Part shown: positions 1 through 48,274 of the stretch, one piece after another
How positions within the stretch are numbered: the stretch's first letter is position 1
Layout of the letters: each line of letters starts with the position of its first letter
Source of the DNA: Halanaerobium saccharolyticum
GTDB lineage: Bacteria; Bacillota; Halanaerobiia; Halanaerobiales; Halanaerobiaceae
DNA: 48,274 nt
Direction of reading: 5' to 3'
NCBI RefSeq assembly: GCF_004362045.1
Contig: NZ_SNWX01000024.1
Location: 1-48,274, forward strand
Notes under the pieces: model-generated
What the model saw: the letters and a program-made list of their open reading frames with translations, nothing else
What the model was told of the DNA's origin: nothing
Databases searched by the model: none
Translations under genes and position numbers: made by a program

Positions 1-112
1 ACATTCTAAAGATTTTTCTTATAATTAAATTAGTGGTGCTCTATTACTATTTGCTTACATTTTATGGTAACTATCATATTTTATTTGACGTTATCATAAT
101 ATTTAAAAAAAA

Positions 113-2032
113 TTATTCAATACTCAGCGGCTTGAATTCTCTCCCACTTCCGCTGTAGAATTTTGAAAAAATCTCAAAAAACTCTAATCTTAAGATCTGA
201 ATCCCAACAACAACACCTTCTAAAACCATAATTACTATATTACCCGCAATCAAAATTAAGAGGCTCCCGGCATTATTACTCACCATCTCAGATAGTATAA
301 TAACTGCCATTGACAAACCAACATGGTTTAAAGTAAAAGCACCAACTCTTAAAAAAGAAAGCGTATTACTTAAATATCCTAAAACAGAGTCGAAAAGTTC
401 GAAAATAGACTCCAGCAGATACTCGGATATCTTTTTATCCACCTCAAATTTTTTTCCAACAATTAAATTGCCGAGCGGCTCTTTTAAAAATATCAGCAGT
501 AATAAGCTTATTACTATGCTTAAGGTAAAAGGCAGCGGTATTAAAAGTCTATTCTGCAGACCGTAAGCAGCCAAACTTGAAAGCAGAAACAGATATAAGA
601 TTAGACCACTTAAGCCGCTGTCAGAAAATAATGCCTCTTTGTAATCTTTATTTTTAAATGAATTAAACAGGTTAAAAATCATTGATGTGATCAAAAGAAA
701 AATTCCGATCATTACTGTAAAGCCGAGCCAGAACATAATATTCTCCATCGGCCTGATTACAAGTGCAGGAATCAGATCTTCCATTCCAAATATACTTCCG
801 TAAAATGCACCAAAAAGCATCGAAGAAGATCCCAGTGAAATTAATATATAGCCTATACCCTGATCAGTGATAAACTTTATTTTATCTTTATAAATGGCCA
901 GACCAAGCAGAACAAAAATTAAACCCTGGCCTAAGTCACCAAACATTATTCCAAATAATAATATATAACTTAAAGCAAAAAATAACGATGGATCAATTTC
1001 TCCATATTTGGGCAGCCCATATAGCTTAACCAGAGAAGAAAAAGATTTAACCCAGTCTGGATTTTCAATAATTGTTGGTGGCTCTTCTTCAGCAGTATTT
1101 TCAACTTCCTGACTGCTGTATAATACTTCTGGATATTTATTTGAAATTAACTTTTCAAATTCATTTTCGTTTTCTTCACTTATCCAGCCAGCTGTAATAA
1201 AGAAAAAATCACTTTTACCATAAAAGCTGTTATTTACATCTGTAATTCTATTAAATATTAACGCCTGCCTGTAATATTCCAATAACTGCTGCTGATAGCG
1301 GTGTTTTAATTTCTTAAATTCCAGCTTTATTTGATCTCTGATGATCTCAATCTTATCAAGTCGATATCTCGATTGATTTAGAATATCTTTGGGCTGTTCT
1401 TTAACTCTGTCAGGAAGTTCAATCCGATTAAAGTTGACTGAATTTAGAATGTCAAGTGCTTTTTGCTCATAATTCTTTTTAGCAAAGGTAAAAAACCAGA
1501 CTCTTTCCTGATCTTCATTTACTTTTAAGACAAGAACTGGAACTTCGGTAACATTTTCAATCAGCCTCCTATATCTTTCCTGGCTTAAACTGCCAAAAAT
1601 CAGGGTCACATAGGATAAGTTTTTTAAACTCTGAAGTTCTATATCAATATTCCGCATTACATAGACATGTCTAATTAGATTGTTTAATCTCTTTTCTTCA
1701 GCATCCAGTTTTTTAGTTATCCTTTCTAATTTATCAATCTTTTTCTGGATTGGATTAATAAAATCCTCAAGTTCTTCCAGACTAAATTCATTCAGCTGCT
1801 CAAAATTAGTGTTCTTTATTTCTTGATCTAAATTAAGACTGTCCATAATTTTGTTCAGCCTGTTAAAATAAGGTTTGTATGAATTTTCAATCTGATCATT
1901 TTTGAACTTCTTATGATATTTCTCTTTTTTTAAAAGTTCTATTTGACTATTTTTCATTATTTCTTCAGTTATTGAATCAATGTCATTTTTCAAGCCGAGA
2001 ATCTGAAATTTTTTCATTTTTTTTATTCCCAA
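113..2032 (-). CDS. atpI: V-type ATP synthase subunit I (membrane stator/a subunit)
   Basis: This is the large membrane subunit of a V/A-type ATPase, which forms the ion half-channels beside the K-ring and links the peripheral stalk to the membrane. The 639-residue protein has a charged, helical cytoplasmic first half (about 1-340) and a second half with roughly seven hydrophobic segments, which is the family architecture and near the usual length. A TTG start is chosen because a GGGAGGTG ribosome site lies about six bases before it, while the next ATG (2017) is too far away. It follows the subunit C gene by two bases. The remaining subunits should lie beyond the window edge. Whether it moves sodium or protons cannot be told from this subunit alone. 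Positions 1-112 downstream show no terminator, which fits an operon that continues. Confidence 0.93.
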   Translation of the reverse strand: MGIKKMKKFQILGLKNDIDSITEEIMKNSQIELLKKEKYHKKFKNDQIENSYKPYFNRLNKIMDSLNLDQEIKNTNFEQLNEFSLEELEDFINPIQKKIDKLERITKKLDAEEKRLNNLIRHVYVMRNIDIELQSLKNLSYVTLIFGSLSQERYRRLIENVTEVPVLVLKVNEDQERVWFFTFAKKNYEQKALDILNSVNFNRIELPDRVKEQPKDILNQSRYRLDKIEIIRDQIKLEFKKLKHRYQQQLLEYYRQALIFNRITDVNNSFYGKSDFFFITAGWISEENENEFEKLISNKYPEVLYSSQEVENTAEEEPPTIIENPDWVKSFSSLVKLYGLPKYGEIDPSLFFALSYILLFGIMFGDLGQGLIFVLLGLAIYKDKIKFITDQGIGYILISLGSSSMLFGAFYGSIFGMEDLIPALVIRPMENIMFWLGFTVMIGIFLLITSMIFNLFNSFKNKDYKEALFSDSGLSGLILYLFLLSSLAAYGLQNRLLIPLPFTLSIVISLLLLIFLKEPLGNLIVGKKFEVDKKISEYLLESIFELFDSVLGYLSNTLSFLRVGAFTLNHVGLSMAVIILSEMVSNNAGSLLILIAGNIVIMVLEGVVVGIQILRLEFFEIFSKFYSGSGREFKPLSIE

Positions 2033-2034
2033 AA

Positions 2035-3099
2035 TTACACCTCCCTTCTAATTAAGAAATTTTTAATCCGTTCATCTGGTAGAGAGTATCTAATCCCTTC
2101 AATTACTGTAATTATATCTCTAAGTTCATATTCTCTAAGGTACAAATAGGCAAGTATATTTGAAATCGTAAAAAAACTTTCAGATTTAATCTGCTGCAGT
2201 TTCTTAAATATATAATTTAAAAAAAATCTCTCAAAAATATTATTTGCGTCTTTAACTGCATTTTCAAGCAGCTCTTGATACGGAGCATAAGAAATTTGTT
2301 TGAATAAATCATCTGGATTATTTACCTGACTCAACTTTCTGAGTTCTTCTCTTGAAACTTTAAAATGAAAAGGAATAATATAATTTAATATTTCACCAGA
2401 AGATAAATTGTAATATCTTTTTATCCTGTAAATCCACTGAATATTTAAGAGATCAATCTGGGTTCCTATAATCTCATCAAAATATTTTTTGTCTTTTTTT
2501 GAAAATCCGCCAGCTAAGTCATTAAGGTGTGAAAAATAATGGAAGTCTAAAGTCATTTCTATTTGAAATAAATTTTTGTTCTGCTGGTACTGTTCTGCAA
2601 ATTCGTCTAAAATTTCAGCGTAATGAAGTTCCTTCAGCACTTCCTGTATTTCTTGATAGGAAGAAGCCTGAATAAGATTATTAAAGTCAATTTTTTTATT
2701 ACGATCTATATAAATTAAATTATCACTGAGATAATCTTCCTCATTTTCCATTAAAATAGTTCTCAAAATTATTTTTAAATCTTCAATTTCAAATTTTTTG
2801 AAATAATGTTCAATAAATTTTTCTAAATCCGAACTCAAATATTTCTTCAAAAAATCTTCAGAGAGGACAAGACTCTTTTTGAGATTTAGTTCAAGCTGAC
2901 GTCGGTGAATTTCCTGTCCTGAAATATCTTCTAAATATTCTTTATAATATGTATTATCATAAAGATAGTTAAATGCTTCCTGAACCGAATTCAATTCTAT
3001 TAAATTCTGAAAATCTTTTTCTTTAAGCATCTTACTGCTTAAAGCTTTTAATTTTGCATTAATAGCCGGATATTGAAAAATAGCTGCCATTATCTTCAC
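2035..3099 (-). CDS. atpC: V-type ATP synthase subunit C
   Basis: Subunit C (the AC39/d family) caps the rotor ring and couples the central stalk to the K subunits. The 354-residue sequence is almost wholly alpha-helical, rich in Glu, Lys and Leu, without membrane segments. It has the typical N-terminal YPAINAKLKAL pattern and the normal family length. Its ATG overlaps the stop of the preceding subunit H gene by four bases, and its stop is two bases from the subunit I start, so translational coupling is likely. The family assignment rests on overall pattern and operon context. Confidence 0.88.
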   Translation of the reverse strand: MKIMAAIFQYPAINAKLKALSSKMLKEKDFQNLIELNSVQEAFNYLYDNTYYKEYLEDISGQEIHRRQLELNLKKSLVLSEDFLKKYLSSDLEKFIEHYFKKFEIEDLKIILRTILMENEEDYLSDNLIYIDRNKKIDFNNLIQASSYQEIQEVLKELHYAEILDEFAEQYQQNKNLFQIEMTLDFHYFSHLNDLAGGFSKKDKKYFDEIIGTQIDLLNIQWIYRIKRYYNLSSGEILNYIIPFHFKVSREELRKLSQVNNPDDLFKQISYAPYQELLENAVKDANNIFERFFLNYIFKKLQQIKSESFFTISNILAYLYLREYELRDIITVIEGIRYSLPDERIKNFLIRREV

Positions 3100-3416
3100 C
3101 TTCCTGAGCTAATTATTTTATCAAAGTATTTTTTTATTAAATCATCTTTTACTTCCTGATAATCATTTTCTATTTTTTTTATTTCATTCTTACTTTCTTT
3201 TTTCAAATTAGCAGCAAATTTTTCTGCTCCCTCTTTGCTTTCTGCAAGTATTCTTTCTCCCTCTTCTTTACTTTCCTCGAGCTTTACTTTTTCTTCACGA
3301 GCCATTCTTTTTTCATATTTTTCTTCTAATTCTTTAATCTCCTTTGAAACATCTTCTTTTAAATTCTGTGCCTTTTTTTCAATATTTATAACTTTTTCTA
3401 TTAATTCTTCCTGCAT
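3096..3416 (-). CDS. V-type ATPase peripheral-stalk subunit H (coiled coil)
   Basis: A 106-residue, highly charged, continuous coiled coil with many Glu/Lys heptads and no hydrophobic segment. Small proteins like this form the peripheral stalk in A/V-type ATPases together with subunit E (called AhaH, NtpF or G in different systems). A strong AGGAGGGG ribosome site precedes the ATG. It begins only 15 bases after the stop of the histidine kinase gene and overlaps the start of subunit C by four bases, so it is the first ATPase gene of the operon. The name is supported mainly by position and coiled-coil character. Confidence 0.75.
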   Translation of the reverse strand: MQEELIEKVINIEKKAQNLKEDVSKEIKELEEKYEKRMAREEKVKLEESKEEGERILAESKEGAEKFAANLKKESKNEIKKIENDYQEVKDDLIKKYFDKIISSGR

Positions 3417-3431
3417 ATTAATCCCCTCCTA

Positions 3432-4826
3432 TTATTCTTTTGGCAGTATTATACTGAAATTACTGCCATTTTTCATGGAACTTTCAACTTTAATTTCTCC
3501 ACCATGAATTTTAACAATCCAGCTGCAGATAGAGAGTCCCAGGCCAGTACCACCATATTCTCTTGAACGAGATTTATCAACTCTATAGAATCGTTTAAAA
3601 ATATTATCCAGTTCCTCTTCTTCAATTCCTATACCATCATCTATAATATTTATTTTATATAAACTACCTTGAGTGGTTAGAATTACTTTTATTTCTCCCT
3701 CAGACTTAGTATATTTGACTGCATTGTCAATTAAATTTAACAAAAGCTGAGTAATCAAACTTAAATCAGCTTTTATTTTAAAATCTTGTTTTCCGAAAGT
3801 TTTCTTAATAATAGAAATGTTTTTTTCCAGAGCCAGGTTATTCATTTCTTCTATTACTGTGTCAACCACAATATTTAAATCAAATTTTTCTTTATCAAGT
3901 TTAATGTTTTTTTCATCTGCTTTTGCCAGCAGCAGCATTTGAGAAATTAGGTTATTCATCTGAACGATGTGTTTTTTAATGGTTAATAATATATCTTTTT
4001 GTTCAACAGTCAGCTTCTCTTCTGAATCGAGTGCTTCATCTACTTGAGCCTTAATAACAGAAACTGGAGTTTTAAGTTCATGAGAAACATCAGCATTAAA
4101 CTGTTTTTGCCGATAAAATGAATTTTCCAGTCTATCTAATAGATTATTTAAGGTTTTGACCAGTCTTCCTACTTCATTTTCTCTATTCGCAGAGATTTTT
4201 ATTCTCTGCGAAAGATTTTTTTGACTAATTTTTTCTGCAGTGGCAGAAATAATATCAATTGCCTTTAAGGCCCGATTGGCAAGAAAATATCCTCCTCCAC
4301 TGGCCAGTATTAAAGTTAAGGGAATCATTATTAGAAAAATCACTACTAATTTATCCAGCACTCTCTCTTCTCTGGCAAAAGAATATAAAAGAGTTATAAA
4401 GCCAGTCATTTCAGTTGTTCTGGAATCATTGAAATCATAGGGAGCAGCCAGTACAGCCCATTTTTGATTATTATATTCAATTATTTTAAATTTATTAATA
4501 GCCTCTAGATTTAAATTTTTAATGAAATCAGAACTAGTATGCTTACTTATTAATTTACCCTGACTATTGATAAAATAACTTTTGATGTTTTGATTGTTGA
4601 TGCTTCTTAAAGGATCTGAACCTATTTTGATAGGATCTCTGACTTCTGATTTGATATTTTGCATCTCCATTTTTAAGATGCTGTGCACTTCCTCTTTTAG
4701 CTGTTTTTCTAAATAAAAATAAAGTATAGAGCTAAAAAAGATTAAAACAAGAAAAAGGATAATCATATACCAGATTGTCAAATTTATTTTTAAAGGATAT
4801 TTTTTATAATTAAAATTTTTACTCAT
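3432..4826 (-). CDS. membrane sensor histidine kinase (OmpR-type partner)
   Basis: A 464-residue two-component sensor kinase. It has a membrane segment at about 15-38, an extracytoplasmic sensor region of about 120 residues, and a second membrane segment at about 160-184. A HAMP linker follows, then a HisKA domain with the phospho-acceptor H249 in DVSHELKTP. The ATPase domain shows an N box (NLIDNAVKYT), a G1 box (DDGIGI), an F box (FKRFYRVD) and a G2 box (GTGLGLSI). All catalytic motifs are intact. The start overlaps the end of the response regulator gene by eight bases. The sensor region does not show a domain I can name, so the signal is unknown. Adjacency to the ATPase operon suggests, but does not prove, a role in its control. 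Confidence 0.93.
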   Translation of the reverse strand: MSKNFNYKKYPLKINLTIWYMIILFLVLIFFSSILYFYLEKQLKEEVHSILKMEMQNIKSEVRDPIKIGSDPLRSINNQNIKSYFINSQGKLISKHTSSDFIKNLNLEAINKFKIIEYNNQKWAVLAAPYDFNDSRTTEMTGFITLLYSFAREERVLDKLVVIFLIMIPLTLILASGGGYFLANRALKAIDIISATAEKISQKNLSQRIKISANRENEVGRLVKTLNNLLDRLENSFYRQKQFNADVSHELKTPVSVIKAQVDEALDSEEKLTVEQKDILLTIKKHIVQMNNLISQMLLLAKADEKNIKLDKEKFDLNIVVDTVIEEMNNLALEKNISIIKKTFGKQDFKIKADLSLITQLLLNLIDNAVKYTKSEGEIKVILTTQGSLYKINIIDDGIGIEEEELDNIFKRFYRVDKSRSREYGGTGLGLSICSWIVKIHGGEIKVESSMKNGSNFSIILPKE

Positions 4827-5499
4827 CTTTAATAACCTTCATTTTATAACCGTGACCTCTGACTGTTTTTAGCAGCTTTATTCTATGTTGATTATCAATT
4901 TTCTTTCTTAAAAACCTGATATATACATCAACAATATTTGTATTATTTCCACTCATATATCCCCACACATGTTCTTCAATCTGGGACCGACTAAGGACAT
5001 TCCCTCTATTTCTCATTAAATACTCCAACAGAGCATATTCTTTACTGGTTAGTTCAATTTTTTTGCCTGCTCTTTTAGCAGTATAGTCAACAGTATTTAA
5101 AACTAGATCACCATTTTTCAATTTATTACTATGTTCTTTAACTCCTCTTCTAAAAATTGTTTTGATCCGTGCAATTAATTCTTCAAATGCAAATGGTTTA
5201 GTTAAGTAATCATCAGCCCCCATATTTAAGCCTTTAACTTTATCCTCTATGCTATCTTTTGCAGTTAAGATGAGCACCGGAGTCTTATCTTTCCATTCTC
5301 TTAATTCTGCCAGAACTTCCAGACCATTCTTTTTGGGAATCATTATATCCAAAATAATTAAATCATATTGATTAACAATTGTCTTATCAATTGCTGCTTC
5401 TCCATCATAGGCAATATCAGCAGTAAAATTTTCTCTTTCCAATCTTTTTTTTATTATTTTAGCTAAATCTTTTTCATCTTCAACAATCAGAATATTCAT
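4819..5499 (-). CDS. OmpR-family response regulator
   Basis: A 226-residue DNA-binding response regulator. The receiver domain (about 1-120) shows the acidic pair in VEDE, the phosphorylated Asp in LIILDIMIPKKNG (D51 from the chosen start), the conserved Thr in LILTAKDS and the Lys in LTKPF. The C-terminal half is a winged helix with the typical ELTSKEYALLEYLMRN and VRGHGYKM patterns. I chose the ATG at 5499 rather than the in-frame GTG at 5508, because the GTG sits within the ribosome site GGGAAGTG. It is translated just before the partner kinase. The target genes are not known. Confidence 0.93.
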   Translation of the reverse strand: MNILIVEDEKDLAKIIKKRLERENFTADIAYDGEAAIDKTIVNQYDLIILDIMIPKKNGLEVLAELREWKDKTPVLILTAKDSIEDKVKGLNMGADDYLTKPFAFEELIARIKTIFRRGVKEHSNKLKNGDLVLNTVDYTAKRAGKKIELTSKEYALLEYLMRNRGNVLSRSQIEEHVWGYMSGNNTNIVDVYIRFLRKKIDNQHRIKLLKTVRGHGYKMKVIKDE

Positions 5500-5595
5500 T
5501 AATAACACTTCCCTAAATCTAAAATTTGACTTTAATAACAGAGAATAATTTACTATTTAAAAATTATAACAGTGCTTTATTAAAAAATGATTAAA

Positions 5596-5623
5596 AAAAG
5601 CAGCCTCATCTGAGGCTGCTTTT
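5596..5623 (-). terminator. intrinsic terminator of ileS
   Basis: A 13-bp perfect stem (AAAAGCAGCCTCA paired with TGAGGCTGCTTTT, two-base loop) lies about 30 bases after the ileS stop. On the minus strand it is followed by a run of seven T. It separates ileS from the response regulator gene. Confidence 0.9.
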
Positions 5624-5653
5624 AATTAGTCCTATGCTCTTTGCTTTCCTTCA

Positions 5654-8449
5654 CTATTTTTCCGCTTCAATAACTTCTGCACAGCGCTGACAAATATCTT
5701 CATGTTCTTCAAGCTCTCCAACTGTCTCGTCATACTTCCAGCAGCGGTCACATTTTTCGCCTCTGGCCTCGCTAACTTTAACCAAGACAGAACTATCTTC
5801 ACCCTGATGAGCATTCTCGGCAGTTAATTCATCATTAAGTTCAGCCTGAGATACTATAAATAAATCAGCTAATTGATTAATTTCTGAACTTAATAACTGC
5901 TGCTGCTCTTCAGATGTTCCTTTAAGTTCTACCATTGCTTCCAGTGAATTACCAATTTTTTTGTCTGCTCTTGCTAATTCTAAAGCTTTAGAGACATCTT
6001 TTCTAACTGACAGCAGCTTATCCCACTTATTGATCAATTTCTGATCAAAGTAATTTTTCTTAACTTCCGGCCAGTCAGTTAAAAATACACTTTCCTCAGC
6101 TTTCATTTTCTCAGGTAGGAACTGCCAGACTTCTTCTGATGTATGAGGAATTATTGGAGCAAGTGTAATAACCAGAGCCATCATTATATCATAAAGTGTA
6201 CTCTGGGCGGAACGTCTGCTTAAAGAGTCAGTTCCATCTGTATAAAGACGATCTTTAGTAATATCCATATAAAGTGAACTCATCTCTACAGTACAGAAAT
6301 TGTGAACATCATGATAAACCCGGTGATATTCATATTTTTCATAGGCAGAGGTTATTTTTTCAATTAAATCCTGCAGCCGAATCATAATCCAGCGATCCAG
6401 TTCTCTGCGGTCTTCATATTCTACATAATTTTGTTCACTGTCAAAATCGCTGATATTACCTAAAATGAAACGGTAGGTATTTCTAATTCTTCTGTAAGCT
6501 TCAGAACTCTGTTTTAAGATATTATCGGAAACTCTAATATCATTTTTAAAATCAGAAGATGCAACCCAGAGTCTTAAAATATCAGCACCATACTGGTCGA
6601 TTACTTTATGAGGCGAAACTACATTACCTCTGGATTTAGACATCTTATTACCTTTTTTATCTACTGTAAAACCATTAGTAATTACCTCTTTGTAGGGAGC
6701 AGTACCCTCTGTTGCAACAGCTGTTAATAGTGAAGAGTTAAACCAACCGCGATATTGATCTGTACCTTCAAGATAAACCTGGGCCGGCCAGCTTAAATTA
6801 TCTCTTGTTTCTAAAACAGCCTTATGACTGGAACCTGAATCAAACCAGACATCCATAATATCTTCTTCTTTTGTAAAGTGATTCCCACCACAATGAGGAC
6901 AACTATAAGATTCTGGCAATAGTTCTTTTGCTGAAAGCTCATACCAAGAAGATGAACCTTTTTCTGCAAAAATTTCTTTAACAGAGTCTAAAGTATCATC
7001 ATTAATTACTGCTTCTCCACAATCATCACAGAAGAAAATAGGAATTGGTACACCCCACTTTTTCTGACGGGAAATACACCAATCTGAGCGTTCTGAAATC
7101 ATATTTGTCATTCTTTCTGCTCCCCACTCAGGATACCAGTCAACATCTGCAATTGCTGCCAGAGTTTCTTCTTTAATAGCATCGATTGAGGCAAACCACT
7201 GATCGGTAGCTCTAAAAATCAAATTATTTTTACAGCGCCAGCAGTGAGGATAACGGTGATCAATAAAGTCAAGATTCATCAATAAATTCTGCTCTTTTAA
7301 TTTGTCTGTTACCATAATATTAGCTTCATCATAGTGTTTGCCTGCAAAATCACCTGCCTCTTCGGTAAAGTAGCCCTGATTATCCATTGGTGCATAAACT
7401 TCTAAGTCATATTCCTGGCCAACTATAAAGTCATCATGTCCGTGCCCGGGAGCAGTATGGATACAACCCGAACCCTGTTCTAAGGTTACATGATCTCCAA
7501 GGATTAATAGTGATTCTCTATCAAAAAATGGGTGTCTGGCTCTTTTATTTTCAAGTTCTTTACCGCTAAATTCTTCACTGATAATCTCATAATCTTCAAT
7601 TCCAGACTTAGACATGACTGAGTCTACAAGTTCTTTAGCCATTACCAGTTTTTCTCCCTCTGCTTCTACAACAACATAAGGATATTCTGGATGAAAAGCA
7701 ATAGCCATATTAGAAGGAATAGTCCAGGGAGTTGTTGTCCAGATAACTATATAGCTATCTTCACTATTTAAAGTAACTCCACCAACTTCAACCTGATCCA
7801 TCATTGGGAATTTAACAAAAATAGAAGGTGCTCTATCTTCACCATATTCTACTTCTGCTTCGGCAAGAGCTGTCTCACAGTGAGGACACCAGTGTACAGG
7901 TTTTTTGCCGCGATAAAACAGATCTTTTTTAGCCATTTCTCCAAAAACTTCTATCTGTTTTACTTCATATTCCTTATTTAAAGTTAGATAAGGATTATCC
8001 CACTCTCCCCAGACACCGAGCCGTTTAAACTGCTCCCGCTGACGATCAATATATTTCAAAGCATAATTTGTACATTTTTCTCTTAATTCTGGGACAGAAA
8101 GTTCAGCTCTTTCTTCATCTGTCATTTCGCTTGTTACTTGATATTCTATTGGTAAACCATGGGTATCCCATCCCGGTACATAGGGAGAATAATAACCTTT
8201 TAATGTTGCAAATCTGGTCACAAAATCTTTCAAAATCTTATTTAAGGCATGACCAATATGGATATCTCCATTTGCATAGGGAGGACCATCATGTAAAATA
8301 AAAGATTGATTCCCCTCTCTATTCTCTACTGCTTTTTCGTAAATCTCTTTTTCCTGCCATAACTTCTGAAAATCAATTTCGCGTTCACTTAGATTTGCCC
8401 GCATCGGAAAATCTGTATCAGGTAAATTAATTGTCTCTTTATAACTCAT
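5654..8449 (-). CDS. ileS: isoleucyl-tRNA synthetase
   Basis: A class I aminoacyl-tRNA synthetase that charges tRNA-Ile. The 931-residue protein has the HIGH-type motif in [11 protein letters not shown] near residue 65 and the KMSKS loop in [12 protein letters not shown] near residue 600. A CP1 editing region lies between them, with [14 protein letters not shown] and [14 protein letters not shown]-terminal zinc finger shows CDRCWKY and CQRCAEV, as in the bacterial eubacterial-type IleS. The length is normal. The ATG has an AGGAGG site upstream. Expression is controlled by the T-box leader at 8487-8753. Its place just after divIVA matches many Firmicutes, but it has its own promoter and terminator here. 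Confidence 0.98.
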
Positions 8450-8486
8450 TTACTTTAATAACCTCCTGTAAAAATATATTAAAAAT

Positions 8487-8753
8487 AAAAAAAGCCTCTG
8501 TCCTGTAAGGGACGAGAGACCGCGGTACCACCCTAATTAAAATCAGTAAATAGTCTTTGAAATAAATTCAAAATCACTAATTTTATCTTAGCAATCTTTA
8601 ACGCAGAAATACGGGTATACTACTCGATTCATATACCGACTCCAGGGTGATCTTCTCAATTTTCTGTTTCCCGGCTTTCACCAGACCCGGTTCGCTGAAA
8701 ACTATTAAAAATTGATACTTTCCCCTTCAAAATCACTTTATTATATAACATTT
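8487..8753 (-). promoter_or_regulatory. T-box leader controlling ileS (specifier ATC)
   Basis: A T-box riboswitch that senses uncharged tRNA-Ile. The conserved T-box AGGGTGGTACCGCGG lies at 8534-8520. It is followed by the competing terminator (8520-8494, a stem with one bulged C) and a run of seven T at 8493-8487. The Stem I region shows the distal-loop sequences GAACCGGG and TGGTGAAAGCCGG. An ATC triplet at 8651-8649 in the context GAAGATCACCC is the likely specifier and matches an isoleucine codon. T-box mechanics are established knowledge; the exact folding is inferred by eye. Confidence 0.95.
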
Positions 8754-8759
8754 TTTACA

Positions 8760-8788
8760 ATTATAAACTATCATTAAAAATAAGTCAA
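8760..8788 (-). promoter_or_regulatory. sigma-A promoter of the ileS T-box transcript
   Basis: The -35 box TTGACT (8788-8783) and the -10 box TATAAT (8765-8760) are separated by 17 bases. The predicted start near 8753 fits the beginning of the T-box RNA. Confidence 0.85.
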
Positions 8789-8839
8789 GTTCTACCCTCA
8801 ATATTGTTTGTTAAATAATTAATGATGCAGGTAAAAATT

Positions 8840-9370
8840 TCACCTATTTTCTTCAAAATCACTACTATCTTCAATTTCACTTTCTATTGCTAAAGCAGAA
8901 TCATCAAAATCGCCTCTTAAAGATTCTTCATTTTCTTCATTTAACATTTCCAGATGACTTTCCAGTAAAGTTTGAAAACGAATTTTAAAGAAATTCCTCT
9001 GTTCCCGCAGCTGTTCAAGTTTTCTTTTTTCAGAAGCTACCTGATTACGGGCATTTTCTTTAATTTCTTCTGCCTTCATTCTTGCCTCTTTTCTGATCAT
9101 TCGTGCTTCATTATCAGCCTGTTCAATTCTTTCGGAGACAGTTCCCTTAATTGAATCAAGAGTGCTTTGAAGTTTATCTTCCATATCCTCATAATTTTCT
9201 ATTTTTTCTTTAAGTTCCTGGTTCTCTTCCTGCAGATTATTTAAATCCTTAAGTAAACGTTCATAAGCAACTCCGACATCATCCAAAAATTCATCAACCT
9301 GAGTTGTATTATAGCCAAAAGTTGATTTTTTAAATTCTTTGTTATATATATCAAGCGGGTTTAGTTTCAA
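8840..9370 (-). CDS. divIVA: DivIVA cell-division/polarity protein
   Basis: A 176-residue coiled-coil protein that binds curved membrane at poles and septa. The N-terminal lipid-binding motif KLNPLDIYNKEFKKS followed by FGYNTTQVDEFLDDV is typical. A long coiled coil runs from about 30 to 150, and the tail is acidic. A TTG start is inferred from the GGAGGG site five bases upstream; no in-frame ATG gives this conserved N terminus. It is the last gene of the division cluster, 18 bases after ylmH. Its own terminator was not found; the ileS promoter begins about 50 bases further on. Confidence 0.95.
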   Translation of the reverse strand: MKLNPLDIYNKEFKKSTFGYNTTQVDEFLDDVGVAYERLLKDLNNLQEENQELKEKIENYEDMEDKLQSTLDSIKGTVSERIEQADNEARMIRKEARMKAEEIKENARNQVASEKRKLEQLREQRNFFKIRFQTLLESHLEMLNEENEESLRGDFDDSALAIESEIEDSSDFEENR

Positions 9371-9388
9371 AATATCCCTCCTCTACAA

Positions 9389-10177
9389 CTAAGTCAATCT
9401 TTTTAAAGTTAACTTAATTCTTCCTTTATTTGAAATACCTCTTTTTGCTTCTACTTTAACTCTACCCCTACCTCTAACAGAAATCAAGTCCCCAATCTCT
9501 ACTTCTGCTGCCGGGTCTGATTCGATTTTCCAGTTCAATTTAACCTTCTCGTTTTCTATATCTCTGGACATTTTACTACGAGAATCTCCAAAACCCGAAC
9601 TGGCAACTGAATCCAGTCTCATAGAAGCAACTGTGGTCAATATTTCTTTTTCGTACTGTACAGGTTTTACTATCTCAGATTCAGTAATTTCCTTAACATC
9701 AACAGGTACCTGATGTACCTTATCCAATTTTAATTCAATAACATCCTCAATTTCTGCTGCTACAATAATCTGAGCAAAATCCGAATGAACAAGAATATCA
9801 CCAATTACTTTTCTCTGCAGCCCCAGGCCCATCAGAGCACCTAAAAAATCCCGGTGGCTTAGTTTTTGAAAAGAAAAATTTCCATCAAGCTGATAAATTT
9901 TAATCTGCTTTTCTACTAAATCCGGAAAAAGATATTCTGGGAAAATGACCAGTCTTTTTCTTTCAGCCTGAGGATAACCGCCTTCTTTTTTGAAATTAAT
10001 TTCTGCAATCTGTTCAATTAACGGTATCGCTATGTCTATCTGATAAGGGTTCAAAAAATCTGTAGCCTGAGTTTTGTGATATTTTAAAACCTGTTCACAC
10101 TTATCTAAAACATGTGAACCCAGCCTTCTATCCTCTTCTCTGTGTAAATGATTTAACAATTTGTCTTGATCAAACAT
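9389..10177 (-). CDS. ylmH: YlmH-type S4-domain RNA-binding protein
   Basis: A 262-residue protein of the YlmH family. In the family this protein binds RNA through a C-terminal S4 domain and has been linked to division and to ribosome rescue. The C-terminal S4 region (about 185-250) is visible in ASSGFGDSRSKMSRDIE and the RGRGRVKVE strand. The N-terminal part is the usual globular domain. The ATG has a GGTGGG-type site upstream. It lies between yggT and divIVA, the order seen in many Firmicutes. Function beyond RNA binding is not shown here. Confidence 0.9.
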   Translation of the reverse strand: MFDQDKLLNHLHREEDRRLGSHVLDKCEQVLKYHKTQATDFLNPYQIDIAIPLIEQIAEINFKKEGGYPQAERKRLVIFPEYLFPDLVEKQIKIYQLDGNFSFQKLSHRDFLGALMGLGLQRKVIGDILVHSDFAQIIVAAEIEDVIELKLDKVHQVPVDVKEITESEIVKPVQYEKEILTTVASMRLDSVASSGFGDSRSKMSRDIENEKVKLNWKIESDPAAEVEIGDLISVRGRGRVKVEAKRGISNKGRIKLTLKRLT

Positions 10178-10189
10178 AGATTCCCACCT

Positions 10190-10474
10190 TTATATTACCA
10201 GAGTAATTAAAATATCTCTAATGAAACCATGGATAATCTGTAAAGCAAAAATTGCGATTAATGGCGAAATATCAATACCAAGTATGCCCCCACTGGGAAG
10301 CAGCTCTCTAATTGGACCCAGAATTGGCTCAGTAGCATCAAAAATAAATTTAATTACTTTTTGCCAGCGCATATCACTGGGATTTGGCTGAACCCAGGAG
10401 ATAATTACCCGACCAATAATCAATAAATTTAAAATCTCAAAAACTGCACTTACTATTCTTACTAATATAAACAT
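10190..10474 (-). CDS. yggT: YggT/YlmG family membrane protein
   Basis: A small 94-residue membrane protein with two hydrophobic segments (about 1-22 and 65-90) flanking the family motif GRVIISWVQPNPSD and the segment FIFDATEPILGPIRELLP. I moved the start to the ATG at 10474, because a GGAGGC site lies seven bases before it; a longer in-frame extension upstream would run into yggS. The family is linked to division and osmotic tolerance in other bacteria, with no defined biochemistry. It follows yggS by 16 bases with no sepF gene between them. Confidence 0.92.
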   Translation of the reverse strand: MFILVRIVSAVFEILNLLIIGRVIISWVQPNPSDMRWQKVIKFIFDATEPILGPIRELLPSGGILGIDISPLIAIFALQIIHGFIRDILITLVI

Positions 10475-10490
10475 TGTTTTGCCTCCAAAA

Positions 10491-11195
10491 TTAGTATTCT
10501 CTTTCTCCAAATATTGCTGTACCAACCCTGACTATAGTTGCACCTTCTTCTACAGCAATTTGATAGTCATTTGTCATCCCCATTGACAGCTCTTTTAATT
10601 GAGTAACCTCACGCGAAAGCTGATCAAATAATTTTTTCATATCCTTAAAATATGAACGAAGTTTTTCTGTATCATCTAAGTAGGGCAGGACAGTCATTAA
10701 TCCCTCCACTTTTAAATACTCTAAATTAATTATTTTTCTTAAAAAAACTTCTGCTCGGTCAGGAGTTATTCCAAATTTATTTTCATCACCGGCAATATTG
10801 ATTTCAATTAGTACCGATATTTTTCTCTCGTTTTTTTTGGCTCTTTTATTTACTTCCCTGGCAAGTCTTAAGCTGTCAATAGACTCAATCATCCTACAAT
10901 TTTCCATCCTCATAAGATATTTTACTTTATTTCTCTGTAAATGTCCAATGAAATGCCAGTCAAGCTTAATATTATCAGACATCAGTTTATCATTTTTCTC
11001 TTCTAATTCCTGAACTCTATTTTCACCAAAAAACTTAACCCCTGCTTCATTTAAAATTTTTATTGAGCCAGCCTTTTGGTTTTTGCTTACAGCAAGCAGC
11101 TTTACTTGAGTATGGTCTCTATCAGCAGCTGCCGCCGCTTTTTTTATATTATCCTTAACTTTATTTAAATTAGAAATTAGTTTATCTTTCTGCAT
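10491..11195 (-). CDS. yggS: YggS/YlmE family PLP-binding protein
   Basis: A 234-residue single-domain PLP protein of the PLPBP family, which controls free pyridoxal phosphate and amino-acid balance. The PLP lysine is in LLAVSKNQ near residue 37. Other family blocks are FGENRVQEL, WHFIGHLQRNKVKYL, GLMTVLPY, LSMGMTNDYQIAVEEGATIVRVG and a closing FGERE. The length is normal. It starts four bases after the HlyD-like gene and is followed by yggT. In most Firmicutes sepF would come next. Confidence 0.95.
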   Translation of the reverse strand: MQKDKLISNLNKVKDNIKKAAAAADRDHTQVKLLAVSKNQKAGSIKILNEAGVKFFGENRVQELEEKNDKLMSDNIKLDWHFIGHLQRNKVKYLMRMENCRMIESIDSLRLAREVNKRAKKNERKISVLIEINIAGDENKFGITPDRAEVFLRKIINLEYLKVEGLMTVLPYLDDTEKLRSYFKDMKKLFDQLSREVTQLKELSMGMTNDYQIAVEEGATIVRVGTAIFGEREY

Positions 11196-11199
11196 AAGC

Positions 11200-12102
11200 C
11201 TAAACCTCCCTGCCGTAATTGAAATCTTCAGGATTTGTGATTATTTCTTCCCCAATCTCTAAACCGCTCACTATTACATATTCATCATTTCCATTTAAAA
11301 TTACAACTTCCTGAAACTTATATTTATTATACCCACTAACCTTAAGAACACCCTGGCCAGAAGGTTGACTAAATACTGCTTTGCGGGGTATTTTAATACC
11401 TCGATAAATATTTTTGATAATATTCACTTCTATTCTTCTTCTATTAATCCAGCGAGGAATAAATTGATCTAACTCAATCAAGAAAAAAGTATCCTCCAGA
11501 TTGGGTAGAATATCAAAAATTCTGGCTTTAAAAAGTTCTTCTGAATTTTTCTGCGCTATAAATATTACTTCATTAGTTCTAAATCTATCAACCTGTGACT
11601 TCGGAACCTGTACTATTAAAAAAAGTTTAAAGTTATTAATTATTCTATACAGTGTCTCTCCTTTTTTGACCCTATCTCCAGAAAGAAGATGTTCATAGTT
11701 TCCTCTTAACTCCTCAAAATCACTATATTTAATTTGATTTAAGTTATCAATATTTACTTCATCCTCTAAACCATCTACAGCAAAACTAACTATTCCTGCA
11801 TTCTTATTAAATATCTTCTGCTGCCTGTCCGAAGATCTAATTACTGCCAGTTTTCTACCTGAAGCAAGTCTATCTCCCTCACCAACCAGAAGTTCTACTC
11901 GACCTGAAATTGGAGCCCTGATAACTTTTTCATCTCTAACAATCAGTGCCTCAGTCCAGAATCCATCAATAACTTCTCCCTGAGCAGCTAACATAGTTTC
12001 ATATCTTGCTGCCCCAAAAAATTGAGTTCCTAAGATAAAAACAACCATTAAAATAAATATTATAACAAAAGGTTTAAAATTTGTAGCATTTTTTTTTGCC
12101 AT
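11200..12102 (-). CDS. HlyD-like membrane-anchored adaptor protein in the division cluster
   Basis: A 300-residue protein with one N-terminal membrane anchor (about 11-30) and an extracytoplasmic region with a biotinyl-lipoyl-like hairpin. The halves are recognisable as RAPISGRVELLVGEGDRLASGRKLAVI and RVKKGETLYRIINN, followed by beta-barrel strands, like HlyD or other membrane-fusion adaptors. No ABC or RND pump gene is nearby. I chose the ATG at 12102, six bases after AAGGTG. It sits between ftsZ and yggS. I recall similar HlyD-like genes at this place in clostridial ylm clusters, but could not check. A role in division or envelope linkage is inference. Confidence 0.75.
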   Translation of the reverse strand: MAKKNATNFKPFVIIFILMVVFILGTQFFGAARYETMLAAQGEVIDGFWTEALIVRDEKVIRAPISGRVELLVGEGDRLASGRKLAVIRSSDRQQKIFNKNAGIVSFAVDGLEDEVNIDNLNQIKYSDFEELRGNYEHLLSGDRVKKGETLYRIINNFKLFLIVQVPKSQVDRFRTNEVIFIAQKNSEELFKARIFDILPNLEDTFFLIELDQFIPRWINRRRIEVNIIKNIYRGIKIPRKAVFSQPSGQGVLKVSGYNKYKFQEVVILNGNDEYVIVSGLEIGEEIITNPEDFNYGREV

Positions 12103-12132
12103 CAGCATCACCTTAAAAGAAAGAGATAATCT

Positions 12133-12160
12133 AAATCCTGATGTAATTACATCAGGATTT
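12133..12160 (-). terminator. 28-bp perfect palindrome between ftsZ and the HlyD-like gene
   Basis: A fully self-complementary 28-base sequence, with half-site AAATCCTGATGTAA, lies eight bases past the ftsZ stop. As RNA it forms a 12-bp stem with a four-base loop, but only TTT at the end of the stem follows, so it is a weak or conditional terminator at best. Its perfect symmetry also fits a DNA-binding operator or an mRNA-stability hairpin. Confidence 0.55.
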
Positions 12161-12168
12161 TATTGTTA

Positions 12169-13245
12169 TTATCCTTTTTTATTTCTTAAAAAAGCCGGTA
12201 TATCAAGATCATCACCAGAAAAACTCTCCATTTCAAAATCTTCTTCCGGCATCTCTTCATCTTTAGTATTCTTAATTTCCTTTTTAGGAGACCCCGCATC
12301 AAAACCAGTCGCAATAACTGTAACTTTAACTTCACTTTCTAATTCTTCATCAATTACAGCTCCTAAAATAATATTTGCATCAGGATCAGCCACTTCCTGA
12401 ATAACTCTGGCTGCTTCATTTGCTTCATGGATCCCCAGATCCAGACCTCCAGTAATATTTAATAATACACCTCGAGCTCCATCAATAGAGGCCTCCAATA
12501 ATGGAGAAGCAATGGCCAGTTTTGCAGCCTCAGTTGCTCTATTATCTCCATCAGATTTGCCAATTCCCATGAGCGCTGAACCAGCGTCAGTCATAATTGT
12601 CTTTACATCAGCAAAGTCAAGGTTAATAATACCAGTAATTGTAATTAAATCAGAAATACCCTGTACACCCTGTCTTAATACATTATCCGCAATTTTAAAG
12701 GCGTCCATTAAACTTGTCTGTTTTTCAGCCACTTCCAATAAGCGGTCATTAGGAATTACAATTAAAGTATCTACTTTATTTTTTAGCTCTTCTATTCCCG
12801 AAATAGCATTACTCATTCTTTTTTTACCCTCTACTGTCAGCGGTTTAGTAACAACTCCAACAGTCAGTGCACCCAGTTTTTTTGCTGCCTCAGCAACTAC
12901 AGGAGCAGCTCCAGTACCTGTTCCACCACCCATACCAGCAGTAATAAATACCATATCTGCACCATCTATAGCCTGTGCAATTTCTTCTCTATTTTCTTCA
13001 GCCGCTTCAAAACCAATCTCTGGATCTGAACCTGCTCCCAGACCTCTGGTTATTTTTTCTCCAATTCTAATTGTTACTCCAGCATTAGAAGCCATTAAAG
13101 CCTGTGCATCTGTATTAATTGCAATAAATTCAACTCCATCTAAACCTTCTTCAATCATTCTATTGACGGCATTATTGCCGCCACCACCTACACCAACAAC
13201 TTTTATATTTGCAAATTGTTCAATTTCTGTTCCAATATCAAACAC
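12169..13245 (-). CDS. ftsZ: cell division protein FtsZ
   Basis: The tubulin-like GTPase that forms the Z ring. From the chosen start it has 358 residues. It carries the nucleotide-binding [13 protein letters not shown], the tubulin signature [14 protein letters not shown] and the NDRLL motif. The T7-loop region is [11 protein letters not shown]. The tail is acidic and ends in [13 protein letters not shown], the peptide that binds FtsA and other partners. A GTG start at 13245 is chosen: GGAGGG lies seven bases upstream, and it gives the expected N terminus. A longer in-frame reading begins at 13287 but adds an unusual extension. It follows ftsA by 56 bases. Confidence 0.98.
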
Positions 13246-13301
13246 TAATATTCCCTCCCCGTTAAGGATAATATGTAAGCTTATCAAAATAATTTCTGGT
13301 T

Positions 13302-14588
13302 TTAGAAAAACTCACTAAACCAGGTTTTTAGTTTTGTAAAAAACCCACTTACAATTTCTTTGCTATTATTACTATTATTACTGCTCAGGTTACTATTCCT
13401 GGCATCTCCATTTTCCAGAGCAAACTCAATCAAACCTACAGCTGTAGAAAAAATTGCCCGGGGGATAGTATCACCCTTTTTTATATATACGGGATTATCA
13501 ATAACATTTGACAGCCCACTAACATAATCAGGTTCTCCTATTCGAACTGGTAGTTCTGTAATATCAGAAGCAAGTTTTTCGGAACCCTCCAGTAAAGAGG
13601 CTCCTCCGGTCAAAATCATACCAGCAGGTGTCAGATCAGCAGAACCAGCACTATCCAGTTCCTTTTTGACAAGTGAAAATACTTCGCTCATTCGCGGTTC
13701 AATCACCTGACAGAGCATTTTGCGAGAAAGTTTCTTTCTTTCCTTTCCACTAGCAGCCAGAACCTCAATTTTATCACTTTCATCAATTTCTGCTGGCAAA
13801 ACCGAACCATGCATTATCTTGATTTTCTCTGCTTCAGAAACAGGGGTTCTTAAACCTACTGCAATATCATTGCTGACATGATTACCTCCAACAGGAATTA
13901 CTGCAGTATGTGCTATACTGCCTTCATGAAAGACAATAACATCAGTAGTTCCACCACCAATATCTACTAAAACAGCTCCTAACTCTTTTTCATCATCAGA
14001 TAAAACAGCCTGGCTGGAAGCCAGCGGTTCTAAAACCACCTCATCAACACTTAAACCGGCTCTTAAAATACTTTTTACCAGATTCTGAATTGAGGTTGAA
14101 GCACCTTTTATAATATGAGTTTCCACCTCAAGTCGAACTCCAGACATTCCTAAAGGGTCCTGAATCCCTGGACTACCATCTACAATGAACTCTCTGGGAA
14201 GCACATGTAAAATATCTTCCTCAGCTGATACAGGAATTATTCGCGCTGCATCAATAACTCTTTTTATATCACTCTCTTTAATTTCCTTTTCATCTCCAGT
14301 AACTGCAACAACTCCATGACTGTTGATAGACTTAATATGTGAACCAGCAATCCCAACATATGCAGAATCTACCTTCTGTCCGGCCATTCTTTCTGCCTTC
14401 TGAACAGCACTTTTTATTGCATGACTGGTTTTATCTATATCAACTACAATTCCTTTGCGGAGGCCGTTAGATGGAGCTAAACCTATTCCAATAATCTCAA
14501 TATTATTATCTCCATTAATTTCTGCTATTAATGCACATATCTTAGTGGTGCCGATATCAAGCCCAGTAACTATCTTTCTCCTTTTCAC
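13302..14588 (-). CDS. ftsA: cell division protein FtsA
   Basis: The actin-like protein that tethers FtsZ to the membrane. The 428-residue protein has the actin-fold phosphate loop in [17 protein letters not shown], a second phosphate motif in [17 protein letters not shown] and the adenosine motif [12 protein letters not shown]. It ends with an amphipathic helix, [13 protein letters not shown], which is the membrane-targeting sequence of FtsA. The start is GTG, nine bases after GGAGGT. The gap before it (14589-14707) is 119 bases and may hold a weak promoter, but I saw no convincing -35/-10 pair. Confidence 0.97.
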
Positions 14589-14707
14589 AACAGTCTACCT
14601 CCTTTCTTATCCAAACATTTCTTTTTTTTATTCATTTAATAAATCAGGCTCAATTAAAATAGTTCAATATAAATTTTGTTATTCCTTTATTATTGATAAA
14701 ATTATCC

Positions 14708-15403
14708 TTATTTTAACTTAATTACAGGATGTTTTATAACCTGTAAATTAATATAATCAATGTCAGCTTCCTGATTATTATTTAAAATAGAATTTAAAAT
14801 TGCAAATTTATCTTCCAGCTTTTCATTCCTACCTAAATTAACCCCTCCACCTTCTCTCAAATATAACTTATAAACATCATCCTGATAAATTATTTTTTTA
14901 AACTTTCCAAGATATTCAGGCCTTAGGTTATTAAAAATATTTAAAATATCATCTGCTAATAGAGGAAAGAATACTTTATGATTATCAAAATAATAAGCAA
15001 AACCAGCAAGTTGAGGTAAATTAACCTCTGCTGTTAAACCTTTTTCTGCTAAAATTATGCCATCTGCAGAAAAAATCAACTTTTGGTTGTTGTTTTTCAG
15101 CCAGGCTACTGCCTTTCTTTCTTCAATTACTACATGAACTGTTGAAGGGTATGATTTTTCTATTTGAACTGAAGATATCAAATTATGTTTTAATAAATTA
15201 TTTTTCAATTCCTCTTCGTTCAAAAATAATAAATTATCACCATAAAATTTATTAATTCTTAATCTTAACTCATTTTTATTCATCTCAGTTCGAGAATGAA
15301 ATACAAAATCCCTGATATGAAAAAAAGGAGAAAAAAGAAAAGATAAAAAAGTTAGAAATATAAAAAATAATAGCATCAGAACGATCTGATATTTTTTCTC
15401 CAT
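14708..15403 (-). CDS. ftsQ: cell division protein FtsQ/DivIB
   Basis: A 231-residue bitopic membrane protein of the divisome. It has a short cytoplasmic N terminus, one membrane segment (about 6-26), then a POTRA domain (FHIRDFVFHSRTEMNKNELRLRI) and the beta domain, with VHVVIEERKAVAWLKN typical of the family. It follows murC by 36 bases and precedes ftsA, the usual location. It bridges FtsL and FtsB-type partners to the septal synthase in other species. Confidence 0.9.
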   Translation of the reverse strand: MEKKYQIVLMLLFFIFLTFLSFLFSPFFHIRDFVFHSRTEMNKNELRLRINKFYGDNLLFLNEEELKNNLLKHNLISSVQIEKSYPSTVHVVIEERKAVAWLKNNNQKLIFSADGIILAEKGLTAEVNLPQLAGFAYYFDNHKVFFPLLADDILNIFNNLRPEYLGKFKKIIYQDDVYKLYLREGGGVNLGRNEKLEDKFAILNSILNNNQEADIDYINLQVIKHPVIKLK

Positions 15404-15439
15404 TAATCATCCCTCACAAAATTGAACCAATATAATAAC

Positions 15440-16804
15440 CTAATTATTTTTTAAAATCAAATCAGGAAGTTCTGTAATATCGCCCGCTCCAACAGTCAGA
15501 ATAATATCTCCTGCCTCAGCTTCAGCCAATAATCTAGCAGTAATTTCATTAAAATCAGCTAGATAATTACATTCCACAGCAGAATTTTTAGAAATTTTAT
15601 CTGCTAAATCTTTTAAAGAAATAATATAATTCTTTTTTTCTGAAGCAGAAAAGATATCAGTTAAGTATACCTGATCAGCATCAGCAAATGCCTGACTAAA
15701 CTCTTCTAGAAATTTATAAGTTCTGCTGTATCGATGGGGCTGAAAAATAACTCTAATTTTATTATAATCCATGTTTTTTACAGTCTTTAAAAGTTCTCTA
15801 ATCTCAGTTGGATGATGGGCATAATCATCCACAATATCAACAGTAGAATTTAAAACTTGACCCTTATAATCAAATCTACGATCAACTCCACTAAATTCTT
15901 TAAGAGCAGCCTGAATTACTTCAATGTCTATTTTTAAACACCTGGCTGCCGCGGCTGCAGCCAGAGCATTATAAATATTATATTCTCCAGGAACAGAAAG
16001 TTCAATTGCAGCAGCAAATTCTTCTGAATGATATAAATCAAAAAAACTATTAAAATTATGATACTTGATATTTTTAGCTGTGAATTCTCCCTCTTTTAAG
16101 GAAAAACTGCTGCAATTTTTTCTATTTTTAAAAAGAAAATCTAAGTTTTTATCATCTTTATTATATAATAGAATTGCCCGCTTGTCATTTTTATCGGCAA
16201 ATCTTTTAAAAATATCTTCAAATTCTTTAAAATCCCGATAAAAATCAGGATGATCAAGCTCCAGATTATTTAGTAATAATAAATCTGGATCAAAATAAAG
16301 AAAAGATCCATCACTCTCATCTGCCTCAGTTATAAAATATTCACCTCTGCCATCTGCCATATTACCTTTTAGTTCCTCGAGAAATCCTCCTACCATAACT
16401 GCAGGATCTTTTTTTGCCCGCCTAAAAATTGCAGCCAGCATCGCTGTAACAGTTGTTTTGCCGTGAGTTCCAGCAACAGCAATAGTTTTTTTGTTTCTCA
16501 TTAAATAGGAAAGCATCTCTGCCCTTTTAACTATTTTTAAGCCTTTTTTTCTGGCTGCCTTAATTTCGGGGTTATTATCGGGAATGGCACTGGTTTTGAC
16601 TATTATATCAGCACCCTCAATATTAGAAGCAGTATGACCTATAAAAAGTTTAATTTTATATTTTCTTAATAAATCCAGATATTTGCTTTCTTTTAGATCA
16701 GAACCACTTACTTTATAACCTCTTTCCGCAAGAATTTCTGCTATACCACTCATCGAAACTCCACCTATGCCAATCAAATGAATATGCGAATTTTTATTTA
16801 GCAA
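15440..16804 (-). CDS. murC: UDP-N-acetylmuramate--L-alanine ligase MurC
   Basis: MurC adds L-alanine to UDP-MurNAc in the cytoplasm. The 454-residue protein has the Rossmann motif HLIGIGGVSMSGIAEIL, the ATP loop AGTHGKTTVTAML, the Mur ligase signature ESDGSFL and the substrate region DDYAHHPTEI with HRYSRTYKFL. I selected a TTG start at 16804 (GGGTGA five bases upstream). The in-frame GTG at 16813 lies inside the ribosome site. It follows murG by about 40 bases. murB, often next to murC, is not in this window. Confidence 0.97.
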   Translation of the reverse strand: MLNKNSHIHLIGIGGVSMSGIAEILAERGYKVSGSDLKESKYLDLLRKYKIKLFIGHTASNIEGADIIVKTSAIPDNNPEIKAARKKGLKIVKRAEMLSYLMRNKKTIAVAGTHGKTTVTAMLAAIFRRAKKDPAVMVGGFLEELKGNMADGRGEYFITEADESDGSFLYFDPDLLLLNNLELDHPDFYRDFKEFEDIFKRFADKNDKRAILLYNKDDKNLDFLFKNRKNCSSFSLKEGEFTAKNIKYHNFNSFFDLYHSEEFAAAIELSVPGEYNIYNALAAAAAARCLKIDIEVIQAALKEFSGVDRRFDYKGQVLNSTVDIVDDYAHHPTEIRELLKTVKNMDYNKIRVIFQPHRYSRTYKFLEEFSQAFADADQVYLTDIFSASEKKNYIISLKDLADKISKNSAVECNYLADFNEITARLLAEAEAGDIILTVGAGDITELPDLILKNN

Positions 16805-16843
16805 AATAATCACCCTAAATCAAATTTTATTATTAAAATAATT

Positions 16844-17944
16844 TTATAAACCCAATTTTTCTATAACCCTGATAATATTGGACAGCGAATCTTTTTGTGA
16901 CATTGATTCTGCTGCAGCTGACATAGATTTTAATTTTTTTTCGTTTTCAATAATCATTCTCACTTTTTTCAATAGTAACTTTTCATTTAAATCAGCTTCC
17001 TCAATAACTACCGCTGCTCTGTTATTTTGCAGAGTGCGGGCATTAAAAAGTTGATGATTTTCTGCAGCTGCTGCAAAAGGAATTAAAATAGATGGTTTTG
17101 CACAGCTTGTGATTTCTGCCAGACCAGTTGCTCCAGCTCTAGCAATGATCAGGTCCGCTACAGCCAGTGCATATTCCATTTCATCTAAATAGTCAATAAC
17201 TTTTAATAATGGATTTTCCAGATCAAGATTACTGCTTTTGAGTCTGGTCAGCAGCTGATTATAATTATCTTTTCCGCTTAAATGTAAAATTTGGATATTA
17301 TTTTGAACTGCATATTTATAAAGTTTTATCACATTTTGGTTAATCACTTCTGCACCCAGACTTCCACCGGTAATTAAAATAGTTTTTAGGTCTGGATCTA
17401 AATGCAATTCTCTGTAAGCTTGAGCCTTTTCTACATTCATAATTTGGGCTCTGACCGGATTGCCCGTGATCTCAATTTTATCTTCATTAACATTTAAATA
17501 GTCTGCTGCCTCAGAAAAGTTAAGGCAGACTTTATCAACTACCTGAGCCAGTAATTTATTTGTAATACCTGGATAGGCATTTTGTTCATGGATTATAGTA
17601 TTTTTTCTCAGTAAACTTCCAGCCAGAACCACAGGTCCAGCTACAAAGCCCCCGGTTCCGATAACAAAATCTGTTTCAAAATCTCTGATTAATTTTAAAG
17701 CTTTAAAAAAAGCTTTAGTGTTAAAAAATAAAGAACTAAAAATCTTTGTTGAGATTTTTCTGGGCAGTGGTCGTACAGAAAGTTTTTTAAAATCAAAGCC
17801 AGCCTTTGGCACAATTTCTGCTTCCATTCTGTGATCAGAACCAAGATACAAAATTTCCCAGCCTCTTTTTTTTAACTCCTCTGCAACTGCAAGTGCAGGA
17901 TAAATATGACCTCCTGTGCCTCCACCAGTAATTACTGCTTTCAT
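16844..17944 (-). CDS. murG: UDP-GlcNAc:lipid I transferase MurG
   Basis: MurG converts lipid I to lipid II on the inner face of the membrane. The 366-residue glycosyltransferase shows the N-terminal glycine loop TGGGTGGHIYPALAVAEEL, the second loop GTGGFVAGPVVLAG and IHEQNAYPGITNKLLA. The C-terminal donor-binding motifs include TGGSLGA and RAGATGLAEI, followed by LIPFAAAAENHQLFNA. All motifs are intact. It lies eight bases after ftsW, as in many dcw clusters. Confidence 0.97.
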   Translation of the reverse strand: MKAVITGGGTGGHIYPALAVAEELKKRGWEILYLGSDHRMEAEIVPKAGFDFKKLSVRPLPRKISTKIFSSLFFNTKAFFKALKLIRDFETDFVIGTGGFVAGPVVLAGSLLRKNTIIHEQNAYPGITNKLLAQVVDKVCLNFSEAADYLNVNEDKIEITGNPVRAQIMNVEKAQAYRELHLDPDLKTILITGGSLGAEVINQNVIKLYKYAVQNNIQILHLSGKDNYNQLLTRLKSSNLDLENPLLKVIDYLDEMEYALAVADLIIARAGATGLAEITSCAKPSILIPFAAAAENHQLFNARTLQNNRAAVVIEEADLNEKLLLKKVRMIIENEKKLKSMSAAAESMSQKDSLSNIIRVIEKLGL

Positions 17945-17952
17945 AATTTATC

Positions 17953-19047
17953 TCATCCTTCAACATAACGCGAAATATTTAATAATAAAGCCAGTGCTGT
18001 TAAATTAATTACTAATGATGATCCCCCATAACTAATAAGCGGCAGAGTAATACCAGTAACAGGCATTAATGATGTGACTACTGCCATGTTAATCAGAGCC
18101 TGTATAACAACTATCGACGTAATACCAACCGCAAGCATTGAACCAAACGGATCATCAACTCTTGTAGCAATTTTTAGACCTCTCCAGGCAAGTAAAAAAT
18201 ATAAACTAACAATAAATAAAGTACCCAGCAGACCAAATTCCTCACCCAGAACTGCAAAAATAAAGTCTGTACCTGGTTCTGGTAAATACAAAAATTTCTG
18301 ATGGCTGTTGCCGGCACCTACTCCAAACAAGCCGCCGGAACCAAGAGCCAGCAAAGACTGGATGATATGATATCCACTATCCAGCGGATCCTGCCAGGGA
18401 TTAAGAAAAGTAAATAACCTTTCCCTCCGATATGGTTCGGCCATAATTGCTGCCAGTGATAATAATAAAGACACTATACTCAGAACAATAAATAACGATA
18501 TTCTAATACCGCCGACAAAAATCATTGCTGCTGCAACTGCTGCCAGACTAACTGCAGTTCCAAGATCTGGCTCCAGTAAAATTAAAAATGATATTAAGCC
18601 GATTACAATTAAAGGTGGTAAGATTCCATTTTTTATTTGTTTTATTTTGTCCTTATTTTTATCAATATAAGCAGCAAGATAAATAACTATAGTAAATTTA
18701 GCCAGTTCAGATGGCTGAAAATTAACTGGACCTAAAGGTAACCATCTTCTTGAGCCTCCTGCCATTTTCCCAACTCCAGGAATCAGAACTAAAATCAAAG
18801 TTCCCAGAGAAACTAAAAGTAAATAAGGAGCTAAATCCTTTAATTTTTTATACTTTAGTTTATAAATAATAGCTGATAAAAGGAGAGCTACCCCTAGGTA
18901 TTTAAGCTGATTATAAAAAAAATAATAACTATTAGAAAAAAGTTGTTCGGCTTTAACGGAACTGGCTGAGAGAATCATTATCAGACCACTTAAAACCAGA
19001 GCAATAATTGTAAATAATAAAATAAAATCAGGCAGCTTTTTACGCAT
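17953..19047 (-). CDS. ftsW: SEDS peptidoglycan polymerase FtsW
   Basis: A 364-residue polytopic membrane protein of the shape-elongation-division-sporulation family, with about ten hydrophobic segments. It polymerises septal glycan strands with a partner penicillin-binding protein. Signatures are GSRRWLPLGPVNFQPSE, LLEPDLGTAV and the terminal PVTGITLPLISYGGSSL. Position between murD and murG favours FtsW over RodA. It probably works with the PASTA penicillin-binding protein encoded upstream. Confidence 0.95.
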   Translation of the reverse strand: MRKKLPDFILLFTIIALVLSGLIMILSASSVKAEQLFSNSYYFFYNQLKYLGVALLLSAIIYKLKYKKLKDLAPYLLLVSLGTLILVLIPGVGKMAGGSRRWLPLGPVNFQPSELAKFTIVIYLAAYIDKNKDKIKQIKNGILPPLIVIGLISFLILLEPDLGTAVSLAAVAAAMIFVGGIRISLFIVLSIVSLLLSLAAIMAEPYRRERLFTFLNPWQDPLDSGYHIIQSLLALGSGGLFGVGAGNSHQKFLYLPEPGTDFIFAVLGEEFGLLGTLFIVSLYFLLAWRGLKIATRVDDPFGSMLAVGITSIVVIQALINMAVVTSLMPVTGITLPLISYGGSSLVINLTALALLLNISRYVEG

Positions 19048-19056
19048 AACTTCTCC

Positions 19057-20406
19057 TTAATCAATATTTTTTATAACATTCTCCTGAAAAATTTTCCCTC
19101 TCTCTTTATAACTGGAGAACATATCCCAGCTGGGACAGGCAGGAGATAAAAGTAAAGCTTTATCTCCAGATAAGCTTTCTACTCCAATTTGAGCAGCGGC
19201 CTCCATTGTTGTAACTTTTACTATCTCCAATTTGGAGTCTGCAAAAAGAGAAGCAATTTTTTCTGCGGTTTCCCCAATTAAAATTAAAATCTTAACTTTC
19301 TCTTTAATCAGAGGCACTAACTCCGAGAAATCGGCATTTCTATCCTGACCTCCCGCTATTAAAATAATATCCTGTTCAATACTGGCAAGAGCTTTTAGAG
19401 CCGCATCAGGATTGGTTGCTTTTGAATCATCAATAATTAAATAATCCTTTGAGTTTTTAACAATTTCCATCCGGTGAGACTGCAGTTTATAGTTTTCAGC
19501 AGCTCTCTGAATTTTTTCTATTTTTTGACCAGCAAGATATGCTGCCAGAGCTGCAAAAGCAGCATTTTTACGATTGTGTTCCCCAGGTAAATCAATTTTT
19601 TTAAAATCCAGCAGCTTTAGCTCTTCTTGCTGAAAATAAGCTTCTTCTTTACTAATTAACAAATCAGCCTTTTTAGATTCAGAACTAATACCTAGAACAC
19701 TGGCCTTAATTTCGTCTTTCAAATCTAAAAGATATGGATCATCAAAATTAAGAATTGCATAATCGGTCTCTTTTTGATTACTAAAAATATTTTTCTTGGC
19801 TTTCTGATAATTATCTTCACTGTGGTGGCGGTCCAGATGGTCTGGACTGTAATTCAAATAAAGAGCAATTTTAGCTTTAAATTGCTTAACTGCCTCTAAC
19901 TGAAAAGAACTCAATTCTAGAATAACTTTTTCTCCAGACTGCAGTTGATTAATAATAGAGATAAAAGGGATCCCTATATTCCCTGCTACTTTGACCTGAT
20001 CACCATCTAAATCGCTCAGCATTGCCCCCAGCAGTTCTGCAGTAGTAGTTTTACCATTAGTACCTGTAACAGCTATAATTTCCGCTTCTGACTGTCTAAA
20101 GGCAAATTCGATTTCACTAATTGTCTCAATTCCTTTTTTTCTGGCCGTTTTCAAAATTTCTAAATCATAAGGAACGCCGGGACTTAAAATAATTAATTCG
20201 CTTTCCAGAATTTGTCTCCCATTACTTCCCAGATCAAATTCTATATTTACACTATCAACTTGGGCAATCAAATCCCTTAAATCTTCTCTATTTTTTGAGT
20301 CAGCAACAATGATGTCCAGATCAAATTTTGATAAATATTTAACAACTTCCAATCCAGTACGGGGACTAAAACCTAAGACAGCAATTTTTTGATAATCTAA
20401 AGTCAA
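19057..20406 (-). CDS. murD: UDP-N-acetylmuramoyl-L-alanine--D-glutamate ligase MurD
   Basis: MurD adds D-glutamate to UDP-MurNAc-L-Ala. The 449-residue enzyme shows the ATP loop VTGTNGKTTTAELLG, the signature LELSSFQLE, NYSPDHLDRH and the late region LIAGGQDRNADFSEL and LSPACPSWDMFSSYKERG typical of MurD. A TTG start is inferred from AAGGAG about ten bases upstream. It lies between mraY and ftsW. Confidence 0.97.
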   Translation of the reverse strand: MTLDYQKIAVLGFSPRTGLEVVKYLSKFDLDIIVADSKNREDLRDLIAQVDSVNIEFDLGSNGRQILESELIILSPGVPYDLEILKTARKKGIETISEIEFAFRQSEAEIIAVTGTNGKTTTAELLGAMLSDLDGDQVKVAGNIGIPFISIINQLQSGEKVILELSSFQLEAVKQFKAKIALYLNYSPDHLDRHHSEDNYQKAKKNIFSNQKETDYAILNFDDPYLLDLKDEIKASVLGISSESKKADLLISKEEAYFQQEELKLLDFKKIDLPGEHNRKNAAFAALAAYLAGQKIEKIQRAAENYKLQSHRMEIVKNSKDYLIIDDSKATNPDAALKALASIEQDIILIAGGQDRNADFSELVPLIKEKVKILILIGETAEKIASLFADSKLEIVKVTTMEAAAQIGVESLSGDKALLLSPACPSWDMFSSYKERGKIFQENVIKNID

Positions 20407-20465
20407 TAAAATCTAACTCCTTTAAAATATAAATATTAATCTAAAACAAAAAAACAAAATTTTAT

Positions 20466-21416
20466 TTATAATATAGAAAGCAGAGCAGCAAGAGATAATA
20501 TAATAGTAATAATCACAAATCTAAATACAATTTTATTTTCTGCCAGTCCAGCTAACTCAAAGTGATGATGGATTGGTGTCATCTTAAATACTCTTTTACC
20601 ACCTGTAATTTTATAATAGGGAACCTGAATCATAACCGATAGAGTTTCGACCACATATATACCACCGATAACCAATAGGTATAGTTCTGCAGCTGTAAAA
20701 ACTGCTGCTGCTCCCAGAAAGGCCCCTATTGCAAGTGAACCTACATCTCCCATAAATACGGAAGCCGGATTGGCATTATACCAGAGAAAAGCAGTTGTGC
20801 TGCCTGCCATAATCAGCATCAAAAGACTGTATTCTGGTAAATTAAGTAAGTAGAACAATAAAGCAAAGGCCAGAGTCACTACAGTGGTTATTCCAGCTGC
20901 CAGGCCATCCAGACCGTCAGTAAGATTAACTGCATTAGAGCTGCCAATAATTACAATAAAAGACAGTAAAAATTTGCCTGCCGCACCTAAATTATAGAAA
21001 TCATAAAAAGGGAGCAGTATACTATGTTGATTAGCTACAAAAACTGCCACCACTGCTGTTACTGCAGCTGCAGCTATCTGCAGAATAATTTTTTGCCAGG
21101 CTCGAAGCCCCAGGGATCGCTCAAACTTTATTTTTAAAAAATCATCTAAAAAACCTGTTAAAGCCATAATAAAAGTTGTCAGCAAAATTGCTATAATCTC
21201 TATATTGAGATGCAGAAGTGATATTGAAAAAAATAAGAAAGCAGAAATGATTAAAAGCCCCCCCATTGTTGGGATTCCTGCTTTTTTTAGATGACTTTCC
21301 GGTCCATAATCACGTACCTGCTGGCCAAAATTAATCCTTTTTATATAACTAATAAAAGTATTACCACTAAAAATAATTAATAATAATGGTAAAAGATATG
21401 CTAAAATATACCACAT
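20466..21416 (-). CDS. mraY: phospho-MurNAc-pentapeptide transferase MraY
   Basis: The integral membrane enzyme that makes lipid I from UDP-MurNAc-pentapeptide and undecaprenyl phosphate. The 316-residue protein has about ten membrane segments. Family motifs are KKAGIPTMGGLL, the catalytic acidic pair in TGFLDDFLKI, NAVNLTDGLDGLA, NANPASVFMGDVGSLA and MTPIHHHFEL. The length is normal. It starts one base after the murF stop. Confidence 0.97.
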   Translation of the reverse strand: MWYILAYLLPLLLIIFSGNTFISYIKRINFGQQVRDYGPESHLKKAGIPTMGGLLIISAFLFFSISLLHLNIEIIAILLTTFIMALTGFLDDFLKIKFERSLGLRAWQKIILQIAAAAVTAVVAVFVANQHSILLPFYDFYNLGAAGKFLLSFIVIIGSSNAVNLTDGLDGLAAGITTVVTLAFALLFYLLNLPEYSLLMLIMAGSTTAFLWYNANPASVFMGDVGSLAIGAFLGAAAVFTAAELYLLVIGGIYVVETLSVMIQVPYYKITGGKRVFKMTPIHHHFELAGLAENKIVFRFVIITIILSLAALLSIL

Positions 21417-21417
21417 T

Positions 21418-22815
21418 TTAGAGCTCCTTATTTTTTAATTCAGCTGCTATTTCTTCCAGTTTGTTGGCTCTTGATCCTTTGATTAAAATCAAATCATCTG
21501 TTTTTATTTCAGCAGCAAGAAAATCAATACATTCCTGGTTATCATTCAAAATTATTAATTTTTCTGTCTGCATTTTAGACTCAGCTCCAGCTGCAATATC
21601 TTTAGCTTTACTACCAATTGTTATCAATAAATCCACTTCTTTTTCTGCAGCATAAGCACCAATTTCCTGATGTTTAACCTTACTTTCCGAACCTAATTCC
21701 AGCATAGAGGCTAAAACAGCTATTTTTCTCTCTGCCTTTAACTCAAATAAAACATCAAGAGCAGCTTTTACAGCCAGAGGATTGGCATTATAACTATCAT
21801 TTATAATCCGGGAACCATTATTTAGTTCAACAAACTCCATTCTGTTGGAGGAAAATTTTGTCTTCAGCAAACCCTGCTGAATTTCACTTAAACCAAGCTT
21901 TAGTTTAAATGCTGTAATTAGGGCAGTCATCACATTATAAATATTATGTTTACCGGCTTTATTAAATTTGAAATTATAAACTTCATCTCCATATTTCACT
22001 TTAAAATTTAAGATTTCTTTATTTTTGTCAAAAGAATAATCTATTGTCTGCAGATCTGCCCCCGTTTCAAAACCAAAATATATTACTTCTGCCGCTGTAG
22101 TTTCTCCCATTTTTCTGGTATAATAGTTATCGTAATTTAAGACTGCAGTGTCAGATTCTTTGAGCTGGTCAATTAATTCTTTTTTTGCCTGAGCAATATT
22201 TTCCAGACTACCCAGCTGTTTTAGATGGGCTGCAGCAACATTAGTTACAATCCCAAAATCAGGTACTGCTATTTTTGCAAGCAGCTCAATTTCTCCTAAA
22301 GCACTCATTCCCATTTCCAGAACAGCAATTTCTTTCTCAGCTGTTAAGCGTAACAGAGTTAAAGGAAGTCCCAGATGATTATTATAGTTTCCTTCAGTTT
22401 TTAAACAATTATATTTTTGAGAAAGGACAGAATAGATCAAATCTTTAGTAGTGGTTTTACCAGCACTTCCTGTCACCGCAACCACTTTTAAATCAGCAAA
22501 TGTTTTTCTATAATTATGAGCAATATCCTGCAGAGCCCTGGTAGTATCAGCAACTTTTAATACAGCCACCTCTGAGTTTTTGAGAAAATCACTTTCAATT
22601 TCCCGATCAACAATTACTGCCCCAGCTCCATTATTTACAGCATCTTCCAGATATATATGTCCATCCTGATTTTCTCCAATGATTGCGATAAATAAATAAT
22701 TCTTCTTAACTTCCCTGCTGTCAATCACAATTTCTTCTATTATTTGCTCACCAGTTCCCTGTAACAATTCTGCTCCAGAAAATTTAATTATTTTATTTAA
22801 ACTTAATCTCTCCAT
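21418..22815 (-). CDS. murF: UDP-MurNAc-tripeptide--D-Ala-D-Ala ligase MurF
   Basis: MurF adds the D-Ala-D-Ala dipeptide made by Ddl. The 465-residue protein has the N-terminal uridine-binding domain (DSREVKKNYLFIAIIGENQDGH), the ATP loop VTGSAGKTTTKDLI, the signature EMGMSALGEIELLAKIA, NRMEFVELNNGSRIINDSYNANP and the C-terminal ADP-side domain. The start directly follows the murE stop, so the genes are coupled. Ddl itself is encoded in the neighbouring operon at 29607-30659. Confidence 0.97.
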   Translation of the reverse strand: MERLSLNKIIKFSGAELLQGTGEQIIEEIVIDSREVKKNYLFIAIIGENQDGHIYLEDAVNNGAGAVIVDREIESDFLKNSEVAVLKVADTTRALQDIAHNYRKTFADLKVVAVTGSAGKTTTKDLIYSVLSQKYNCLKTEGNYNNHLGLPLTLLRLTAEKEIAVLEMGMSALGEIELLAKIAVPDFGIVTNVAAAHLKQLGSLENIAQAKKELIDQLKESDTAVLNYDNYYTRKMGETTAAEVIYFGFETGADLQTIDYSFDKNKEILNFKVKYGDEVYNFKFNKAGKHNIYNVMTALITAFKLKLGLSEIQQGLLKTKFSSNRMEFVELNNGSRIINDSYNANPLAVKAALDVLFELKAERKIAVLASMLELGSESKVKHQEIGAYAAEKEVDLLITIGSKAKDIAAGAESKMQTEKLIILNDNQECIDFLAAEIKTDDLILIKGSRANKLEEIAAELKNKEL

Positions 22816-24282
22816 TTAAATTCCTTTCGCTTCTACCGCAGCCTGATAGGCAACTTTTCGGTCATCAAGCTCTATTTTTTTATTTTTTAATATTTGAAAC
22901 TTCTCGTGTCCTCTGCCCAGAAGCATCACTAAATCATCTTTTTGGGCCAGCATAATTGCTTTTTTAATTGCTTTTTTGCGATCAGCAATAACTTCATAAT
23001 TAGTAAAATCCGTACTAAAACCAGCTTCTATTTCAGCAAATATCTCTGCTGGTTCTTCACTGCGTGGATTATCATTACTGACAATTGTATAGTCAGCATA
23101 TTTTTCTGCCAGAGCAGCCATTGCGGCTCTTTTGCTGCGGTCCCTATCTCCCCCACAACCAAAAAGTACAATTAATTTATTTTTATCCATAACACTGGCT
23201 GTTTTTAAAACATTTTTCATACCATCTGGAGTATGTGCATAATCAACCACTATCTGGAAATCCTGGCCTGCATTTATGATTTCAAAACGTCCCGGCACAG
23301 CAGGAATATTAGTTAAAGCCTTTTTAATAGTTTCCTGTTCAACTCTCATTAGATCAGCTGTTAAAATTGCAGCTAGAGAATTATAGATATTAAAAACTCC
23401 ACCTAAATTCAATTTAAAGAGGGTCTCAATTCTACCTGCTGTTCTGTATTCCATACCTCTCTGATGCAGTTCATAATCAGAAGTATATAAATCTGCTCTA
23501 GAAGAAGATAAACTGTAAAAATAATTCTTTCCGCCTGATTTTTCCTGAATATAATCAGCATTTGTATCATCAAGATTAATTACTGCATATTGATCTGAAT
23601 TTAACTGAGCAAATAATCGAGATTTAACTGCTCGATAATTCTCCAGATTTTTATGATAATCAAGATGCTCGGGGCTAATATTTGTGAAAATAGCAGCAGC
23701 AAATTCCATCCCTTCAACCCTATATAAATCCAGAGCATGTGATGAAACCTCCATCACCCCATATTCCACTTCTTCTTCTCGCATCTGAGAAAAATATCTG
23801 TATAAATCAACAGATTCCGGAGTTGTTCTTTTTGAATCAAGCTCCCGGCTGCCAATTATGTTTTTAATAGTACCAAAAAGAGCTGCTTTACCTCTGGCTT
23901 CCTTTAAAATGTTGTATAATAAATAGGAAGTTGTGGTCTTACCATTAGTTCCAGTAATTCCTATCAACTTAATATCTTTCAGGGGGTTTTTAAAAAAAAT
24001 TTTACCCAGTTGAGCCATTGTTTTTCTGCTGTTATTAACCTTAATATAACTGACCCCACTCTGGTAATCTGAAAGCTCATCTTCTATAACTACTGCTGTG
24101 GCACCGTTTTTTATAGCCTGGTCAATAAAACGATGTCCATCAACTTCAAATCCGGAAATGGCTACAAAAAGATTATCTTTTTCTATCATCCGGGAATCAT
24201 ATTTAATCTCGGTAATCTTCTTTTCTAAACTACCTTTTTTTAATTCATAATCTATATTATATAACAAATTTTTTAACTTCAT
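22816..24282 (-). CDS. murE: UDP-MurNAc-dipeptide--diaminopimelate ligase MurE
   Basis: MurE adds the third stem-peptide residue. The 488-residue enzyme has the ATP loop ITGTNGKTTTSYLLY, the signature EVSSHALDLYRVEG, NISPEHLDYH and LFGCGGDRDRSKRAAM. The motif DNPRSEEP marks the meso-diaminopimelate-adding type, in contrast with lysine-adding enzymes, so a DAP-type peptidoglycan is predicted. I use the ATG at 24282; a GTG at 24300 would overlap the GGAGG ribosome site. Confidence 0.96.
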   Translation of the reverse strand: MKLKNLLYNIDYELKKGSLEKKITEIKYDSRMIEKDNLFVAISGFEVDGHRFIDQAIKNGATAVVIEDELSDYQSGVSYIKVNNSRKTMAQLGKIFFKNPLKDIKLIGITGTNGKTTTSYLLYNILKEARGKAALFGTIKNIIGSRELDSKRTTPESVDLYRYFSQMREEEVEYGVMEVSSHALDLYRVEGMEFAAAIFTNISPEHLDYHKNLENYRAVKSRLFAQLNSDQYAVINLDDTNADYIQEKSGGKNYFYSLSSSRADLYTSDYELHQRGMEYRTAGRIETLFKLNLGGVFNIYNSLAAILTADLMRVEQETIKKALTNIPAVPGRFEIINAGQDFQIVVDYAHTPDGMKNVLKTASVMDKNKLIVLFGCGGDRDRSKRAAMAALAEKYADYTIVSNDNPRSEEPAEIFAEIEAGFSTDFTNYEVIADRKKAIKKAIMLAQKDDLVMLLGRGHEKFQILKNKKIELDDRKVAYQAAVEAKGI

Positions 24283-24322
24283 CTTAAAAACAACCTCCAC
24301 AACTAATTGTTCAACTTACTAA

Positions 24323-26392
24323 CTATCGGAGTTTTAAATTTACTTTTTTAGAACTTTTAATTCTACTTCCCGGGTAAACTGACTGACCTACAACTTTTCC
24401 GGAACCATCTAAAATCAATTTCAGACCTTTTTCTCCTGCAAGTCTTTCTGCTTCAATTCCAGTTAGACCTCTAAAATCCGGTACCGCAATCAGCATTTGT
24501 TCTCTTTGTTTCTTCTCACTGAAGAGCCAGACTGTAGACTTATAATTTGCTTTAACTCCAGATGCAGGAAGTTGAGCTCTTACAACTTCGCCATCCCCCA
24601 TTAGTTTAACATTAAATCCTTTTTCTCTCAAACTGGTTTCTGCACTTAAAAAATCAGACCCTATTAAATCAGGAACTATAATTTCTCTTTGACTTTGTTT
24701 AAAATAAAAATCATTATCCTGACCGGGTTTAATATTTAAGTAATTCAAAATATTGGCTGTCAAATTCTTAAAAACAGGAGCTGCTGTCTGACTACCATAA
24801 TAGGTCTCACCTTTAATATCATATAAAATAGTTAAAATAACTAGATCTCTGTCTCCAGCAGGTACAATACCAATAAAAGAAGAATCATAAATATCCTCAT
24901 TATAGTGTTTGGCGGTACCAGTTTTTCCCCCAATTTCATAACCCTCAATGGCAGCCTGAGTTCCTGTTCCACTTTCTACTACCTGTTTTAATAATTCTTT
25001 TGTTTTATCAGCAGTACTTTTAGATATAACCTGTCTTACAACCTGAGGTTCATTGATTATATCTTCAGAATTACTGCCAGTATCAACTCTTTTTACCAGC
25101 CGCGGTCTCATCAACTTTCCTTCATTGGCAACTGCTGCCACTGCCGTTACCAGCTGAATCGGAGTTACTGAAATACCATGTCCAAAAGAAAAAGTTGCCA
25201 GTTCTAAAGGACCAATTTTTTGGTAATCCGGAATAATCCCCGCTGCCTCTGCTGGTAATCTAATTCCTGTCTGTTCTCCAAAACCAAAAGCCTTAATATA
25301 AGAATAAAAAGTTTCCTTTTTCATCTTGAGACCAACTTCAACAAAACCAGGGTTACATGAATTTTTTATAACTTCAGCAAAAGTCTGAGATCCGTGACCA
25401 ATACTACTCCAACAGCTTATTTCTTCATTTTCTACATAAATATGACCTGGATCAGTTAAAATATCATTTTCAGTAATTACCCCTTCCTCGAGAGCAGAAG
25501 CAGCAGTAATTATTTTAAAAGTAGACCCGGGTTCAAAAACATCACTAATTGCTCTATTACGCCAGTTTTTCTCCGGGTAATTAGCAAAATTATTTGGATT
25601 ATAAGTAGGAGTATTGGCCATTGCAAGTAAATCTCCATTAGAAGAATCCATAACAATAACTGAACCCCCTGAAAAATCAAAGGTTTTAGCAGCATTTTCA
25701 AGTTCCTTTTCTGCCATATATTGAATTACTTCATCAATAGTCAGGTGGACATTATACCCATCTCTACCGGGAACAGCCTCTCTAACCCCATTGGGGATTG
25801 TGTGACCTTCTGCATCTTTTTCTACAATAATTTTTCCGGCTTTACCACTTAAATAATTATTATAAGAAAGTTCTAATCCATTAAGTCCATTATTATCTAC
25901 ACCAGTAAAACCAATAATATGAGAAGCCAGCTCTCCCTCAGGATAATATCTTTTACTTTCTTCAGTAAATGTAATCCCTTTTAAATTCTTATTCTCGATT
26001 TTCTGAAATGTTTTCCGACTAACTTTTCGCTGTAAAAAAATTGCAGCTGCATCAGAAATTATTCGTCTATAAATAGTATTATAATCTTTGTCCAGAATCT
26101 CAGCAAGTTCAGCAGCAGTTTTTTCTGGATTAATAATATTATCCGGCAGAGCAACCACAGTCTTTGCCGGTAAGCTGACTGCAAGTTTCCTGCCGGTATT
26201 ATCATAGATTATTCCTCTTTCTGAATTTACTACAAATTCTTTGACCCGCTGACTTAATGCCATATGTTTATATTCTGCACTATTAATTATCTGAATCCAG
26301 ACAAGTCTTAAAGCCAGAATAATAAATAATATAAAGATAATTGCAAAATAGAATATTACTCTATTTTTTACAGTCTTTTCAAATCGCTGCAA
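24323..26392 (-). CDS. class B penicillin-binding protein with two PASTA domains (FtsI/SpoVD type)
   Basis: A septal transpeptidase that crosslinks peptidoglycan. The 689-residue protein has one N-terminal membrane anchor (about 12-35), a dimerisation domain (about 50-215) and a transpeptidase domain with the catalytic serine S290 in GSTFK, SCN at 345-347 and KTG at 490-492. Two C-terminal PASTA repeats follow (about 571-628 and 633-689), beginning with VPDLIG and VPDFRG. The layout matches SpoVD and PASTA-bearing division PBPs; its place in dcw suggests vegetative FtsI function. A TTG start follows GGAGG by seven bases. Confidence 0.95.
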   Translation of the reverse strand: MQRFEKTVKNRVIFYFAIIFILFIILALRLVWIQIINSAEYKHMALSQRVKEFVVNSERGIIYDNTGRKLAVSLPAKTVVALPDNIINPEKTAAELAEILDKDYNTIYRRIISDAAAIFLQRKVSRKTFQKIENKNLKGITFTEESKRYYPEGELASHIIGFTGVDNNGLNGLELSYNNYLSGKAGKIIVEKDAEGHTIPNGVREAVPGRDGYNVHLTIDEVIQYMAEKELENAAKTFDFSGGSVIVMDSSNGDLLAMANTPTYNPNNFANYPEKNWRNRAISDVFEPGSTFKIITAASALEEGVITENDILTDPGHIYVENEEISCWSSIGHGSQTFAEVIKNSCNPGFVEVGLKMKKETFYSYIKAFGFGEQTGIRLPAEAAGIIPDYQKIGPLELATFSFGHGISVTPIQLVTAVAAVANEGKLMRPRLVKRVDTGSNSEDIINEPQVVRQVISKSTADKTKELLKQVVESGTGTQAAIEGYEIGGKTGTAKHYNEDIYDSSFIGIVPAGDRDLVILTILYDIKGETYYGSQTAAPVFKNLTANILNYLNIKPGQDNDFYFKQSQREIIVPDLIGSDFLSAETSLREKGFNVKLMGDGEVVRAQLPASGVKANYKSTVWLFSEKKQREQMLIAVPDFRGLTGIEAERLAGEKGLKLILDGSGKVVGQSVYPGSRIKSSKKVNLKLR

Positions 26393-26403
26393 ATATAATC
26401 CTC

Positions 26404-26874
26404 CTATTCAAATGATTCTGCCTGAACAGTAGCTACTTCACTAATTATTTTATCATAAATTTGTGCTAAGAAAAACTTTTCTTTTGGAATGTCAGCCATA
26501 AATTTTTCTTTTTTTTCACTCTGATTATTATAAACCAGGGTTACCCTTTTATCTGGCTCAATCATATTCAATTCTCTTTTGGCAATTTTTTCGATTTCTG
26601 CCAGAGAAGTTTTGCTGGCCAATTCTACTTCCAGCCGATCATTTTTTAACTTAATAGTTTCTAATTTTTCCTCTAATTGCAGCAGTTTAGAACTGCTCTG
26701 ATTGATATTTAAAACTTGAGAAATATATAACAATATGGAGATACTAATAAAAACCATCATAAATATATATAATATTGTTAAGGCCTGTTTTTTTACATTT
26801 GTAAAATTATAGGATGACTCATTGAGATAATTACTCTGAGAAACTCCATTTTCATAACCTGGTTCCGTATACAT
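26404..26874 (-). CDS. ftsL: FtsL/DivIC-like division protein
   Basis: A 156-residue bitopic protein with a cytoplasmic tail of about 30 residues, one membrane segment (about 32-54), then a leucine-rich coiled coil (LLQLEEKLETIKLKNDRLEVEL) and IAKRELNMIEPDKRVTLVY. This is the FtsL architecture, and FtsL proteins have little sequence conservation. It sits between rsmH and the penicillin-binding protein, the standard ftsL position. The extra 50 residues after the coiled coil are unusual in length but not informative. Confidence 0.85.
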   Translation of the reverse strand: MYTEPGYENGVSQSNYLNESSYNFTNVKKQALTILYIFMMVFISISILLYISQVLNINQSSSKLLQLEEKLETIKLKNDRLEVELASKTSLAEIEKIAKRELNMIEPDKRVTLVYNNQSEKKEKFMADIPKEKFFLAQIYDKIISEVATVQAESFE

Positions 26875-26890
26875 TTTATTACCTCCCTCT

Positions 26891-27823
26891 TTAAATTTTT
26901 TCTGCTGCTCTCATCTTGGCACTTCTTGAGCGTGGATTTGATTCCTTTTCTTCCTTTGAAGCCTGAACCGGACTCCTAGTTATAACCTTAACTTTTGCCT
27001 CTTTATCACAGACACAGATCGGAAAATCTGGTGGACAGGTACAATCTTTTGCCAGGTTTCTAAATTTATGTTTTACTATTCTATCTTCCAGTGAATGAAA
27101 GGTTATTATTACCAGCCTACCACCCGGTTTTAAATAGTCAACTGCCTTATCAATTAGATTTTTAAGCTGTTCCAGTTCATTATTAGTTTCAATTCTTAAA
27201 GCCTGAAAAGTTCTTCTGGCCGGATGTCCACCACTTCTTCTGACAGCTTTAGGAATAGCAGCTTTAATTACCTCCACCAGATCACTGGTAGTTTTAATTT
27301 CCTCCTCAGCTCTCATTTTAACTATAAATTCAGCTATTCGAGCAGCCCAGTTTTCTTCTCCATATTCAGTAATAATTTTTTCTAATTCTGCCTGAGAGTA
27401 ATTATTTACTATATCCCCTGCAGTTAATTTTTGTTTTGGATTCATTCTCATATCTAAAGGGCCCTCTTTTTGGTAGCTAAATCCTCGTTCAGGATTATCC
27501 AGCTGGGGAGAAGAAACTCCTAAATCAAAGAGCATTCCATCAACAGCTTCAATCCCCAATTCTGCAAGCACCTGATCAAAATCCTGAAAATTTGAGTGTG
27601 CTAAAATTAAAGATTCTTCATCTGGAAAACGTTTCTTTACTGCCTCAATTGCAGCAGTATCCCGGTCAACTGCAATTAATTTACCTTCTTCAGATAAGTT
27701 TTTTAGAATTTCCGAACTGTGTCCAGCTCTACCTAAAGTCCCATCTAAATAAATTCCGTCTTCTTTTATATTTAAATATTCAATTGCTTCTTCTAATAAT
27801 ACAGCCTGATGAGTATAATCCAT
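26891..27823 (-). CDS. rsmH: 16S rRNA m4C1402 methyltransferase RsmH
   Basis: RsmH (MraW) N4-methylates C1402 of 16S rRNA using S-adenosylmethionine. The 310-residue protein has HQAVLLEEAIEYL at the start, the SAM loop LDGTLGRAGHSSEIL, the block DLGVSSPQLDNPERGFSY, and LDMRMNP. The C-terminal region has TFHSLEDRIVKHKF and a run of cysteines in CTCPPDFPICVC. The length is normal. It follows mraZ by 13 bases. Confidence 0.97.
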   Translation of the reverse strand: MDYTHQAVLLEEAIEYLNIKEDGIYLDGTLGRAGHSSEILKNLSEEGKLIAVDRDTAAIEAVKKRFPDEESLILAHSNFQDFDQVLAELGIEAVDGMLFDLGVSSPQLDNPERGFSYQKEGPLDMRMNPKQKLTAGDIVNNYSQAELEKIITEYGEENWAARIAEFIVKMRAEEEIKTTSDLVEVIKAAIPKAVRRSGGHPARRTFQALRIETNNELEQLKNLIDKAVDYLKPGGRLVIITFHSLEDRIVKHKFRNLAKDCTCPPDFPICVCDKEAKVKVITRSPVQASKEEKESNPRSRSAKMRAAEKI

Positions 27824-27836
27824 ATTAAAATCCTTT

Positions 27837-28268
27837 CTAGATTCCTAATTCTTCCATTGCATCTGCAATATCTTCATAAGAATCTTCTACATCGTCCATG
27901 TAGGTATCCCATTTTTCTTTGGCCCAGAGTTCAATTCTATTTGCCAGACCGATTATAACTATTTCGTGATCAAAATCAGCGTAGTCTCTTAAATTTATTG
28001 GTAGGGAAACTCTTCCCTGTTTATCTAATTCGCATTCGTTAGCTCCTGAAAAGAAAAAGCGGACAAAATTTCGGGCATTTTTACTGGTCATTGGTAGGGA
28101 AGTTAATTTTTTTTCTAATTCTTTCCACTCAGCCATCGGATAAAGAAATAAACAATTATCAAGCCCTCTAGTAATAACAAACTGCTCACTTAAGTCTTCC
28201 CTGAGCTTAGAAGGGATGATTAAACGTCCTTTATTATCCATATTATGAGTGTATTCTCCCATAAACAT
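27837..28268 (-). CDS. mraZ: transcriptional regulator MraZ
   Basis: MraZ is a DNA-binding SpoVT/AbrB-like protein that forms a ring and represses the dcw operon it begins. From the ATG at 28268 it has 143 residues, the usual family length. Two similar halves are visible, [21 protein letters not shown] and [19 protein letters not shown]. The earlier in-frame codon would add five residues of ribosome-site sequence. The leader before it contains 10-bp-spaced repeats that fit MraZ boxes, so autoregulation is likely. Confidence 0.96.
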
Positions 28269-28273
28269 AATAT

Positions 28274-28316
28274 CACTTCCCACTTTCTACCCTTTTACTC
28301 CACTTTTCACCACTTA
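28274..28316 (-). promoter_or_regulatory. putative MraZ-binding repeats
   Basis: Reading the minus strand, AAGTGGTGAA, AAGTGGAGTA, AAAGGGTAGA and AAGTGGGAAG follow each other with an exact 10-base period (plus-strand CACTT units at 28281, 28301 and 28311, degenerate at 28291). MraZ is known to bind short tandem repeats of the type AAAGTGG or TGGGA with helical spacing in front of its own operon. No clear -35/-10 pair was found nearby. Confidence 0.75.
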
Positions 28317-28410
28317 ATAATTTTATTCTACATCAAATAGAAAAGTCCTTTATATTTATCAAAAAAAAATAATAAATTTTTATTAAACATAAATAATTAC
28401 CTGACAAACT

Positions 28411-28438
28411 AAAAACCCACCGCAAACGGTGGGTTTTT
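28411..28438 (-). terminator. intrinsic terminator of dinB
   Basis: A 12-bp stem, AAAAACCCACCG with CGGTGGGTTTTT and loop CAAA, ends in T-runs on either strand. It overlaps the last bases of the dinB stop codon and separates the trpS-ddl-dinB operon from the mraZ leader. Confidence 0.9.
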
Positions 28439-29606
28439 AGTCATCATTATTTAAGTATAATTTTCTAGCTCGTGATATTTTATTGAATCCATATTTTCGT
28501 TTTAATTGATCTATAGTTTTGTCTAATTGATCCTCACCTTCTGCAAATAAATTTAATTGTTCCTGCCCTTCCTGACAGAGATTTGAAACCCCAAGCCCCA
28601 ATAATCGCAGAGGTTTATTTAATAAATCATTTTGAATTAACAGTTCTTTTGCTCTCTGATAAATTTCTTCACTGCTGTTTACAGCAACTTTGAGAGAATT
28701 TTGCCTGCTGTAAGTACTAAAATCAGAATACCTGACCTTAATAAAAACAGTACTACCCTTAAGAGAGTTGCTGTGGAGGCGAAAAGATACTTTTTCGCTC
28801 ATCTTAAATAAATAAGCAAATAAACGATCTCTATCCTCAATATTATCAGCAAAAGTTTCTTCATGACTGATTGATTTAATTTGACTTTGACTTTTTACTT
28901 CTCGTTTATCTATTCCCCGGGAAAGAAAAAATAACTTAACCCCAGCTTTTCCATACCTCTTTTTTAATTCTTCCAGAGAATATGGCCAGATATCACTGGC
29001 TTTATAAATGTTTTCCTCTGCCAATTTAGAGCTAAAAACATCTCCAACACCCCAGATTTGATCAATATCAAGCTTACGCATAAAATTTTTAATGTCATTT
29101 TTTTTAATCACAGTCAGGCCATCTGGCTTATCATAATCCGAGGCCAGCTTAGCCAGAAATTTATTGACCGAAACCCCAACAGAAATGGTCAGTTCAGTTT
29201 CTTTTTTTACCTCATTTTTTATTTTCTTTGCAATTTCTACTGCACTGCCATATAATCTGTCACAGCCCTTTACATCCAAAAAAGCTTCATCAATAGAGAG
29301 TTTTTCAACTAAAGGAGTATACTTCTTTAAGATAGAAAAAATTTCTCTAGAAGCATTTTTGTACAGTTTATGCCTTGCAGGTAAATAAATTCCATCAGGA
29401 CATAATTTTTTTGCCTGAGCAACAGGCATTGCCGAGTGAACGCCAAATTTTCGAGCCTCATAAGAGGCAGTAGAAACAACACCACGATTACTTAAATTTA
29501 CCCCACCTACAATTACAGCTTTACCTTTAAGTTCAGGATTCTCACGCTGCTCAACTGCTGAAAAAAAAGCATCCATATCTGCATGTAAAATATGAATTTT
29601 TTCCAT
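28437..29606 (-). CDS. dinB: DNA polymerase IV (Y family)
   Basis: An error-prone translesion polymerase. The 389-residue protein has the first catalytic block LHADMDAFFSAVEQ, the second block KLSIDEAFLDV, a helix-hairpin-helix thumb region (DIDQIWGVGDVFSSKLAEENI) and a little-finger domain. QLNLF at 350-354 matches a beta-clamp binding motif. Catalytic acids are intact. It starts immediately after the ddl stop, so it is co-expressed with ddl and trpS. No LexA box was looked for successfully upstream, because it has no separate promoter region. Confidence 0.96.
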   Translation of the reverse strand: MEKIHILHADMDAFFSAVEQRENPELKGKAVIVGGVNLSNRGVVSTASYEARKFGVHSAMPVAQAKKLCPDGIYLPARHKLYKNASREIFSILKKYTPLVEKLSIDEAFLDVKGCDRLYGSAVEIAKKIKNEVKKETELTISVGVSVNKFLAKLASDYDKPDGLTVIKKNDIKNFMRKLDIDQIWGVGDVFSSKLAEENIYKASDIWPYSLEELKKRYGKAGVKLFFLSRGIDKREVKSQSQIKSISHEETFADNIEDRDRLFAYLFKMSEKVSFRLHSNSLKGSTVFIKVRYSDFSTYSRQNSLKVAVNSSEEIYQRAKELLIQNDLLNKPLRLLGLGVSNLCQEGQEQLNLFAEGEDQLDKTIDQLKRKYGFNKISRARKLYLNNDD

Positions 29607-30659
29607 TTAACTTTTCCTTTTTAAAGCAAGTTCTACCAGTTTATCTAGAAGTTCAGTATATGTTATTCCACTCTCTTTAAAAAGTAAAGGATACATACTA
29701 AACTTTGTAAACCCCGGCATCGTATTAATTTCATTTACCAGAATCTGATCCTGTTCTTCGTTAACAAAAAAATCAAGTCGAGAAATTCCTTCTGCTCCCA
29801 CAGCTTTAAAGGCTTTAAGCGATAATTCTTTAATTTTTTGCTGGCTTGCTGGAGAAATATCAGCCGGAATAATTAATTCTGTACTCTGATCTTCGTATTT
29901 AGCCTGATAGTCATAAAAATCATGGGTAGAAATGATTTCTCCTGCTGTAGAAACTTTAATGTCATTTGCTGTACCCAATACAGCAGATTCTACTTCTCTC
30001 CCCTGGATACTACTTTCAATTATTAATTTTTTATCATATCTAAACGCTTCCTGGAGAGCATTTTTAAATGAAGCCAGATTTTCAACTTGACTAATTCCAA
30101 TACTGGATCCCATATTAGCAGGTTTGATAAAAAATGGGAGTCCTAAATTTTCTGCAAAATTTGCAAAAAGATCTGCAGTTTTTTGACTGTTATATTCATC
30201 TTTTTTTAGTATTTCAAAATCACTCTGGGGTATATTATAAAAACTAAAAATCTGCTTCATCACAGCCTTATCCATTCCCACTGCCGAGGATGTCAGATCA
30301 CAGCCAATATATTTAATATTTAAAGTATCTAAAAAGCCCTGAATTTTTCCATCTTCTCCATAAGGTCCATGGAGTACAGGAAAAACTAAATCAACTTCTT
30401 TTTCCAGAAATTGAAGAACTTCTTGAGGTAAAATATTATCCCTTTTGAGCTCTGGAACCTTTTTTTTATCTCCCAGCAAAATTTCCTTTGATTTTTCAAG
30501 AGAATTAAAAAAACCTTTCTTGCTGATGGCAACAGGGAAAATATTATATTTTTCCTGATTAAAGGCCTGATAAATCGAGCGGGCAGAGAGTAAAGAAACT
30601 TCATGCTCAGCTGATCGACCACCAAAAAAAAGGGCAATATTCATCTTTGAATTCAGCAA
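29607..30659 (-). CDS. ddl: D-alanine--D-alanine ligase
   Basis: Ddl makes the D-Ala-D-Ala dipeptide that MurF attaches. The 350-residue ATP-grasp protein has FFGGRSAEHEVSLLSA at the start, HGPYGEDGKIQGFLD, FIKPANMGSSIGIS and the closing ligand residues RLDFFVNEE and LVNEINTMPGFT. The omega-loop segment FYDYQAKY keeps the tyrosine typical of D-Ala-D-Ala rather than vancomycin-resistance ligases. A TTG at 30659 is chosen because GGGAGGGG lies just upstream; the ATG at 30644 is about 20 bases away. Confidence 0.95.
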   Translation of the reverse strand: MLNSKMNIALFFGGRSAEHEVSLLSARSIYQAFNQEKYNIFPVAISKKGFFNSLEKSKEILLGDKKKVPELKRDNILPQEVLQFLEKEVDLVFPVLHGPYGEDGKIQGFLDTLNIKYIGCDLTSSAVGMDKAVMKQIFSFYNIPQSDFEILKKDEYNSQKTADLFANFAENLGLPFFIKPANMGSSIGISQVENLASFKNALQEAFRYDKKLIIESSIQGREVESAVLGTANDIKVSTAGEIISTHDFYDYQAKYEDQSTELIIPADISPASQQKIKELSLKAFKAVGAEGISRLDFFVNEEQDQILVNEINTMPGFTKFSMYPLLFKESGITYTELLDKLVELALKRKS

Positions 30660-30679
30660 TAGAACCCCTCCCTTCTAAC

Positions 30680-31684
30680 TTAATTATTAAAATAATCTAT
30701 TTTCATAACTTCTCTTACTTTTTTTAATGTCTCCTGTGCTTCTTTTCTTGCTTTTTCGGTACCTTCAATTAAAATCTGATCTACTAATTCTGGATTCTCA
30801 AGATACTTCTTTCTTCGCTCCCGCATTGGTTCTAAAAAATCATTTAGCTTTTCAGCCATTCTTTTTTTACAGGCGACACAGCCAATTGTTCCAGCCCTGC
30901 ACTTTTCTGCAATTTCATCAGATTCTTCAGTATTAAATGCTTGATGATAATGAAAAACTGTACAGACTTCGGGATGGCCCGGATCATCTTTATGAATCCT
31001 GGCTGGATCAGTTTTAGCCTTCATTATTTTTTGAGCAACCTGATCTTTACTATCACTTAAATAAATTGCATTATTTAAACTTTTACTCATTTTGTTCTTA
31101 CCATCAAGTCCCATCAACCTTGGGAAATCACTGATTAAAGCTTCCGGTTCTGGAAAAACCTCTCCGTACATATTGTTAAATTTACGGACAATCTTCCTCG
31201 TCTGTTCAATATGTGGAATCTGATCTTCCCCTACAGGAACCAGATTTGCGCGGCAGAAAGTAATATCAGCAGCCTGACTTACAGGATAACCTAAAAATCC
31301 ATAAGACATTTCTTTATACCCATACTGTTCAGCTTCAGATTTAATAGTTGGATTATGCCGCAGCTGATTTACTGTAACTATCATTGAATAAAAAACTGTT
31401 AACTCTGCAATTTCTGGTACAAGTGACTGTACAAAGATAGTAGTTTTTTGAGGATCAATTCCAGCAGCGAGATAATCTCTTGCTACCTGTCTCACATCTT
31501 CCTTTAATTTCTCCGGCCTATCAAAATTTGTAGTTAGTGCCTGAACATCTGCTATAATTAAAAATGTATCGTATTTATCCTGTAATTCAACTCGATTCTG
31601 CAAACTGCCAACATAATGGCCTAAATGCAGTTTACCTGTAGGTCTATCACCTGTTAAAATTCTTTTTTCTTTTTTCTTTGACAA
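30680..31684 (-). CDS. trpS: tryptophanyl-tRNA synthetase
   Basis: A class I synthetase for tRNA-Trp. It has about 334 residues with the HIGH-type motif GKLHLGHYVGS and the KMSKS loop in GKNKMSKSLNN. I prefer a TTG at 31684 (GGGTGA five bases upstream), giving MSKKKEKRILTGDRPTG. GTG and ATG codons at 31693 and 31690 fall in the ribosome site, so the start is uncertain by three residues. A cysteine cluster in CRAGTIGCVACKKRM occurs in the C-terminal region. It heads the trpS-ddl-dinB operon. No T-box was found in its short leader. Confidence 0.96.
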   Translation of the reverse strand: MSKKKEKRILTGDRPTGKLHLGHYVGSLQNRVELQDKYDTFLIIADVQALTTNFDRPEKLKEDVRQVARDYLAAGIDPQKTTIFVQSLVPEIAELTVFYSMIVTVNQLRHNPTIKSEAEQYGYKEMSYGFLGYPVSQAADITFCRANLVPVGEDQIPHIEQTRKIVRKFNNMYGEVFPEPEALISDFPRLMGLDGKNKMSKSLNNAIYLSDSKDQVAQKIMKAKTDPARIHKDDPGHPEVCTVFHYHQAFNTEESDEIAEKCRAGTIGCVACKKRMAEKLNDFLEPMRERRKKYLENPELVDQILIEGTEKARKEAQETLKKVREVMKIDYFNN

Positions 31685-31719
31685 AATCATCACCCTTTTT
31701 CTGAAATAATAAGTTTTAC

Positions 31720-31748
31720 TTGAATATCTAAAAAATTTCTGCTAAAAT
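31720..31748 (+). promoter_or_regulatory. perR promoter
   Basis: TTGAAT (31720-31725) and TAAAAT (31743-31748) are 17 bases apart, giving a start near 31755, about 40 bases before the perR ATG. Confidence 0.7.
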
Positions 31749-31775
31749 TATATTTAAGATAATAATGATTATTAA
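31747..31775 (-). promoter_or_regulatory. probable trpS promoter, overlapping the perR promoter
   Basis: On the minus strand a weak -35 (TTAATA, 31775-31770) and a consensus -10 (TATAAT, 31752-31747) have 17-base spacing. The PerR-like palindrome lies inside this spacer. Confidence 0.5.
31760..31774. promoter_or_regulatory. PerR/Fur-type operator
   Basis: TAATAATGATTATTA is a perfect 7-1-7 inverted repeat. It closely resembles the established PerR box TTATAATNATTATAA. It lies just downstream of the perR start point and within the divergent trpS promoter. Confidence 0.75.
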
Positions 31776-31795
31776 TAAATCTTAGGAGGATAAAT

Positions 31796-32188
31796 ATGGC
31801 CACGAATACTAGAATGACTAAACAGCGCAGGGCAATATTGAGGGTGTTAAAAAGTACTAAATCTCATCCTACAGCTGATTGGATATATGAAAAAGTTAGA
31901 AAAGAAATTCCAAACATTAGTTTAGGTACTGTTTACCGAAATTTAAATGTTTTAGCAGAAAACGGTGAAATTAATGTTTTAGACTATGGAAGTAACCACA
32001 GTCGCTATGATGGTAATCCTGTTCATCATTATCATTTCCGCTGTCAAAAATGTGGAGGAGTTTATGATTTAGATCTCGACTTAAATGTAGATTTAAATAA
32101 TAAAATAAATACTAAAACTGAATTTATCGCTCATTCTCATCGCTTAGAGTTTAGCGGAATTTGTCCAAAATGTCAGCAGAAAAATTAA
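31796..32188 (+). CDS. perR: PerR-type peroxide-sensing repressor (Fur family)
   Basis: A 130-residue Fur-family metalloregulator and the only plus-strand gene. The five metal ligands of Bacillus subtilis PerR (H37, D85, H91, H93, D104) all have counterparts at a constant offset of 13 (H24, D72, H78, H80, D91), as do the four structural zinc cysteines (C83, C86, C123, C126). D72, rather than Glu, at the D85 position is the PerR-type feature. The N-terminal winged helix includes ISLGTVYRNLNVL. The start ATG follows AGGAGG. It is probably autoregulated through the operator at 31760-31774. It is convergent with the AhpD-RNase HI gene. Confidence 0.93.
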   Translation: MATNTRMTKQRRAILRVLKSTKSHPTADWIYEKVRKEIPNISLGTVYRNLNVLAENGEINVLDYGSNHSRYDGNPVHHYHFRCQKCGGVYDLDLDLNVDLNNKINTKTEFIAHSHRLEFSGICPKCQQKN

Positions 32189-32209
32189 ATTTTTTCTGCT
32201 TCTTTTTTT
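32175..32209 (+). terminator. perR terminator, possibly bidirectional
   Basis: The stem AGCAGAAAAA (32175-32184) pairs with TTTTTCTGCT (32191-32200), followed by TCTTTTTTT. The loop TTAAAT holds both convergent stop codons. On the opposite strand the hairpin has a weaker T-run. Confidence 0.85.
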
Positions 32210-33048
32210 GCCAGTATATCAACTTCATCATTAAATTGATCACCACTGTGGCCTTTTACTTTCTGATAAGTCAATTCAAAGTCAGAACTAAGTTGATCCA
32301 ATTGCTGCCACAAATCCTGATTGGCCACTGCCTTTTTAGCTGCTGTTTTCCAGCCATTTCTCTTCCAGCCCTCTATCCAGTTTGATAATCCGTTAAGTAC
32401 ATAAGTTGAATCACTATAAAGTTCTACCCTGGTATTTTTAGGAATTATCTTTAGAGCTTCAATTACTGCTTTTAATTCCATTCTATTATTAGTAGAATCT
32501 TTTTCTGATCCTGAAACTGTTTTTAATTTTTGAAAATCTGGATTTAAAATAACTGCAGCATATCCCCCTGGACCCGGATTCCCGAGACAGGCTCCATCAG
32601 TGTATACTTTAAACTCCTGATATTTATCTAAATTTTTCATTTCTCTCTTATCAGACTCATCTGAACTTTCTTCCTTCTCGACAGCTGAAATGTCCTCTTT
32701 ACTCTTATCAGGCTCCAGCTCCTCTAAAAGCTTAGCCGCTCTTCTCAAATGGGGAATTACAATTGAGCCTCCAACAATTAAACCAACATTCATCGCTTCA
32801 TAAATTTCCTCTCTGGACCATCCTCTTTTAACTGCTTCAATTATATGATATGTAATACAATCATCACATCTTAAAACCAGAGAGGAAACCAGTCCTAATA
32901 ATTCTTTAGTTTTAGCGGGTAGTTTCCCATCCTGATAAACTTTATGATCCAGATTAAAAAATCTTTTGGTATTCAGATCTCCTTCTTCTAATATCAAATC
33001 ATTCATTTCAGATCTAAATTCATTGAATTCATCTAAACTATCCTGCAT
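32185..33048 (-). CDS. rnhA: fusion of AhpD/carboxymuconolactone-decarboxylase-like domain with RNase HI
   Basis: A 287-residue two-domain protein. Residues about 30-110 form an AhpD-like domain with the redox motif C61-D-D-C64 and H68, preceded by KTKELL, as in alkylhydroperoxidase-like proteins. A charged, acidic linker (about 112-142) joins it to a complete RNase HI domain (about 145-287) with catalytic D151, E191, D213 and D277 and the KGHSGD loop. RNase HI removes RNA from RNA-DNA hybrids. A good GGAGGG site precedes the ATG. An internal ATG (32640) could start RNase HI alone but lacks a good ribosome site. It converges on perR. Redox control of RNase H is only a hypothesis. Confidence 0.9.
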   Translation of the reverse strand: MQDSLDEFNEFRSEMNDLILEEGDLNTKRFFNLDHKVYQDGKLPAKTKELLGLVSSLVLRCDDCITYHIIEAVKRGWSREEIYEAMNVGLIVGGSIVIPHLRRAAKLLEELEPDKSKEDISAVEKEESSDESDKREMKNLDKYQEFKVYTDGACLGNPGPGGYAAVILNPDFQKLKTVSGSEKDSTNNRMELKAVIEALKIIPKNTRVELYSDSTYVLNGLSNWIEGWKRNGWKTAAKKAVANQDLWQQLDQLSSDFELTYQKVKGHSGDQFNDEVDILAKKEAEKI

Positions 33049-33131
33049 TTAATCCCTCCTGGTTCTAGTCAATATATATAATGTTATAAGATAAATCGAT
33101 AGATAGTAATAATACAAAAAATCAAAAGAAA

Positions 33132-33154
33132 CCGGACAGCAAAATGCCGCCCGG
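33132..33154 (-). terminator. intrinsic terminator of ptsI
   Basis: A 10-bp stem (two G-U pairs in the RNA) of CCGGGCGGCA and TGCTGTCCGG with loop TTT, followed by TTTCTTTT on the minus strand. It lies 15 bases past the ptsI stop. Confidence 0.85.
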
Positions 33155-33168
33155 ATTTAATTGTAATT

Positions 33169-34887
33169 TTATTTTTCAATTGTTTTGAGATAAGATTTTA
33201 CTGCTGTATCAGATTTTAATTCCAGTATTTTTTCGGCCTCTTTTTGTGCTTCCTCAACAGTCCATTTAGAAAGAATTTCTTTAGTTTTTAAAATTGAAAC
33301 CGCACTCATACTAAACTCATCTAATCCAACACCTAAAAGATATGGTATCAAATATTCATCACCAGCAGCTTCTCCACACATACCGACCCAGATACCTTCC
33401 TTATGAGCAGCATCAATAGTCATTTTTATTAATCTTAAAACTGCGGGGTGATAGGGTGTATGCATCGGAGCAATTTTTTCATTTGTTCTATCTACTGCAA
33501 TTGTATATTGAATCAAATCATTTGTTCCGATACTGAAAAAGTCAACTTCCTGAGCCAGATAATCAGCAATCATAACTGCTGATGGGATTTCTATCATCAT
33601 TCCAATATCAATATCTTCATTAAATTGATGTCCTTCTTCTTTAAGTTCTTTTTTTACATCTTCCACAATCAATTTTGCTTCATCCAGTTCTTCAAGAGAA
33701 GAAATCATCGGAAACATAATTTTTAAATTTCCATACTGGCTTGCTCGTAAAATTGCTCTCAGCTGAGGTTTGAATATATCATCTCTTTCCAGACAGACTC
33801 TAATAGCTCTATATCCTAAAAAGGGATTCATTTCTTCCGGAAAATCTAAATAAGGTAAATCTTTATCTCCCCCAACATCCAGAGTCCTAATTATGACAGG
33901 CTTATCACCCATCTTTTCGGCAGCTTCTTTATAAACTTTAAATTGTTCTTCTTCGGTAGGTAGTTGATTGCGGTCCATATAAAGAAATTCGGTCCGGAAT
34001 AGACCTACTCCTTCTCCCCCATTTTCTAAAATAGGAGTAATATCATTTACATTCCCCATATTTCCCACTACTTCAACTTCTGTACCGTCTTTAGTTTTAG
34101 CTTTTTTATCCTGATAAGTTTCCAGTCTTTTTTGTTCTGCTTTATATTCAGCAAGTTTTTCTTTATATTCTTCCAGTGTAGATTCATCAGGTGAAAAATA
34201 AACTTTTCCACTATTTCCATCTACAATTATGTCTATATCATCTTCTGCTTTTTCAATTAACTCACTACCAAGACCAACCACAGCCGGTATGCCGAGGGAC
34301 CTGGCCATAATAGCAGTATGAGAAGTTCTAGAACCGTCTTTGGTTAAAAAAGCAAGAACTTTATCTGTGTCAAATTGAGCAGTGTCAGATGGAGTCAAGT
34401 CTTCTGCTATTATAACTACTTCTTCATCCAGTTTATCAGAAATATCTTCAACTCCCAATAGAATTTTCACAACCCGCATTCCAACATCTTTAATATCAGA
34501 ACCACGTTCTCTTAAGTACTCATCTTCCATAGCTGAAAACATAGCTGCATATTCATCCACAACATCTTTAACTGCTGCAGCTGCATTGAGCTTATCGTCT
34601 TTTATCTTATCTTCAAATGCAGGAATAACTTCCGGGTCATCCAGAATCATAAGGTGGGCACCAAAGATTTCTGCTTTTTCTTCACCCATTTTTTCAGCAG
34701 TCTGTTCTTTTAACTCCTCTAAAGATCCCTTTGCCTCTGCAAGTGCAGAATGCAGTTTTTCTATTTCTTCATCTACCTGATCTTCACTTATGTTTCTTCT
34801 GTCAATTTCAATTTTTTGGTCTTTTTTAACTAAAGTTTTGCCAATAGCAATTCCTGGTGAAGCAGCAATTCCTTTCACTAAAATCAC
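33169..34887 (-). CDS. ptsI: PTS enzyme I (phosphoenolpyruvate-protein phosphotransferase)
   Basis: Enzyme I takes phosphate from PEP and passes it to HPr. The 572-residue protein has its phosphohistidine H190 in DGSRTSHTAIMARS, then the PEP-binding barrel with EGVGLFRTEFLYMDR, the IRTLDVGGDKDLPYL strand, the FSIGTNDLIQYT segment and the catalytic cysteine in VGMCGEAAGD. The start overlaps the HPr stop by four bases. It ends the operon that also carries dhaK, dhaL and dhaM, so one clear acceptor of its phosphate is DhaM. No sugar-specific EII gene is in the window. Confidence 0.97.
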   Translation of the reverse strand: MILVKGIAASPGIAIGKTLVKKDQKIEIDRRNISEDQVDEEIEKLHSALAEAKGSLEELKEQTAEKMGEEKAEIFGAHLMILDDPEVIPAFEDKIKDDKLNAAAAVKDVVDEYAAMFSAMEDEYLRERGSDIKDVGMRVVKILLGVEDISDKLDEEVVIIAEDLTPSDTAQFDTDKVLAFLTKDGSRTSHTAIMARSLGIPAVVGLGSELIEKAEDDIDIIVDGNSGKVYFSPDESTLEEYKEKLAEYKAEQKRLETYQDKKAKTKDGTEVEVVGNMGNVNDITPILENGGEGVGLFRTEFLYMDRNQLPTEEEQFKVYKEAAEKMGDKPVIIRTLDVGGDKDLPYLDFPEEMNPFLGYRAIRVCLERDDIFKPQLRAILRASQYGNLKIMFPMISSLEELDEAKLIVEDVKKELKEEGHQFNEDIDIGMMIEIPSAVMIADYLAQEVDFFSIGTNDLIQYTIAVDRTNEKIAPMHTPYHPAVLRLIKMTIDAAHKEGIWVGMCGEAAGDEYLIPYLLGVGLDEFSMSAVSILKTKEILSKWTVEEAQKEAEKILELKSDTAVKSYLKTIEK

Positions 34888-35162
34888 TCCTCATCCTCTT
34901 TGGCCATCTCAACTTCAATAAAATCAACTAATTCTTTTACCGCTTCTGCAGCATCATCACCCTCAGCTCTAACAACGATCTCATTACCTTTACCAACACC
35001 AAGACTCATAACCCCCATAATACTCTTTGCATTAACTTCCTTCTCTTCAAAAATAATTTCTATTTTTGAATCAAATTTACCTGCTTTCTGCACAAATTGT
35101 GCTGCAGGCCGGGCATGCAGACCGGTCTTATTAGTGATTATAACCTTCTTTTCTTCTACCAA
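34884..35162 (-). CDS. ptsH: HPr phosphocarrier protein
   Basis: HPr relays phosphate between enzyme I and EIIA-type proteins. It has about 92 residues from the TTG at 35162, which lies eight bases after AAAGGA. The ATG at 35171 falls in the ribosome site. H16 in TGLHARPAA is the catalytic histidine. S47 in KSIMGVMSLG matches the Gram-positive regulatory serine phosphorylated by HPr kinase, so catabolite control through this HPr is possible. An 86-base gap separates it from dhaM; I saw no clear promoter or terminator there. Confidence 0.95.
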   Translation of the reverse strand: MVEEKKVIITNKTGLHARPAAQFVQKAGKFDSKIEIIFEEKEVNAKSIMGVMSLGVGKGNEIVVRAEGDDAAEAVKELVDFIEVEMAKEDEE

Positions 35163-35248
35163 TCTGATCATCCTTTCGTATTTTTATTTTAATAAATGTC
35201 ACTCATTTATATATTTTATCATAAGTACAACCCAAATTTCATCCTTTT

Positions 35249-35647
35249 TTACAAATTATTTTTATTTATTATCGAATTTTCTTCAATTGTGGCCATTACT
35301 TCTTCTAAATTTTTACCTAAACTTGCTTCAACCGCCCCTAAGACCGCTCCTTCAACAAGGGGGGCATTAGCCAGTCTAATTAATTTCTGTTTTTCCTCTG
35401 GCAGCCATTCTTTAACCATATTAAAACTCATAACCGCACTTCCTAAGTCTGCCAGGACAACAATTCCATCTTTATAATCCATATTTTGTAATTTTTGTTC
35501 AATCAGATCAGCATCTGTACCAAGCTCTCCGTTATTTATACCTCCAGCAATTTGAATATCAACCTCATCCTGTTTCATCTCTTCCGCTAATTCTTTAGTG
35601 CCTTCAGCAATTTTTAAACTGTGAGATATAATTAATATATTAACCAT
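35249..35647 (-). CDS. dhaM: PTS-dependent dihydroxyacetone kinase phosphodonor DhaM
   Basis: A 132-residue EIIA-mannose-like protein that hands phosphate from HPr to the ADP bound by DhaL. The active histidine is H9 in IIISHSLK. GLY/ASP-rich strands typical of the family follow (AGGINNGELGTDADLI, VVLADLGSAVMSFN). Unlike the E. coli protein it has no fused HPr or enzyme I domains, which fits separate ptsH and ptsI genes just downstream. It follows dhaL by 13 bases. Confidence 0.93.
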   Translation of the reverse strand: MVNILIISHSLKIAEGTKELAEEMKQDEVDIQIAGGINNGELGTDADLIEQKLQNMDYKDGIVVLADLGSAVMSFNMVKEWLPEEKQKLIRLANAPLVEGAVLGAVEASLGKNLEEVMATIEENSIINKNNL

Positions 35648-35660
35648 TTCTACACCTCTT

Positions 35661-36281
35661 TTAATTTAAATAACTTTTAATAAATGTTTTAATCATTAAA
35701 TAAGAAGATGTTGCTCCTGGATCCTGATGTCCGATACTTCTCTCACCCAGGTAACTGGCTCTCCCTTTAGTTGCCTGCATTTCAATAGTGCTTTTCATTC
35801 CTTCAGCAGCTTTCTCTAAACAATTATTTAAAGCAGTTTCTAAATCGACTTTATTAGCCCGACTGTGTTTTAATGATTCAGCTGCAGGAATTATGGTATC
35901 CAGCATTGTCTTTTCGCCGGCTTCAGCTTTACCTCTTTTCTGGATACCAGCTATAGATTCTTCGGCAATTTCTACTAAATCATCCAGGTCAAGTTTATTA
36001 TCTGAAATCACCTTAGAAATATTTAAAAATGCGGTCCCATAAAGGGGGCCAGAAGCACCACCTACATTAGAAATTAAAGTCATTGCTGTCAGTTTAAATA
36101 ACTCATCTCTGCCTTCAAAATTCTCTTTTTCTAATTTTTCTTTTAACTTTTTAAAACCTCGAGCAAGATTTATACCATGGTCTCCGTCACCAATCGCAGC
36201 ATCCAATTCTGTTAAATACTCTTTGTTCTCAATAATTACAGCTGCTGTTTTTAACAATAATTTTTTTGTTCTATTAACCAT
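35661..36281 (-). CDS. dhaL: dihydroxyacetone kinase ADP-binding subunit DhaL
   Basis: DhaL binds ADP/ATP as a cofactor and transfers phosphate to dihydroxyacetone held by DhaK. The 206-residue protein has the Mg-ADP aspartates in AIGDGDHGINLARG, SNVGGASGPLYGTAF, GEKTMLDTIIPA and RASYLGERSIGHQDPGA, all typical. I use the ATG at 36281; the GTG at 36290 is inside the ribosome site. It follows dhaK by 14 bases. Confidence 0.95.
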   Translation of the reverse strand: MVNRTKKLLLKTAAVIIENKEYLTELDAAIGDGDHGINLARGFKKLKEKLEKENFEGRDELFKLTAMTLISNVGGASGPLYGTAFLNISKVISDNKLDLDDLVEIAEESIAGIQKRGKAEAGEKTMLDTIIPAAESLKHSRANKVDLETALNNCLEKAAEGMKSTIEMQATKGRASYLGERSIGHQDPGATSSYLMIKTFIKSYLN

Positions 36282-36295
36282 TTTTACCACAATCC

Positions 36296-37285
36296 TTATA
36301 ATAGATTAATTTCACTTTCTGCTTCTAACAAATTAATTAAATCATCATCCAACTTCAAAATAGTAATTGAAAGACCTTCCATTTCCAGAGAGGTCATAAA
36401 TTCTCCTACATAAGTTTTATAAATCTCGATCTCCTTACTTTTTAACAGCTGATTAGCTTTTCTATTGGCTATATAGAGCTCCATTAGGGGAGTCCCACCC
36501 ATTCCATTAATCATCAGGGCAACTTTTTCCTCTGCTTCCACTTCTAAATCTGATAATATATCAGCCAATAATAATTCCACTATCTGATCTACGTTTTTTA
36601 ATTTAGTTTTTTCGGTACCTGGCTCACCGTGGATTCCAATCCCCATTTCCATTTCATCTTCCTCTAGGGAAAAAGTAGATTTTTCAGCTGCCGGCAGCTG
36701 ACAGGGATTAATAGCCATTCCTTTTGTTCTCACATTTTTTATAACCTTTTCTGCACTTCTTTTTACCTCTTTTAGGTCAGCACCCTGAGCCGCTTTAGCT
36801 CCAGCAATCTTATGTACAAATACTGTACCAGCAACACCCCGCCTGCCAGTTGTATAGAGACTATCTTCTACGGCAACATCATCATTGACAACTACCTGAT
36901 CAACTTCAATACCTTCTGCTTCTGCCATTTCGGCTGCCATTTCAAAATTCATAATGTCTCCAGTATAATTTTTAATAATTAATAAAACCCCATTACCACT
37001 ATCAACTGTCTTAATTGCTTCAAAAACCGCATCAGGAGTTGGTGAGGTAAAGACATCGCCTGCTACAGCAGCATCCAACATTCCCTGGCCTACATAACCT
37101 GCGTGTGCCGGCTCATGACCACTACCGCCTCCACTAACCAGGCCAACTTTTTCTACTGGTGCATCTTTGCGAACTACAATATTATAACTGTCCAATTTTT
37201 CCAGTCGTTGACTGCTGGCCATTACGATTCCTTCAATCATTTCCTGAACCACATTATCCGGATCATTAATTAATTTTTTACCCAT
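36296..37285 (-). CDS. dhaK: dihydroxyacetone kinase substrate-binding subunit DhaK
   Basis: DhaK covalently holds dihydroxyacetone through a histidine. The 329-residue protein shows LVSGGGSGHEPAHAGYVG, AAVAGDVFTSPTPD, KNYTGDIMNFEMA and the substrate histidine in GIGIHGEPG (about residue 219 from the chosen start). I moved the start to the ATG at 37285, preceded by GGGTGG; the ORF open upstream overlaps glpP too deeply. The start overlaps the glpP stop by eight bases, so dhaK is translated with glpP. Confidence 0.96.
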   Translation of the reverse strand: MGKKLINDPDNVVQEMIEGIVMASSQRLEKLDSYNIVVRKDAPVEKVGLVSGGGSGHEPAHAGYVGQGMLDAAVAGDVFTSPTPDAVFEAIKTVDSGNGVLLIIKNYTGDIMNFEMAAEMAEAEGIEVDQVVVNDDVAVEDSLYTTGRRGVAGTVFVHKIAGAKAAQGADLKEVKRSAEKVIKNVRTKGMAINPCQLPAAEKSTFSLEEDEMEMGIGIHGEPGTEKTKLKNVDQIVELLLADILSDLEVEAEEKVALMINGMGGTPLMELYIANRKANQLLKSKEIEIYKTYVGEFMTSLEMEGLSITILKLDDDLINLLEAESEINLL

Positions 37286-37874
37286 TATTACCACCCTTTT
37301 TGTTATAATTCCACAGCTGATGATCACTAGCTGATACAGCAAAAATTCCTTTTTCCTTTAAGCTCTCAACTTCAGTTTTATTTTGAATTAAACCACCAGC
37401 AATAACTGGATAGTCACATCTGCTCTGCTTCTGTCGTTCAATAAAATAAGGGGCTGCAATTCCCGGTAAAATTTCTACTGCATCAACAGTCTGATAATTC
37501 AGTGATTTTTCTGCACTAATTAAAGAAGCAGAATCCAGAAGAAAGACCCTCTGAATAGTCATTAAATTATATTTTGAGGCTTCTTTGATTAAATAACCTT
37601 TAGTTGAAATTATCCCATCACATAAATCATTTTCGGCAAGATACCTAATACCTTCTCTATCATGAGCGATCCCATTAACCAGGTCAATATTTACCATTAA
37701 AATTTTATCATTATCGTGTGCCAGCTGCATCGATTTTTCAAGATCAAAAATTGAACCAGTTAGTAAAAATATTAAAACTGAATCTTTAATTTTCATTGCT
37801 TTATTCAAATCTTTAATATTTCTAATAGCCGGAATAATTGGATACTTACTAAAATAACCAGCCAAATGTTTCAA
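37278..37874 (-). CDS. glpP: glycerol-3-phosphate-responsive antiterminator GlpP
   Basis: GlpP binds glycerol-3-phosphate and lets RNA polymerase read through terminators in glp leaders. The 198-residue protein matches the family in PIIPAIRNIKDLNKA, FLLTGSIFDLEK, VNIDLVNGIAHDREGIRYL, GIISTKGYLIKEA and the late DAVEILPGIAAPY and PVIAGGLI, which form a TIM-barrel-like phosphate site. The start is TTG, seven bases after GGGAGG. It heads the dha-pts operon. The obvious target is the glpF leader at 45889-45969. Confidence 0.95.
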   Translation of the reverse strand: MKHLAGYFSKYPIIPAIRNIKDLNKAMKIKDSVLIFLLTGSIFDLEKSMQLAHDNDKILMVNIDLVNGIAHDREGIRYLAENDLCDGIISTKGYLIKEASKYNLMTIQRVFLLDSASLISAEKSLNYQTVDAVEILPGIAAPYFIERQKQSRCDYPVIAGGLIQNKTEVESLKEKGIFAVSASDHQLWNYNKKGGNNG

Positions 37875-37894
37875 TTTTTTTCCTCCCTTAAGAA

Positions 37895-37920
37895 AGCTCC
37901 CAGCCTGGAGGCTGGGAGCT
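37895..37920 (-). terminator. mcp terminator overlapping the glpP 5' end
   Basis: An 11-bp perfect stem of AGCTCCCAGCC and GGCTGGGAGCT with a four-base loop, followed by TTTCTT on the minus strand. It lies between the chemoreceptor stop and the glpP ribosome site and overlaps the predicted glpP transcription start near 37915. Confidence 0.8.
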
Positions 37921-37921
37921 A

Positions 37922-37950
37922 ATAATAAAGATTTTAAGAATTTAAGTCAA
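37922..37950 (-). promoter_or_regulatory. glpP-dha-pts operon promoter
   Basis: TTGACT (37950-37945) and TATTAT (37927-37922) have an exact 17-base spacing. The -35 box lies inside the last codons of the chemoreceptor gene. Confidence 0.75.
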
Positions 37951-39985
37951 ATCGTTTGACTAATTGATTTAATTTAGTCGACATCTCAGCCAGTGAATCA
38001 GCCAGGGATGTAATCTCCTCGATAGAAGCATTCTGTTCCTGACTGGCGGCTGCCACCTCTTCAGTATTGGCGGATGTTTCTTCAGAAATACTGGCAATCT
38101 CACCAACTTCTTCTACAATTTCTTCAGTATAGCGGTCTACATCTGCTACAATTTTAATAGAATCAGCAATTCCTTCTGCAGCATTTCTGATTTTTTCTTC
38201 TATGTCAGCAAAAGATTCTTCTGCGCTGCTGACAACTTCTTCCCCATTCTTAATTTCATCAATTCCATCATCCATCCGTGAGCTTGCAGTTTTAGTTTCC
38301 TGCTTAACATCTTCTACTAATTTTCTGATCTCTCCCGCTGAATTTACCGATTCTTCAGCCAGTTCTCTAATTTCATCTGCAACTACAGAAAAACCTCGTC
38401 CGGCTTCTCCAGCTCTTGCTGCTTCGATTGCTGCATTTAAAGCGAGTAAATTAGTCTGTTCAGCAATATTATTAATGATATTTAAAATCTCATCAATCTC
38501 ATTAGAAATTGATTCTAAATTAGAAATTCCAGAGGCAACTTCCTGAATAGCATTTCTGATTTTAGCCATCTGGCTGCTAACTTTATCCATCTCTACTTTT
38601 CCACCTACTGCAGCTGTTTCCATTTCTTCTGCTAAATTTTCCACTTCCTGGTTCGATTGTTTCAGCTTTTCTATATCCCCGGCCAGAGTTTTAATCTGCT
38701 GATTAATATTATCCACACTGGCTGCCTGATCATCAGCACCAGAAGCTACATCATTGATTGACTGAGCTACCTGAGTCGAAACATCTCCAACTTCAGTTGA
38801 AACCTCTTTTAAATAGGTTGATGATTCTTCTACCTCATCAGAAGCCTGATTAATATTTAAAATCACTTCTTTAAATTCTTTAACCATATTATTAAATGAA
38901 CGACTTAACTTTCCTATTTCATCATTCTTATCAGCACTATCAGTTAATAATATTTTATCACTTAAGTTACCAGAGGCCAGCTGATCAAAGGCATTGATCA
39001 GAGATTTAAGTGGTTTTAACTGCCAGCTTAATAATAAATAACTAGAAACAAATAAAATAACAACTCCCAGTAATGCAATTACTAATATGATATTTCTCAG
39101 GTTATTTACCGGACCATTAATTACTGCAAGTGGAACATCAATAGCCATGTATATACCATATTCTTCACTTATCTGATCAAAATACTGAGTTCTACCATTA
39201 GCAACTCTTACTGCTGATTCTTGTTGACTATTAATCTGTTTTGTTAACCATTGATCTTCAATTTTTGTGCCCATCAATGATTTATCCAGATTACTTAAAA
39301 TATATCCACTACTATTTATCAAACTAAAAGCCGAAACATTTTCCAGTGACTCTAAGGTATCACTGTAAAATACATTAAGATTTGTAGCCATTACATAATA
39401 ACCAATTACCTCTTTTTTCCCTTCAGCTGTTTCATTAGTAATCTCTGACTGAAATAAGACATGAGGTTTACCATTTATAATATGTACTTCTTCACTGGAA
39501 ACATTCTTATACTGGTCTTCGGGTAATTTTTTACCGGCATAATCATAAATATTTTCTTCCCCTTTAATTCTCGAATCTACCAGAACCAGACCATCAGTGG
39601 TTGTCACATAAGAAAACTGAGTTTCTTCAAACATTCGATTATTATCTTTCAGCAATGCTGCCCTATTAATAAAGGTGCTCATCCAGCCTCCATTAGCCAG
39701 ATCAATAATCTCACCATTTTCAATATAATAGTTGCTCATATTAGCTAAATTAAAGACATCTTCAAAACTGGCAAAATAATTTGTTCTCTCTTCAAGACGA
39801 TTTAACTGTCCCAAAATTTCCTGCCTATGATTTTCCCGAATCAGATTAATTCTCTGATCAATTTGATCAGACATTATGTCTCGAGTATAGCTATAAGTAA
39901 AAAATGAAACCGCGGCCATAACAGCAATTACAATAATTGTTAAAATCAAACTTATTTTCCATTTTAAATCCATGTTTTTTAGCAA
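37934..39985 (-). CDS. methyl-accepting chemotaxis protein
   Basis: A transmembrane chemoreceptor of about 683 residues. A membrane segment near the N terminus (about 12-32) is followed by a long extracytoplasmic sensor (about 35-290, likely a double Cache fold), a second membrane segment (about 297-320), a HAMP domain (about 320-375) and a cytoplasmic signalling domain with the hairpin tip [22 protein letters not shown]. The start is uncertain: ATG at 39994 touches the ribosome site, TTG at 39985 has about nine-base spacing, and ATG at 39973 is further. It lies between the glp oxidoreductases and glpP, so a glycerol-related ligand is a fair guess, but unproven. Confidence 0.93.
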
Positions 39986-40100
39986 TAGCAACATCCCCTA
40001 TTATTTATAATTTATTATATATGTTTAACCCTTACTATATACTTTGATTTAAATCTGCAAAATCCTGCTTGTTTTTTAAATTTATTCCGAAAATAGGGGA

Positions 40101-40132
40101 AATACCAGAAAATTATTAAATCTCCTGGTATT
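40101..40132 (-). terminator. possible terminator of the glpF-glpK-oxidoreductase operon
   Basis: An 8-bp stem (AATACCAG and CTGGTATT) with a loop of about 16 bases lies 20 bases past the last oxidoreductase gene. The following T-run is short, so confidence is moderate. Confidence 0.5.
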
Positions 40133-40152
40133 ATCAATTTTAATATAATCTT

Positions 40153-40524
40153 CTATATTTCTTCTGGCATATCTCTGGTAGCCACAATATCTGCACCAGT
40201 ATTCATTATATTTTCTATTAAAACCTCACCCATTTTAACAGGTGCTTCAATTTCTTTCTTCCCTATAATCTGCATGGCTTCAAACATATTTTCTAATGGT
40301 ATCTGTTTTGTTGTCTTCACCGGACAGAGTGGTAAAGCACCATTTTTTACTCTAATTGTAGTTGGTAAGATTCTTGTCGGAGCTACAATCTCCTCTTTAG
40401 CATAATCCTGACCCTGAGGACAGGCATTTCCTTTAATATCTATAATCTCATCACCTTCGTACTCAACTGTTACTTCACAGCCTTTTGGACAGGCTACACA
40501 GGTAAGGGTTTTAGTTTCTATCAT
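40153..40524 (-). CDS. DUF1667 cysteine-rich protein, third component of the glp oxidoreductase set
   Basis: A 123-residue protein with cysteines in TCVACPKGCEV and NACPQGQDYA and a later LCPVKT, a pattern that suggests a small Fe-S cluster. The family is known mainly from operons with GlpA-like and pyridine-nucleotide oxidoreductase genes beside glycerol kinase. It may be an electron-transfer subunit. It starts one base after the preceding oxidoreductase stop, strongly supporting a shared complex. Biochemical role is not established from the sequence. Confidence 0.85.
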   Translation of the reverse strand: MIETKTLTCVACPKGCEVTVEYEGDEIIDIKGNACPQGQDYAKEEIVAPTRILPTTIRVKNGALPLCPVKTTKQIPLENMFEAMQIIGKKEIEAPVKMGEVLIENIMNTGADIVATRDMPEEI

Positions 40525-40525
40525 T

Positions 40526-41806
40526 TTATTCTCCCTCCTTTTCGATTATCTCAACTTTAATTTCATTTAAATTATCCAGGTCATCCAGGGTCTTCTGAGC
40601 CAGAGGTACACTGATCATTTCTCCTGGTTTGGCAAAAGGTTCCGAAAATGAGTATAATTTTTCTCCATCAGCATATAAGTTGATATCCACAGCGGTTAAC
40701 GGAGTTGATACTCTCATATAAAGAGGAATTTTTTTGCGGTCTCCAGCTTCAAGTTCGATTTTCTGAGGAATAACATAACTCACATTTTCTCCAGCTTTGA
40801 CATCTACACACTTATTAGTCTTAGCAAAGCTATTTTTAATATATTTTGCAGCATGAGCTCCCGCAATCTGAGATTCTTCTGTTACCCAGTCTACTAAATC
40901 ATGAACATGGAGCACATTACCACAGGCAAAAATTCCCTCTATATTGGTTTCCCGACCTTCATTTACTATTGGTCCGCCAGTGCGGTCATCTAAGACTACA
41001 TCAGCTTTTTTGGAAAGCTCATTTTCCGGAATTAAACCTACCGATAATAATAAAGTATCGGCTTTAATAGTTTTAGCTGTTGCTGGTATAGGTTTTAGAT
41101 TTTCATCAACTTCAGAAATCTCAACCGCTTCTAATCTTCCTTCACCTTTAATTGCGGTTACTGTATGATTTAACATTAATGGAATATCATAATCCTCCAG
41201 ACACTGCACAACATTTCTGGTTAAACCTCCTGTATAAGGTAAAAGCTCGCAAACTGCTTTTACATCAGCACCTTCTAATTTCATTCTCCGGGCCATAATT
41301 AAACCTATATCTCCAGAACCCAAAATTACTACCTCATCTCCCGGCACAAATCCTTCAATATTTGTATAGCGCTGAGCGGTTCCCGCAGTTATAACACCAG
41401 CAGGTCTTGTACCTGGAATTCCAATCGCACCTGAAGTCCTTTCGCGACAACCCATTGCTAAAACCACTGCTCCAGCCTCTATCTCAAGAAAACCTTCTTT
41501 TTTATTCATTGCATAAACTTTTCTATCTTTTGTTACATCCAGAACCATAGTATCAAGCTTTATTTCAATATTTCTTTCTTTTACATCATTGATAAATCTC
41601 TGAGCATATTCCGGACCAGTAAGTTCTTCCTTAAAATAATGAAGACCAAATCCATTATGAATGCACTGGGGCAAAATTCCACCAAGTTCAAAATCTCTTT
41701 CTAATATCATTACATCTTCAATACCTTCATCATAAGCTTTTTTTGCAGCAGCCAGCCCAGCTGGTCCTCCACCAATTACAACTAAATCTTTTTTTAGATT
41801 AAGCAT
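40526..41806 (-). CDS. FAD/NAD(P)-dependent oxidoreductase of the glp operon
   Basis: A 426-residue pyridine-nucleotide-disulfide-type flavoprotein. It has an FAD loop VVIGGGPAGLAAAKKAYDEG at the N terminus, an NAD(P) loop VVILGSGDIGLIMARRM in the middle and a closing FAD segment GIFACGNVLHVHDLVD. No redox-active CxxC of the disulfide reductase type is seen. A C-terminal beta domain follows from about 330. It overlaps the GlpA-like gene by eight bases. It probably passes electrons from glycerol-3-phosphate oxidation to NAD or another carrier, together with the DUF1667 protein. Confidence 0.88.
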   Translation of the reverse strand: MLNLKKDLVVIGGGPAGLAAAKKAYDEGIEDVMILERDFELGGILPQCIHNGFGLHYFKEELTGPEYAQRFINDVKERNIEIKLDTMVLDVTKDRKVYAMNKKEGFLEIEAGAVVLAMGCRERTSGAIGIPGTRPAGVITAGTAQRYTNIEGFVPGDEVVILGSGDIGLIMARRMKLEGADVKAVCELLPYTGGLTRNVVQCLEDYDIPLMLNHTVTAIKGEGRLEAVEISEVDENLKPIPATAKTIKADTLLLSVGLIPENELSKKADVVLDDRTGGPIVNEGRETNIEGIFACGNVLHVHDLVDWVTEESQIAGAHAAKYIKNSFAKTNKCVDVKAGENVSYVIPQKIELEAGDRKKIPLYMRVSTPLTAVDINLYADGEKLYSFSEPFAKPGEMISVPLAQKTLDDLDNLNEIKVEIIEKEGE

Positions 41807-43274
41807 TACCCATCACCCTGCTTCCCAGTAATTGCTTGATTTTATATTCTAAAATCTGAGAATTTCCTTCTTCCTGTTTAACTTCAGTCGGATCTATACC
41901 AAGTTCCTGAGCCAGAATATCGACTACTCTTGGACCACAGAATCCAGCCTGACATCTTCCAGCACCAGCTCTGGTTCTTCTTTTAACTGCGTTAACAGTT
42001 CTGGCACCTACCGGACTGTTAATTGCATCCAAAATTTCTTTGTAGGATACGGTTTCACAGCGGCAAATAATTTGTCCATATTCTTTATTCTGATCAACCA
42101 TTTTAGCTCTTTCTTTATTTGTCATCTCATAAAATCTAACTGGCTCTTCTCTAGTTTCTATATAATTTTTCTTTTCTGATAAAGTTAAGCCTTCATCTCT
42201 AAGAATATCAGCTGTATACCCTGCAATTGCTGTAGAAGAAGCAAGTCCTGGTGACTGAATACCAGCAACATTAACAAATCCCTTAACATTTTCTGCAGCT
42301 TCAATCACAAAATCTTCAGTGTCATCTGCAGCTCTTAAGCCTGCAAAAACTCTAATTGTATCCCGGAGATCAAGGTCTGGATAAAGTTTTTTTGCTCCTT
42401 CATAAACCTCTTTTAATCCTTCTTTAGTTGTCGCAAGATCTGTTTTACTCTCAACATTTTCAGAGGTAGGCCCGATTAAAAGATTATTTTCAACTGTAGG
42501 AGTTACTACAATACCCTTACTTATCGGTGTTGGTATAGGAAAGACCACATGATTAACTGCAAAATCTTTGGCATGGTCATAAATATAATATTCACCCTTG
42601 CGAGGAGTAATATTTATCTTTTCAATTCCTACCATCTTTGCAATTTCATCTGCATATAGTCCAGCTGAATTGACCACATAATCTGCAGCAAAATCACCCT
42701 GATTAGTTTTAACACCAACAACTTTTCCTTCCTCAGTCAAGACATCTTCAACAGCTGTTTGCAATTTAACTTCTACCCCATTTGCCACAGCATTCTGAGC
42801 CATTGCCAGAGCAGCTTCCCAGGGTGTAATAACCCCTGCGGTTGGAGCCCAGAGAGCTTTTACAGCATCTCGAGAAATGTTTGGTTCATGTTCAAATAAC
42901 CAGTCTCGATCTACAATTTCCATATTTTTAACTTTATTTTTAAGTCCTTTTTGATATAATTCATCAATTACGCTTAAATCATCACCCTCAAGCCCCACAA
43001 CCAATGATCCAATTTCTTTATAGGGAATATTTAATTTTTTAGAAACTTCTCTAATTTCCTCATTTCCCTTTACATTTAATCGTCCTTTAAGTTTATCTGG
43101 ATCAGCATTATAACCTGCATGCATAATTGCTGTATTAGCTTTTGTTGTTCCTGTAGCTACATCTGCTTCTTTTTCTAAAAGTAAAATGTCTAAGTTATAT
43201 CTGGCTAATTTCCAGGCTACTGCACAGCCAGAAATTCCAGCCCCAATTATAATTACATCATATTTTTTACTCAA
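41799..43274 (-). CDS. glpA: GlpA-like FAD-dependent glycerol-3-phosphate dehydrogenase with BFD-like Fe-S domain
   Basis: A 491-residue flavoprotein of the DAO family, predicted to oxidise glycerol-3-phosphate to dihydroxyacetone phosphate. The FAD loop is VIIIGAGISGCAVAWKLARY. The DAO core has NTAIMHAGYN and YYIYDHAKDF-type segments. A C-terminal BFD-like [2Fe-2S] domain (about 395-470) has CRCE and GRCQAGFCGP, giving four cysteines. A TTG start follows GGGGGT. Substrate assignment rests on neighbours glpK, glpF and glpP; related DAO enzymes could use other substrates. Confidence 0.88.
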   Translation of the reverse strand: MSKKYDVIIIGAGISGCAVAWKLARYNLDILLLEKEADVATGTTKANTAIMHAGYNADPDKLKGRLNVKGNEEIREVSKKLNIPYKEIGSLVVGLEGDDLSVIDELYQKGLKNKVKNMEIVDRDWLFEHEPNISRDAVKALWAPTAGVITPWEAALAMAQNAVANGVEVKLQTAVEDVLTEEGKVVGVKTNQGDFAADYVVNSAGLYADEIAKMVGIEKINITPRKGEYYIYDHAKDFAVNHVVFPIPTPISKGIVVTPTVENNLLIGPTSENVESKTDLATTKEGLKEVYEGAKKLYPDLDLRDTIRVFAGLRAADDTEDFVIEAAENVKGFVNVAGIQSPGLASSTAIAGYTADILRDEGLTLSEKKNYIETREEPVRFYEMTNKERAKMVDQNKEYGQIICRCETVSYKEILDAINSPVGARTVNAVKRRTRAGAGRCQAGFCGPRVVDILAQELGIDPTEVKQEEGNSQILEYKIKQLLGSRVMGNA

Positions 43275-43288
43275 TGAATTTACCCCCT

Positions 43289-43345
43289 AAAAAATTATAA
43301 AATTTTTATAATTTTATCAGCCGGATTTGAAAATCCGGCTGATAA
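43289..43345 (-). terminator. intercistronic hairpins between glpK and the GlpA-like gene
   Basis: A perfect 15-bp stem (43314-43328 with 43331-43345; core ATCAGCCGGATTT) is followed on the minus strand by a second AT-only hairpin (about 43291-43315) and six T. The glpA ribosome site comes directly after. This may be a partial terminator or an mRNA stability element that sets glpFK apart from the dehydrogenase genes. Confidence 0.75.
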
Positions 43346-43369
43346 ATAATCCTTTCTTAAAAACTAAAT

Positions 43370-44881
<1,512 letters not shown>

Positions 44882-44925
44882 TTATTAATTTTTTTATGTT
44901 AAAATAAATTTTAAATAGCTTAATA

Positions 44926-45783
44926 CTAGTTTCTTGCTATCGCTTCAGTATTCCTTTTTTCTTCTGCAATTGTTGCCTTCTGTTTTTCATCCAGGATATC
45001 TCCTGTCATCATATCTTCTTTAGCTACTCCTTCTTTTAAGACATCCGGTAAATAGGCTCTAATGAACTTCTTGTAAACAAATGCTCCAAGTACTCCTCCA
45101 AGCAGTGGCCCCACAATTGGAACCCAGAAATAATAATTATGAGCAGTAAATGGTGCTGCTCCCCAACCAGCTAAAGCTGTAAATAATTTTGGCCCAAAAT
45201 CACGAGCAGGATTAATAGCAAAACCAGTCAATTTACCACCAATCCCCCCAATTCCAGCAACCAATAAACCAACCGAAAGTGCTGGCCCTAATCCTTTAGG
45301 AGCACTTGAGTTAAGAGGCTCTGACATTGCAGCAATTCCCATCACCAGAACTGCTGTTAAGATTAGCTCAATCATCATTGCTTTTGGATTTGAAATATTA
45401 TCCATAGCAATTGTATGAAAAACTGTCATATTAGCAGCCGTTTTTTCGACAAATTGTTCTGCATAAATAAAATATGCACCAGCTGCTCCAATAAAAGCCC
45501 CAATTATCTGAGAAATAACGAACGGTCCAACTTTTTTCCAGGGAAAATCTCCTACTGAGGCCAGACCAACAGTAACAGCAGGATTAATATGAGCTCCACT
45601 AACTCCACCAGTAATATAAACAGCCATAGTTACACCAAGTCCCCAGAGTAAAGACAATTCCCACCAGCTAATATCTGCTCCTATCTGAACTAAATTTGCA
45701 ACCACACCAGCACCAAAGAATAATAAAATAGCTGTTCCAATTACTTCAGACAAACATTCTCCAAAAAGATTTTCATTTTCCAT
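44926..45783 (-). CDS. glpF: glycerol facilitator (aquaglyceroporin)
   Basis: A 285-residue MIP-family channel with six membrane segments and two NPA boxes at 67-69 and 191-193. The Asp after the second box (NPARDFGPK, D195) marks the glycerol-conducting rather than water-only subgroup. A GGAGGT site precedes the ATG. It is the first gene of the glp operon; its leader holds the GlpP-type switch. The C-terminal tail of about 35 charged residues is cytoplasmic and longer than usual. Confidence 0.95.
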   Translation of the reverse strand: MENENLFGECLSEVIGTAILLFFGAGVVANLVQIGADISWWELSLLWGLGVTMAVYITGGVSGAHINPAVTVGLASVGDFPWKKVGPFVISQIIGAFIGAAGAYFIYAEQFVEKTAANMTVFHTIAMDNISNPKAMMIELILTAVLVMGIAAMSEPLNSSAPKGLGPALSVGLLVAGIGGIGGKLTGFAINPARDFGPKLFTALAGWGAAPFTAHNYYFWVPIVGPLLGGVLGAFVYKKFIRAYLPDVLKEGVAKEDMMTGDILDEKQKATIAEEKRNTEAIARN

Positions 45784-45888
45784 TTTGAATTTACCTCCAT
45801 TTAAGTTATTTAACTACTATCCATAACAACCCAACTCCTTTTTATATAAAAATCTGCAGATTTAAAAAGACTTTTTAAAATACAAAAA

Positions 45889-45948
45889 AACCTTATTGAA
45901 ATTTAGATAAAATTGGGTATAGTACCCCCTCTAAATCTCAATAAGGTT
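45889..45948 (-). terminator. GlpP-type leader terminator before glpF
   Basis: The arms 45930-45948 and 45889-45907 form a 19-base stem with one or two mismatches, containing AACCTTATTGAG against CTCAATAAGGTT-like sequence. An inner GGGTA-TAG-TACCC hairpin sits at the top and a run of seven T follows. It lies about 105 bases before the glpF ATG. Read-through would need an antiterminator such as GlpP. Confidence 0.88.
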
Positions 45949-45969
45949 TTCTCTTCGGCTCAACCTTAT
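45941..45969 (-). promoter_or_regulatory. alternative (antiterminator) hairpin in the glpF leader
   Basis: An upstream copy of ATAAGGTT (45969-45962) can pair with AACCTTAT (45948-45941), which is the first arm of the terminator, across a 13-base loop. The two pairings exclude each other. Confidence 0.6.
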
Positions 45970-45992
45970 ACTTTTTATTTGACTGTAGCTAA

Positions 45993-46021
45993 AGTATAGC
46001 ATTAAAATTTGTAATTGTCAA
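45993..46021 (-). promoter_or_regulatory. promoter of the glpF-glpK operon
   Basis: A consensus sigma-A promoter: TTGACA (46021-46016), 17-base spacer, TATACT (45998-45993). The transcript would start near 45986, giving a leader of about 200 bases. The rest of the 45784-46192 gap holds the leader switch and the galM terminator. Confidence 0.9.
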
Positions 46022-46064
46022 ACAGTTTACAAAAATTAAATAAAATTTTTGCTTTTCAAAAAAA

Positions 46065-46108
46065 GGGCTCCATTTTTCAGAAGTTATAAATTAATAAAAA
46101 CAGAGCCC
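46065..46108 (-). terminator. intrinsic terminator of the aldose 1-epimerase gene
   Basis: GGGCTC and GAGCCC pair, with a further TTTTT and AAAAA pairing inside, and seven T follow on the minus strand (46064-46058). Confidence 0.8.
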
Positions 46109-46192
46109 CATTTTAATGATATTTTAATTACCAAAATAATAAGCAGATACTTAAGCTGATCTATATGATCTAATATCTACTTCCCATTTAAA

Positions 46193-47332
46193 TTACTTAG
46201 TGCTGAAATCATAAATTGTGGTTGTTTTATAAACTTCATTTGGTCTTAAGATTGTAGAAGGAAAATGATTCACATTAGGAGAATTAGGAAAATGCTGGGT
46301 TTCTAAACAAATTGCATCATGCTTATTATATACCTTATCATATTTTCCAGTAATACTTCCATCTAAAAAGTTGCCGCTGTAAAACTGTACTCCTGGCTCA
46401 GTAGTATAAACTTCCATAAAGATTCCAGTCGCCGGAGAATATACACTGGCTGCCACTTGATCTAAATCTCCTTCTGTATTTAAAACATAATTATGATCAT
46501 ATCCAGCTCCATTTTCTAATTGAACAAAATCTTCTTCTATTCTTTTTCCTACTCTGGTTGCTTCTCTAAAGTCAAGTGGTGTACCTTCTAAACTAGCAAT
46601 AGCTCCTGTAGGAATCCACTCATCATCAATAGGAGTATAATAATCAGCATTTATCATAAGTTGATGATCTAATGCAGTATCATTAACTCCATTTAGATTG
46701 AAATAGGAATGGTTAGTTAAATTTACGGGAGTTGCCTTGTCAGTTACTGCCATATAATCTATTACAACAGAATTATTATCGGTTAAAGTATAAGTAACTT
46801 TTATATCCAGATTACCTGGATAACCTTCCTCTCCATCTTTACTAAGATAGTTTAAAACAATTGACACGTCATTATTATTTTCAACAGCTTTTATTTTCCA
46901 GACCCTCTTATCAAAACCAACAAACCCTCCATGTAAGTGATTGTCACCATTATTTTGTGCTATATGATAAGTTTTGCCGTCAAGAGTGAATTGTCCATCA
47001 GCAATTCTATTTCCATATCTACCAATTACTGGCCCAAAATAATTTGGGTTTTCTATATAACCTTTTAGACTCTCTAGACCTAAGACAACATCTACTAAAT
47101 CTCCATTTTTGTCTGGTACTTTTAAAGCAGTTATTCTACCACCATAATTAGTCACTTTCATCTGTGCTCCATTATTATTAGTCACAGTGTATAAATATAC
47201 CTGCTCACCCCGATATTGTCCCCAGTTTTCCATTTTTACACTAACTGCTCCAGCCATAATTGTACCCATTAAAAGAAGAACAAAAGTCAAAACAAGAGAA
47301 ATTAACGCCCGATGAAAAGTTTTACTTAACAT
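46193..47332 (-). CDS. galM: secreted aldose 1-epimerase (mutarotase)
   Basis: Converts alpha and beta anomers of aldose sugars. The 379-residue protein starts with a signal peptide (about 1-29: basic start, hydrophobic core, AGA before the cut). The mature part has the family residues: GNRIADGQFTL, the catalytic His in NHLHGGFVGFDKRVW, the second His in LTNHSYFNLNG and the catalytic Glu in CLETQHFPNSPN. The ATG follows AAGGGGG. Export is not universal for the family, so it probably works on extracellular or periplasmic sugars. It is isolated from the glp genes by its own terminator and promoter. Confidence 0.93.
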   Translation of the reverse strand: MLSKTFHRALISLVLTFVLLLMGTIMAGAVSVKMENWGQYRGEQVYLYTVTNNNGAQMKVTNYGGRITALKVPDKNGDLVDVVLGLESLKGYIENPNYFGPVIGRYGNRIADGQFTLDGKTYHIAQNNGDNHLHGGFVGFDKRVWKIKAVENNNDVSIVLNYLSKDGEEGYPGNLDIKVTYTLTDNNSVVIDYMAVTDKATPVNLTNHSYFNLNGVNDTALDHQLMINADYYTPIDDEWIPTGAIASLEGTPLDFREATRVGKRIEEDFVQLENGAGYDHNYVLNTEGDLDQVAASVYSPATGIFMEVYTTEPGVQFYSGNFLDGSITGKYDKVYNKHDAICLETQHFPNSPNVNHFPSTILRPNEVYKTTTIYDFSTK

Positions 47333-47459
47333 ATTACTCTAACCCCCTTAAGTTTTTAAAAACAGTTAAAAATAAATCTATTCATAGATATAGATAAATA
47401 CATTAATTAACTGAATGAACTTAAATTAGTCAGATGAGGAGTTTAACATAAAGGAGATC

Positions 47460-47480
47460 TCCCTTATTTGAAATAAGGGA
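47460..47480. promoter_or_regulatory. 21-bp perfect palindrome upstream of galM (possible operator)
   Basis: Arms TCCCTTATTT and AAATAAGGGA surround one central base. It overlaps a smaller palindrome, GGAGATCTCC, at 47453-47462. This symmetry fits a dimeric repressor site about 130 bases before the galM start. No regulator gene is adjacent. Confidence 0.55.
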
Positions 47481-47631
47481 TAATAAACAAATAAACTTAA
47501 TCAAATAATGTATGTATTGCGGAGTGTTAGATGAGGAATTGCTTAAAAGAAAATGAACTAATGATCAATTATAGTTTTAATTTAAATTATTAAATATCAA
47601 CTCTAAAAAATTTGAATTTCTGATTAATTGC

Positions 47632-47662
47632 ACTACCTTAATTCACAGAAAATTAAGGTAGT
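47632..47662 (-). other. stem-loop in the galM leader
   Basis: A 12-bp perfect stem (ACTACCTTAATT and AATTAAGGTAGT) with a seven-base loop. It has no T-run on either strand, so it is not an ordinary terminator. It would lie about 30 bases into the transcript from the promoter at 47698-47726. Confidence 0.6.
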
Positions 47663-47697
47663 TCATCATAAAAAATTTTAGGATTTATCTGATTATT

Positions 47698-47726
47698 ATA
47701 ATAGCATCTGATTCCTAAATTGTCAA
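47698..47726 (-). promoter_or_regulatory. strong sigma-A promoter upstream of galM
   Basis: TTGACA (47726-47721), a 17-base spacer ending in TGC, and TATTAT (47703-47698). The start point near 47691 gives a 5' leader of about 360 bases before galM. The 47333-47770 gap holds no gene I can support, only this promoter and the two inverted repeats. Confidence 0.8.
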
Positions 47727-47770
47727 GTAATTATGGGAATATTTAGAATTTTTAATTTAAATAAAAAAAG

Positions 47771-47886
47771 GACCGGCAGTGACCTACTCTCCCACATCGT
47801 TACCAATGCAGTACCATAGGCGCTGGAGGACTTAACTTTTGTGTTCGAGATGGGAACAAGTGTTGCCCCTCCGCAATTACCACCGG
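47771..47886 (-). rRNA. rrf: 5S ribosomal RNA
   Basis: A complete 5S rRNA of about 116 bases. Typical blocks on the minus strand are CCATCTCGAACAC, GTTAAGTCCTCCAGCGCC and GGGAGAGTAGGTCACTGCC, with the terminal stem CCGGTGGT/ and its partner. A run of seven T follows the 3' end, so the rRNA operon ends here. It is downstream of 23S, in the 23S-5S order. Confidence 0.96.
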
Positions 47887-47907
47887 AAATTTAAAAATTT
47901 TTCATTT

Positions 47908-47952
47908 TATGACGCATGGTCAAATTTTTGTTAGCACATCGATTGCGTCATA
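47908..47952 (-). other. hairpin just upstream of 5S rRNA
   Basis: Nine-base arms TATGACGCA and TGCGTCATA enclose a loop of about 27 bases in the 23S-5S spacer. It may guide processing of the 5S precursor. Confidence 0.5.
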
Positions 47953-48009
47953 TATTTACATGTAATTCTGCTCTTTTCTCTTATGTAATTGATCTTTTCA
48001 CTTTGAGAA

Positions 48010-48188
48010 AAGATAACAGAATTTCTGTTTTAATTTCAGACCTTATTAATTTAGCTTTTTATCACTTTTTGAAGGTTAAAAAAGAAAGCTGTTTGAGCGC
48101 AGCGAGTTCTTTCTTTTACTGAAAAAAGTTATCAAAAGCGTTAAAAATTAATTGGTCTTTGAAATTAAAAACTGTAAATTCAAAGATA
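48010..48188. repeat. long imperfect inverted repeat in the 23S-5S spacer
   Basis: About 75 bases on each side are near-complementary around a centre containing GAGCGCAGCGAG (about 48095-48106). Matching blocks include TTTTAATTTC, AGACC, TTAATTT, GCTTTT and AAGAAAG, each mirrored on the other side. The spacer of about 317 bases contains no tRNA and no believable gene. Confidence 0.7.
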
Positions 48189-48203
48189 CATATAGGAAAT
48201 AAT

Positions 48204-48274
48204 GATTAAGCCCTCGATCTATTAGTACCAGTTAGCTTAATGTATTACTACACTTACACCTCTGGCCTATCTAC
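48204..48274 (-). rRNA. rrl: 23S ribosomal RNA, 3' end (partial)
   Basis: The minus strand reads GTAGATAGGCCAGAGGTGTAAG and ends in GTACTAATAGATCGAGGGC followed by TTAATC, which is the conserved 3' end of bacterial 23S rRNA. The gene continues past the window edge. The exact 3' end is uncertain by a few bases. Confidence 0.93.

Follow-up and report, generated by a model that had tools for sequence, protein, structure and literature searches.

Our analysis shows that Halanaerobium saccharolyticum carries its RNase HI as the C-terminal half of a fused protein, in which a CMD/AhpD-like domain precedes the nuclease in one open reading frame. At roughly even odds (a probability of about 0.5), we read this protein as a housekeeping RNase HI attached to a TM1620-type CMD thiol domain, derived from the merging of cmd and rnhA of a cmd-mscS-rnhA cluster and acting bifunctionally. 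The features discussed below, in coordinates of the window (the whole stretch of 48,274 nucleotides that was analysed), are as follows.

31760 to 31774, plus strand: palindrome TAATAATGATTATTA, resembling a Per/Fur box (12/14), upstream of perR; in an AT-rich genome such a match does not stand out clearly from chance
31796 to 32188, plus strand: gene for a regulator of the FUR family, perR-like; it runs convergently to the fused gene, and the two ends overlap
32175 to 32200, no strand assigned: terminator-like hairpin across the overlap of the fused gene with perR
32185 to 33048, minus strand: fused coding sequence, CMD/AhpD-like domain plus RNase HI, 287 aa in one open reading frame, with a ribosome-binding site (AGGAGG) at 33055-33060
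32197 to 32613, minus strand: RNase HI domain, residues 146-284, with catalytic D151, E191, D213, H267 and D277
32614 to 32715, minus strand: charged linker, residues 112-145, of variable length and under weak selection
32638 to 32640, minus strand: internal ATG at residue 137, without a well-spaced Shine-Dalgarno sequence and absent from relatives
32716 to 33030, minus strand: CMD domain of the TM1620 type, residues 7-111, matching PDB 1vke/1p8c with E 1e-40 (Pfam CMD at 28-106)
32845 to 32868, minus strand: C61-D-D-C64-x3-H68 motif with E49 upstream (E-x11-C-x2-C-x3-H), kept in all compared relatives, fused and stand-alone, except H. praevalens
33132 to 33154, minus strand: terminator-like hairpin after ptsI, which sets ptsI apart from the fused gene

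The fused gene opens with an ATG behind a strong Shine-Dalgarno sequence, and the hairpin on its ptsI side is also visible upstream in most Halanaerobium loci. Along the 287-residue chain, Pfam placed a CMD domain (residues 28-106, E 5.5e-16) and an RNase_H domain (residues 146-284, E 1.7e-42), both far above the curated cut-offs. NCBIfam identified the N-terminal half as an AhpD core domain and the C-terminal half, at the equivalog level, as ribonuclease HI (185 bits against a cut-off of 160); the score of the fused protein for NF001236 (RNase HI, rnhA) lies above its cut-off. An earlier note on this DNA had described two intact domains in one chain, a description that these matches and the active-site residues confirm. 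It had also called the four-acid RNase HI site intact, correctly: D151, E191, D213 and D277 are present and, together with H267, are invariant across 13 fused proteins. By its fold and catalytic residues we assign the C-terminal half to RNase HI, with Mg-dependent hybrid cleavage as its predicted activity. This half contains a single cysteine, common to unfused relatives, and no extra one. The fused protein is the genome's only RNase HI-type (PF00075) match, and one RNase HII is present besides.

In the CMD half, previously noted as an intact CxxC-H peroxidase-like domain, E49, C61, C64 and H68 were all found, and among 31 CMD sequences that we compared, 30 have the E-x11-C-x2-C-x3-H motif intact, as does TM1620. 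AhpD proper has a C-S-H-C motif, with a proton-relay His between the cysteines. The CMD half has C-D-D-C, with no such His, and the sole AhpD model whose cut-off it passed was the core-domain model TIGR00778. Judged from its sequence, it is AhpD-like, not AhpD. Residues 7-111 align without gaps (E 1e-40) to the PF02627 protein of PDB entries 1vke and 1p8c, which we take to be TM1620 of Thermotoga maritima, and the RCDDCIxYH core is identical; TM1620 differs from the Halanaerobium fusion in being a stand-alone chain of 133-145 aa, without an RNase H domain. Both entries hold six chains, and the single-chain model of the Halanaerobium CMD half is of low confidence. The AlphaFold model of the fused protein has a mean pLDDT of 62 overall, with mostly good values in the RNase H half, low values in the CMD half and mostly low values in the linker. 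Because the CMD half was modelled at low confidence, we make no structural claim for the fusion protein.

We examined how widely the fusion is distributed. RNase HI was present in 32 of 38 genomes of the order, and all Halanaerobium genomes that have rnhA encode the CMD-RNase H fusion, which contig ends interrupt in G019. The closest named relative, H. saccharolyticum MSL 17.2, is 90% identical. The fusion also occurs in two more genera of the same family (G021 and G022; g2 and g3) and in two genera of a second family (G023 and G030, the latter with a longer linker). The search for CMD plus RNase H architectures, suggested in the earlier note, covered a phylum sample of 398 genomes and one scan of close relatives; it found the fusion in other genomes, with full-length matches within the phylum sample only in family f1. 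The worry that the fusion might be peculiar to one genome thus falls away, as at least 13 other genomes carry it. Its occurrence in many independent genomes also rules out a frameshift or assembly artefact. A phage source was rejected as well, as 80 viral loci matched the RNase H half only, from residue 115 or later. In the comparison of L001 with L024, the CMD half had a dN/dS of ~0.06 and the RNase H half one of ~0.12, against ~0.5 in the linker. The low values for CMD and RNase H mean that both halves are under selection, which is strongly purifying in the two domains and not in the linker; the linker is charged, as had been reported, and variable besides. A literature search for RNase H with CMD, AhpD, TrmO or TM1620, with subscription journals mostly outside its scope and domain databases possibly listing the architecture, turned up no account of the fusion, and the earlier note had likewise known of no description.

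The origin of the fusion can be approached through its unfused relatives. Stand-alone cmd genes of the same type lie in the same cluster in families f2, f3, f4, f5 and f7, where neighbouring genes are often only a few bases apart or overlap. The gene order in L094 is cmd, mscS, rnhA, with a 5-base gap and then a 1-base overlap, and that in L095 is cmd, a possibly broken mscS, and a degraded TrmO domain fused to rnhA; in L096 cmd overlaps TrmO-rnhA by 4 bases, and in L102 cmd is followed by TrmO-rnhA. Since cmd adjoins rnhA in unfused relatives, the Halanaerobium fusion joined existing cluster neighbours. L099 (G024) has cmd and mscS beside perR, without rnhA. A gene for an MscS-type mechanosensitive channel was seen between or beside cmd and rnhA in L094, L095, L098 and L099, and PF00075 matched no RNase HI in genomes G024, G025, G026 and G027 of family f4. 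The fused L030 fell, in the CMD tree, among stand-alone CMDs from the family to which it belongs (97/97), and both a single clade of all fused rows (p-AU 0.026) and a clade of f1 plus L030 (p-AU 0.003) were rejected. The CMD tree thus speaks against one common origin for all CMD-RNase H fusions, which the RNase H tree did not reject (p-AU 0.094); branches are long. The CMD-tree rejections and the placement of L030 favour more than one event, so fusion of these operon neighbours probably happened more than once; fission in place of repeated fusion is possible.

CMD is one of several partners found at the N-terminus of RNase HI. TrmO_N (PF01980) occupies this position in five loci in f7 and four in f3 (L002-L004, L006, L009, L011, L017, L023 and L028), as established by Pfam for three of the nine (E 1e-31 to 1e-34) and by tblastn for the remainder. 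These proteins are encoded at the same locus and have the same RNase HI with an unrelated N-terminal enzyme domain; they differ from the CMD fusion in that the partner is of tRNA methyltransferase type and that cmd, if present, is a separate gene just upstream. Three of the TrmO_N-RNase HI fusions found lie at the following positions.

L003, 1063 to 1932, plus strand: TrmO_N-RNase HI fusion
L096, 2087 to 2959, minus strand: TrmO_N-RNase HI fusion
L102, 2544 to 3416, minus strand: TrmO_N-RNase HI fusion

Some genomes with this fusion have a separate TrmO gene too, and a degraded TrmO remnant was seen in L005/L095. Five loci (L007, L015, L016, L019 and L027) encode an RNase HI without an N-terminal partner. 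In the f4 loci L012 (429-1487) and L029 (G028/G029), RNase HI bears an N-terminal extension of ~200-310 residues, and the long f4 extension, tested on L098, gave no Pfam family match. A further family of the phylum has RNase HI joined in frame to phosphofructokinase (L118, 2174-3784, where Pfam was run; L124, 1800-3425).

One orthologue departs from the general pattern. L013 (1090-1929), the fused orthologue in genome G014, which we took as H. praevalens GSL (PMC3156398), is without C61, C64 and H100, and does not show the E-x11-C-x2-C-x3-H motif of a TM1620-type CMD. Its reading frame is still fused and its RNase H half retained; dN is ~4 times that of congeners in the CMD half and near normal in the RNase H half. 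Since the CMD cysteines were lost and the fusion was kept, RNase HI of H. praevalens can do without the CMD active site. That CMD activity is dispensable in one lineage counts against our main reading. The same loss provides a natural control for the role of the attachment.

According to our main reading, cmd and rnhA of one conserved cluster would have become one reading frame, giving a presumably bifunctional protein whose CMD half would retain a thiol chemistry of its own and probably assemble as an oligomer, a hexamer to judge from relatives with six chains per entry. The RNase HI half would clear RNA from RNA-DNA hybrids as usual, tethered by a flexible linker to the CMD core. The gain from the join would be co-expression of the halves, and perhaps multivalent display, instead of a redox switch; the nearby perR would be inherited synteny, outside the machine.

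The earlier note had proposed as a hypothesis that RNase HI is tied to oxidative stress, for instance by a thiol switch or by docking of a redox partner; we weighed this idea as one acting through C61/C64 under the control of PerR. The CxxC is intact in most members, and perR does adjoin the fused gene on the opposite strand, as that note had seen, the two being convergent with overlapping ends; the product of 31796-32188 exceeded the Pfam cut-off for FUR, and PerR models were its best matches, below their curated cut-offs. The linkage holds up in relatives, with perR convergent beside rnhA in 29 of 30 loci, but it is as common in loci without the CMD fusion (16/17) as in CMD-fused ones (13/13). 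Because the linkage is the same with CMD, TrmO or no partner, the adjacency is uninformative about CMD, and the perR neighbourhood is most likely older than the CMD fusion. There is no promoter shared by perR and the fused gene, and no Per box was found before the latter, the best site (33063-33077) having 4 mismatches and being equalled by 38% of shuffles. In L011/L096 and L017, from two close genomes of f7, a near-consensus Per box (1 mismatch) lies upstream of stand-alone cmd; a weaker one (2 mismatches) lies 145 bases before cmd in L095, so peroxide control of stand-alone cmd is possible in these relatives; no box was found before cmd in L094, L098, L099 or L102. As the fused gene has no box of its own, and boxes before stand-alone cmd are so patchy, its control by PerR was rejected as unsupported. 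Two more findings speak against a thiol switch: the RNase H half has no cysteine beyond the common one, and both CMD cysteines are gone from H. praevalens, where the fusion is kept. We consider this connection to oxidative stress improbable, and give just as little credence to its broader form, in which the CMD core would sense or handle peroxide and shift the activity or location of RNase H, R-loop removal would track oxidative stress, and repeated joining would have been selected as useful.

The main role of the CMD half might be to oligomerise or dock, so raising the avidity or processivity of RNase HI as the hybrid-binding domain does in other RNases H1, with thiol chemistry secondary. The six chains per entry of solved CMD relatives, the in-frame retention of CMD in H. 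praevalens after the loss of both cysteines, and the presence of TrmO_N, another kind of folded domain, at this site in other families of the order all fit such a role. However, the catalytic motif is intact everywhere else and CMD dN/dS is as low as that of RNase H, which suggests more than a scaffold; moreover, several relatives (the five loci without a partner) manage without an N-terminal domain, and in H. praevalens the whole CMD is diverging, as if scaffolding mattered little there too. We hold this role to be possible but not likely. That the operon neighbours fused by chance, in a nearly neutral event that left the halves independent and brought no gain, we regard as unlikely. RNase HI is fused elsewhere to unrelated neighbours (TrmO_N in the same order, phosphofructokinase in L118 and L124), and its CMD half is decaying in H. 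praevalens, but the fusion is conserved throughout a family, and according to the CMD trees a second family probably made the join independently at least once. It is very improbable that RNase HI is mainly a separate product of an internal start, with a fusion devoid of functional meaning. The ATG at 32640, from which the earlier note had envisaged RNase HI alone being made, is unique to this genome and has no well-spaced Shine-Dalgarno sequence; the nearest relative, L024 (90% identical), has Ile at this position, and the other CMD-fused loci have no ATG, GTG or TTG in the linker after CMD, bar stray edge codons (own-frame residues 118 in L010, 119 in L026, 120 in L014 and 146 in L030). With relatives' linkers almost devoid of start codons, and this ATG absent from them, an independent RNase HI product is unlikely.

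Within one bacterial order, the RNase HI N-terminus is an attachment site for different enzyme domains (CMD, TrmO). If attachment alters processivity or couples the removal of hybrids to thiol chemistry, RNase H would be under a novel type of control; without such an effect, the fusions would be a clear example of operon neighbours joining repeatedly. As a rule, RNase HI stands alone as a small enzyme or comes with a hybrid-binding domain. The Halanaerobium protein has the same catalytic residues as E. coli-type RNase HI (rnhA, PF00075, NF001236), with an equivalog-level score, but the latter starts at the RNase H fold, whereas Halanaerobium adds a 145-residue N-terminal CMD plus linker. RNase HI with a hybrid-binding domain (eukaryotic RNase H1) likewise consists of a folded N-terminal domain, a linker and RNase H; in contrast to the hybrid-binding domain, the N-terminal domain of Halanaerobium is an unrelated, helical thiol enzyme. 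By eye, we read L122 as a bacterial RNase HI with a hybrid-binding domain. In the bifunctional RNase H/acid phosphatase (NF005567), the phosphatase domain is C-terminal. This enzyme is a precedent for an RNase H domain joined to an unrelated enzyme; its match to the Halanaerobium protein covers part of the RNase H half, below the cut-off, and the partner there is a phosphatase. Set beside these systems, CMD-RNase HI is most likely a housekeeping RNase HI, bifunctional or scaffolded, in which known domains occur in a new combination.
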